Shown here: in pieces, positions 1 to 64,000 of the stretch
How positions within the stretch are numbered: the stretch's first letter is position 1
How the letters are laid out: every line of letters begins with the position of its first letter
The notes under the pieces: model-generated
Database searches by the model: none
The model's input: only the letters and a program-made list of their open reading frames with translations
Told to the model about the DNA's origin: nothing
Program-made: the position numbers and the translations under genes
Assembly: GCA_000697055.1 (NCBI GenBank)
Contig: JNDT01002398.1
Span: 60,960-124,959 of the forward strand
DNA from: Saksenaea vasiformis B4078
Lineage: Eukaryota; Mucoromycota; Mucoromycetes; Mucorales; Saksenaeaceae
Direction: 5' to 3'
DNA: 64,000 bases

Positions 1-583
1 GGCGAGACCAACGCAAAGAAATACAGGAAACTCATTCTATTCTTCCATGTTCAATTAGATCTGTTTGCTTGACTAGTTCAAAGGAGAGAGATGCATTGGT
101 GAATACCAAGTTTGTTCAAGATCGCACAGTCTGATGGTAAGCTATTGGTTGTTTTACTGCAGTTTAATGGTTCGTGTGCAGGAGGCTACAGTGTGCTCCT
201 TCTTTGCAAGAAGAATGATGAACAGGATATGCGCTTTTAGGGATGTGTGTTTACACATAGTGCTCATTGATGGTAGGCGCTGTTAATAGGGCATGCATTC
301 CGTTCGCTCCTACAAAAGAACGACACGGGCTTTTCTTATTGGTTGACAGGGTAACGAAAGCTTGTTTCCTGAACTTTAATACCCACGTTGCGTGCGGCAG
401 TCTAAATTCTCGGTGGTACAAACAAATGAGCGATGATATTACGAGCTGTTGAGGGTGACAGACGTTAAAAAAAAATCCCAAGGGCCTCCCTTCCTTATTC
501 CCGACTGTGCGCTGCGCGCTTTATTACCCTTCTTTTCTTTTTCTATTTGCTTTTACTTCATTTCGGTACTTGTCATTGTAATC
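1..583. other. Upstream non-coding stretch
   Basis: No convincing gene is visible. Open frames are short, overlap on both strands and show no family motif. The last 100 bases before the ATG at 584 are pyrimidine-rich, as in many promoters of this window, so this is probably the promoter and leader of the coiled-coil gene that follows. Confidence 0.5.
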
Positions 584-2250
584 ATGATTTCTCATGACCC
601 GATCGCAAAACAACCGCAATCAACCCGACCGTCTTTTTCGGCTCCTCTTCCTCAGAATTCTCGTAAACGGCTACGAAAACCAATGAAAACAATGAATAAG
701 GGTACCAAGGTAAGATTAATCCTTACCTATCGTCACATAACGCTTTTTACACGTTACAGAATATCATGCACCAACCATCTAGCCAATCTCAGGAAATATT
801 TTCACTCGATACATCGCGCACTCCGCTTATCAAGTTACCGCCAACATCAAAGCCTGACGAACCACAACAAGTGAATAAATCATCTGAAAAACTACTTGAT
901 GAAGACGATTCGGATGATTCGGAACCACTTGAGGTCAATGCAAGGTAAGAGCATGAAAAGAAAAAGACAGAAGAAAAAAGTTGATATCAAAGCTGCCAGT
1001 GAAAATGATCATTCTCCTGCCCCTCCATTACCGTCCTCAAGCACTATACCTAAGTCGCCTCAAGATTTACTATTTTCTCCCACGGATTATTTTCCCTCCT
1101 CCGCGGAGAAGCAGAACGAAACAAGTAAGATACTCTGACAGAAAAGTTATAAACAGTATTCACGAGCGATCAACAGATCCAGCACCAACGATTAACGTGC
1201 GTATTGCTGGCAGCGACCTGATTCAGGACATTTTCCTTTCCCCAGTAGTCGAATGTCCTCCACCTCTTTCATCGGCGGCCGAACCCGAAACAACAACAGC
1301 GGAACAACCCACTTTTGCCCTTTGTCCACCTCCTCATCTGCACAAGGCAAAAAGGCAATCTGCACGCACAGTTTTTCGACAAAATCAAAAGAGTGGCAAA
1401 GAAGAGGAACGAGATAACAACAGTAGTGCAGTGAGTCCAAGGTTTATGGCGCTCCGCAAACTGAGTGAGGCTGGTGTGGTAATTAACAGAAACTTGCATT
1501 TAAAAAAAGTATCGCTGAAACAAAAACGGAATGATTTAGTTGCCGCCGTTGGTGCTCGATCAGAAAGGGTCTGGATTAGATGAGAATTTCCAGACTCAGT
1601 TGCTAAAAAGGATCGACGAGATTGTTCAAGTTAACTTGCGGAAAATTCTTGGGAAGACTGCTCAACGCGCAGAAGGACTCTCGTCGCAACAATTTCAGCA
1701 ACAAGAAGAAGAGCTGGAGACCTTGAGACGTCGTCAGATCGAGCTTGAGAATGAAGTCAATAGCTTACGCCTCCAACATATTGGTTTAGAACGGCAGCTT
1801 GTGGAAATGGAGATGATTAAGACACGTAACACGGAGCTAGAGGCTGAAGTACAACGTCTTCGAGAGAGTGGTAAGAGCAAGAAAAAAGAATGGGCGGACG
1901 CGGTAGAGTCCGACAACGACGAGGAAATCCAAGCGGAACTCGAACGATCATGCATCCAAGCCAGATGCCAAGCGCTCGAACAGCAACATGCAGATTTAGT
2001 CCGAACCATGGAACAATGGAAAACAGAGCTTGAGACATTGCAACAAGAGAATGTGAGACTGCGTCAAATCGAAAGCATGAACGCGGTGCAAATCGAATAC
2101 ATGCAACGCGCACTGGACAAGAAATCATCCCCAAGAAGACGAAAACCAAAGAAGGAAGAATTTGTGACAAATGATGGTCGTCTTACGTTTACAACGGAAA
2201 TCGATGGACGCTTATCACAGTATACGATCAAACTACCCACGAATGCCTGA
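584..2250 (+). CDS. Coiled-coil protein of unknown function
   Basis: I do not recognise a family. The chosen ATG opens MISHDPIAKQPQSTRPSF, followed by a likely intron from 710 to about 757. A Ser/Pro/Asp-rich, disordered middle section follows. A clear intron at about 1509-1563 joins the LHLKK codons to KGSGLDEN. The C-terminal 220 residues are a strong coiled coil with heptads rich in Glu, Gln, Leu and Arg (for example LETLRRRQIELENEVNSL), then a basic patch SPRRRKPKKEE and a short non-coiled end. The junction near 945-985 is unresolved: the obvious donor at 945 gives only very short introns in frame, so an exon boundary is misread or a base is shifted there. The coiled coil suggests a scaffold or self-associating protein; no role can be assigned. 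Confidence 0.6.
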
Positions 2251-3509
2251 TAACCTTACCAATGATAGAACAAATATTATACCCTTAGATACGTATTAGC
2301 AAATCCCCCTGTCCGGAAACCTTCCGCTTCCAGACATGTATTAGTTACTTTAGGCTATTGGAACAGAGGCAGCTGAGCCTTCCTGTTAGTTACCAACGTG
2401 ACTTGATAATAACCAGCATGTTTATGACACCTAATTTCGCCGCGTTGGCAGCAATCTTCAGGTGGTGATGGTACTCCTTTGGCTGTCTAGATGTTCATTT
2501 TGTCTTTTCTTCTGTTTGTCGCAGAGGGTACATCCCTTGGGAAACGTATGAAACACATGTACCATAGAGATCCTAGCAGGTTCCTGACACCCTTACGAGA
2601 AATGCGTTGATGCCCCTTATCGGATCTGCCTTCCGTTAACTTACACAGCGCTACCAAATATGACTACCGTTGATCTTCTGTCTCTTCAGAACTTTTTTCC
2701 ACCTCCTCGGTTTCGACAGCTCTAGATACTTTCCCTTTTTTTTTTTTTACCCTTGCTCTAGCCTGCAAGATCTAAGTTGCGGGATTATCCATTATCTGCA
2801 CCAAAAGATGAATCCGTCTTAGACCAGTGTGGCTGGTATTGGCTTTTAGCAGTTTGTCCAGAATGTATGGTAATGAAAGACACTCTTATCGACGTACTTA
2901 AACGATCAAGAAAGTGTCTGTGCCCGGCATGAATTTCTTCACATGACAGCTTCTGCACAAAGGCCTTCGGGCCAGTTTTTCTTTTTTGGTAATTTGAGCA
3001 ACTTTTTTATAGTGGTACCAAGCTAATTAAACTTGATCTATTGCTAACGAGCTGAGCACCTATACCAATACATTACACAATGTTGCTGCAAGTGAATGCA
3101 AGGAGCCAACTTCTTTAATGAGTATTACAAGATGACTACACTCGTCGTTCCCAGACATTACTACACGTTGCATATCATGAAGGACGCTTATCGAATTGTG
3201 TGGAGCGGGGATTGGATGTAAGCCCAAGCACTTTTCCTTTCTGTTGCAAGACTGACACTTGACTTCTTCTGATGCATGTATGTCAGCCAAGCATTTTGCA
3301 GAAGCTGAATAGACTGGATCAGCTATTTTATCACAAGTGGTAGCCGACCGTGGCGTTAGTTGAGGTGATCAGTAGGAATTTAAAAAAGGCGTGTTATTGC
3401 TTTCCGGAAAGTAACGTTGCACTTGGTAGTTACCTTGTCGTACAGGCCGTGGATATATGAAGTTGGGCCAGTGCTCCATCCTCGGATTTTCTAATGTAAG
3501 AGTATTTTT
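2251..3509. other. Intergenic, no gene seen
   Basis: Downstream of the coiled-coil gene. Open frames are short and carry no recognisable motif. It probably includes the 3' end of the upstream gene and degraded sequence. Confidence 0.4.
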
Positions 3510-3548
3510 TTTGTCAACCACCATTATTCTTATATCGAATATCTACTG
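3510..3548 (-). mobile_element. Solo end of a pogo/Tigger element
   Basis: On the minus strand this reads CAGTAGATATTCGATAT and onward, matching the left terminal inverted repeat and some subterminal bases of the full Tigger element at 9306-11327. No TA duplication and no partner end are visible nearby, so it is a truncated relic of the same family. Confidence 0.75.
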
Positions 3549-3954
3549 ATTCTTCTTCAATTTTTGTATGGTCGCATGAGTCTCCTTCAACATGGTCTTT
3601 CCGAAACATTAATATCCTCTTAAGCCAAAAGAAGAAAAAGGAGATCTGCAACTTACTGACAGGGAATTCATAAAGTCCATGAACGGCAGTAGCTCATCAG
3701 CTTTGCGCTCAAAGTTCGTGGGAAGCTCTACTCTGTGTTCCTTTGTCATAAGATAGACATCTGGCTGTGGAGTTGATATCGTCCAGTGTCGGATTGCCGT
3801 TCCTCAGATTCATTAATTGGCAAATAGTGGATGATTACTTGGATCTACGCACTCTTACCATGGACACGTAGAGTATGTACTTTTACCGCACGAAATATAT
3901 GTCGTTATCGCCATATGGAAACATATCTGCTGTGTCCTTCAACATGGCCAAACC

Positions 3955-5099
3955 ACAAACATCGCTTTGATATGGTCAAAGCCAACTTTCGTATTGTCAG
4001 CCTTCCCTAGCGCATTTGATGTCTCGATCACCAGCATCTCTAAATCGTGCATATTTTTCAGTCTAATAACTCCATCGGCATTACAGTGGTCCCCCAATAA
4101 TTTCAACCGCCAAAGTACAGGCATCTGGTTGAAATTACTGAGAGTTGAAATTGCATGGAATGATTTAAGGTGCAGATGCTTCTCCAGTTTTTCTGAAAAG
4201 GTTGAAAATACTGAGGGTCGAAAAACAATCGAGGGTGAAATTATAGAGGGACCACTGTAAGCTTCGCTTTTCTTCTGAACTCTCGCTCGCTTCAGCTGTC
4301 TAGTCATAGCACATAGCTTCTCTTCACCAGGGTAAACGATAGGTCGCAGTCTGTCACTACAGCATAGGTATCGCGTGCATGCTCGAATAGCTGGCCATAT
4401 AAGTTGCTCATTCAATGTGATTTCAGAATGACTCAGTGGAGGTTGGTTTGGGTCATATATTAATCCCGTACTAACATCAATATAATATGTAAGCACTGCC
4501 ACTTCTAACGAGTACATACAAAATACCCAGGATATCTTGAGCAAAACGAGTCAGCGCACTGTCGCTGTCTACGTTCTTGTATCATCTACTGCCGCCTTCA
4601 TAGCATATAAAGTAGACTAAACCGTTTTCTCAGTAGCTTCAATCATACTTTTTGTAGATTAACGATTACTTACAGCATCAAGCACAGTATCTAAATACGC
4701 TGACAAAGGGCAAAACATATCGTTGGCTGATTTCTAAGATCTTCTCGAATTCTCTTTTGAAGATCTTCGAACAGTCTAGCCGGTAAGGGTTGACGGCGAT
4801 GCACGCCATCTCCGCATTGCACCACACCATATCTTTCTGGGCTTCAAACGCATAAAAACAAAATCACATTGCCAAAGGTTAGAATCAACGGTAGTTTCTT
4901 GTTGTATCTACCTATACTGATGCAAGTCTTCGTTATTTTTCGCAGCTTCCAGAAACTCGCTCCATTCATGCCAAACACTTTCAATTCCCTCCTCAGTATC
5001 AGGAGGGATGGACGGCGTGCTCGAAGTTGCTGTCCGGCTGGTAGACATCTCCACGTCTTCAAAAAAAAATGCTAAGCTAAACACAACTTGATATTTCAC
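3955..5099 (-). pseudogene. Relic of multicopy family X, split by a MITE
   Basis: A 201-codon minus-strand frame (3939-4544) contains a C-terminal signature of the multicopy family also seen at 12.7-15 kb and 16.7 kb: GVIRLKNMHDLEMLVIE, then DNTKVGFDHIKAMF. The part upstream of the insertion (IWPAIRACTRYL, VYPGEEKLCAMTRQLKR) reads like the preceding part of the same protein. A 174-bp MITE lies between the two. Further upstream, 4908-5099 encodes a plausible start of a related protein (SVWHEWSEFLEAAKNNED) followed by a splice-like break; its membership is a guess. I recall this family as abundant in Mucorales genomes, but its function is unknown to me. Loss of continuity marks it as a relic. 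Confidence 0.5.
4084..4257. mobile_element. MITE copy 1, 174 bp, TA duplication
   Basis: The ends are inverted repeats: CAGTGGTCCCCCAATAATTTC on the left, and on the right a sequence whose complement begins CAGTGGTCCCTCTATAATTTC-like. TA dinucleotides flank both sides (4082-4083 and 4258-4259). Such CAG-type ends and TA duplication fit a non-autonomous pogo/Tc1-mariner derivative. A diverged copy lies at 56178-56343. The element carries no gene of its own, although one minus-strand frame crosses it without a stop. Confidence 0.85.
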
Positions 5100-6224
5100 C
5101 TTGATTTACCACCATTAGGATATTGTGATGCTTCATAATTTCTGATATTTTTAGGTTCGCTCGTGACGGGTTCAAACTTGTTCGTTGGTCTGGTGATTAA
5201 TCGTTTCGCCATACTCACTCAAGCCGCGCTTCGCTTTCTCTTTTTATTGATCAGGGGTTGCGGAAGTCCCAGACTGCGTTTAATTGAGTCTGCGGCAGAG
5301 AACGTACCCAAAATGGTAGTTGTCTATGCTCGTGGTTTGGGCATTCTAACTACCGCGGTAGCTTTTCTTTGACTAGGCCATACCAAGAGTGTGGATTTTC
5401 GACCGACTTACAGCGGGAGAAATGCTTAGATGTTTTTCTATCAACAGGTCGAAACAACTCCGTCATCCAGAAGACTGTCTTCAAAAACTCAATACTCGCT
5501 ACGACAAAGTATCGCATTAATATCCGGAAACAATGTAACTCCTGAAAAACCATTAAGGATCAAATCAAAAATGCTTGGCTAGTAAAACGTGCTTTAACGT
5601 AGCTGAGACATTAGCTTACTGCGTGCTCGCGTCAAATGTGTATCTTTTGAAGATACTTTCTCGAGAAACAATGCTGGAACAAGCTAGCACTATAATTCAT
5701 TTTGAACCAATTTCACGTTGGGGAAAAAGAGCAGCTGATCTGTTCACTCGTGGTACTGCATATCCTTCTGCTATCGAAGCAATTACATGGAAGCAACGTC
5801 AATTGACATCCGAAATAGGAAAAAAGTTAACCAATCAATGCGCATACAAACATCCATGGCAAAAGCAATCCTTACAGGCAGTGTTTTGTTTGTTTTACAA
5901 AAATAAAAAGCATTTTATCTATCATGGAATACGTTCGCGTACCGCTGCTTAAGGACGTGTCCGTTCGTAAATAATGTTTTCAGATTATGCACATCCTCTT
6001 TACTTATCCAGAAACGATAACTTGTCCGTCTTTTTTTGCTGGGTACTTGGTTGCGTTGTACCGCGTTTGTTTGTATAATAAGAAAGCAGCAGCACTACGA
6101 TACTGAGTTTTTTTGTGGTGACGCTTATTTTTCATCATTATGACCTCATCGTAGAAATAAAAGTAATTTTCTATCACACACATATAACAAAAGAGGTTTT
6201 TTTTTCTCCCTCCATTGTTTACCG
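5100..6224. other. Intergenic, degraded, plus promoter of the Ish1-like gene
   Basis: A 125-codon open frame at 5575-5952 shows no domain I recognise and is not supported as a gene. The last 150 bases before 6225 are T-rich and probably hold the promoter and leader of the next gene. Confidence 0.4.
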
Positions 6225-7623
6225 ATGCTGCTGAGTAAAACCTTTATTTTCTTTGCTGTCTGTCTTCTTGTCTTTGCACAAATTGTTTTTGCGCGAGGTA
6301 AAATTGACTGAGTAAAATATAGCTATTCATTTCTTCTTCAAAGAGACGGAAGACATTAGTTCATGGACTCGTGAACAGATTAATCAATATCTGGACAAAT
6401 ACAAAATTGCCTACGACAAGCATGCAGATGATGCTTCGTTATTGGAGACGATCAAGAAGTATCGCGATGCAGCAGTGGCGAATGCTCAGATTTTTGGACA
6501 CAAGGTCGAACGGCTTGTGGATGGGGTGAAAGTGAAACTTCGGCAGCAATATCATATCAGTGAAAACAATCTTGAAGCGTTATCGGACATGATACAGCAT
6601 GATCTGCGGCAATTAGAGGTCCACGGTGAGCTGACGCGCGAACGGGTCCATACGGCATTGGATCAACTTCGCCATCGGGTGATCAAGCAAAAACTGGTGA
6701 CTGAAAGCCAATGGAAAGAACTTGCCCGTGATCTTGAGACATCGTTTCAGAGCCAATCGTGGTATCAGCGTTTCCTTGGTCGACCCGTTGTGTCTGAAGA
6801 GCAGGAGGGAGAAGACACTTACCACCGATGGCTATCAAAAATTGCAGAACGTTTGGAGCATAATCGAGAATTGACCAAGGAGCAAATTCAAGCGATCGTG
6901 GACATCCTCAAGCAATCGTTGACCTCAGTTTCGGATCTCAGCAAAATTGGAGATCCTCATTGGTGGAAACAACTACAGAACCAAGTTGAGAAACGCGCAA
7001 AGCTCAGCCGAGACCAAGCCAAGTTAGTCGCCGATTCACTCCAAGCAGATGTCAATGCCTACAAGATTTATGCCATGGACTATGCCGGACAGACGTATGA
7101 CCGGTCACAGCGGTTTGTACATCTCATGGTGGATAAAGTCAAGACATCGCTCGAGTTGATTCAAGACAAACTGTACGATCTCATGCAGTTCGTCCAGGAG
7201 CGAGTGTACAGTTATGCTGGCTGGAAAAAGCCTAGCGCAGTGACTTCGGCATTTTCTAGCGCGGCTACTTCGGTTACAAAGGCAGCTGGTTCTACAGCTT
7301 CTTCTTTGCATGCCCATGCTACAGATACAGCTGGTTCGTGGAGGCAATCCTTTGCAGACTTTTGGTGGCAGAAGGAACTGGATGCCTACCGACGATTGGG
7401 ATATACAGAAGCTCAAGTGGATTGGATCAAGCATCATCTGAGTCAAACTTTCCGGGACAAGCAATCCCTAGCAAAAGAAAATGTTGAACAGAATGTCAAC
7501 AAAGTACGTGATTATCTCAAAAATGCTAGGGTCCAATCAGCCCAACAGGTAGAGAATCAAATTGGTCAATTACAAAAATTACTTGAAACGTGGAAACTAC
7601 AAATTGCAAGAGATGAGCTATAA
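6225..7623 (+). CDS. Ish1/Msc1-like stress protein with ER-retention signal
   Basis: Two exons (6225-6297 and 6344-7623) with a 46-bp intron give 450 residues, total length a multiple of three. The start encodes a classic signal peptide (MLLSKTFIFFAVCLLVFA). Directly after it lies an Ish1-type helical motif: SSWTREQINQYLDKYKI. Related helical repeats recur through the protein (for example YHRWLSKIAERLEHNREL and DAYRRLGYTEAQVDWIKHHL). Family members such as fission yeast Ish1 and budding yeast Msc1 sit at the nuclear envelope and respond to stress. The last four residues are RDEL, a KDEL-type retrieval signal, so the protein is predicted to stay in the ER/perinuclear lumen. A Ser/Thr/Ala linker around residues 310-340 separates the repeats. 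Confidence 0.85.
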
Positions 7624-7816
7624 GCTTCGATTTTTTTTTTGTTAGCTTAATAAAACCCCATTTAGTCCAATGGGAAATGGATGTTTCGGATAATGCTGTC
7701 ATAATGATTAGGTTTTGTTCACGAGTGATGGGTTCCAAACCCATGCGATGAAAACTATAAATCCGCTTGTTGTTTTACTTGTTGTTTCGCTTTCTTAACT
7801 TTTCTCAAGACAAAGA

Positions 7817-7974
7817 ATGCCTGCTGAACCAAACAAGAACGCTTCTGGTTTTAATCAACATCGTCCAGCTCGTAAGTTTCAGAACTGTTTAAGATCACCT
7901 CTCTCATATACACTATAGAAATGGTCGGTGGCATGAGAGTGAAAGGTCCTCGACGTGAATCATTGAGAACGTAA
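7817..7974 (+). CDS. 36-residue spliced mini-protein, possibly DAP-like
   Basis: Exon 1 (7817-7871) and exon 2 (7919-7974) are joined by a 47-bp intron with donor GTAAGTTT and acceptor CTATAG, giving exactly 36 codons and a stop. The protein is small, basic and Gly-rich and ends RVKGPRRESLRT. The stretch HRPAQMVGGMRVKG resembles the N-terminal HPPAVKAGGMRI motif of animal DAP1/DAPL1 proteins, which bind dormant ribosomes; that link is my inference from memory. A TATA-like TATAAAT lies about 60 bp upstream. It would be missed by most length cut-offs. Confidence 0.55.
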
Positions 7975-9305
7975 CGAGAAGCTATAGCTTTATATACATA
8001 TCACCATACTCATTATATAAATTGTAGTGAGGAAACTGCACAAGCAATGAGCAACCAAGAAGAAGAAGAAGAAGAAGACCAGAGAATAGATAGGGAGAAA
8101 AACAAAGCAACACAACAAAGACAAGCTTATGATATGCATGCACACGGTGCTACGCGTGATCAACATATCCCGAAAAACCCAGGAACTAACGTACATCTCA
8201 AGGCCAGTCAAGGTGTACAAGAAAGAAGTCTCAACCATTAACACAACTGTCACTTTTTTCTGAAACACGAACTTGTAATGATAATTTGTTTCCAGAAATA
8301 AACTGCATCCTTAAATATATTTCCAGCTGAGATGCATCAGCTCCAACAACGATTGTGAAACAAATGACACAAGTCGCCATTTAAAAGAAGTTCAGTAAAA
8401 AGACTCTATCCCATCCATTTCATTAGTTGATGTTACGTTGACGTATGAAGCCATCTGAAAAAGTACATACTGATACATGTTGAAATGGCTTCCGCTTTAT
8501 GTCTGGTAGCTGACAGCTTAGATAGTCAATATTCCTCTACCCCGGGAAGAATTCTTCAATGCATTCAAGGATAACGGCACAGTGAAATGGGTCTGCTGTT
8601 GTCATGAAATGATGCCCCAATGGTCCATGTCAAGTGTAAACAATGGGAGGTACAGGAATACGCGAGGTATTGAGTATGATGAGCGCAAGCGACCTGAAAT
8701 CTCGACGCGCTGTGACCGTTCCTACCTTATCGAGCCTTCATGCGAAGAAATAGGTATCGAAAATTAATCCATCACGTCTGAAAACGACAACGAGCGTTAT
8801 CATGACTGCTATCTGGATGTCATGCCAGGAGCTTCAGTGAGAATACCATCTCGTGCGCTTGCCCTCCAGGAAGGCGAAAATACTATCATGGTAAACTACA
8901 ATTAGCTAGTAGTCGGTGTTTAGGGTAGGTTTATGGGATGCGACAATTAGTATCCTTGACGGAACTAGCTTTTAAGAACTTGTGCACCACGAAAAGCCAA
9001 CAGATACCCTGACTAATGCCAGAAAAACCATAAAAAGCTTGTGGTGGCATCACTATGTCCACTTCAATAGACGTTTAGCCAATAAATGACTCTCCGTTTT
9101 AAGTCTTATAAACATTAAAAAACTGGCACTAGGATCACTGCATTGAGAGCAGATGGTCAATTTGCGGGCCGGATCTGCGAGTCAGTAAACAAAATAACGA
9201 GATGATATTATCATGTTTGGCTCCAGCATACATTGTGCTGCTACTCTCCTATACTGCAGGGCTCAGCAATACGTCAAATTTAGAGGTTAGACCAGATATT
9301 ATGTA
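7975..9305. other. Intergenic, no gene seen
   Basis: Only short open frames without motifs; the Glu-rich frame at 8047 is a GAA repeat artefact. It ends at the TA target site of the Tigger element. Confidence 0.4.
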
Positions 9306-11327
9306 CAGTAGATATTCGATATAAGAATAATGGCGGTCGACGAAAAATTTATGTTGGTGTAACCCTTTGTTACTATCTCAGCATCAGTTTATAAAGCCCT
9401 AGATGTCATGAAGCATAACAAATTGCCAAATCTCCATCGTATATTCTTTTACATTATCTGCAGTATTAAATATGGACTCTAACTCTTCAGTTTCGAAAGT
9501 GCCACGTTCTGCACTCACGTACAACCAGAATCAGCGCTTATCCGTCATCATGAAGAAAATCCATCCATGACCCAGTCTGAGCTTGCTGAGTGGGCAAAGG
9601 TAGCTTTCAAGCTTAACAAGGCTCCAGTGCAATCCACAATCCAGAAGATTCTTAGCAATAAGCGCAAAATTGAGAACATGTGCGATGTGGAACTTTCTTC
9701 AAAACGTCAGCGCACCGGCGTACTCCCACAATTGGAAGCTGCTCTTGCTATGTGGGTGAAATCTATGGCAGAAAACAACACCCCTATCAATCGACATATG
9801 ATTAGGGAACAGGCAAAGGTTTTCGCGAGGAAGATGAATTTCGACGAAAAAATTGCATTTTCAAATGGATGGATTGCAAACTTTATGAAAAGAGATGGTC
9901 TATCGACGTATCAGATACATGGGGAAGCGGGATCTGTTGACATCAATGACACGATGCAAGAGAAGTTGCAAGAGATCAGAGAGAAGATAAACGAGTACCC
10001 TCTCTCCCATGTGTACAACTTGGATGAGACAGGCCTTTTCTACGCAATGACGCCAGACACGACCATTGCAGATAAGCCTGTATCTGGCACAAAAAAGGAC
10101 AAGAGGAGACTTACCCTCGTATTTATCGCCAACGCAGACGGTTCACACTGTATTCCACCCTTTTTCATCGGGAAAGCCCAACGACCTCGAAGCTTCAAGA
10201 AAAAAAGTGGTACATATCAATGTGACCGAGGAACCGACTTCAGCATGCTAATGGTTATACGTAGGTGAACAGTACGGTTTCCAGTATTATTGGAGTAAGA
10301 AGGCTTGGATGACCTCTGATATCTTTGGAAAGATCTTGAAAAAATTGGACAGAATGATGCGAGCTAATGGAAAGGATATACTTCCCTTAATCGATAATGC
10401 GCCTTCCCACAAAAATATACCAGATCTGACGAACATTGAAGTAATGCTATTTCCGCCAAACACAACCTCGAAGATCCAGCCGCTGGATCAAGGGATTTTA
10501 GAATGCTTCAAGACCTATTACAGGTAGTTATTAGTAGACCGTCTTTTTCTTATTACTGACACTATTATAGATTTTTCCAGTATCGTGCTGCGTCCCTTCG
10601 ATACAATCTAGGAATGCGTCAAGATCTGTATCAAGTTGATCAGCTGAAGGCCATGATGTGGTATCTCTCTGCGTGGGCAAACGTTACTTCTCTAACGATC
10701 CGAAATTGTTTCCGTCACAGTTCACTATTCTTATGCGAAGGCGGCAGTGAAGTTTGTACCACCCCTCGCATTGAAGAAGAGGAGGATGTTATGGAGAACA
10801 TTGCAGAGAGTATCCATTACATCCATGGCCAAGAAGCAACAGTCACCAGTCTGCAACCAGAGGATGAAGATGTCGAACTGCACGCGACGATGGGTGAAGA
10901 GCAGATAATAGATGAAGTTCTGAATGAGGAAGAACCAGACGAGGATATTGAACCACTGGAGGAGGACAAGCTTATCCATTCTTTCGCAGAACAAAGAAAA
11001 GCGATTGATATCTTACGAAAGTCATTAGATATGTGTGAAGATATAGACTACCAATCAGACCGACCGCTTAAAAGAAAGCTTAATAAGGCTTTTAGAACAA
11101 CAGCAAAAGCTCTCAAAACAGACGAGCATAGCAGATCATTTCAAAAAAATGAACCAATAATATTAGCTAACCTTTACTCGATAAAAGAATATTTTTCCAC
11201 AAAAATTATTCCTTATCATACAACGAGGTTTGGAATAATTTACTGCCTACCAAATTTGTTTCCTGAAAAATTATTCTTATATCGAGGTTATTCCTTTATC
11301 GAATATTCTTATATCGAATATCTACTG
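9306..11327 (+). mobile_element. Nearly complete pogo/Tigger transposon
   Basis: The left end (9306-9329) and right end (11304-11327) are exact 24-bp inverted repeats starting CAGTAGATATTCGATAT. TA dinucleotides flank the element at 9304-9305 and 11328-11329, the expected target duplication of the Tc1/mariner/pogo superfamily. Total length is about 2.0 kb and it encloses one transposase gene. A relic end of the same family lies at 3510-3548. Confidence 0.92.
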
Positions 11328-11375
11328 TATGCTCTAGTTTGTACCGGGTGTCCTTCATGCCCGAGACTCTATTGA
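9471..11375 (+). CDS. Tigger/CENP-B-like DDE transposase, one frameshift
   Basis: Cut-and-paste transposase. Domain order: N-terminal helix-turn-helix (NPSMTQSELAEWAKVAFKL), CENP-B-type DNA-binding region (ISNGWIANFMKR-like, here AFSNGWIANFMKRDGLSTYQ), then the DDE nuclease with YNLDETGLFY, LPLIDNAPSHKN and PLDQGILECFKTYYR. Two short introns, 10222-10264 and about 10525-10570, restore the reading frame exactly (CEQYGFQYYWSKKAW and YYRFFQYRAASLRYN). The C terminus is acidic and the frame runs through the right inverted repeat to a stop just outside. Near 9540 the first frame (ALTYNQNQR) must shift by one base to reach LIRHHEENP, so this copy is slightly broken or contains a sequence error. Starting at the ATG at 9567 would lose the start of the DNA-binding domain. 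Confidence 0.85.
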
Positions 11376-11561
11376 CCACACAAACCTGTTTATCGTAATC
11401 TATCTGTGAAGATTTCTTTTTGAGGCATGACCTGTTCTCGTTCTCAAACACATATTTAAAAACGGATATATTCGATCGTCATCTATAACAAGCTCTTATC
11501 CCTTTTTCCTTATTCTTTCGAATGCGTTCATCTTGACGGTATTTTTTCTTTATTGGTAATC

Positions 11562-12236
11562 ATGTCATGGACTAACCCGTTCTTCGGGATCCTCTTTCCA
11601 CGTGAGCCGTATCATCAACCTACATAGTTGCGGGTAACGGGATGGCTTCCTTGTGATGATAATCAGCTCTTTTTTTTCCTTTAACCAAACGGTTTGTCAT
11701 TATTATTCCTTGTGTGCCAATATTTACTGTGCAAGACTCTTGAACGGTTCATCATCTTCGTTTGTCTTTACCGAGAACCAAGGGTAAGCAGCTTCACTCC
11801 AAAATAAACCAAGCTAATACCCTTCCAACAGTGGGACATCTATGGTGATGGCTACTCAAGTCGCATTTGGTATTCGCCATCTCGTCTTCTCGTTGACCAC
11901 GTTTGCTATCTATCGTAAGTGATCCCGCTGCAGTAACGTTTTGATACTGAGCTTTTGAATCTGTTATTGGTTGGCGGTTATGACACACCCACAACATGGT
12001 GTTGTGGGTGTTTACAAAAAGCAAGCGCCATAGATCCTCCGGGAACTGTTAAGTGTTGTTTGATCAGGGTTCATTTGCATTGTGCTAATGATTTTTCCTA
12101 ACAGGCGGCTTTGTGTGATGGCACCAGGACGATCTAGGTAACTCGCTTTGTTGTGCTTGCCATCTCATCTAAGGTTTCCAAGGGTCCTGCTAAACGTTCT
12201 CGTCCGCGAGGCGTATATGCTAAAACCATCAGATTA
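11562..12236 (+). CDS. Possible small multi-exon gene, weakly supported
   Basis: Frame-compatible exons can be strung together: about 11742-11789 (TLERFIIFVCLYREPR), about 11832-11914 (WDIYGDGYSSRIWYSP and onward), 12104-12136 (LCVMAPGRS) and a last exon ending at 12236 (VREAYMLKPSD). The introns between them have GT-AG ends. The start is uncertain: ATG at 11562 opens MSWTNPFFGILFP but does not join cleanly. No family is recognised, and an alternative frame gives a short hydrophobic peptide (MATQVAFGIRHLVFSL). This could equally be chance. Confidence 0.25.
11984..12011. repeat. Short perfect hairpin
   Basis: ACACCCACAACA and its exact complement TGTTGTGGGTGT are separated by about three bases. 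It lies in non-coding or intronic DNA; no known function. Confidence 0.6.
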
Positions 12237-12334
12237 AAAAAGTCGGAGTTTTGTGTGAGCTGACTTTTCCGGGATTTTTCGTACACCGCTCCATTTGTGA
12301 CCGTTAAAAGTCACAAAAAAATTTTGGAAAAAAC

Positions 12335-12342
12335 TATAAATA
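12335..12342 (+). promoter_or_regulatory. TATA-like box of the U1 snRNA gene
   Basis: TATAAATA sits about 30 bp before the predicted 5' end of the U1 RNA at 12370, the usual distance for a TATA element in a compact snRNA promoter. Confidence 0.5.
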
Positions 12343-12369
12343 CTTGGCTTCCATCATCTCTTGCAACTC

Positions 12370-12532
12370 ATACTTACCTGGGTCGTGTGTCTGGTGATCA
12401 ACAAGGCTGGGCACACAGTGGAGCTGATTGCCATTGCACAGCGGTGATCGGCTCTGCTGCGAACGCCTTCGGGTGTCTCGAGACCAGAATTTTTGCTTTG
12501 GGGGAGTTGGCGGTTCGCTGCTGATCCCCCCG
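12370..12532 (+). ncRNA. U1 spliceosomal snRNA
   Basis: The RNA begins ATACTTACCTGG, identical to the universal U1 5' end that pairs with 5' splice sites (donors in this window are mostly GTAAGT-like). The U1-70K loop region appears as GGTGATCAACAAGG. The U1A-type loop appears as CCATTGCACAGCGG. A Sm-protein site AATTTTTG lies at 12488-12495. A final GC-rich stem closes with a TTCG loop and ends in CCCCC near 12530. Total length of about 163 nt fits U1 in animals and many fungi. It defines intron donors in pre-mRNA splicing. The short open frames across it are artefacts. Confidence 0.93.
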
Positions 12533-12719
12533 CCAATAAAAAAGAAAATGAAAAAAATTCAATCGTGTTATCATAGGTACTGTAATTGGAAAGAAATTTT
12601 CTTTACCGACGTTATGTAAAACCGCCGAAGATTCTCGAATGCAATATACAATACAGTAGATGTTAGTATCACAGACAGTCAAAGAAAAAAGAAGAGAAAC
12701 ATTGCTTGATCATGATATT

Positions 12720-14979
12720 TTAATCATAAGGGCACACATCGGAGCATGCTCCAGTGTTAATATTGTACCAATTACCAGCTTGCTGACCCCGTCCAAACGA
12801 GTCAACGTCGTTCTCGGAGATTACTTGTTTTGGTGGCTGGCCTTCGTCGTCTTCTTGCGTAATCTGCTCAAGTTCATCGTCGCTCATCATAAAGCCATCT
12901 GGGACTTCTGAAATCGGTTGATTTTGTTATGGTGGGCTACACCACGTCGGACGTGTCCACATTGGCAGTTTCGCACAGTTCTCCAGCTCCTCCTCCCGGT
13001 TGAACGTCGGTCCCATGGAGATCCGCCGGTCCTCAAGTGCTTTCAATGTATTTTCGTACAATCTTGCGGCTTTCTCAAGTTTCTCCTGTGCAAACCCAGG
13101 TAAAGAAGTTAGTATAGAATCTTAGAAACTTTCACTATCATATAATACAAACCACCAGCATTATTAATATTGGCAACGTATTTTCCACAAACGCTGTGAG
13201 ATCACAGATTTTTTCTGGAAAGCGAATTTTTCCCTGAGGGATCGCGACGTACAGACCTGGTGCCGCCATATGAATACTTGATACTTCCCCCACCGTGCCT
13301 AATATGATGGTCCATAGCAAATGAAGACGGCAAAAAAAAAAAAGAAGAAGAAGAAGAAAAAGAAAAAAGAAGACGCAAACTTCTCTTACCGGCAATCTGC
13401 AGCATGTACGCTTCCAAATTGGCTGTTGGTTGCTTATTGATTACAACGTGCACCATTCCGTCGAGCACGTCTTTCGTCTCCCGGAGAAGCTTTCCTTCAT
13501 CTGCGTACAATTTTTCGCATTCGATCCTTTTGGCAACTTCTCCTGCACCGACGTCATGCTCATTGTCCGCGCCATCATATATAAAACGTATATCTATCTT
13601 GAACGCGCGTACGTTTTTTGATTCGCATATAGCATTTGCTTCTCCGCCGTTGACTGAGACCACACGGATTCACCACTAATTTCACGTTTTTTCATGAATA
13701 TAGAATTGCAGAACTACATCTTACAACTTGCAGCTTTTGCCTGACGATCTTGTTGATGGCTAGAATGATATCCAGCATTGGCGCCCAGAGCTTGTGCAGA
13801 AAGTCGCCTTCGGTAACACCGTTATGCTTTTCAGCATTGAACAACAAGGTATGGTTTTCGATCACATCAAATCTATAATATTTATACCAGTATCTAAGCA
13901 AGGGTCTGCCTTGGCTAAACGTCGAATTACTTACAGGTGCAGGAACACTTTTAGCAGCTGCAAAGTTTTGGTGGATGCGGATGAGCATTGCAACTTATAC
14001 ATGTACTTTTTTGCACGATCGAAGCTGTTGTCCATTTTGCACAACTAGAGAAAACACGCTTTTAATGGAAAACTGGTTCTGTACTGACTTAACGGAGAAG
14101 ACATACTGCCACAATAAGATCCAACGGTTCTTGCACCCTCCGCTCAAAGGGTCGCGGCTTCGACAGGTATCTTCTACTGTATTTAAAGGCAATGTCCGTC
14201 CACGCCTCTCCAAATAGGTGGCGCTGTCCACTATCCGACATGTCGACTAGATCGAGTATCGAGGAGAGGCCAGAACTATATATTATATTAGAACAGATCA
14301 GCAGTGACAGTTATGCTATATCCATTTCCAGAGATGAGAAAATATATCTCATCAGTTTCCTTTCTGAAGATGATAACATTTGCTTCTGAAGGTACTTCTG
14401 GTGGATTTCAGCAGCCGCAATTTTAATTTTTTTGCGAACGCTCTCAGGTTCAACGTTTTCAGTGTCCAGGTTTGATACCGTGTGGTCACTTGTCGTTGCC
14501 TGCTGCTTCTCGTCTTCCTCGCTCTCCACGATGTCCTCATCCAATTCTTTCTCAAACTTCTGACCCTCGATAGTAGTGACTTTCATTGCATTTATTCGGC
14601 CTTGTCTTCTTACTCGTTCCTCGGACGCCTTGTCTTTATAGAGGTCGATAAATTGTTTCTTTTTCTGCGTCTGCCGTAAGTAACTTCGAACCCGTGCCGC
14701 ATAGGTTGATAGCGCAATATTTCTGTTGCACTCAGAGTGGATATTTTGTAAAGAAGAGCATATCCTATCGTGGGTGTCTTTAACATCGAAGTGTTTCTCG
14801 ATGAAGGCTTCTACAAGATGATCGACCGATGTCCAGTTAGGAGCAGTGACGCTGCTAAAAATCGTGTCAATGTTGTGTTTGGTGCATTCCTTAGACTTGA
14901 AGACGAAATTAGCAGAAATGCCGTAACAAGCGGGTGGATTCAGAGTGGATTTTGGCATGCCCAAGGAAGAAGAGACCAA
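12720..14979 (-). pseudogene. Multi-exon family X gene, probably decayed
   Basis: A long series of coding exons runs down the minus strand. The first (to 14979) has a Glu/Lys-rich linker and EIHQKYLQKQMLSSSERK. Then come SSILDLVDMSDSGQRHLFG and PFERRVQEPLDLIVA (to 14107), 13935-14044, 13725-13872 (GVTEGDFLHKLWAPMLDII), 13390-13670 (AFKIDIRFIYDG, GAGEVAKRI, LQIAG), 13153-13298 (HMAAPGLYVAIPQGKIRF), 12943-13085 and a last exon ending at 12720. Most junctions have good GT-AG sites. Faults: an in-frame TAA near 14309 unless a longer intron removes it, a probable one-base shift at an A6 run near 13640, and two junctions that do not keep frame. A possible N-terminal exon reaches 15321. The function is unknown to me; the D and E-K residues of KIDIR/GEVAK could suggest a PD-(D/E)XK fold, which is a guess. 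Confidence 0.6.
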
Positions 14980-15867
14980 TCAATGGCTGCGTTTCACAAT
15001 GCCGGTCGCATTGGTCGGGTACTGAACCCTGTGACTGCTACAATCCAAATTGTGTTAAGTCAATCGATGATGCGGCGTTACTTCGGGATTGGAAGATGTC
15101 CGTACAATCTCCCATAAGTCACTTGTCATTAACTCTGGAAGAACTGTCCATGATTGCCGCTCATTCGCTGTGATATTTGTCGCAGTGATGTTTGGACTAC
15201 AGGTCTCTGGAATGACCGCAAGGGGGGAGTAGTATGATGTTCTAAGCACTTGCGGCTCATGCCAGAGAAGTGTTAGGGGGTGGGCGGATCCCGAACTCAT
15301 GTCCTCACAGTTTACAGTCATAGCGAGGCGAGCTTGTAATAGTTAGCTGTATGCTAACAGCGTTTTTTTTATTATTTAGGTGAGTGATTCTTTACTTTAG
15401 ATTGTGAACTGTAGATGCGAGAAGTTACTCAGGCAGGTTAGTGTTTTGTCCTGCTGGCCGGCTTCCCAATGGAAGAAGAGGGACATTCCCAACCAGAGAA
15501 TGAAATATGTCTAGATACAATACTAATTACAAATCTCTGAAGCTTCAAAAAACTGTATTTCAGTGCAGCGATCAAGTAACAGGCAGAAAATCAAATTCGT
15601 TTGAATCAATATTCATTACGGGATATTTCCAATGCTGGTTAAGCAAATGATTGTCAAGTTTGGATGCAAAAAATGTGCAGCGTGAGGATGTAGCAGCATG
15701 ATTATCTCAATGTATCCTCTTATTATGTAAACATGTCCTGTTTTGCATAAGCTGTTTTCTCTGTAAGCCCGGTGAAGGCAGCTGTCTAGCAGTAATTAAA
15801 ATTGATCGTCCTTTCATAGAACATATATTTATGATTAGGCTATAATAGGTTGTATGCTATGGCTAAA
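14980..15867. other. Repeat-island DNA
   Basis: A minus-strand frame at 15055-15321 could be the start of the family X gene next door, but nothing proves it. The remainder is AT-rich without recognisable features. Confidence 0.35.
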
Positions 15868-15971
15868 TTATACAGCTGTCTGACAAAAAAATTGGCAATG
15901 TGTTCCAAAATTATTTGATAAAAGATGGCTTACCTGTAATCGTCTACTGTTTTTGTTACAGCGATATATGG

Positions 15972-16766
15972 TCAACGTTGGAAAACTGTCGGTCGATCTT
16001 GGCCACGTAAAGAAGTTGTTGCGAGCAGATGTATGTTCTTGCTGGCGTTGACATCGCGTTGCCATAACGTGCCACAGGTTTGGCAACCGAGCACGCTATA
16101 CAGCATTCCGTACGCCTCTTCGTTCAGTCGTAAGTTTTCCGTGTTCTTGTGTTGACACCTCGAGCACACCTAGAGCACACCTAAATATCCTCTTTAGTAC
16201 GAAATATGCCCATGTACTTGTTATTGTTACCTTCGAAGAATTGTATTCATTCTATTGACCATAACAAGCAGGCCGGCATTTTCCGCTCTTTTAAGAAGGA
16301 CCCGACACCGATCCGCTAAGCCAGAGATCTTTCCGCGCATGTTTGTTTGAAACGTGGCATTTCCCCATGCAATCAAAGGCACTGTATTCGATTCTGTCTG
16401 TCGCCGGTCGAAGTGGTGCCTTTCGCCAATTTTGTTTCTGTGATCGTGGACGCCTACCAACCAAAGAGAATTAACAACGTCGCCAATAAGTACAACTCCA
16501 TACTTTTTCGCTTTTGTCTGTTTCCTATAGATAAGATTACAGTAGGGTGAATCAGGGAAAACAACACGCTTAACTTCGAACTTCATAACGTTCTGAAATT
16601 TTGCCATTTTTTTTTTTTTTTTTTTTCTGGGTGAATGTACTTTGATCACTTGGAAACCTTCAAAAGATCCATAATGGAAGCTGTCAGTAACCTTTTTTAA
16701 AATCGAAAGAAGTCCAAACATTGCTTTGCTGTGGTCAAACGCAGTATTGTCCTGGCTTACTTGCAT
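15972..16766 (-). pseudogene. Fanzor/TnpB-like nuclease relic fused to a family X tail
   Basis: The C-terminal part (15972-16169) carries a zinc-ribbon signature CSRCQ ... CQTCGTLWQRDVNASKNI, with the D of RDVNASKN matching the third RuvC acid of TnpB/Fanzor proteins, and ends GQDRPTVFQR like family members. The part before it (from 16227) has IAWGNATFQTNMRGKISGL and LVMVNRMNT, typical of the preceding region. Between them lies an intron-like gap (GTAACAAT to ATTTAG) containing an exact 11-bp tandem duplication (16162-16183); no splice choice I tried keeps the frame. The first 45 residues of the 16227-16766 frame (NTAFDHSKAMFGLLSILKK) belong instead to family X. The N-terminal half and first RuvC acid are missing, so it is a dead relic. 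Confidence 0.6.
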
Positions 16767-17094
16767 ACTGACGAGACTCCCGATAACATGGCTTTCAGAT
16801 TATCATGATTTATCTGGTCTTTCAACGACGAGGGCATCATGGAGAACGAGAAAATTAGAAGGAGGCGATGGCAAGTGACGATAGGCTGTAGTATTTCAAT
16901 AGCAGTGACATCAAAATACAGTAAGTGAGCGCGTCTTATATTTGATCGTCAATTGGAGTTGTCAATTGGATGGATCCTCAGCATCATCATCCTTATCCCA
17001 AATGAGCAGAAGCCCTCAACGTAACTGCTTTGCATTGTACCACTGTCTCGTTTTATCTAAACCCGATTACAAAAGTGGGATCATACTGGGTCTT

Positions 17095-17326
17095 CGAGGA
17101 CGTTATTGATATTAAGCCTGCAAGCGTCAGCAAAACAATTAAGATTACAGCGGCTGAAATGCGCAAGAAATACCTTCAGAAGCAAATGGTACCATCTTCG
17201 GAAAGAAAACAGATGAAATATATACTCACATTTCTGGAAATGAATGTCGTTACTGTTCAGATTTAGTACAATGATAGCTCGCGCTTGTCCGCATCCTTCG
17301 ATCTGGTGATATATATATATCACCAT
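17095..17326 (+). pseudogene. Family X fragment
   Basis: The translated stretch SVSKTIKITAAEMRKKYL followed by QKQMVPSSERKQMKY matches, residue for residue with conservative changes, the segment ending the first exon of the 12.7-15 kb gene. The alignment continues through a stop (17264) to SFDLV. No further exons of the family are recognisable downstream. Confidence 0.6.
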
Positions 17327-17514
17327 TATCGGTTATGCGAGAAAGTCGAAAAAGTCGAAGACCTCGAAGAACGATGGTGATCGAACGCGGCTGCTACAGG
17401 AGATGGTGCTAAAGCCGAAAGAGCGTTTCACTGGCTGAGCGCATATACGTGTCACCAAAAACGTGTATCCATAAGCCATTGACGAATCGCGACACACTGA
17501 GGCCGCACGACATC

Positions 17515-17687
17515 CACTATGGGGAAAAGGTACCGACAATTCACCTGTTTTTGTCATTTTCAGGTCAATAGTCTGAATCATTGTGTCAGCTTCAAGATAT
17601 ATTTGGCAGTAGTGTGCTACACTGCAACGACTATGTACATGAAAATGACAAAAACAGGTGAATTGTCGGTACCTTTTCCCCACAGTG
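17515..17687. mobile_element. Hairpin MITE with 43-bp perfect arms
   Basis: Arms 17520-17562 and 17640-17682 are perfect inverted repeats starting TGGGGAAAAGGTACC. They extend outward as CACTA/CACTG with one mismatch. The total is 173 bp with a 77-bp loop. No clear target duplication could be fixed (flanks ATC and ATA). It is a non-autonomous element able to fold into a long hairpin RNA if transcribed. Confidence 0.8.
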
Positions 17688-18733
17688 ATAGGGTTCGAAA
17701 GCAATTGTTTGAGGATTGCTTTGTTCATCCGCATATTTTTACTCTGCTGCTTTAACGCTGATTTCACAGGGACATGCTTGTTCCCCATTCGTTAGCGCCG
17801 AGATTGATTTCGCTGGTTCCGATAATAAGATCAATCCGTCTCTCATGCACATTAATTGCTTTTTTCCCGCCATTATACCGAGCATTCTGAATCCAGGTTG
17901 ATTTTGATAAAGAACTTACGTTCTCTTCGCTAAGAAGCGCACATTAGGCCATCGTTATATCGATCATCTTCGAGTTAAACTTACTCTTCAAAATTATATC
18001 CAAGAGCTGCACAAACTTGCGATAGTAGGGTGACTTTGCTAGCATTGTTATTGCTTCTTCCGGTTCGTTGCATGCTGCAATTGTTGCTACAGTTGCTTAT
18101 GATATTGCTCAGAATATATCTAGAATTTGAATACTCTCTAAATCGATATCAGCGGATTCAAGCAACTGGAGCTTCCCTCGGCAAATTGCAATCTCTAATT
18201 TCTTGCGATTGATCTCCTTTCGCTCATGTTTACCTTGCTTCACAGGAAAACAAATGAAAGTGTCAGCTGATTTTATTTTGGGATTACGGAAATTTTCCCT
18301 TTAGATCCATATTTCGTGAAGAAGCTCTTTAGAGGTTTCCTTCAACCCTTTTGCGTGAACGACGTCAGCTGTTGGAATAGTATTCCTAAATCATTCTCTT
18401 GGAGGTATTGTCGGGAAATCTTATTCACTGGACTATTGACACAGTCAATTACTCTTGACGATGATATCCTGCATTATCATTAGAACGAATATATGTCGTA
18501 TAGATTGTTCATACTTGAGGGTAGTAAAATTTGCCTCTAATCCAAGGTTGGAAGATAACAGTAGAGCTGCTATTTTATTTAGAACCTCCTTGTGGATTGC
18601 GGTTGGAATGAATTGACAGAGGATTGCGCCCTCTCTAATTTCAAGTCCCCTGTCCCTTGCAGAATGCTTGAAAGTTCCCGGTTTTGATATTATAGAGGAT
18701 CTGTCACAAAGCCTTCTGAGTATGAATTGAGCT

Positions 18734-18979
18734 ATGTGGTGGATAAAGCTCTCGTTTGACACACTAAAACGCAATCCTAATATCTTCCAAAATTGCTGGC
18801 GCAAGACAGGTATCACGGATAAAGCTGCTCATGGAGATGAAGTAACCTCAGTGCTGGACGCACTTGTGACAAGCATGAATTGTCACCTTCAAACTATCAA
18901 CTGGACCACAATGACAATTTCCGATTTCGACAGTGGCTGCCGAGAAGAAGAGGATACTGTTGATCCCAGAACTGAATAA
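18734..18979 (+). pseudogene. Tigger-like transposase C-terminal fragment
   Basis: The translation MWWIKLSFDTLKRNP then NIFQNCWRKTGITDKA matches the conserved segment after the DDE domain in pogo/Tigger transposases (compare TSLTIRNCFRHS in the element at 9.3 kb). It is followed by an acidic tail (CREEEDTVDP). No DDE domain or ends are preserved nearby. The open frame at 18933-19280 may be the next piece, but carries no recognised motif. Confidence 0.55.
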
Positions 18980-19280
18980 AACGTATTCACTGATGCGAAG
19001 ACGAGGAGACTGTGAAATGATGACATACCCCAAAACCTGCGGAAGAGAAAGGTTGCATTCACTTAAAGATCAACTGTTTCGCATTGACACAATGATAGAT
19101 TTTCTTGATGAGGAGATATTACATCATATTTTGCAAAGGAACAATGCGATTAGTAAACCTTTGAGCACTAAACTTCCCCCGATAAGAGATTCAACCTCCT
19201 TTTCCAGGCTTGAACTTGATATTACAGAGGACTTGAAAACCTACACTATGTTTTCTGGCGGTGGACCCAAAATTTCTTGA

Positions 19281-21257
19281 AAAAACCTGGCTTTTTAAAT
19301 TATAGCATTTTGAAATTGAAGAGATTGTACTGTATTTCTCAACATAGGGCTTGTTTGGAGCCAACGCCACATGGTTTGAAGCTGATGCGTAGCTACCCTA
19401 ATTCCGATTGCTTGCATTTAGATAGATTTGGTTTTTGACCTTTTCCAAATTTTACAGCACAAAGCCTGCGATGGCATGCTTTCCGGGAACGTCTATGACT
19501 TGGTGTCTGATCCGCGAAATTTTTTTTTCCAAAAAAGAAGCCATTAATGGGTTTTGTCCGTAAAAGGTAAGTTGGCCGAAGTCCGATTGAATAGGCTTTG
19601 GTTGCTATCGAGTAATCATGTACAACAGAACCAAGCTCTGGGTTTTCTCATAGCTGTTCCATTTCGTACACCATTCGGGCTTGTAGCATGCAATGGGTCA
19701 CGAAAGCCCAAACAGAGTAAACTAGACATTATCCCGCTGAAACTGACACACAATGAACTTTAATTTTATTTTGGTGGCCACATTGCTATGCCCTCTGTGT
19801 TACGCTGACAAAATAGTCCTAATTTCCCATTTTGTTCTTGTTGCGTTTGGCAAAAATAGATTGTATAATCCTGTATCATTTACGATGATCTAGGACCTTT
19901 CCATATGCAAAAATGGTTAAAGCTGCTTGGCTGCCAGAACCGCATTCAGCTTTGGTGTCTACTCTCGCTAATAATATAATATTACTGTTTTCATTTATTA
20001 ACTTTCGTTGTTGGTATCATGCACAACTTTCTGAGATAAATTCTCCATGCGGCGTAGATAAGGAGAAAGGAGAGCGGCAGGAAATGCTTGTCTGTGCATC
20101 GACACCTGCAGATTGAATTATCTTGCAATGATAAGTTATCCCCAGTGATGAGTTAGTCTCAAGAAAGAGTTTGCAATTTTGTCTATGCAAATGCATTCCG
20201 GAGTAGCTGCGTTGCCATCATATCTCCGCTACCTGAAATGATCCTGGGAGGGGCTAAAAAACACTTGTTGTCATCAGCCTATCTAATCAGATGTCTGTGT
20301 ATGGACTCCCATGCTCTTTTTTTCTTTTTTAATATTTTTGGGACAGCACTGTCTTGGATTGCGTTTTTTACACATCCAGCTGCGTTGGGTACACGGACTT
20401 TCCCCAACGCCCCGTTCATGCCGCGCGGTCCCCTCCATTCCGCAGCACTCCGTCACTGGAAGTTGGTACCAGGTAGTAAAGGCATGCGTCTTCATTTTTA
20501 TTTTTTACTTACAAAAAAAGTATGACTATAGTAGTGGACAATACGACACTGTACGTCCAATTGCGCGTTTCGCTTGCACGCGAGTTTATCATAAGGTATC
20601 TGGGTAAACGGAAAGCAAAACCTTAACGTCGGTCTCTACGCCGGGCATACAAAAAAAAAAAACTCACCGGTTACTTTTTCGAGAAACTACTACTCTATGT
20701 GGTGAGCGCACGTGCTGAAATGAATGGTACATACGCGTTGAATGGAAGCGGAGATCGGCATAATCCCAACTATTGTGGCGTCAACGTGTCACAGAGCCAA
20801 GCTTTATATGTAGCATTCGCCACTAGTATGAGATCGAAGTAGATCGACATTTTATGTGTTTATTAGTAAACTCCACAACAAAACCATGAAAAAAAAACAA
20901 GGAGAAAAGAAGGAGCAAAGATTAAGGAACGAAAACGAAAAAGGTGTGTACGACTTTTGATATATTTATTTACAACGAAAAAAAAATTGATTCCTTCCCT
21001 AAAAATAGGGTAGGCTCTGTTCTTGTCTTTTTTTAAAAATAAGCAAAAAAAAGTAAAGTGATGTGCTAATGAATTGTAAAGAAAATCTAACCATGTAAGA
21101 AGAAGGAGAAGGGGTCGAGACGAGAAGTGAGCGTATGCGAGTATGCGAAAACTAAAAGACAAAAAAGGGGTTGGGGAAGAAATCATGAGGGACAGAAGGA
21201 GGAACAGTGTAAATATACAATAATATAAGTACAAGGAGCGCAACTTCGCATAGAATT
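19281..21257. other. Intergenic, no gene seen
   Basis: Short, overlapping frames without motifs. It includes the 3' flank of the secreted-protein gene, an A/T-rich stretch at 20880-21050. Confidence 0.4.
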
Positions 21258-22097
21258 CTAGACCCTGGCTAAGGACGCATACTGAGAAAAGAAATTTGTA
21301 GGATGATCGTCGTCAATGGTTATACTCGTCAGTAACGCTTGTAACCGAGAGACCAAGGAGTTGGTCTTTACAGCTTGCCAAGGTACGACATTGAGGGATA
21401 GCTGCCGGTCATTTCGTTGAAGAAACGCCTTGTTAAAGTAATCCAGGACGTCCTTAAGGTCCTGCGAAATGTGCATGAGCATTTCTGGTAGGACCTCTTT
21501 GTCGAGGGTGTCAAAGATATCAGCGAGGTTAGACGCAACATAACGATCGAGTTCGGAGGAAAGTTGCAACGCGTTCTCGGCTAAACAAGTCGACGACACC
21601 TGCTGCAATTCCTGCACCTCGTGCTTCTTTTCCTCCGATTTTCGTTTAGTGTCGCTATGATGACAGTATCGCTGCAACATATCTCGTACATAGACTTCTA
21701 TTGCTGGTCGACCTAAACGGTCACCCACTTTGTCCCAGGCTGCTGGCAGTTTTCCTTCGGTATGGGCTTGAATAGCGCCGAACATTTGTGCTTTTAGAAT
21801 ATCAACGTCCATGACATCTACTGAACCTGATGTCAGAGGAATTTGCTCCGAAACACGAGAAAGATCGTTTGATTGAACAGTAATCTGGACATGCTCTTGA
21901 AATTGATCGGCGATCTCTTTGTAGCTTTTGGAAATAATAGTGTCGAGATGGTCAAATTGCCAGTGTGTTGATATCAGCTGCGCAAAACGGTCTATTTGAA
22001 CGGGAAACCCAGTTTCCTGTCGTGGTCGAACTTCTCTAGCAACGGGGAGTGCAAATGCTACAGTTGTGTAAAGCAGCAGTAAAATATAAATCCGCAT
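21258..22097 (-). CDS. Secreted helical protein of unknown function
   Basis: A single-exon frame of 279 residues. It opens with a signal peptide (MRIYILLLLYTTVAFALP) followed by a likely processing site (VRPRQ). The mature part is predicted mostly helical and mildly acidic, without transmembrane segments. It has two cysteines in the middle (RYCHHSD and SSTCLAEN) that could pair. I do not recognise a family. A TATA-like TATATA lies about 60 bp upstream of the ATG in the minus direction. The lack of introns, in a window where most genes have several, is mildly notable. Confidence 0.75.
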   Translation of the reverse strand: MRIYILLLLYTTVAFALPVAREVRPRQETGFPVQIDRFAQLISTHWQFDHLDTIISKSYKEIADQFQEHVQITVQSNDLSRVSEQIPLTSGSVDVMDVDILKAQMFGAIQAHTEGKLPAAWDKVGDRLGRPAIEVYVRDMLQRYCHHSDTKRKSEEKKHEVQELQQVSSTCLAENALQLSSELDRYVASNLADIFDTLDKEVLPEMLMHISQDLKDVLDYFNKAFLQRNDRQLSLNVVPWQAVKTNSLVSRLQALLTSITIDDDHPTNFFSQYASLARV

Positions 22098-23092
22098 TTT
22101 TTAAGGGAAAGAAGTAAGAAAAAGGGCAAGTAGGAGGATCACCCAGGATTTTTATATACCTTTGCGCGGAGTTGGTAACCCGCTTTAGGCTCTTTTTTTT
22201 TTCTTTTTTTGCAATGTTACTGTCCCAGCCAACTGCAGGTGTAAAATTATCCAACAGTCAAAAGATCAATGTAACTTTTTCGATGCTCCCTAAACCCCTC
22301 TGCATATGAGAAGTTTAACATAAAGAGAAGTTATTTTACCAATAAATAGGATCTATAGGACGAGCAAAAAGGAAAAAAAAAGGTTCTAGTTTCAAACCCA
22401 GATTGCTTATTTTGTATAGCATTACAAAGGAGGAAGATTGATGTTGAGAAGCCTGGACCTTTGTTTCTTTCTTTATTCAAACATCTGAATCGGTCAAATT
22501 GATTTTTAAAAACAGATAATAAAGAGTACCGTATATGGCTTTCTCATTCTAAAATGTCATAATTACCTCCGCTGTTCAATTTTTATTTATTTGGTATCTT
22601 CGCAAATTGACGTTTCCGTTAGTCCTTTACCATTTTTGATCATTCCGTTGTGTAGCTTTCCGTTAAACATCCTCATGGATAATACAGTCGGAAAAAGGAA
22701 ATTAAATAAGAGTGAAGTGAGTCAATTGTTTGCGATCAGCAGCCTCTATGGGTATTACAGGATGTGTCTTTGCTCTCAAAATGAATTAGATATTTCGAAC
22801 CTTTTTGGTTCTTATCGGGGTGTGCAACGTAACAAAAAATTGTTACTACGCAAAAGGGACGCACAACCCCTGGAACTGCACCAACTTGCAGAGTAGACAA
22901 GTAAGGTAGGTTTGTTGCCCCCGGCTCCATCTTGTATATCCAATAAGAATGCGATAAACTGATATCTTAACATGTCGTTCGTCTTTATTTCATAATAAAG
23001 AAAATAAAATTAGTTATGTTTCTCTTTCTCTAGAGCTTGTGTATGACAGAGAAATATAAAAAAGAAAATCAACATCACAAAGAAATTAGGTA
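22098..23092. other. Intergenic between secreted protein and RAX2 3' end
   Basis: It holds the promoter of the minus-strand secreted protein on the left and the 3' flank of RAX2 on the right. No gene is recognised; the frame at 22591-22896 has no motif. Confidence 0.45.
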
Positions 23093-26000
23093 TTATTGCG
23101 CAGCAGGTGCTCTTTCAACGTAATTACTTGGGAATACACCTTGCATTGGTTCTCCGTTGCCTAATAATTACATATGAGTTACAACATCTCTCCACTTCTG
23201 CACTATTAAACTTACCATCGTCTTTGTAACCCATCCACCAAATATCGTCACTTGAGTCAATGACAACGATAGGATCGCCCTTGTCAAACCCAAGCTCACC
23301 ATGCTCACGTGCATTGAAGTCAAACTTTGCGTAATATAGATGGGGATGATCTTCTGTTGACGGCAGATCGTCTGCATTATTACGGGCTGCAGCCTCCACT
23401 GCTGCTTTAAAGTTACTACATCGTTTAGATGTCTCAACCACAGGTGCCAACTGCTCCTCCTCTTCTCGTACAGAAGTAATAGGTTCACGTGATGAGAAAT
23501 AATCTTCAACCATACGCTTTGAGGAAGCCCGACCTTCTAGAGGGCCGAGCCCAATAGACGGTGCTGCAGATAAACGCGAGCTGCTTCTCGAATGGTCGGC
23601 ACCAAACGTTTCTTGGTCTAGGTTGGAAAGATTTACCGTATCCGCTGCTGACGGTTCAATCAATGTGGGAGGGGCGTGTCCCGTTTCAATAGGCGATGGG
23701 ACCTGGGCCATCTTGTACCTCACAGAGGGTGACTCGGGACTAGATAAAGTTGCTTCGTGAGGCGGTGTAAGACCAAATGGCCGACTGAATTCTGTCTGAA
23801 TCGGAGGTAACGGGATCGCTTCAGACCAGCGTGCTGAAGTGCGAGCAGAGTTGGTATCGAAGATATTGTCATCCAAAGCATTATAACTCTGAGCAGCCTC
23901 CTTTTCCTTCCCAGGTGGAAGCTCATACACATCGTCAAATGCGGATTTTGGAGACTCGGCTGTGTCGTCCTTCGGGGCTTCTTCTTGGCGTGGGGCTTGT
24001 TGACTCGTGCTTTTCGACTCCGTTGATTGTGATGCTGTGACGTTCTGTGCCACTATACTACTACTGCTAGTGGTATCGTTGCTTGGACTTCGATCTGTTA
24101 TCTTTGAAGTCACGGAGGCGGTGTCGTAATTTTCGCTGAGATGCTCATCTAGGTCTTTCGGCCATACAACAGAAGACAGATTGAGACTCGATTGGTACGA
24201 ACGAAGTCCTGCAGATGTACGCTGTTTCATTCCCCTGATGGAGGACGGTAAAGATTCTGGCGTAGAGGACTTAATAGGCGCTATCTTGACTTGGTCTTTG
24301 GCATCGTCTGCCGAGGGAGCTGTTGTCCAACGAGCAAAATCAGGATCCGACGCAAATCCCTCGGAGATCGACTGTGAAACAGGGACTAACGTGTTTTTGC
24401 TAGTTTCAAAGCTGGAAGAAGAAGTATCTAAATAAATTGAGTTCGTCGCTGGCCCAATTGTCGCCATGCCAAGAACTGAGTTCGTAGTATAGTTCGTCCA
24501 TCGGACGTTGGAGGGTTGTGCTTGTTCGGCACCAAGTGTACTCTGACCGACATTCCCCTTGGAAACGAGTGTGCTGCTAGAGCCGGAATCCAGCGCGCTG
24601 TGTTCTTGTGTCATGTTTTGGTTTGGTTTGCCTTCATGCGAGGACATTCCTGCAGCAACAGAAGAAACAACAGAGGTACCTAGAGCGGACTCTGCCAACC
24701 CTGCATTAGTCCATCTCACTGTTTCTGGTTCAGCAAAGTTGAGAGATGTCTCCAACTTGCCCTGGGTTGGCTCAGGAGTAGCTGCTTGGGATCCAAACGC
24801 CATGGAGCTTATTTCAGGAGCAATCACAGTAGTTGTAACGGCGTTAGGTCGGTCGTGATGGTTATCAGAGTTCGAAATGGCAGCACCGGTAGGTACCACA
24901 GATCGTGACTCAAAGGTAGCTTGTGAACTACCATAGTTCGGTATGTTAGCAAACGCAACGGAATCCATCTGAGGTGTGATCGAACGGTTTTCCACAACAC
25001 CAGCCTGTGCTTGCGGGGTGGTAGCATATGTTGTGGCCGATGTAGTGACAGCGCTAGCCAAGGTACCATTTCCAACCGCAGGTGTAATGGATCGTGTTTC
25101 GAAGGATGCGGTCTGGCCTTGGATATGCGAGAGATCGCCATACGCAACCGAACCTATCTGTGGTACAACTGAGCGATTTTCAACCGTGTGCTGATGGTGT
25201 TGCGATCCAGAGAAATAATCGACCGTAGGTGCAATGGCTCGTGTCTCGGACGGCTTCGCTTGACCCGGGGAGACATTCTCAAAGGCCAAGGAACTCATAT
25301 GCGGTTGCACGACACTATTCTCAACGTTATGTGGCCGGTTTGCACTCTTATCGCCGTGCGGTGCAAATGCACCAGCAGCGGCAACACCAGCACCAACCGC
25401 TGGTGCGGCTGAGAAACCTATATAGGAAGCAGCTTCTCCCTCGGCATGCGAGAGACGTCCAAAAGCAATAGAATCCATTTGGGGTGTAATTGTTTGATTC
25501 TCGACAGCATGTGAATGATCCTGATGAGACACAGTATGTGCTGCAAACGCGCCACCGGCTATTGGTGCAACTGAGTGTGCTTCGGCCGTGGACACACGAA
25601 TGTCGGGAGTGATCGAGCGACCATCAAATGACGTGTAATAGCTTTCTGGTGTAACCGAGCGCTCATCCATGAAACTAGAGAAGTGGTTTGGCGTAAGAGA
25701 TCTATCTGATATCATTGAAATCGGAGTGACAGCAGCGGCAGTGGCCATGCCTGACGGCATATTCGTCCATCTGACAGTAGAAGGATTGACTTTAGCTGCT
25801 GGTGGAGGAGCTACGTCCTGGTACGCTGTAGCCTGTTGATCCGAGGAATGTGGCATGAAACCCATCGAAGCCGTTTCATCCCTTGTGAATTCGCTGCTTA
25901 CAGCTACACCGATCGCAGATTGTCTAAACGGATTATGAGGGTTGCCCATCATCGGTTTGAAGGTATCATCTCGGCCATGAATTTCACTTTCGGGACGAGC

Positions 26001-29000
26001 AAACGATTCTGGTCGAGCTGGGAACGCTGTCGTGTCAATTCCTCGCTGGCCGGTCGCTTCTGACCTCGAGTTGGCAACCGCTGCACTGCCTGCTCCTGCT
26101 ACTGCTGCCGTCGCTGCTACTGCAGTAGCCCCGGGTGCTGTTTCCGACATCTCATAGTACCTAGGCTTATCGCCTTTCATCGTATCCGCATGAACGGTTT
26201 CGTCGATTGGGTACTCTGCTTTAGCGTTGTACAGTAACCCGCTTGCTCCCGCAGAGTCCAACATGGCGATGAGAGATTGAGGGCGACGAGGAGGTTTTCC
26301 GTAGTAGGCAGCTATACTGACGGACGGATCCACACTGGCATCACGCTTTCGTTTGACAAAAATAATGCCAAATGCTCCAAGCACAATCGCGAATACGATA
26401 CCAAGGGCCGCTGCAACCGAAATTAAAACGACAATAGGTGTGGGGAGATAATCTACGCAGGGGTAAGTTTTGTGCCGCGTAAGGAAAGATCTACTCACTT
26501 GTCCTATGTATCTGTATATTGTACGACTTGAAAAAGACGCTACTCAATAACCCAGGAGAGCCATCTGCGCGAGAAGCCACCAGATAAGGAAGATACTTGG
26601 AGCCGTCGTACAAAGCTGCACTAAGGTTACCGTAGGACCCGAGGTTTAAAAAGCCGGTAACAAGCAAAACACTCGAGTTGTCGCCAAAAAGGTTTGTTTG
26701 GCTGCCGTTTGTTGTGGGTAACACATTAATTTGATGAACAACGCTTCCCGGCCCGAGCTCCTGATCTACGATATTGTTTATGTCGATCCTTACAAACTTC
26801 AAACAAACATCGCATACATACCTGGAACAGCAAATTGTTCTCCATTCCACACCCGTATATAGGATGTAGTGTCCGTCCTGGGCAAACTGTGAGTGCTCTC
26901 TGTTTCGAAGAACGGTCATATGCTACTTACCGTCCAGCGATGAAGGTCTTCCTTGTGGTGTTGTCGTAGGATACCGAACAAGAGGGTCCAGGGAGGCCGG
27001 ATGCTGATAAATCTGGTGCAAATGTGCTCCAATCGTTCTGCTGATAATCATACTGTGCAATTGGTACGGAAGCACCATTCAATTTTAAGTCCCCAGCAGC
27101 AATAAGTTTGTTCTACCAGAACAGGGTAAGCCTTTCCGAGATAAAACTATGATATCATGTAAACTTACATCGGTGAAAACAAAGTCGAGTACTTCGCCAA
27201 CTACACCGTCCCCTAGATTGTTCCACTGACGTGCTGATGTGTCGAGTGCACAAATGCTATTGCAATTCAAAGACCCGGCGGTACTGAAATTTCCGGCCAC
27301 GACGATAACGCCATCAACTGGGTTGTAGCGAATCATATTAATCTGAGCGGGAGATCCGTCCGCCGCTAATGAATCAATGTCAGATGCATCTAACTCCTTT
27401 TGTCAAAACTTACTGCGCAAATCAGGCACCTCCATAAATTTTCGAGCAACCAAGTCATAGATAGCCAAGGAACTAGAGTTACCCGTCTTTGCAGAGAATT
27501 GGCCACCGATATAAAGGAGGTTATTACTGACTGCCATGGCGGTGACATTTCCCATCAAATCAGCACCAATACCACTCCATGTTCCATTCTGATAGAATGC
27601 CACGTTCTGAATATTCCCGTCGAGAACAAAGGATCCGCCCACTATAGTTGTAGAAGCATTGTTGTTATTCACGTCGTTCCAGAAGGCCCCTGCTTGGATC
27701 ACAAAATTGGCAGTGTTGGTTGGATAAATAGGGAAGGGTGCCAGGCTTGTGTCTCGCTGAATATACGATAATCCGCTGGAAGCAAAACGCTGAGCACTCT
27801 TTATGTTGCCCACCAGGTAGTCTGTAGGCCCGTTCCTAGAACCTTTCATACTGTACGCTCCATAGATGATTCCTGACACAAAGGGTGACGTCGTTGACCA
27901 TGATGCACTGGTGGTGTTCCACCATGCATTACCAGAAGACACGTTAGCCTTGTTAGCGGAACCAGTCAACAATGCTGTGTATCCACCAGATACAAGAATT
28001 TCCTGGTTGACGTTATGGAGTGCATTTACTGGACCGTTGACACCCTATAAAGTCGATCAGCTTCTATTCGTTGCTAGAGACATTTTTTTTTTTCGCATTA
28101 CGTTTCCAATAGCATTCCACGTCTGCCTCTTGATATCATAGCGTGCAACATTGTTAAGGTCTAGTTTACCACCATTCGTTGGCGCAGTAAAAGCTCCTCC
28201 GACATAAAGGTCTAATCAGCAAGTTCAGTGTTACGTGCTGTAGGACCTCCTTAAGACTAACCTGACCCGACACGAAGTAACGACGAGACAGGTCCATTGA
28301 GACCTGCGCTATTCAGCGGGGTAAGTTTTTGGGACGCTTGATCAAGTTTCACGATGTTTTGATAGGCCACAGGATTCGTGGGGGCAGAACTGAATGCACC
28401 GCCAAGATACAGATCACCATCGGATGACTCCATGGCGCGCACTTCAGACCGGTAAGGTACGTTATCTATTGCCATTGCAAATGTCAGCATCCACATTTCA
28501 TACCGTATGGATATCTTACCGGGCAAACGGCTCCAGGGCAGCGATTGACGGGTTGTCATATTGACAGGCTTTGCTGGATCATACTGTAGCACACTAGATA
28601 GATTGGGTTCGGATGATATCTTGACGAATTGAACTGCTTGTGCCACAAGCGACACGGTGTTGCTGGATGGTTTAGTAGCATTATGTGCAACTGTCAAGAG
28701 GGCATGCGGTTGAAAATAGCTGGAAGTTGCGTCGATATAGCCAGAGTAGATGAGATCACTTTTATCTTTGTCGGAGATGTTCTGATCAATCGTCCTTGTA
28801 GCCCAGTGATTTGGCGACCAGTTGACAGTGACATCGACGGAAGTACGCTGATTACAGTTTGATGATCCTACACAATTTGGCGTGTATAGCAGTACGTCGT
28901 AGTAGCCAGATTCTGCAAGGTAAGGAATAAAATCTACGGATGCATCGGTCGATCTCAACTGTGAAGCCGGGAACGTGGTTGTCAGTATACGCCGATATGA

Positions 29001-30375
29001 ACCGTTTTGTAGACTAGATTTCCAAGAGCCTTTAGCCACAGCTCGTGATTGCTGTTGTGCACACTTGGGGAAGTTGGCAGTGTTATCAGCGTGAACAAAC
29101 ATCTCTGACTGGAAAATCTCGACGCTACTCAGTCCGCCGCCGGCTCCATACCATGAGTCTATGGAAATGCGAAGTCCGTTGTACATTTTTGGATTCAAAA
29201 TTCTAAAATCTTGATAAGCAATACTGGGGTTGTCGCTTAGCGTGCAATTGGTGGAGCAGGTTACAGTTCGTAAGGACAGCGGGTCAAAGTACGTCAAATT
29301 AAGGTTGACATTGTCAGGCAGGCCCACGACGCTTCGTGCATGCTATAAGTATTCTCTGTGCGAAGGAATGTGCATTTTTTTTTTAACTTACGAGAACTGT
29401 TTTGTTCCTCGACCATCCAAATGTGTATTGGCGAGACGAATGAGGGATGGTGTTACCATGTAGATGAAGGAGGCTTGCCAGTACCCTTGGCTATTTTCAC
29501 GAAGTAGCCATGGCTTTTGGTTCGTGCTGTTGGTACACAGAACGCTTTGCGGGTCGTTGTAAGTCGTGTCTGAGTTGCCTGCATTAACTATCTGTACGGA
29601 GATCGTGAAGTTAGAACCTAGTGTACGTCAAGGGGCATGGACCTATTAATTAAAGATGTCCAAAAAGGGAACCTAATGTACTTACAGCGGGAGAAGCTAG
29701 ATCGATAGGTTGACTAGCGGGTGCGTAATTCATTTGACCATCCGCTGTTGTATCAAACAGTCCACCAAATACAATTGTTTTCCCATGCTTTACAATGCTG
29801 TTCACGGGACCATTAAATCCTTTCCATGGTACGCCCGCCCAAGCGTGGTTTTTCCACACTGCAGCTCCACCGCCGAACTGAGCGAGCGAATTGGAGTAGA
29901 GGGGGGCTGGAGCAAGTGGCGCAAGGAAATTACCACCAGCATAGACGCTATTTGTTTCTTCATCGCAAAGTAATGCATACACGGGGCCATCCAATCCATT
30001 CATCAGTGGAGAGATAGCGTTGTTGCCGAGATTAATTTTAGCGATGTTTATGATAGTCTCATTGCCTAGTTGCTGGAAGTCTCCTGCGACATATAGATCA
30101 GAAGAGGCTGACATCAAACAAGTAGCATAGATCGATCCATTGACGGAGGTTGAGGCAAGCAATTCGAAAGTTTGATTTGAAAAGGATAGCAAGGATGCTG
30201 TGGTTGGATTGATTTGTGTCAATTGGCGTGTGTCGCTGTAGAGTGAAATTCCGCCGTAGGATCCTGCGATGCCTATTTGTTCCAATTTTCCGAGATGGAT
30301 GTTGGGGAGTTCCATGTATGAGGCATGGCACAGGTGTACTATCAAAATACACCACAGCCAGGCATACAAATGCAT
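23093..30375 (-). CDS. RAX2: RAX2-like cortical polarity marker with SH3 tail
   Basis: This is a single-pass plasma-membrane protein of the RAX2 family, which marks sites of polarised growth and budding. The ATG at 30375 opens a signal peptide (MHLYAWLWCILIVHLCHA). The ectodomain is split over many exons with small introns and has recurring beta-propeller motifs of the form GGxF (YAGGNFLAP, VFGGLFDT, LYLGGAFSSAP, IVGGSFVLDG, YIGGQFSAKTG). A transmembrane helix (PIVVLISVAAALGIVFAIVL) near 26440 is followed by a basic stop-transfer KRKRD. A cytoplasmic tail of about 1,080 residues follows, with degenerate repeats. The last residues form an SH3 domain (YYAKFDFNAREHGELGF, DIWWMGY, GVFPSNYVERAP), completed by a final exon 23093-23160 after an intron at 23161-23215. 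Exon limits inside the ectodomain are approximate. Confidence 0.88.
24750..25660 (-). repeat. Degenerate repeats in the RAX2 cytoplasmic tail
   Basis: Units of roughly 40-60 residues recur with cores like VENRSITPQMDSVAF, VENRSVVPQIGSVAYGDL, VENSVVQPHMSSLAF and VENQTITPQMDSIAFGRL, alternating with FETRSITP-like half units. This is internal tandem duplication within the coding exon; Ser/Thr-Pro sites suggest phosphorylation targets. Confidence 0.8.
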
Positions 30376-31191
30376 GTTGTTGTTTCTCTCTTTTTCTTTT
30401 CTTTTCTTTTTCTCTCGTAATCACAGATGAGCAATCAGGCAAAGAAATGGTAATAAACACAGTACTAGGGAGGAAATATAAAAAGAGATAACTTTCAGGA
30501 GATCAGAAAGCGGACAGGAGAATGTGATCTATACAAACATGAACGGCGGGATTACTATGTCGACGTAAAGAGCGATGCGCTGTACGGTTTGGAATGGGAG
30601 AATGGGTATATAAACATATATATATTCCGTATATATATGTATATATAAAGGAGATAGATAGTTAGATTATACTAACAGAAAACAAGGAGAAACGAGTGGA
30701 GAAGGAAAGGAAAGGCACAGAACGGTTCGAGCGTAAGAGAAACTTTACACATGGTAGTTAGCTGGTGCCTTTCAGGTTACACCAGACAATGAACTGAGTT
30801 TTGTCTTTTTTACTGCTCTACTGTTTATTTTTGGCGACATTATCGTCTTCAACAATCTACAGGAAGGGGTTAATTGTGGTCAACAACTGTTGCCCTCCAA
30901 CCACGAGATCAGTACTCGTGTTATATACCGATGATGGTTTACTAAATATTTGGGTGGCGGCTAAGATTCCTATTCATCAAGGTATGACAGGGACGCACGA
31001 GGCATGTCGCCATTGTGTTTTCTCGAGGGTTTCCATTGCACGCAGGATACGTGTCGTAAATGGATCAATGTGATTGGTAGACCTTTGTATTTTTATAGAC
31101 TTTGGCGTAGTTACATTTTTCAAAAGACATTGATGTAAATAAGAGAGAGATCCCCGTTTCAAGGGGTGTTGCATTGTCTCCTAATGATATA
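30376..31191. other. RAX2 promoter and intergenic stretch
   Basis: It lies upstream of RAX2 and downstream of the bHLH gene (both on the minus strand). It contains CT/GA-rich tracts next to the RAX2 start and a TATATA-rich microsatellite at about 30617-30650. No gene is seen. Confidence 0.5.
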
Positions 31192-32374
31192 CTACAAGTA
31201 TCCTCGTTCCTGTTTGAGCGCCGATATCTCTCGTCGTAGCTGGGTAATCTCATTTTCCATGTCATAATCACGGTGCTTAAGAACAGTGATATATTCGACA
31301 GCTGCAAGGTAGATCAGTAAGCATCCTATTTAAGGATTTTGGTTACCTTTGCTTAATATTTCCCATTTGCTTGTCTTTAAATTCTTTTCCACCGGTAGCG
31401 AATCCCGTAATTCGTCAAAGAGCTCTTTCATCTCCTTTCTTCGTTTTCGCTCCGCTAATTTATGACTGATTCGGAGTTCGGGACTTCTAGAATATGTTGT
31501 CTCCGACCGATAGACGTTCCGGTCCGTTCGTTCAGGTACAGATCCGTGGCGAGCAGCCGGCATAGATGCCCGTCTACCTAATCCACATCTACTGTCTGTT
31601 GTCATTGTGTTATGAACATCGTCAAACGCAGAACGTTGAGATATGGAGCGAAGACACGGTAAATCTCTTGAATGAGCGTCGCTCTCACGTATTGAACGTC
31701 TGTAACTACGGATTCCATTGGATACAGTTGTGGCATGTGTAGATGGAGAGAGCCTTTTGATTCTTCTTAATTCGGGAAGAGGAGGGCTGGACGGTGCCGA
31801 AAAAGGTCGCTCGGCAGAGGATTGAAAGGTGGACACTAATGAAGGAACGTGGCATGATCAATCGTCATGGCATAAAGATTAAGAAAGGAAATTATTACAA
31901 ATCAACCTTTGTTTTGTTCTGGAGATCCGCCAAAGGCGGATTGTAGCTCGGCGGTGGTAATTGAATGACGCCTATGAAAAGAATTTGTATCTTCTCGTTT
32001 TATAAATGGGGTCGGTAGCGATAATGGATCGCGATCTGGGGATATCTTAACTATCCCTTGAGGAGAGCACGGTTCAGGTGACATTCCTGCTGGCCGCGAA
32101 AGAGCCATCGTCGATAATCTACGACGCAGACCTTCATCAGACGCGATAGTCGACCGGAGTTGTATTGTCCCTGCTGACAAAAGACGTTCTTTATACGCGC
32201 AGGAAACGACTTCTTTGCTATATTCTTTTCCATTACGGTGATGCATTTACCTTGATCAGTATGTCTTGCATCGTCAACCGTGTCCATGGCGTTGTCATGC
32301 GAGACGGTGGACAAAAATAACTCACGAGCGGAAGGCAACAAACGACCTCGATTCTCAAGATGTGCAGACTCCAT
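31192..32374 (-). CDS. Basic helix-loop-helix transcription factor
   Basis: Four exons (32251-32374, 31907-32173, 31347-31835, 31192-31301) sum to 990 nt, giving 329 residues; all junctions keep frame. The N-terminal two thirds is Ser/Pro/Arg-rich and disordered, with SP and RRxS sites. The bHLH starts near residue 240: basic region ISHKLAERKRRKEM, helix 1 KELFDELRDSL, loop PVEKNLKTSK, helix 2 WEILSKAVEYITVLKH, then a leucine-zipper-like coil (MENEITQLRREISALKQE) to the end. The E and RxR residues of ERKRR fit E-box binding. The domain resembles fungal regulators of filamentation or metabolism, but no specific orthologue can be claimed. Confidence 0.88.
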
Positions 32375-33176
32375 AACCTGTTCCAGCGCAGGAAAAGAGG
32401 AAATTGGGTTACACCGTTTAACAACAAAACAAGGACTGGTTCATTCCAAATATATATATATATATATAAGAGAAAAATGCAGGTGACCTCGACAAGTTGA
32501 AGGAGGAGACTAGGATTCGTTCGTTGAAGTTCGTTATCTTGCGTAAGTACGGTCAGTGCAGTTGCCTCCTTGGTCACATTAAGACCATGTGTACTGCAAC
32601 ACACAATATATGAATGTAACAACATTAATCCGCCCGTGCTTTCTAAAAGAGTTATGACGCGATTGATTGAGGTGATTCATCCGAAATAACGTTTAAGAAA
32701 TGAGATAATGGTTTATCTTTTCTTCCTTTTCATTATTATGACTCGATACGTGTGTTTAGCTGTCGTTGATGAGATGCATGAAAGTGTGATGCTTGCATGC
32801 AGAACTATAGAAAAATAATGGGAAAACGCAACAAAAAGGATAAGTTCAAAAGAAAAGAAAGAAAGAATCGCTTACCCATTTGCTGGATGTGCATCAGTAA
32901 TAAGCATTTGGGCTGCCATCACCTATTTGGCAATAGTTTTAATTTCGTCTGCTCCCATTTCCAAAAGGCTATAGGTATTTCGTTCTTGTGTCGTTGATGA
33001 TGAAAATCGCGGCGGAGTTTCCTAGATTCGCCGACAGAATAATTTTGCAAGCTCATGGTGCAACTCTTCCAAGCAGGTGTTCGTACGTACTGTCTTGCCT
33101 TTCAGTATTATCCGCAACTTTCCGCAATAGCGCTGCTTGGTCTTGTCGTAGACTTTGTGTGAAGTCTTTATCTGAT
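32375..33176. other. Divergent region between bHLH and biotin ligase genes
   Basis: About 800 bp shared by two divergent genes. A TATATATA tract lies at 32452-32466, close to the bHLH start. The biotin ligase frame is open upstream of its ATG back to 32988, but the start chosen fits the family. Confidence 0.5.
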
Positions 33177-35313
33177 ATGAATGTCCTTGTCTATAACGGC
33201 CCTGGCACTTCGCCCAACGCTGTGCTCCAAGCCTATACCTGCACAAAATCACTTTTGGGACATGCTTACGATGTTATCAAAGTCGATGCCAACGTCCTGA
33301 AATCCGAACCATGGGAAGAAGGTTGTTCTCTTTTTGTTATGCCCGGTGGCCGAGATATACCGTACTGTGAACATCTCAATGGCCAGGTCAATGCAAGAAT
33401 ACGCCACTTCGTGGAAAATGGAGGACGATACCTAGGATTCTGTGCCGGCGCATATTATGGTTCCAAGATCGTCGAATTTGAGAAAGGAACACCCATGGAG
33501 GTGGTAGGTTCCCGTGAGTTGGGTTTTTTCCCTGGAATTGCTCGTGGTGCAGTCTATCCGGGGTTTGTGTACAACTCAGAGAAAGGTGCACGGTCCGCGC
33601 CTGTGCAGATCGATCAGAGAGTCCTTCCTGGCGTAGCTGAGACAATGCATCTCTACTTTAACGGTGGCTGTTACTTTGTAAACGCACACACTTACGATTC
33701 CGTTGAAGTCCTGTGCAGGTACACAGATCGTGATCTTTGTAAGGACGAGGAAAACCCGGCGGCTGCTATTTATAGCCGCATTGGCAAAGGACATGCCGTC
33801 TTGACAGGCGTTCATCCCGAGTACGATATTACAACGATGGATCTATCAGAAGCAGAAGAGAAAGACAAGATCATTCGTGAGGCCGCTGCATCAGAGACAG
33901 CAAGACAGGAATTCCTGCGAAGCATTTTCGCTAAAATGGATCTCAAGGTGCATAACAGCTCTGTCCCAGAACTGACACCGATTTACTTGTCAACAAACTC
34001 AGGAGAATTAACTGAATCAATTACGTCGAAACTCTTAAGTAAAGCCGACCCAGCAACACAAATTCTTACAGATGCCAACGACCGCTTCCACCTGGAAGCA
34101 TTGGATAATCATGCTTTGCCCGTTGAGAAGCTCTCCGCACTTTCGATCAACCAACGTTTGGAGAATGCAACGCCGACGTTGAGAGTAGTTTATCCTCCTG
34201 CGGAACAAGGCAAACCTTCAATTGTTCCTCGTTCTCTTACACCGCATTTTCAAGTTGAAGATTACTTTCAGGCCTTAAAAGACAGACGAGCTCAAGAATG
34301 GGGAGGTGGAGGATGGTATCGGTTTGGAAATGCCATGCTCTATGCTGATGTGATAACCAGCACGCAGACAATTCTGGACAAGTAGGAACAAAGCGTATTC
34401 ATGGACTTTGCGCCTTACTTTTTGCACAGGAACTATAGCTTTGCGCAGACACTTCCCACAGGTCTTGTATGCTTGGCATCAAACCAGATTGCTGGCAGAG
34501 GTAATACAACACAACGAAATACAGAAAGCTTATCAGAAAGCAGGTCGCGGACGCAATTCATGGGTTTCTCAGGCTGGCGCCGTTCAGTTCAGTCTTGTTA
34601 TCCGACACAGTTTGAAATTGCAGCGCGCACCAGTAGTGTTCATACAGTATATTGTGGCACTGGCTGTCATTGAAAGTATCAGGACGCGAAAGGGTTACGA
34701 GGACGTTCCTTTGCGACTTAAATGGCCCAACGATATTTACGCTGATCTTCCCGATGCTGGGTTGAAGAAAGTGGGAGGGCTGCTGGTCAATTCTAGTTTT
34801 GCTCAGGATGAATTTTTACTGGTTGTTGGTAATACGTGTCAAAGAATAGAATGAACGGTGCTTACTGACACTCATGTAGGTTGCGGTATCAATCTTTCAA
34901 ATCCTCAACCAACGGTTTCTATTAACGATGTGATCGCGGCTCACAACCCCAGGTTACCGAGGTTGTCCGCCGAGAATGTCCTTGCCAATATTCTAGTAAT
35001 CTTTGAAAAGTTTTACAATGAATTCTGCGAGAACGGGATGGGACCCTGGTTCTTGGACGTCTACTACAGACGTTGGTTGCACAGGTAATATCACACGGCA
35101 CTTATTGTTGCTAGCGCAGCTCACATACAGTTTAGTGAGAAATTGGTCACGCTCACGACGCATGACAATGTGCGGGCTAAAATCGTTGGTATCACAAGTG
35201 ATTATGGTATGCTCGAGGCTGTCAGCGTGGACGATCCGCGAAAACGATTTACACTCCAACCTGACGGCAACAGTTTCGACATGCTGAAGGGGCTGATTAT
35301 CAAGAAAGAATAA
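33177..35313 (+). CDS. BPL1: Biotin-protein ligase (holocarboxylase synthetase)
   Basis: It attaches biotin to lysines of carboxylases such as acetyl-CoA and pyruvate carboxylase. Five exons (33177-34381, 34430-34500, 34544-34828, 34880-35084, 35136-35313) sum to 647 codons plus stop. The start MNVLVYNGPGTSPNAVLQ is typical of fungal BPL1. The N-terminal half is the BPL_N amidotransferase-like domain, with FVMPGGRDIPYC and the nucleophile-elbow-like GFCAGAYYG. The catalytic domain follows: QIAGRG/RGRNSW (biotinoyl-AMP binding), LKWPNDIYA, VGGLLVNSS and GCGINLSNP. The C-terminal cap contains VGITSDYGMLEAV. An upstream ATG frame would add about 60 residues but lacks family support. Confidence 0.93.
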
Positions 35314-35730
35314 AGATATCCTTCGGAGGAAGCCGCGAGAGCTTGCAAGAAGATAGTGCTTTGTTAGTCCAGAACAATAGAGTTACGAAATAGACGCCAA
35401 GAAAATTACAGGAAACTGTAATAACACCAGACCCCTTTTTTCCCTTTTTTTTCAGCAGTATTGTGTAGCAATAAAATATAAATGGTCTACTAACAAAAGG
35501 CGCTAACCAGTCTGTATTTTGTGGAGCGGACGATCTTATTGTTACTTTCTTATAGAGCGCTTTTTCATAAAGGAAACGAAAGATCCAAATATTTGGCAAA
35601 TGCACTTTTCTCGTATTCCGTTTGATTCATTGGACGAATTGAGTGAACGGAAATAATGGATCCACCGTTACAAACGAGCAGACAGTAACAACTCTTTTCT
35701 GGAAGATTCTATACTGTTTATTGAACAGAC

Positions 35731-36300
35731 TTACGCTAATGTATATAAATTTCGCGTCCATGAGGAACCACGTTTACGCTAAGAAAAGAGTCAAGCATGC
35801 GTTCGTTAATACATCAGTTGGCAACAAATCGATACACTACTTACATCAACGCGGCTCCTTGATGGACGCGAAATTCATATAGACAGCATAAAAATTTGTT
35901 CATGGTTAGTAAATGGAATAATATTTGGATTTCATTTTACTTACCCCCGAAGGGTAATTCCACCATTCGATGGATGCTGCACCCCGCACCGTAATGGGTA
36001 GAGGTGGGAGAAGGAAGAAGAAGGCACAAGGCCAATGAAAACGTACTGCAGAGGACTTGAAGCGATACAACGTCCAGCGATCTATTATACAAGATGAGTG
36101 ATGCTGAGCGCGACATTATTTATTTTACTTACTTAAGTGATGGGTAAAAAACGCCACCACAGCCGAGACGGTTTGGGACAGAGGTCATACAGGCTAAACA
36201 ATACATCAAAAGACATGAGTGATCCTGGATGTGTATCCCATTAAAAGTACATACCGGGGATGTAAAACGAACAGAGCCAAAGAAAAAAAAAGGAATTCAT
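35731..36300 (-). CDS. Small multi-exon gene, paralogue A of an inverted pair
   Basis: Exons inferred on the minus strand: 36255-36300 (MNSFFFLWLCSFYIP, signal-like), 36133-36193 (ACMTSVPNRLGCGGVFYPSL), 35945-36081, a short one ending at 35845, and 35731-35778 (RKRGSSWTRNLYTLA then stop). Splice sites are good (GTATGT, GTAAGT), but the fourth exon cannot be placed in frame. Main support is conservation: the same promoter edge, start, second exon and last exon recur in inverted orientation at 37.3-37.7 kb. The product would be a small secreted or membrane peptide with several cysteines. Function unknown. Confidence 0.35.
35738..35882. repeat. Imperfect inverted repeat around the last intron of paralogue A
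   Basis: About 30 bases at 35738-35770 (AAATTTCGCGTCCAT core) are mirrored at 35853-35882 (ATGGACGCGAAATT). The arms overlap the last two exons of paralogue A, so a hairpin could form around the intron. It may instead be a small inserted element. Confidence 0.65.
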
Positions 36301-36429
36301 GCGTCCCTTTAAATACGGTCACTTTACGCGTTCCGATTGGTGCGTTGGGGAACCTATTACAATGGACCAGCGCAATGCATCTTTGATTCAGAAGTAACCA
36401 GCGGGTACTGGCTTCGCTTCGCATCCTTG

Positions 36430-37300
36430 CTTTTCTATGGGAAGAGAAGAGATATATCTAAACGATATCTGATCTGGCTGGTTTTGTCGCGAGAGCCAAT
36501 GAGCACTGAAGGAGGGGAGGCCAATGAACTGTTGGCAAAGAAGCGCCCTATTTGAAAGGGGCAGTGGGGATGGGCGAATCAGAGAGAGAATCTGCACCTG
36601 TTGCTTTAGTATAAGAAGGTACATGCTTCTCTACTGCTCCTCACCGCAGAATTGAGGTGGTGTCCACGCAAAGGAATATTTGGATGACGCAAATGTATAG
36701 TCAAAATCCAGTGTTCGTATTCGTCCATTCAACAAACGTGATATTTGTACATGAATTCCAATGAACTCCTTCGTCATCTGTAATTTTTCTATAGAATTAA
36801 AGACCTGCTGACTAAGTTGGTCAGTCAAAGATCGTTATACCATGTGCTTATGCGGGTTCTTTAGAACTTTCTTCGTATGAAAAGGACAACCATTTTCTAT
36901 TCTCTACTTTTATTCAACAAAGCTTAGAGGAATAGTAGAGAACCACTGAAAGGATTCATTCAAAGTACATAATTTACCTTTACGATGGAGAAACTCGAAA
37001 CCATAGAATAACAGCGTATGTTTTTGAGGCCAGCTTTGTCTATACTACAGGCATAGTGCATCTCTTTGGCTTGAAAGATCACATGGTGGTAGCGACATTT
37101 TCTGCAACTCCAAAATCTACTGGATCTGGAATCAACGTCTGTGTCAGGTAACTATTATGAGATGTTCAAGCCAAATAACTTTTGCACTGGAAAGTGTTGC
37201 GTCCTTGCACTGGGAAGTAAGTCGTTTTGCGTTAATCCAAGAAATAGCTCGCGCCTGGATAACCAGATTCCTGCATTAAGTCGCTTCAGTGACGCATTTT
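36430..37300. other. Spacer between inverted paralogues
   Basis: No gene is established. A minus-strand frame at 36631-36828 (RLLNGRIRTLDFDYTFAS) reads like real protein followed by a stop, possibly a relic exon, but I cannot name it. Confidence 0.35.
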
Positions 37301-37381
37301 TCAGTATCCCATCGGAAGCGATAAGAATGTCTCACGATAAGAACAGGTTCCACCCAAAATGATCCGTATTGAAAGGGACGC

Positions 37382-37744
37382 ATGAATTTCCTTTTTTTTT
37401 TCTTTGCCTCTGTTCTTTTATAAAAACCATCCCGGTAAGGATGTCAATTCTCCAAAAAAACGTATACGGAATCATTCATTCTCCATGTTTGTATTTTAGC
37501 CTACAAGACCTCTGTTCGAACCACCTTGACTGAGTGAGCTCCCTCTGTCGCATTCGGTAAGTGAAATTATATCCATTTGTACGCACAATTGTCATTCATT
37601 CTTACATTCTTCATCTGGGGACCAAGTTGATGTAAATAGAGTATTACTTCATCGCGAATTTATATACTGATCACCGCGCATTTCATCTCTTCTTAGCGCA
37701 AACCTGGCTCTTGATGGACGCAGGATTTACATAGAGTAGCATAA
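37382..37744 (+). pseudogene. Paralogue B, decayed inverted copy of the 36-kb gene
   Basis: From about 37340 the plus strand matches the minus strand of paralogue A: a shared AAAGGGACGCATGAATT start context, a T9-11 run, an intron, an exon beginning CCTACAAGACCTCTG (A: CCTGTATGACCTCTG), the donor GTTGATGTAA, the acceptor TTCTTAG and a last exon RKPGS-stop-WTQDLHRVA. Stops occur early in exon 1 and in the last exon, and exon 3 of A has no counterpart. It is a pseudogene. Confidence 0.6.
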
Positions 37745-38142
37745 ATTTCATCCAATAAGCAGTATGAGATGAATAGATAACCGTGTACCTGTACATGACT
37801 TCAACGGCTTTATGGCGTTACTGATAATGAGGCATTGTATGCCTTTTTCACGAGTATTATAATCGATTTCATGCGTGATGAGCATTAGGACAAGCTGGGC
37901 GACGGATGAACGCACTTTGTTATATTTTCTATCCCATCAGAGATACTCTTGGGGCCCTGTAAAATGTCTTCCGGGAGGCACAATGCCAGAAACATCAGGC
38001 AAGAGGCAGTCGGACTTTCGTGCGATGCCGACTTTCCGTGATCTGCCGTGTTTGCTTTAAAGTGACTGTTTGGGTATACTGAGGACATTCAAATTCAGAT
38101 GTCCAGGCACTTTTGGCAGCGCTTCTTTTTGAACTCTAAACC

Positions 38143-39871
38143 ATGAGCGAAACTACAACTACCATGATGCCACCTCATCCGGGACTTGATCACTTCAATG
38201 CTGAAGAGCTTAAACAGAAGTGCCCTGCATTCTCCTCGGGATGTCCCTACGCAAAACTAGAAGAAGTTGATTTCGTTGCTGTTAGCTTTGGAGAGGTTTC
38301 CAAGTGGTAATAAATAAAACGTACACAAATTATTGTTTACTAAACCAGCATGCTTTCCTTAGCCCTGCTTTTCAAAAGGGTAAAGTAAATAAATAGAAAC
38401 AATTTACCTGTTTTTTAATGCGATTGCAGGCTGTCCCTTCTCGAATAAGTCCAAGGAAGAAGTCCAATCGATGATGGCTCAGATACCAAAAGAACACCCT
38501 GTGCTTAACATCAATGGTGAGGTTATTGATTTATTTTATAAGCAAACTAATGAATACGTCTTAGAACTCCCATCTTGTGATGAGGGTATCGCTTTGGTCA
38601 AGCTATTGAATCAATTTTTGACCGAAGCTCAGCGTGAGACTCTCTTTGGAAAGGACGAGGTTGCCCAGCAGGAAAAGCCCACTGAACCTGAAGTACTTGA
38701 AAATCCTGAGTTGGCCAGTGCTATGCGTGAAGGAACCAAAGTGGTACACAGAGCAGCTGAGACGAGCGTTTTTACCAAGTTTAGTGTTCTGTGAAAACTT
38801 ATCATGAAACTGACCCGTCATATGATAGACGTTTTCTCAAAGGCGATATCAATCGAGATGAGTACGGACGGTATATCACATCTCTGTACTTTGTGTACAA
38901 GTAAGTTTCTCGATGTTCCTTTTTTTCCTTTTAACGAAAAGTGATGCTCAACAAACGATGCAGATCAATGGAAACTTTACTTGACAAATACAAAAATGAT
39001 CCTGTTGTCGAAATTATCCACTTTCCTTTTGAATTAAGCAGAGAGGAGAGTTTGTTGAAAGGTAATACTTGTTACACTTGATTTGGTCTCATTTGGTTGC
39101 ACAGATCTTGAGTTTTATTATGGCAAGGACCGCGTGGCTGAGTTGATCGACCCTGCTACGATGACACCTGCCGTCAAAGCATACGTGCAAGCTATGGAAG
39201 AGGCATGTGCCAAGAATCCTGCTTTGTTAATTGCCCATAGTTACTCACGTTACTTGGGTGACTTGAGTGGTAGGTCGTTAGCGAGGACGATAAAATTGCA
39301 TGGCTAACGCAGCCTTTGAGGTGGTCAAATTCTGGCCAAGCGACTCAAGAAACATGTGTTGGGTTTGCAGGAATCCGACAGTGAATGGGACTCTAACCAA
39401 GGCCTTGAATTTTATCTCTTCGAAAATCTGGGCAACCAGGCCGAATTCAAGTCATTCTACCGGGAGCGCCTTAATGGCGCCAAGGTGGACGCTGCTACAA
39501 GAGGTGGGCTGCGACATGTCAAAATCTCTGGCGATACTTATAATAGAACTTTAGATATGATTGTTACGGAAGCTGTCCAGTCTTTTGAACTGAACATTGC
39601 TGTGTTTGACGAGATCCAAGCGCTCTCAGAAGCAAAGCAGCTGGTGCCAACACTTCAACCTGCTGCTGAGGAAGAATTGGAAGAAATCATTGGTCTGCAA
39701 GAGATTGATGTAAGGATCAACACAGTGCGTTCGCCAACAGGTTCAAGAGGCTCAAGAGGCTCAAGAGGATGCCCTTGTCCTAGCCGACAATGGGTTGTGG
39801 CTCTTTCGGTTGGTATTGCCGCAGTTGTCATCGGTGCTACCGTCATCCAGCAATCCATTCGACGAAAGTAA
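38143..39871 (+). CDS. Heme oxygenase with N-terminal Cys-Pro repeats and tail anchor
   Basis: It breaks down heme to biliverdin, iron and CO. Seven exons (38143-38306, 38363-38379, 38430-38778, 38829-38900, 38964-39061, 39105-39269, 39321-39871) sum to 472 codons, i.e. 471 residues. Exon 2 is only 17 nt and is required to keep frame. The N terminus has two tandem motifs, KCPAFSSGCPYAK and KCPAFQKGCPFSN: four Cys-Pro dipeptides, like heme regulatory motifs. The catalytic domain has the proximal His in GTKVVHRAAETS and the distal-helix signature HSYSRYLGDLSGGQIL. After an acidic linker and SRGSRGSRG repeats, a C-terminal hydrophobic helix (WVVALSVGIAAVVIGATVI) plus QQSIRRK forms a tail anchor, as in HO enzymes of the ER. 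Confidence 0.92.
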
Positions 39872-39901
39872 AAAGGACGTATCATGCTCTCTTATTTCTT
39901 T

Positions 39902-40522
39902 TTATTTTTTATCGTTCAATCCATAATACCAATATAGACCGACGACGATTAGTGTCAAGGTTGCTGGTAAAAGATCCATTTGCACAATTAAATAGACCCA
40001 AATGGTGGCTAGTCCTGGTGCTCGTAACATTTGTCCTAGTGAAGGAGAATGCTGTAAAGTGTACATAAGGAAAGAACCTACAATGATGGAACTGATGCCC
40101 ATCATCGCCTGCACCCATTTCGATGCTTTGTACCGATTACTCAAGTAGATGAAGGGCAATAGTGCTAAATGATTTATGACACTGAGCGTTGCTGTCATTC
40201 TGTTTTCTCGACTCTACATACCTGGTGCTGATTTGACAGCTCTCAGCAAAAGATCAGTGATGGTCCACTGTTCGCTGAATTGCACCTTTACTGTCACTTC
40301 AAATGCTGCCAGTAGAAAACCAAAAGGAATGGACATGAAAACGGCTTGCCAGAAGTACTCTGCCGTGGTTGCTTCGCGAGCTGCCAACTCTGCTTCTCGT
40401 TTTTTGACTTTCTGTAGCAACCCAGATTGGTCGATCAGTCGTTGTTGTTCTGATTCAGATACATTTCCCAGGTTGTTTTTCGGGATACGCTGAATAAGCG
40501 GCTCTGCTGGTTTCTTTCGCAT
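39902..40522 (-). CDS. DUF7719-like fungal membrane protein
   Basis: Two exons (40222-40522 and 39902-40164) with a 57-bp intron encode 187 residues. The N terminus is charged and coiled (SGLLQKVKKREAELAARE). Three to four hydrophobic segments follow: WQAVFMSIPFGFLLAAFEV, WVQAMMGISSIIVGSFLMYT and YLIVQMDLLPATLTLIVVG. The block LRAPGLATIWVYLIVQMDLL matches what I remember of the fungal DUF7719 family, whose function is unknown. The gene converges on the heme oxygenase gene with 30 bp between stop codons. Confidence 0.75.
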
Positions 40523-41150
40523 ATTCAGTATACGGGAAAAAAAGAAGAAAGAAAGGAGCGGAGAGCTTCACCTTCCAATTTCGGACGACGATTTTGTGCG
40601 CGTGCGGGCATCGGAAAGGAAAACGGTACCTTGATTTTCCCCGTTAGTTCGTAGTCTTTAAGAAATGGAATCAAGCACAATTATTATATGTAATTCTTTT
40701 TCTGAATAGTAGGTTTAAAGTATGTCCCGTGGCTGTAACGAGAAGTAGGATTCTTCTTTAAACGGGTTGTTGCTGCAAGATCATAACATCTCCGCAGGCT
40801 GCAGACATGAGTCTAAATTGAAGTTGTGCTGTTTCGTTTACCAAGAGAATAATAACAACAAATAATCATTGTATTTTGAGTCAAAGCGTTCTATGCAAGT
40901 GAGAGTTGGCACGTATAAAAAGGAAAGGGAAAAAGTAGTGTGAGGTTGCCATTAGCAATTGAATTTTTTTTTCTTGATGCTCGGGACCTGGAAATGAAGA
41001 AAAAGCAAGGAACCTTATTGGCCACAAAATCAAACAGACATTGGCGGGTCGTCCGTTTCCTTCTTTTCTTTCTTGTTCATCTCGTTCCATCTTACTGGTC
41101 CGGTTGAACACTAAGCTACTGTTGCGGAGAGAAGAAAATATTTGACAGTT

Positions 41151-44100
41151 ATGGTAGAAGGTACCACTGCTAGGACAAGAGTTTCGTCGCTGGCAGCTGC
41201 CGGTGTCAGCGGCAACGCCAACGCCACGACCACCACAGCCGCCGCGAGACGACCTACCAAGACACCAGCTACTACGACCACAAGAACTGCTACTACAACG
41301 ACTGCAGGAAGAACTGCGACCACCGCGACAACAGCAACCAGAGCTTCTTCTGTACGCTCGTCAACTGGAGCGACGACGACGACTCGTACAGCGACGGTGT
41401 CAACCGCTCGTACTCCCAAGTCACCGCCTCCACCAGGCACTACGAGCTCCGCTGTCAAACCAACAGCACGTACAGGCACTACTACAGTGAACAAGACTGC
41501 AACCACCTCAACCTTAAGTCGCAGAGCAACAACGTCCACGGCTTCGTCGAGCCGGACCTCGGCGTCGTCCTCCTCGACCACCTCGCCAACTTCATCTTCC
41601 GCTCGAAGGTCACTGACCTCGGCGGTTACACCTGCCCGCAGGCCCTCTGTCGTCAGACCCGGCGCTTCAACTACAACCACCCAGACAGCGAATGGTACCA
41701 AATCGTCGGAACTGGTATCCGAACTGAAAGCTCTGAAAGAAAAGGTAAACAGTAAAAATATGCTTTCGCTTTCACAACACGTCTGACAAATAACAGCAAA
41801 GCGAGCTGCAACTTGCGCTGGCAGAAAAGCAAACACTTGTAGATCAAAAAGAATCGGAACTCACAGAACTGAAATCAAAATACGAACGGTTGGAACTTGA
41901 GTTGGCAGAGAAACAGAAAGAACATGCAGAGAAGGAGGAGGCAGAAAAGCAAGAGAATGAGCAGAAAGAGGAATCAGAGAAGGTAGCTGAACCGTCATCG
42001 GAGCCAGAACAGATTTCTACGCCTGCTGTCGATGCAGAGAAAGAGAAAGAAATCAACGAACTGCAAGAGCAACTGCGTACACTCACCGATCAGTTGGAAC
42101 AGACGAAAGCAACGTTGGCTGAGACGGAGGAGAAGACAGCCAAAGTAACCTCAGAGTACGAAGAAGAAAAGCAGAACATGATTCGGGCACGTGAAGAGAT
42201 CGAGGAGAAATTGCGTGAAAATATGGAAAAGCTCCGCGAAAAACTTGAAGATGAGAAAGATGCTTTAAGCGATCAAATTCGTGAAAAGGAATCAGAAATT
42301 GCCAAACTCAAGAAAGACATGGACGATATGCGTGGCAATATCCAGGTAAGAAATAGACCCACGTGAATATGGATCGTTGTAATCGTTCTGTTTGTAGGAA
42401 ATGCACCAGAATCACCAGAGTCGCTTGACAGGTCTGACAAACCAGCTTAATCAGCAGCACGCGGAACAAATGGATGCTGTAAAGAAAGATTATGAAGAGC
42501 AATTGCAGAAGCTGCAGGAAGCGTACAACAAGGCAACAGAAGCCGATACAGACACGCAGCAGGAAGCTGATGCGGAAAAACAAGCATTGCAGACAAAAAT
42601 TGATGTAATAGATTAGGTTACAGGAAAGAGCCACGTCCATTAACTGTCTTGGCTAGGAACTCGAAGAATCAGCAGCCGAGAAGAAGATGTTGTATGAAAA
42701 CAAGGTGGCTGATGTGCAGGCCTCTTATGATAAGCAAATTCAGTCATTAAATGACCAGCATAAGCAAGAACTGGAGAATATTTCTTCCTCTTTGAAGGTG
42801 TGTACGTTCTTATAGATTTACAGCGTATTCATTTATTATGTTTCCAAGGCGGAGATATCTGCTTTACAGAAGGTCCACCAGGAGAACATCCAGGCAATGG
42901 TAGAGAGCCACAAGACAAAACTCGAAGAAGTTCGAACGGCAACAAGCATTGCTGCTGTTGAGGAAGCTCGAGCCGAAGTCCAGGCGGCATGCCAACAAAA
43001 GTTTGATGAGGAAATGAAAATTACCAAGGCTGAAGTTCAGGACCTTCTCCAGAAGTTAGAAGAACAGCAACGCGTAGCAACGGAAGAAAAGACTGCGTTA
43101 GAGGCTAAGATTCAGGAGGAAAAGCAATCCTTAGAAGAGCATTACGAAAAGCTCATTCAAGAAGAAAAAGAAAAGGAGAAGGTATTTTGAGGAACGATTT
43201 TGACATCATCTCATTCAAGACTGGATCAGACTCGCCTTGAAAGTGAGCATGCAGCAGCTCTTACAGAGTTGGAGAAGAAGCACGCAGAAGCAATCGAAGC
43301 ACAGTTGAAGTCATCCAGCAAAGAAAGTGAGGAGTACTTGGAGAAGCTCAAGTCAGATCATGCCAAAGCAATTGAAGAGTTGCAAAGTGCTCATGAATCA
43401 GCTATCAAAGATACAAAGGGCGCAAGTGCTACGATCACGCGTGCAGAGACAGAACGTGAGCTAAGGGCTGAGTTTGAGCAGAAGATGGAGCAGCTCGTTT
43501 CTGGCCATCAACAGGCCATGGAGCAACTGGAAGCGCATCACGCCGAACGCCTAGCAAAGGTGGAAGATGAGCTAAAGGACGAGATTGCCAGACATGAAAC
43601 GATTGCACAGCAGCACGAAGAGGAGGTGAAGCGACTGACAAGTGACAGTGGAAACCATCTAGAAGAGATCAAGCGTGAAGTAGAGGTACGTCGGAAAAGA
43701 GTACACCAAAGCTCGGATGCTGAATTTTATACTGTTATCCAGACAGCTTTGAAGGATGTTCATGCGGCAGAATTGGCAAGACTTTCTTCGGAACATGAGT
43801 CGAATCTTAATGAAATGAAACTGCAACACATTGCTCGTCACGACAAGGAGTGCGAGTCTTTGAAGAACACGCATCAAGAAGAACTGAAAAAGTTGAAAGA
43901 ATCACACAGCGCTTTGATGGAGGATCTTAAAAAGGGTCATCAACAACAAATTGAAGAAGTTCGCGTGAAAATTGAGGTAACCTATTCATAGCTCACATAT
44001 AATTGATTCACACAAATCGACGATAGGAAGATGTCAAGGAACAGATCGAGAAAAAGCAGCTCGAACTGACAGAAGCCCACGAACAACAGTTAGCAGCTTT

Positions 44101-45941
44101 AAAAGAAGCACACGAAAAGGAGCTGGCAGCCGTAAAAGAGCTTCAAGAACAGCAAGCTCAGGAACTGGTCAAATACCAGAACCTCGAAGAATTGCACAAG
44201 GTCGCTATCGCTGAACTTAACGAGTCGCACGCTGCCGCTTTGGCTGATATGGAATCGAAGTTGAGCGGTGATGCACAAAGTATCAAGACAAATGTGGAGG
44301 TAACGAGAGGCTCGCCTTCTCCGTTAACAAACCAACCTTGGCATAGGCGTCTTTGAGAGCTGAATTCGAATCGCTTACGGCAAAAGCGGAAGCCGAGCAC
44401 GCTGAAGCAATTTCCGGTTTACGGAAGGAGCACGAAACTGCGCTAAGAAAGGCGGAATTAAGAGTTCAAACTATCGCAGACAGTACACGATCGGAAATCG
44501 AGGTTTGCAACTGCGAAAATACATAGAACAAAAAAAAATTAACTGGAGCTTAAATTCTAGGCATCCTTAGCGAACGATTACGAAGCACAAATCCAACATT
44601 TGATGACATCTCATGCGGAAGAAGTAAAGAAACTGAAAGAGGAACTGACGAGTGCATCGGAAGAGCATGCCAGCTTTAAGTCGCAAAAGGAGACAGAAAT
44701 CATCACGTTGGAGAAAACTTACCAGGAAAAACTGACAGTTGTTGAATCCCGACAAAGTACGGAATACGAGAAACTCCGAGAACAGATAGAAAACAGCGCC
44801 CAGAACGACATTGAAGCCGCTTGGAAAAAACTGAATGCAGAGCATGCCGAGAAAGTGAAAGAAATTGAAGAAAAGCATGCACAGGAGATGGAAAGTTTGA
44901 AGCTGGAGTTAGAAACGTTAGCAGAAGAACTTAATGCGTACATGAAGGAGAACGAACAGCTAAAATTAACTGTCAAGGTAAAGAAAGGCGCACGATTTGT
45001 TTGTTTTTAATGCATTAGCTAACGCCATGCGCTAGACTACACAAGAGGAGTGTGATTCCCGATTGTCAAAATCGTCCGATGCACATGCACAAGTGCTGGC
45101 CGCTTTGCAAAATCAGATCCAGGACCTTGAAAAGAAGTACGAAACCGATATGTCTTCCACACGCGCACTTCTGGAGAAAGAAACAGCATCGGCACAGAAT
45201 AAGGAAGCAGAAGTGCAAAGGTTGCAAGTAGAGATTGAACAGCTTCAGTCCACGCTTGGCAAAACAACCGAGCAGCTGCGAACTGTGGATAATGGAGACA
45301 GAGAACAATTAAAAGCTATGCAGAATTCTTACGATACCATGGTTGCAAACAAAGATAAGGCAATTAGAGAATTGGAGGGTCGTCTTCAGGAATTAATGAA
45401 TGGCCATGCAAATGGTCATCACGAGGTGAGTCCAGTGGGTTAGATGGCGACGGAACGAAGTGGTAACATTTGCTTTGATTTTGTAGAATGTTTCTGAGCA
45501 GAAACTACAATCTGTCGTTGCTCAGCATCATAAAGAACTCAATCTCTTGAAGACACAGTGCCAGAACCTTCTTGATATGAAAGACCAAGAGCTCGATGAA
45601 TTTTCTTATCGTTTGAAGACAGTTACCAGTGCTCACCAAAAAGAAATGGAGTCAGTACACAAGAAATACCAAAGTAAAACCGTCAGTCTGGAGGAAGCTC
45701 TCAAATCAAAAGACATGGAGGTGGGATTCATGGAACGAGATATGGAAGCCTCAGAGGTAAAATATACAATCATGGGATATCTCTCTTACTAATTATTCCT
45801 TTTCCAGGCCAAAATACAGCAGCTACAAAAGGAGAACGAGCAGATGTTGAGGTAAGTATAGAGAATACGTAGCGACTTAACTGACTTTGAAAACATAGGT
45901 TGATTAATCAGCTACAAGGAGAGATGCATCAACTTAAGTAA
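41151..45941 (+). CDS. Large coiled-coil protein with Thr-rich head
   Basis: The ATG at 41151 opens a head of about 190 residues that is extremely rich in Thr, Ser, Ala and Arg (TTTTAAARRPTKTPATTTT), probably disordered. From about 41800 to the stop at 45939-45941 the protein is almost unbroken coiled coil over about ten exons with short introns (for example ending near 42345, 43180 and 43975). Recurrent words are EELQSAHESAI, HAEEVKKLKEEL and EKHAQEMESLKLE. The last exons read LQKENEQMLRLINQLQGE. Length (about 1,400 residues) and composition recall golgins, myosin-tail-like or spindle-pole scaffolds, but no diagnostic domain is visible, so no function is assigned. Confidence 0.78.
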
Positions 45942-47364
45942 TAGGCCATTTATTAACAACTAGCAAGCGACAGATAGACATCGACTGTGCGGATTTTATA
46001 TTGATTGTGATTGTGAGCCATATGAATAAAAATGGTGCATCAACCAACAGTCGCCGTAAACTACATCCACTGTGTCTGGATTGCTTAGCATTGAGAGGAA
46101 GTTCACTTTGGTAACAGTGGAGCGGAATTGACCAGAATTGAAACGTGCATGCTATCTACTTTACGATTGGAGAAACGCTTCGATATGAAACAAAAAAGTA
46201 ATTTTAGATTAGACAAAAATTACTTTCCACCAGACTTCACAAGACGTATGCATAGTAAGGACAAAGCATGATCAGATGGAGTTGGGAACCGTTGACGGGT
46301 GAATTGCAAAAGGCATCGCCCTTTACCTTTATAAACGAGAATGGTAACACCAAATTTATCAGACATCATTTATTCCAAGTTAAAACAAACCATACGTGAA
46401 AATTTACCAACGTCAGCCGAAAGTTCATCGTATGAATAAACATTTGATTTCCTGGCAAAGCAGCTTCTGGATTACTGGCTGCCAGTCTATGTATCATTGT
46501 GACGAAACATGTCAACATGTTGGGGATAAGCCAGGATTTCCAAGAAGTGTCGGCTAATCAGATGAGGTTTTTGTCAGTCTAAGATGACTCACAGTGCAGA
46601 AATTTGTTCATCTGTCAGGTTGCATGTCTTAAGATAAGATGCGTCAACGTATCTAAGAAGTACCTGGTCAGTTTCTGTTTATTCGTCGTAACTAGACCAT
46701 CAAAGACGAATGGAAGATCATTAAAATGAATGAATGGTAAGCAACTTGGCGTTTCAACGAGAATGCCTGTTGAGAATGTCTTCTTCGTAATGAGGAAGGT
46801 TGCTATTCAATTTTAAGGTATGGTGCAATTGGAAGGGTGCAGAAACTAGCATTTCTGGAAATCGATAAAATTCAAGTCCAATTTGGATATTTCACACACA
46901 AGTCTGGAACGGAGAACCAATTTTTGGTAATGGCTATGGGGTTCCCTTATATGCTTTTTTTCTTAGGTTTCTTTTTTTGTTTTGTGTACTTGGGTTCGTG
47001 TATCATCCACTGCGATCCAACGACGTGAAAATGGTATGGTTCATATTGCTTGACCTATTTAGCTATCCAAACACTGCAACGGGGTCTTCTTATGTGAAAC
47101 AAATAAAATAGCAGAGTGATTTCTACTATTGCTGCCTCAATGCGTAATCCAGGGATAGATAATACATATTAATCTAACTAACAGATCGAGTAACTGTGCC
47201 AATGTAGAACAAGACCAGAATAAGAAAAAGTTTGCACCATTACAGCTAACGTCGCACCAAGGTGCACTACGGACCGAGAAAATTTCACGGGTTTAGCTAT
47301 GGAATGTGGAATTTTGATTGGTTCATACCTGGGCTCCTACGGGCACAAAGGCCCAATCTACTTG
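45942..47364. other. Intergenic, no gene seen
   Basis: AT-rich and without long open frames. The frame at 46837-47028 has a hydrophobic end but no family motif. Confidence 0.4.
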
Positions 47365-48085
47365 TCAAGGTACGAATTGGTCATTATGCAGTGGGCAAGA
47401 CTTCCTGAACGCAACATGACAGCAACGACAGACCTGTGCCAAAATGATGTCATGTTCAGGAAGTTGGAAAACAACGTCTTGGTACAGCGGTTGTGTGTCT
47501 TGACGTTGTGCGTTCTTAGCAATATATGAACGAACTTCTGCTGGCATCAACCGTAATGGCTGCGCTTTAGGATAAGGTGACGCAGTGGATGATAAACCTC
47601 CAAGCGAATATATTGATGTTCTTAGTCAATCAAACCAATGATCAGTCCCTTACAATCGTAAGTAATGACACGAGTATGAAACCGTCTGCGCTGATCCTCA
47701 GAGACATGGCTCTGTGCATTTCTATCTTGCGAACAAGCAGCATAAAATGACACGACACGTTTCAACTGCGGATCAATAATCTCTTTGACATAATACTTAT
47801 ATCCAACACAAAGCCCCGCAGCAGTGATGATCTTCCTCACAATGTCACTCCCAGTCCATTGTGCTAATTACCATAAAGTCTGCAAAACTGAGTGTTTTCG
47901 GTTTGCGAATCTATTGTTTCTGCCGGTAGAATGAAATGCTCATCGAAATCTTCCTTGTTCCTGGATACCAAAAATTGGAGCCATACCAAATTCCCGGCCC
48001 GGAGATCAATAAAGTTTAGAGTAGTTTCGGTGGGTGTGCGGTTGTGCAAGGTATGGCTCCTAGAGATCTGTAACAAAAAAGCCAA
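47365..48085 (-). pseudogene. Mutator-like (MULE) transposase N-terminal relic
   Basis: Minus-strand pieces line up in the order expected for the N-terminal part of fungal MULE proteins: LVWLQFLVSRNKEDFDEH, then SFYAACSQDRNAQSHVSEDQ, RRFHTRVITYDCKGLIIG, YHPLRHLILKR and MPAEVRSYIAKNAQRQD. They are interrupted by an in-frame stop after GLID (near 47620) and a frameshift before MPAEV. The catalytic DDE domain is absent. This assignment rests on remembered family patterns. Confidence 0.5.
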
Positions 48086-48244
48086 AAAAAGACACTGTAT
48101 CCAGCTTTTGACCGGGGACTATGAAATAGCGGTTGCACCGCGTTTTGTCACGTGGGCCTGTCTGTTTTCGACCTCCAATGTTAAAAATGAAGAAAATTCC
48201 GCCTGGTTTTTCTTCTTTTCCTTCATAACGCCATTTCCATGTAA

Positions 48245-51155
48245 ATGAATGCATACCAACGCTATCCGACTCCAACGCCCGTACGCTCGCACCTTGAGAC
48301 GACGTCGCCCAAACCTTCTTCTCCGTTGAAACGAACTCGCGCGAAACGTAGTTGCGACTTCTGCAGAAAACGGAAGTCTCGATGCGATGCAGATACCTCC
48401 ACCCCTTGTTCTAACTGTCGAGCCGTACGTAGCCCATAAGATGATCTAAAATGCTATTTCATACTGATTCAAACCCATTGCCTTTGTTTCTGTTTCTAGT
48501 GGGGATATACCTGTGAATTTCAGACAGCTCGAAAGAAACGGGGTCCACCCAGTGTGTAAGTTACCAAGAAAGAACTCAGAGGTGGGAAACTAGCTAATGT
48601 ATCATTTCGTTTTCGTTTTTTTTTTTTAGTTATGTTGATAATCTTGAGAAACGATGCAAGAAAATGGAAGCTTTGTTGACGTCTCTCACAAATTCTTCGA
48701 TCAAAGAACTTGAACGCAAGGATTTTCAATTGAGTGCACTTCGTTTAACTTCATTGTCAGCGTCGCCTACAGCTACAGATTCATCCTCTTCTGACGAAGA
48801 CGACGAAGATATCGAAGATGATGAGGATGATTTTGGAATCACAGAAGCGGGTGATCGATTAGCAACGCTGGAGGTGAAAGATTACGACTCGCTCAAGTAC
48901 ACCGGTCAATCGGCGGGTTTACAACTGACTTGCGACGACCTTTTCAAATCAAAGTCATACATACCGTGGCCTGGACGTGAAGATGTGGTTCTCAAAAGAA
49001 TGGCTCACAATGAATTAATGATTGTACGGACGATGTCTGGTAAGACCGACACACGGCTTGATGTCGGTCTGTCGATGCGGTCTGCCATATTTGACGAGCC
49101 ACGTTCCCAGCCTTCTCCGACTTGTGCGCTAAAAAAGCCAACGAAACAACTGATAGATAAAATGATTGGCCTGTAAGTCTGTTTATCCTATTCCCTTAGG
49201 TTGTGTATCACCATCAGGTTCTTTTTGTGTAACCCTTGTAAATTTTTTCTATTTTCTTTTTTTCGAAACAGCTATTTTAGTCATCTTCATCGATTCTTGC
49301 CTATTATCAATAAGTCACGGTTCTTGCAAGGTGCTCCTACGGTACTGGTGAACTCCGTCTTAGCGTTGGCCTTCCGATTTGCTGCACAGCATTTCCCGGA
49401 TCTTTCAAAGGACGCAGCAGATCACGGTGATGTCTATTTTCGGAAGGTCATGAAACGATTGCGTGACCCTGTACGGTCAAGATTGTGCCATGTCCAGGCA
49501 GCTATTCTCATGACACTATATTTGGACCTTGATGATGGAGATGTCGAATCGATTCAGTGGTTTACCCTTGGCAACGCCATTCGGATGGCTCAGGATCTTG
49601 GCTTGCATCGATCCTGTCAGCACTGGAACTTACCACCCTCTGAAGTAGAAACGCGTCATCGCGTATTCTATGCTTGCTATGTCCTAGACCGTTGGATGGG
49701 TGCCCGGGCTGGTAAACCTCTGACGATTTTAGACCGCGATTTCGATACAGCCATGCCATCCCCTTATGAAGTGCTCGATGACGCAAAGACGGCGACAGGT
49801 CCGCCCATCTATCGATCCTTTCTTCTTTTGATCAAATTATCCGAAATTCTCGGACGTGTCCTCAAAGCTCTCTACGCACCCAATGCCAAACACTCAAACT
49901 GTAACGCGGGTCTGGATGACCCAACAATTCGTGTCGTATTCGATCGGCGTCTAAAACATTGGCTGGCATCGCTGGACGAACCTCTGGATGGGGAAGAACT
50001 GCCGGCGGTTCAAAAAGGTGAGAATCCCAAAAAAAAAAGAACGCATTAAGGGGAAACCAATACGGATACACGAAAAAAAAAAAGCCGTTTAACCATTTAT
50101 GGTGAAATTAGCGAGTAAATGTGCTAATTTTGGTCTTTTTTTTTATTTCCCTTATAGCTAATCTACGCATCTTTTACGACACCATCACTTTACTTTTGCA
50201 TCGTCCATTTATTCAGCTTTCCCCAACAAAGTATCCTAATTTGCAACCTATTGCGGATGAATCACGGCGAGCATGTGAGGAGGCTGCTTTAAGCATTTCA
50301 ACAACGATACGACAAAGACAATGGCCTGCGTCTGATCCTGACACCTACGGCTCTCTTTGTCTGCCCACGTGCTTTGTGTATGCGATGTTTCAGGCTGCGC
50401 TGGTCCATTTATCCAACGCAATCCACGACAGTTCCGAAGATCGTATGCGAGCTCTCGCTGATTCGATCATGTTGGTTGAGTCGCACAGACATCTTAGTCC
50501 CGCCCCTCGGGCATTAGAGACGCTCAATATGTTAGCGACGGTCAACGGACTCCATCCGGAAAGTCAACAACTCAAGACAGAAACGATTTCACCATTATCA
50601 TCGCCTGAATCAGGTGCTCCTATCCATGCCTCAGTTGAAGAAGAAATGCCAAAGACAAACTGGTTTGAAAGGATGATGAATACAAGCATTGTGGGCGGTA
50701 TCACACCTGAAATCCATCGCGATGTAGAATCCGTCATGGGACAGCCAATGCAACAACAACCATGTTTCTTACCTCAACCCAACACAACTGAATTATCCAT
50801 GAATTATCACATGTATCATCATCCCTATTACCAACAACAACAACCGCAACGGTCAATGTACACGTCATGTTACGATCAACAGCAACAACCACTCGATGCG
50901 CCACCTCCACCGCCACTGGTACAACCATCCATGCCGCCCTCCACGGCAATACAACACCACCATCAGGAACAGGTCATCTTACCAGAGTCACCCCACTTGC
51001 ACCACCAGCCTCAACAGGTCATGCCACCCATTCCTTCGTACGACACAACAGGAGCTAGTTCCAGCCTACCCTGGCACCCTTGGGACGTCTATCTCCATCA
51101 ACCTCATGATCTGACCCATCACACCACCGTCAATATATCGCCGCCGCAACCTTGA
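48245..51155 (+). CDS. Zn2Cys6 transcription factor with Fungal_trans domain
   Basis: Binuclear zinc cluster near residue 37: CDFCRKRKSRC, then CSNC and WGYTC, spacing C-x2-C-x6-C-x7-C-x2-C-x6-C, spliced at the donor after NCRA (intron 48427-48500). A short linker coil follows (YVDNLEKRCKKMEALL), then an acidic segment. The Fungal_trans (middle homology) domain includes YFSHLHRFLPIINKSRF, FTLGNAIRMAQDLGLHR and RRVFYACYVLDRWMG-like residues. The last exons, after an intron at about 50019-50158, include FYDTITLLLHRPFIQL. The C terminus is rich in Gln, His and Pro (activation-type). Such factors control carbon or nitrogen catabolic genes; the target is not deducible. Confidence 0.9.
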
Positions 51156-51900
51156 CTCACTTTATTCATTATCTGTATTTTTAGAAAGGATTTCTTTGTC
51201 GAGGCATTCGTTTTGTACTATTATTCTTTTTTTTCCTTTTTCATACTTTTTATTTGTATCGTATGCAACACATTTCCCGTTTTATGTTACATGGTTTCCA
51301 AGCCATTGAACACAAAGTAACCCATAGTAGCCCTGTACGGAATATTTAACCGTATTCAGCTACTGCACGTGGCCGATTGGTTCCTACTATCCGTTGCGGA
51401 TAGCTTTGTGGGAGGAAAATACTTTTGTTCCTTTTTTTTGGTCGATAGTACACCTTTCTCACGAAATACTTTTTTTGCGCGTCTTTTATCACAAAGATGT
51501 GCGTCCTTATCTAAGCGAATGACTTTCGGAACTTGTGATTGATTTTATATTGTCGTGTAATCAATCAAGATTAAAAAAGTTGTCGAGGGCGGAATGAGGA
51601 CAAAGTTAACTAATTCCAAGCAATCTTCAATTCATTTGTCAATGGTTCTCCTTTGCTCTTCCAAACTGCTCAATGGGGATTTAGTTCTGGAGATTATATA
51701 AAAAGACTGTCTCGGATATCTTGAGATCCATGAAATCATTTCTCAATTTCCAAAGGATATACAATTCATTCATTATCCATTTTCCACAATCGTCAAATGA
51801 CGCCATTACCAAACACTCATCATTTGTTTTTTTAAGTGAAAGAAAAGAATCTAAGTTTGTGCAGATCATAATTGTTCATTCTTGGTAAATAGAGGATGAT
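51156..51900. other. Convergent intergenic region
   Basis: 3' flanks of the Zn2Cys6 gene (plus) and RRP41 (minus). No gene is supported; the small minus frame at 51681-51869 has no motif. Confidence 0.45.
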
Positions 51901-53097
51901 CTACGCGTTTAACCTCCTTTTCAAATGTTGTGTGTTCTGTCGAATGCATTCATCTAAAACTTTATGAACCTGTTTACATCCCTCGGTTGCTAATTCTGTG
52001 ACACTGGCAAACTTCTCAATATGTAGACGTGATTCCATCTAGCCTCATGTTAATCCACCCTGAATAATTGAGACGCTAATTGATGTTACCTCGACAAGGT
52101 TCACTTTGCCGGTTCTCGGCAGTATCGCCACAGTCAGTTCAGGTGTATCTGATGATTCTTCCACGTTATTCAGATCTATATTCATCTCCTGATTAGCAAA
52201 AGACAATTGATCTTTTTTTTTATCCAAACCTACCCAAAACAGGTACTTTGTCAATACAGCCGGCTGAACATGCGCAAACATAATCCAGCATCGGAATACC
52301 CGCATCAATAAGGGCCATCGTAGCAGCATTAATACAGCATTGCAGAACACCTATCACAACATTAGAATAAGAGAGAGCGGATCGTCGCCTTTTTCCGTAC
52401 CTCCATCATGCTGGAAAATCTGAAGATAGATGTCAATTTGTGAACGAGGAAATTGGGAAGTAAGGATCACGGGTTCGAATGTTTGACGGATAAATGTAGC
52501 TACTTCCAAGGAACGTCTTTTTTTTTCGCGTTCGTCAAAAGATCAACGTTGCTAAAAAGTTGCTTACTTGTCTGATTTTGATCGTTTCTTTCTTTCACTG
52601 GTACTGAATGGTGCGACATTGAATTCGACATTGATAATGGCGCGATCAGCAAGGGCTTGCATGCGATGGCGTGCCTGTTTCACACTTCAGTTTTGACGTT
52701 TTTTTCTCGACATAACCTTGCACTCTAACCTCTCTCGGTCCGTAAACTGCTGCAAGACACTTTGTATTTCCCTGTTCAATGTAAGCTGAACCATCGGCTT
52801 GGCTAAACACAGATGTCTTTGCCGTAATCTTGCGTAATTCATTCGCTCGACGACCGTCGATTCGAAGACCTATTCATAGGAATCCATATATTTTTCTGAA
52901 AAAAAACTTTCTGCCCATACCTTCTGGTGTCAAAAGTTCTAGCCGAGACTACACGCATTCAGTAAAACATTAGGTTTTAATCTCTTCTTTTTTACCATTT
53001 GATCTGTAGTGAGCAAACCGTGCAGAAAAAAGTCCGTTAGCGTTCCCTCAAATGCTGGTCTCACTGTCCCGTGGCTTGGTGCACTACCCACAGCCAT
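51901..53097 (-). CDS. RRP41: Exosome core subunit RRP41 (Ski6)
   Basis: This is an RNase PH-fold subunit of the RNA exosome ring. The diagnostic start of the domain is SRLELLTPEGLRIDGRRANE, followed by YIEQGNTKCLAAVYGPRE, INVEFNVAPFSTSERKK, FPRSQIDIYLQI and ATMALIDAGIPMLDYVCAC. About seven exons with short introns are needed. The last acceptor before DLNNVEES is the internal ATATAG near 52172, which keeps the frame where the earlier AATCAG does not. The final exon begins MESRLHIEKF and stops at 51901. Translation may begin at 53097 (MAVGSAPSHG) or at the ATG at 52998, which is immediately before the first intron and matches the usual MSRLE start. Confidence 0.92.
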
Positions 53098-53373
53098 TTT
53101 CTACAGTATTACTATTGGAACGTTTATCAACGTTTTATAAAAATAACAACATCATTTCATCTATAGAAGAATGAAAGAAGGACAGAGTGGAAATGAAAGC
53201 ATGAGCTATAGAGCGGGATTTAGGCCCTAGGTCCACCCAGTAACTCTTGCCAAACGCTGATATGTGGCAAGGTAAAACCCCAATGAATTTGGGAAGCGTC
53301 GTCACGCTTAAAATGACCAACAGCTACGCATTGACAGCGCAGACTATGGCTTGTTCCCCTTGATACAAAAAAA
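53098..53373. promoter_or_regulatory. 276-bp bidirectional promoter region
   Basis: It separates the divergent starts of RRP41 and Arb1. No clear TATA box is seen. The short distance implies shared or closely spaced promoter elements. Confidence 0.5.
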
Positions 53374-54810
53374 ATGACCATGCAAGCTGACGAAATTCCG
53401 GAAGACAGAGCCAAAATCATGTATGTTTTGTTTTGTCGTCATGCTTGTTTCTATTCCTTTTCGATGTTTGACAGCTACTGATCTTTGAATGGACAGTGAA
53501 GAGGTCCTCAACCACGCTCGTGAACGGCTGGAAGAAGCGGAAGCATCGCTCGAGGAGAATGAAGAAGAAGGCTCACCAGAAGCCTCTGAAGATATGCCAG
53601 TCGATCTTTCAACACCAGTGAGTCTGGTGCAGAAGGAGAACGACGACAAGAAGAAAAAGAAGAAGAAGAAGAAAAAGAAATCCAAAACCGCCAGTTTACC
53701 TGAGGCAGGGTCTGAACTAGCTGACGATTATAAAGAAAAATATGATGAAGACGTTATCGACGATCCTTACAGTCCGTATGTATATCAATTCAAGCGATGT
53801 TGACAAAAAACTTACCATGCCCCATTTCTAGTGAGAAGCCACTTGCACAGCGTGTCGAGTACGCTATCTGGAAGTACCGCAGAAACCATCGCTTTTCTCA
53901 AGAGAAAAACGCCCTGTTTGACCATTATCTTAAGTTTGGTGGAATCAAGACGGGTCCTAATGCTTTTCAGGGTCGCGGTGTAGGTGCTAACGCAGTGGAC
54001 GATCAAGATGTAGAGCAAGACTTCGAAGCAGCTAACGCTGCCACGGATGTTGTTCCAGATGATGAAGAGGATGAGGACTGTGTAGTCAGTTTCAGCGAGG
54101 TGGCCCAGGTATACTTTGGCAATTACTTTATTGCCTCGAGTCGGTTCATTGGTGTGCAAGACTACATCGACTCACCCGTACTCGTCGATGCCTTTCTGAG
54201 GTATCTGCAAATTCGCAATGTTTGTCCTGAACACAGCGATGATATTGCCAAGGCACGTGCTATCGTTGCTGAGGCAAAAGTGCAGTTGCCGATGTGCAAA
54301 CGTGTCTCTGGCTTACTCCCTGGAAAGTTTAACACGGCTTGCTCGATGGTGATTGAAGGGAAACAGAAATCACTTTCCATTGTCGATCAAACATGGCTAC
54401 AGGGTGCAGGCAAGCAGACGTGGCGTATTGATGATTTCATGGCGGATTCCTTGGGCATGAGCTTTTCTGAAGCAAAAACACTTATTAAGGCTGTCGTTGG
54501 TGATTACAAAGCTGCAGTTGCTTCTGTGGAACCTCACGAAAACCTGTTTGTCAAAATTGCCGCCATTGACTCGTTTGATCCGGCCTGTGACCCGGAGCAC
54601 TTGGTGAATGTAACCTTAGCCAATTACGACGATGAAAGTGAAAAGTATACTGTCAAATTTGATCGTAACATCGTGGAGAGTTTACTGGAGGGAATGGTCA
54701 TGACCACCACACTTTACACACTTGCAAATGGTTTATCCTATGTCGATGACGCAAGACTTCTCATGCCTAACTTTTACATGGTGGACGAATATGGAACGGA
54801 GGATGATTAA
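53374..54810 (+). CDS. arb1: Arb1, Argonaute siRNA chaperone (ARC) complex subunit
   Basis: In fission yeast, Arb1 binds Argonaute with Arb2 and is needed for siRNA maturation and heterochromatin. Three exons (53374-53420, 53497-53775, 53832-54810) sum to 435 codons, 434 residues. A Lys run ([15 protein letters not shown]) marks the basic N-terminal region. The Arb1 domain follows: KPLAQRVEYAIWKYRRNHRF, FDHYLKFGGIKTGPNAF, EVAQVYFGNYFIASSRFIGV, FLRYLQIRNVCPEH and MCKRVSGLLPGKFNTACS. The gene implies an active or recently active RNAi-chromatin pathway, consistent with the transposon load of the window. Confidence 0.9.
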
Positions 54811-56177
54811 AAAGGAACAACTATTTTTTTTTCAAAAACCTTAATCAACGTTCAATGATACCTTTGATTTTCCCATGTTATAAATCAGATGATTCTGAAT
54901 TATTCCTCCCCCTGCATTACTGACGTTACTTTCTAAACACATATACCTTACGCTTGTTTTAACAAAAAGTAATTTTTTTTTACCGTGCGTTATGCCCATC
55001 TTCGAACTTTGTGGCGCATTTGCTATCTCAGAAAAAAAAAAGGACTTCCAGCTTAGACTCTCATGGATAGAAAGAAAGAAAGAATCACTAGTGCTGAGAC
55101 ATCTCAACGACTGCAAATAGCCATGGAACATTCGACGTGGGTTGTCAATGCAGTGTATTTGGTATTCTTAAGTTTCTTTTTTTCTCCGATCTGCAAGTCA
55201 ATCCTGTGTATATTGGTCATGAGTAAACACATCAAACAATGAAACGTTCTGTGGGATTTTTACCTCCTTAACCGCACGTTACCATAAACATCAGTGTAAT
55301 ACCTGGATCAACCGCGCATGGTGGGAAACAATTAGTGGCTCCCCTTGTTTGTCAAACGCTATGTACCAACCTTTTGAGTAGAAAGGTAATTCTGCTGGCC
55401 GAGAAAGGACAGGATGACTCATGGTAATAAGGAAAACGATAGCGAAATAATGTTTCTCAGCGAGTAAAGGAAAAGTCAGTCAGCCAATCAGTCAGTCGGT
55501 GTTCAATTTTTTTTAAAAAGATGCAGTAAAATAGGTGCATCACTCGCTTGATCAACATAGATTTCTGTAATGACAGAATTAGAGAAGGTTGCTGCTTATT
55601 CATTTGTCCTGTGATATGTTTAATTAAAAGCAATTCCAGCAATCCGATATTTGTCTATCACGAGAAAAAGACGGATGAACAACATACTATTACATTCAGC
55701 GCTTGCAGCTACATAAGCTTTCTTGCATGTTCTAGAAATAGCTCCATTATTTAGAAAAAAAAAAGAAAAAGAAAGACTATGTGACGGTGTCCTAGTATAG
55801 AGAAAGTCTTCTACGAATGGAAATATGCTGGCATGAAAATTATAAAAAAAGTTCAACAGAAATGGAGACAAGGTCAACATCTAAGCCTGCTTCAGTATAG
55901 TTTTATTTGTTTACTGATTAACTCGTGTCCATGGATGTATCAGATGGGGAAAATTACAATATACAGATGCTTCATCAGTGACGAATAGATCGTTATCGGG
56001 GACTCCGTTCGTAGGTGCAGGATGCCGTGGTCTGCTCATGTATGCGAGGATATAGGAATGATTTTCAAATATAAAAAAAAAAAGCTTGCTGCAATATTTA
56101 CAAGAACATGAATAGACAAATGTACCTGAAGTGTTTGGACAAACTGCAGAAAAGCATCAGTGCACATCAAACGTACT
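54811..56177. other. Intergenic, no gene seen
   Basis: 3' flank of Arb1 and AT-rich sequence. Open frames are short and without motif. Confidence 0.45.
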
Positions 56178-56343
56178 TAGTGATCCCCTGATAATTTCAA
56201 CCACCAAAGTACGGGCATCTGGTTGAAACTACCGAGAGTTGAAATTGTATGGAATGGTTTAAGGTGTAAATACTTCTCCAGTTCCTCTAAAAAGGCTGCT
56301 GAGAGTTGAAAAAATCGAGGGCGAAATTATCAGGGATTCACTG
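56178..56343. mobile_element. MITE copy 2, about 166 bp
   Basis: It is collinear with the MITE at 4084-4257 over its whole length (shared GGCATCTGGTTGAAA and TTCTCCAGTT words) and in the same orientation. The left end is mutated (TAGTGATCCCC). The right end CACTG is followed by TA. It is older or more diverged than copy 1. Confidence 0.8.
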
Positions 56344-56437
56344 TACGCACTGAACTGCATAATGTCTCTCTCAAGAACAAAGAGTCTATTGTCTCGGTCG
56401 TATGTATTACGTGTAAATTACAATCATTACAAGGCAT

Positions 56438-58384
56438 TTAGATCTCGCCAAAAAATGTACGTCTTTTTTGCGCGCGAACATTCCGGTCCTGTTGACAGAA
56501 GATTTTGCCTTCGTACAAGTAGTAAACGTCATTGATAAGGCATTGGCATACCTATATAAGAAGTTGGGTTAAATCAGAATAAAACCATCTGCGGGATAGC
56601 TAAATTATTGTTACATGACAAGTAAAGCAGTTTGGATGATAACGGCTGCCATCGGAGGTTTGGGCACAGTAACCTTCTACAGGTTCGTCACAGGCATGAC
56701 ATAGCGAGTGATTCAGTCGATGATAATCTCGTCGGCAATAAGGAGCATCACGATAAACATAAAAGACGTTGTCTGGAAACGAACAGTGACATAACTTAAG
56801 AGAAGCATTAACCGAATGTTCAAAATAAAATAAAATGGCAGCATACTTGACATCGGAAGCAATGTTTGTGCCATTTCCCCGGGAGCTTTCCATCAATGGA
56901 AGAGACAGCTTCTTTTTCAACTGCACGTCCACATGCGCGACATTTTGGTAGATATAACCTATTGAAATCTGGCCTGCAGAAAATCTTTCCTTTGTACTGA
57001 CAAAGGCCTGTCATATCTGGGTCTACGGGTTTGTCGCAATGGTGACAACGTATATGTTCGGGATGGAAGTACTGGTCCAGCGCTTTCGTTGGCTTGACAT
57101 GTGGTTCAATGGGCTGTCGGCTTATTCATCGTTAACCCCTAATCTTCTTCTTCTTTTTTTTTTGGGTCTCGAATCTGCCGCTTTTTTTGTGTAGCTTACC
57201 ATGTAGCACATGCTGGTCTTTGTATAACGATAGCATAATCTTCGGCACAATAGATACGTCCCTCAAACTCAAGGGGTACGCGACGTGGATCTAAATGGTG
57301 CCGACATACAAAGCAACTAAAGCATTGAAGGTGGTACGTCTGCGAAATTCTTACGTCAAATGACGGTCTGTTTGCGTTCATTGTTCCTTTTATACCTTAT
57401 CTCTAGCGTTTACCACGGTTGATTCGACGCTTATTTCTCGCCTACAGCGAACGCAAGTTTCCCGATGATCGGCAGCGAGTTGTTGGTTTGAATCGTGCAA
57501 ATGCCACCGTTTCGATTGCTGTGGCGAGAGGGGTAAAGGTTGTGTTTCGTGGGTAGTGGAGGGATGTTTTTCAACGGAGATGGAACGAGGACGATTAGGT
57601 GATTTAGGAGGTTTTAACGGTTTGGTTCTACTGCAGTCTGGTCTATGATGCAGTGCAGGTGCTGGCGAAGTACTATTTTTCCGTGGCATTGTAGCGGCAA
57701 AAGGAGGTGACACAGGTGGATCGCTCGAATCATCATCAGGTCTAATCACCGGAACTAACTATTTAACGAAAGGCGTTGTGGACACATCTCTTATTTTACG
57801 TACTGATCATGAGGGCGTTGCAAGCCTGCATTACTCTAAACGATTCTGATAAGCTACTCCTCTTCTTTTTTCATTATTGTCTCTTACTTCTTTGGCGTTG
57901 TTTGCCGATGGATGATGTTTTTTATGGTGAGTTGCAGCGTGCAGTGTATGTTTTGCTTTGTTTGTCAAAGAATCCCAAAAATGTAGGTAAAATTTCGAGG
58001 CTGTGGGTTTGTCCATCGAGGGAAAATAAAAAATAAAAAAGTGGCGTGTTATCCAAATGATACGAGTAAAAAAAAATAAAATAAAATAAAAAACTAGGTA
58101 GCTTACAGTTCCCAGTAATAGGAGGAGTAATAGCACTATCTACGGAGACGGTTCTTTTGTGGCGTGCTATGGGTGGCGTTAACAAACAATAAAGAAGAGT
58201 TAAGATAGGGTTTGCAAGTGTTGTTTTTAATATACAAACATGTGTGCAAGTTGAGTGGTGGGCTTGGTGGTTGGCTTTTACAAAAGTGGTGTGCTAACTG
58301 AGATAAAGGAACCAGTTCACAACAATTAGAACATGGAATGGTAGGTAATGCTCGAGTCATGTTGGGATGAAGTGTCTCTACCAT
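56438..58384 (-). CDS. Four-LIM-domain protein, paxillin-like
   Basis: The ATG at 58384 starts MVETLHPNMTRALPTIPC and a small cysteine motif, CSNCCELVPLSQLAHHFC, as in fungal LIM proteins. Exons carrying RHKRTVSVDSAITPP and a Pro/Ser-rich linker (57390-57760) lead to LIM1, TCVRCRREIS with YHLQCFSCFVC and IYCAEDY. LIM2 has CATC with HPEHIRCHHC and FCRPDF. LIM3 is CRACGRAV, WHKHCFRC, CRRDYH. LIM4 is CHACDEPV, YHPNCFTCHVCQC and FCQQD, completed by the last exon, stop at 56438. LIM4 needs the intron starting at CAT/GTAACA, otherwise it stops early at 56600. Fungal paxillin-like proteins act at the actin ring and polarity sites. Confidence 0.85.
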
Positions 58385-59308
58385 GACAAAGCAGAGAAAG
58401 AGAAAGAGACGGAATCAAGTTGCGCAACAAAAAAAAAAAATGGTACTATTTTTGGGTGAAAAGTACTTGCTCCACATTAATACACGCTCTCGGTTTAGTT
58501 TGGGTTTTTAGAATTATTAAAGCCGGTTTCTAGGTGCATGATCGTGATGAAGAATATATTACTGAATGTGGCCGATCACAACGTTACAACAGGAAATTGG
58601 GAAGACGATCCTTTCCCAATAATAAATAATAACAATAAATGGCGTTGATCAAGCGGAGTAAATGTTTCCTTGTTGGTTACGTTTCTTACAATCAATTGAT
58701 GAGATGTGTGTGTGTGGGTTGTCGTACAAAAGGCAGTTGACAGTGACTTGTGCATTCAAGTCACCTTCAGCTCAATCCCCTATTTTATTGACCCACAGAC
58801 GGTGGGAAGAAGAAGGCTTTTTTTTTTTTTTTTTGCGCTTCTCCCCCCCTCTCTCTCTCTTTTTTTTTTCTGTTTCCTTGGCAACACACTCTGTGCTGCT
58901 GCTTTTTAAACACAGTCAGCACTCTGTTCCTTGTTTTATTATTTTCCCGTGTGTGTTGAGTCCTCTCATTCATCTTTTTTACTTGAGTGATTCGTTGGGG
59001 GTCATCTGCACTCGGACCACCTGCAACGCTTTTTGAAGGAGGAGACAAACCCTTATCGGTTTTATTGCTCTCTTTAGTCTTTCCGATACAAAAACCTAAC
59101 CTTTTTTCTGTGTTGTGTGGGTTTACTGGACGTCCCTTTCTTTTTTATTCTTTCCTTCCTTCCTACTTCTTCCTTTCTTTCTTTTACGTTGGGACGGTAA
59201 AGAAGAAAACCAGAAAAAGAAAAACTAAAAAAGAAACTCTTTTTTTTTTTTTTTTGCTCTCTCCTTTACCGATTTTATATTTATATATATAAAAGAGAAA
59301 AGAGAAAA

Positions 59309-59361
<53 letters not shown>

Positions 59362-59402
59362 CATCGTTTATTTATTAACGAGGGCATCGTCCGAACCAGT
59401 TC
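58385..59402. promoter_or_regulatory. Divergent promoter region of LIM and DYRK genes
   Basis: About 1 kb with strong polypyrimidine tracts (58815-58875, 59100-59260) near the DYRK side. No gene is seen; the T-rich open frames here are low-complexity artefacts. Confidence 0.5.
59311..59358. repeat. (CA)24 microsatellite
   Basis: Twenty-four perfect CA units, 44 bp before the DYRK start codon and so probably in its 5' leader or core promoter. Confidence 0.95.
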
Positions 59403-63911
<4,509 letters not shown>

Positions 63912-63955
63912 AGTACACAACAAAGGTCACCCTATGACCCGGTCCATAACCTTGG

Positions 63956-64000
63956 TTTTTTTTTTTTTTTTTTTTTTTTTTTTCCCCCCCCCTTTTTTTT
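63956..64000. repeat. T/C homopolymers at the window end
   Basis: T28, then C9, then T8. This may be a real polypyrimidine tract or low-quality sequence. Confidence 0.7.

Follow-up and report, generated by a model that had tools for sequence, protein, structure and literature searches.

Flanking signals that the U1 snRNA gene of a Mucorales mould has in common with other small-RNA genes

A U1 snRNA gene near a DNA transposon

We analysed a 64-kb stretch of genomic DNA, hereafter the window. Both strands of the whole window were scanned with Rfam, and the sole match at gathering threshold was the U1 snRNA model RF00003 at 12370-12530 on the plus strand (Table 1). The match reaches 98 bits, the gathering score being 69.5, with an E-value of 2.3e-23 for the full window, and it spans model positions 1-166 of 166. 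An earlier note on this DNA had proposed an unannotated U1 gene here from its 5' end, U1A loop, Sm site and TTCG-capped stem, and all of these are present within 12370-12532. The 5' end, ATACTTACCTGG at 12370-12381, is complementary to 5' splice sites, CATTGCAC forms what we take to be the U1A-binding loop core, and the TTCG-capped final stem ends at about 12532. The segment 12370-12536 folds more stably than its shuffles (z -2.9), 1 of 200 of which was equally stable. The RNA ends given here are Rfam boundaries, not mapped transcript ends, and the comparisons below are made within a single genome.

Two checks proposed in that note bore out its identification: the covariance model recovered the gene at once and over its full length, and the search for other genomic copies of U1 found at least one more, on contig C595. 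Its TATA-like promoter at -30 is likewise in place, with TATAAA spanning -35 to -30, and its expectation that ORF-based annotation would put two or three false small proteins here was about right: two ORFs that start with ATG and encode at least 20 aa overlap 12370-12532, one of 26 aa and one of 58 aa, each on the minus strand. Relative to RF00003, the window copy has the same full-length match, 5' end, U1A loop, Sm site and last stem, and differs at one base of loop I. Judged from its sequence, the window RNA is an ordinary, genuine U1 snRNA gene, an identity supported by the Rfam model, by the second genomic copy and by differences between the two copies that mostly preserve pairing.

The surroundings were described less accurately in the note, which had set the gene inside a transposon island. 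One pogo-like element was found, about 1 kb upstream, and the U1 gene lies outside its inverted repeats. These are 26-bp perfect terminal repeats (9304-9329 and 11304-11329) with TA at both ends, and between them HTH_Tnp_Tc5 and DDE_1 domains are split across two frames. The U1 start is 1,041 bp beyond the transposon end, and no transposase domain was found in the 8 frames tested at 13.2-19.3 kb (10 of the 26 frames from 7.5-20 kb were tested). Farther along the window, an ORF at 53797-54810 on the plus strand matches, at 183 bits, the Pfam family PF09692 of Arb1, a subunit of the Argonaute siRNA chaperone.

Table 1. Features at and near the U1 gene, in window coordinates
Feature	Position	Strand	Basis or remark
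pogo/Tc5-like DNA transposon, neighbour outside the U1 gene	9304..11329	+	terminal repeats, transposase domains
GTGAC, upstream motif copy 1, common to small-RNA genes of the genome	12297..12301	+	motif comparison
GTCAC, inverted copy 2 of the upstream motif	12310..12314	+	motif comparison
CTATAAA TATA box, -36 to -30	12334..12340	+	12328-12340 identical in the second U1; match alone not significant
TTGCAACTC, immediately before the RNA start	12361..12369	+	kept in the second U1
U1 snRNA	12370..12530	+	Rfam RF00003, 98 bits
Stem-loop I loop, GATCAACAAG, with a G to C change at 12402	12396..12405	+	alignment
U1A-loop core CATTGCAC (presumed)	12432..12439	+	sequence, Rfam alignment
Sm site AATTTTTG, between core and last stem	12488..12495	+	sequence, Rfam alignment
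3' element AAAAGAAAATGAAAAA	12540..12555	+	common to 11 other small-RNA genes (consensus, at most 2 mismatches)

Two U1 loci share a compact conserved unit

The second U1, on C595, was found by an Rfam search of the genome (38.7 Mb in 666 contigs; the best candidates were scored, so that RNA copy counts are lower bounds). When the two U1 loci, each extended by about 1.5 kb in both directions, were compared by BLASTN, the sole significant match was window 12361-12555 (94%), starting 9 bp before the RNA and stopping with a 16-bp element that lies 10-25 bp past it. Because only this interval is significantly alike, the conserved unit is the RNA together with TTGCAACTC before it and the 16-bp A-rich element after it. 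The next-best matches were one of 27 bp at E 0.10 and one of 13 identical bp at the TATA box at E 0.36, so the TATA-box match between the loci rests on position, not on score.

This comparison also bears on the possibility that the window U1 is a retrotransposed or transposon-carried pseudogene, as the pogo-like element upstream might suggest. We consider such an origin highly improbable, since the gene keeps upstream and downstream signals that an RNA retrocopy would lack, and we rejected a transposon-borne U1 because the gene stands outside the inverted repeats and the significant homology between the two loci stops where the gene and its signals stop. The U1 sequence had no match in a plasmid collection.

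The two RNAs differ in 12 of 166 alignment columns, three of which are gaps (one at the cut end), and five of the 12 differences fall outside predicted pairs. The predicted fold of the C595 copy, which near the U1A loop is not the one given by Rfam, has 58 pairs. In the window copy 52 of these are unchanged, three are kept with a one-sided change, one is kept with a two-sided change and two are broken. One of the unpaired differences is a G to C change in loop I, which is bound by U1-70K: the second genomic U1 and the Rfam consensus have GATCAAGAAG there (consensus GAUCAaGAAG, one base off the window copy). The window U1 could be a variant or decaying copy, one that binds U1-70K less well because of its loop I change and leaves most of the work to the C595 gene. 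This departure from both C595 and the consensus, a score of 98 versus 100.9 bits and, in the last stem, an A.C mismatch all lean that way; however, its TATA box, its GTCAC motifs and its 3' element are all intact, four of the six changed pairs still pair and the other Rfam landmarks are kept, and we regard this reading as unlikely.

A 3' element common to small-RNA genes

Twelve small-RNA genes of the genome were compared (two U1, two U2, U4, two U5, U11, U12, two U3 and RNase P RNA). All 12 have a consensus of the 3' element, AAARRAAATGAAAAA, in the 100 bp that follow them, with at most two mismatches and at +9 to +61 from the Rfam ends, a count that is descriptive, the consensus having been relaxed after all 12 genes had been inspected. 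Ten genes carry it without a mismatch, U1b with one and U11 with two (shuffle p 0.03), and at U12 it lies 61 nt past the Rfam end. At none of three U6 loci was it found, the best sites there having 3 to 7 mismatches, like shuffles (p 0.28-0.73).

Independent support comes from a genome-wide exact search with a stricter word read from U1, U2 and U5. It returned 16 matches versus 15 for a reversed control, and because the control is about as frequent, it is the position of the word and not its rarity that is telling. Five of the 16 belong to defining genes (both U1, both U2 and one U5). Among the other 11, two lie behind U3 genes and one behind RNase P RNA, 11-14 nt past the 3' ends. The first U3 passes its Rfam cut-off with 54 bits, and its paralogue, at 51 bits, falls short of the 80 bits that the plant U3 model requires; RNase P RNA scores 129 bits (Rfam). 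On the assumption, used in place of a measured null, of 30 small-RNA genes with a 50-bp target each, three such matches would arise by chance with a probability of about 1e-12, and of about 2e-8 when the U3 pair is counted once.

The matches at RNA genes also differ from the rest in what precedes them. Within 500 bp upstream, CTATAAA is present at eight of nine matches, namely those at RNA genes and at a candidate locus on contig C38 (L012, described below), versus none of the remaining seven. The exception is RNase P RNA, which has TTATAAA, a word also found upstream of two of the remaining seven (36 bp at L015 and 354 bp at L016). GTCAC/GTGAC over 500 bp cannot separate the two groups, because six of the remaining seven carry it as well.

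Upstream motifs and polymerase clues

In the 200 bp before the RNA, 11 promoters contain 28 GTCAC/GTGAC sites versus 3.3 in dinucleotide shuffles (maximum 11 in 1000 shuffles), for a motif that was chosen by eye in these same promoters and with U11, which has none, left out of the pool. Each of the 11 promoters has at least one site, and the motif is their second commonest 5-mer, behind AAAAA. Taken singly, the promoters of U1b, U12 and one U3 are not enriched (p 0.11, 0.09 and 0.20), and no site is present in the 200 bp upstream of the three U6 loci. Nine of the 12 genes have CTATAAA, and RNase P RNA has TTATAAA instead; U11 has neither a TATA box nor GTCAC, and U12 has no TATAAA. In half of the genes (6/12: both U1, both U2, U12 and one U3), TTGCAAC or TTGCAAT starts no more than 20 bp from where the RNA is annotated to begin. 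As a genome-wide finder, a TATA box plus TTGCAAC gave 35 matches versus 183 for its reversed control and was discarded as useless alone.

Nine of the 12 genes have no run of five or more T in the 100 bp behind them; the other three have one, at +71 after U4, +80 after U11 and +28 after RNase P RNA, the last a T6 run. Such runs are thus scarce here, whereas each of the two good U6 genes closes with T7, so that U3 and the spliceosomal RNAs other than U6 are likely to be made by Pol II. The T6 run behind RNase P RNA could be a Pol III terminator; together with the TATA count, it slightly lowers the probability that we give to readings in terms of a small-RNA pathway.

INTS11 and SNAPC3 are encoded in the same genome

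A beta-CASP search of the genome found three genes. One is INTS11, with 649 bits to INTS11 chains versus 294 to CPSF73, and the other two, by the pieces tested, are CPSF73 and CPSF100 as separate genes; INTS9 was not among the three genes that this beta-CASP search found. The INTS11 active-site motif HFHLDH appears intact across a splice junction inferred from the Apophysomyces protein, and HxHxDH is present in 119 of the 120 homologues listed (the best 120 of 5236 matches). Some of these 120 are named INTS11 and many 'beta-lactamase-like', the named entries being from early-diverging fungi. Contamination is an unlikely source of the INTS11 gene, because its 284-kb contig also bears a U3 gene with the shared signals. 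SNAPC3 exons were found on contig C464. Among the matches listed, the closest named relatives of the host proteins are from Apophysomyces (85% identity for INTS11, 64-70% for biotin-protein ligase), and by these proteins the host is a Mucorales mould with kinship to Apophysomyces.

INTS11-like proteins are reported in plants and Dictyostelium too, so the metazoan-only wording of reviews is not the whole picture. Two reviews, in the portions consulted, call Integrator metazoan-only (PMC5493778, PMC9006982), and the fungal INTS11 proteins, as identified by homology, contradict this for the INTS11 subunit.

There is an alternative to an Integrator role at the 3' element. The U1 could be real and the element a poly(A)/CPSF-type or generic A-rich terminator, with INTS11 serving other transcripts. 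The element is indeed A-rich, AATAAA or ATTAAA follows within 60 bp in 5 of the 12 genes, INTS9 is missing from the three beta-CASP genes, and sequence co-occurrence is the sole link of the element to INTS11. Against this stand a fixed word with a TG core, its perfect form in most of the genes, the seven genes that have no poly(A) hexamer and the recovery of U3 and RNase P RNA genes by the word search. We judge a terminator of this kind possible but doubtful.

Comparison with metazoan genes and a proposed pathway

Metazoan Pol II snRNA genes, as described in the portions of two reviews consulted, are served by a PSE, a 3' box and Integrator (PMC5493778, PMC9006982); likewise, the genes studied here have a common upstream motif and an element past the RNA, and SNAPC3 and INTS11 are also encoded. 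The metazoan 3' box GTTTN0-3AAARNNAGA, in full or as the core AAARNNAGA, was found within 100 bp of none of the 12 genes. The fungal element is thus like the metazoan 3' box by position and not by sequence, and because of the 0/12 sequence matches we do not class it as a member. Unlike the metazoan snRNA signals, it is also present at U3 and RNase P RNA. Most of the genes studied also have a TATA box, a feature that among human snRNA genes marks those transcribed by Pol III, according to the portions consulted (PMC5493778/PMC9006982).

A survey of ncRNAs in Lichtheimia corymbifera (PMC4133162), in the parts consulted, likewise describes a Mucorales snRNA set that includes minor-spliceosome RNAs. 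TATA, PSE and Oct elements were sought there at Pol III transcripts, including RNase P, and none was found, unlike the RNase P RNA gene of the present, different genus, which has a TATA box and GTGAC; the same parts do not mention a 3' element (PMC4133162). No earlier Mucorales snRNA 3' element was named in the open-licence titles and abstract openings searched, and print reports beyond that set may exist.

The best explanation, which we hold to be probable, is an ordinary U1 gene that belongs to a SNAPc-like and Integrator-like small-RNA regulon. Pol II would start downstream of the TATA box, and the GTCAC motifs would serve as an snRNA-specific promoter element, probably bound by SNAPc including the SNAPC3 of this genome. 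The nascent RNA would then be cut or terminated at AAARRAAATGAAAAA just downstream, most likely by an INTS11-containing nuclease. Trimming would follow, the Sm ring and U1 proteins would bind, and the RNA would recognise 5' splice sites. Here we infer transcription, polymerase, factor binding and cleavage or processing from what the genome contains: the RNA gene, its second copy, the shared elements and the two protein genes. For the 3' element, action by INTS11 would be the most economical assignment in view of their co-occurrence.

A wider reading, which we put forward tentatively and with a little less than even confidence, is that early-diverging fungi may have kept an ancestral opisthokont pathway, in which SNAPc-type promoters and AAARRAAATGAAAAA as a fungal 3' box cut by INTS11 would serve spliceosomal RNAs, U3 and perhaps RNase P RNA; the same word would also expose a small-RNA gene on C38.

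The RNA itself is routine, and what is of more interest lies outside it, in the flanking signals common to small-RNA genes. These suggest a dedicated snRNA 3'-end signal in a fungus with INTS11 and SNAPC3, and hint that fungi retained an RNA-finishing system that some reviews call animal-only. If INTS11 reads the signal, the snRNA 3'-end pathway would predate animals and would be tractable in simple laboratory moulds. The shared signals may also help to locate small-RNA genes missed by homology.

Other small-RNA loci in the genome

The genome also yields at least two U2, one U4, two U5, three U6, one U11 and one U12. The U12 (G000:C260:2915-3035, minus strand) has ATGAGTAAGGA and an Sm-like site and scores 43.3 bits, below the Rfam cut-off of 53; the U11 lies at G000:C285:16905-17062 on the minus strand. 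With both RNAs found, the fungus probably has a minor spliceosome; for Apophysomyces, a published survey reports no U12 in the parts consulted.

Two good U6 genes (L008 and L009) share a long, near-identical upstream block with TTTAAATA, and have no CTATAAA, GTCAC or 3' element. The third U6 (G000:C390:70586-70693, minus strand) is diverged (53.7 bits) and has TAATCTCAAG just before the Rfam match and once more at the 3' end, which gives this fungal copy the look of a retrotransposed pseudogene.

The candidate small-RNA gene on C38 (L012; 3' element at G000:C38, 79705-79720, minus strand) has, in a span of about 300 bp, CTATAAATA, a pair of GTGAC motifs and the 3' element, with CTATAAA lying about 200 bp before the element. 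No Rfam family came near threshold there, and words resembling box C and box D were seen by eye. The RNase P RNA locus (G000:C564; RNA at locus positions 1527-1828, minus strand) has TTATAAA, GTGAC motifs and the 3' element, followed by T6; RNase MRP RNA was not found in the genome. At L016, a 3' element match (G000:C226:16701-16716, plus strand) has no Rfam match; TTATAAA lies 354 bp and GTCAC/GTGAC 371 and 64 bp upstream, a spacing that resembles that of RNase P RNA. The U2 and U5 core words had no match in viral contigs, and three contigs of prokaryote-labelled assemblies match the U2 core word.
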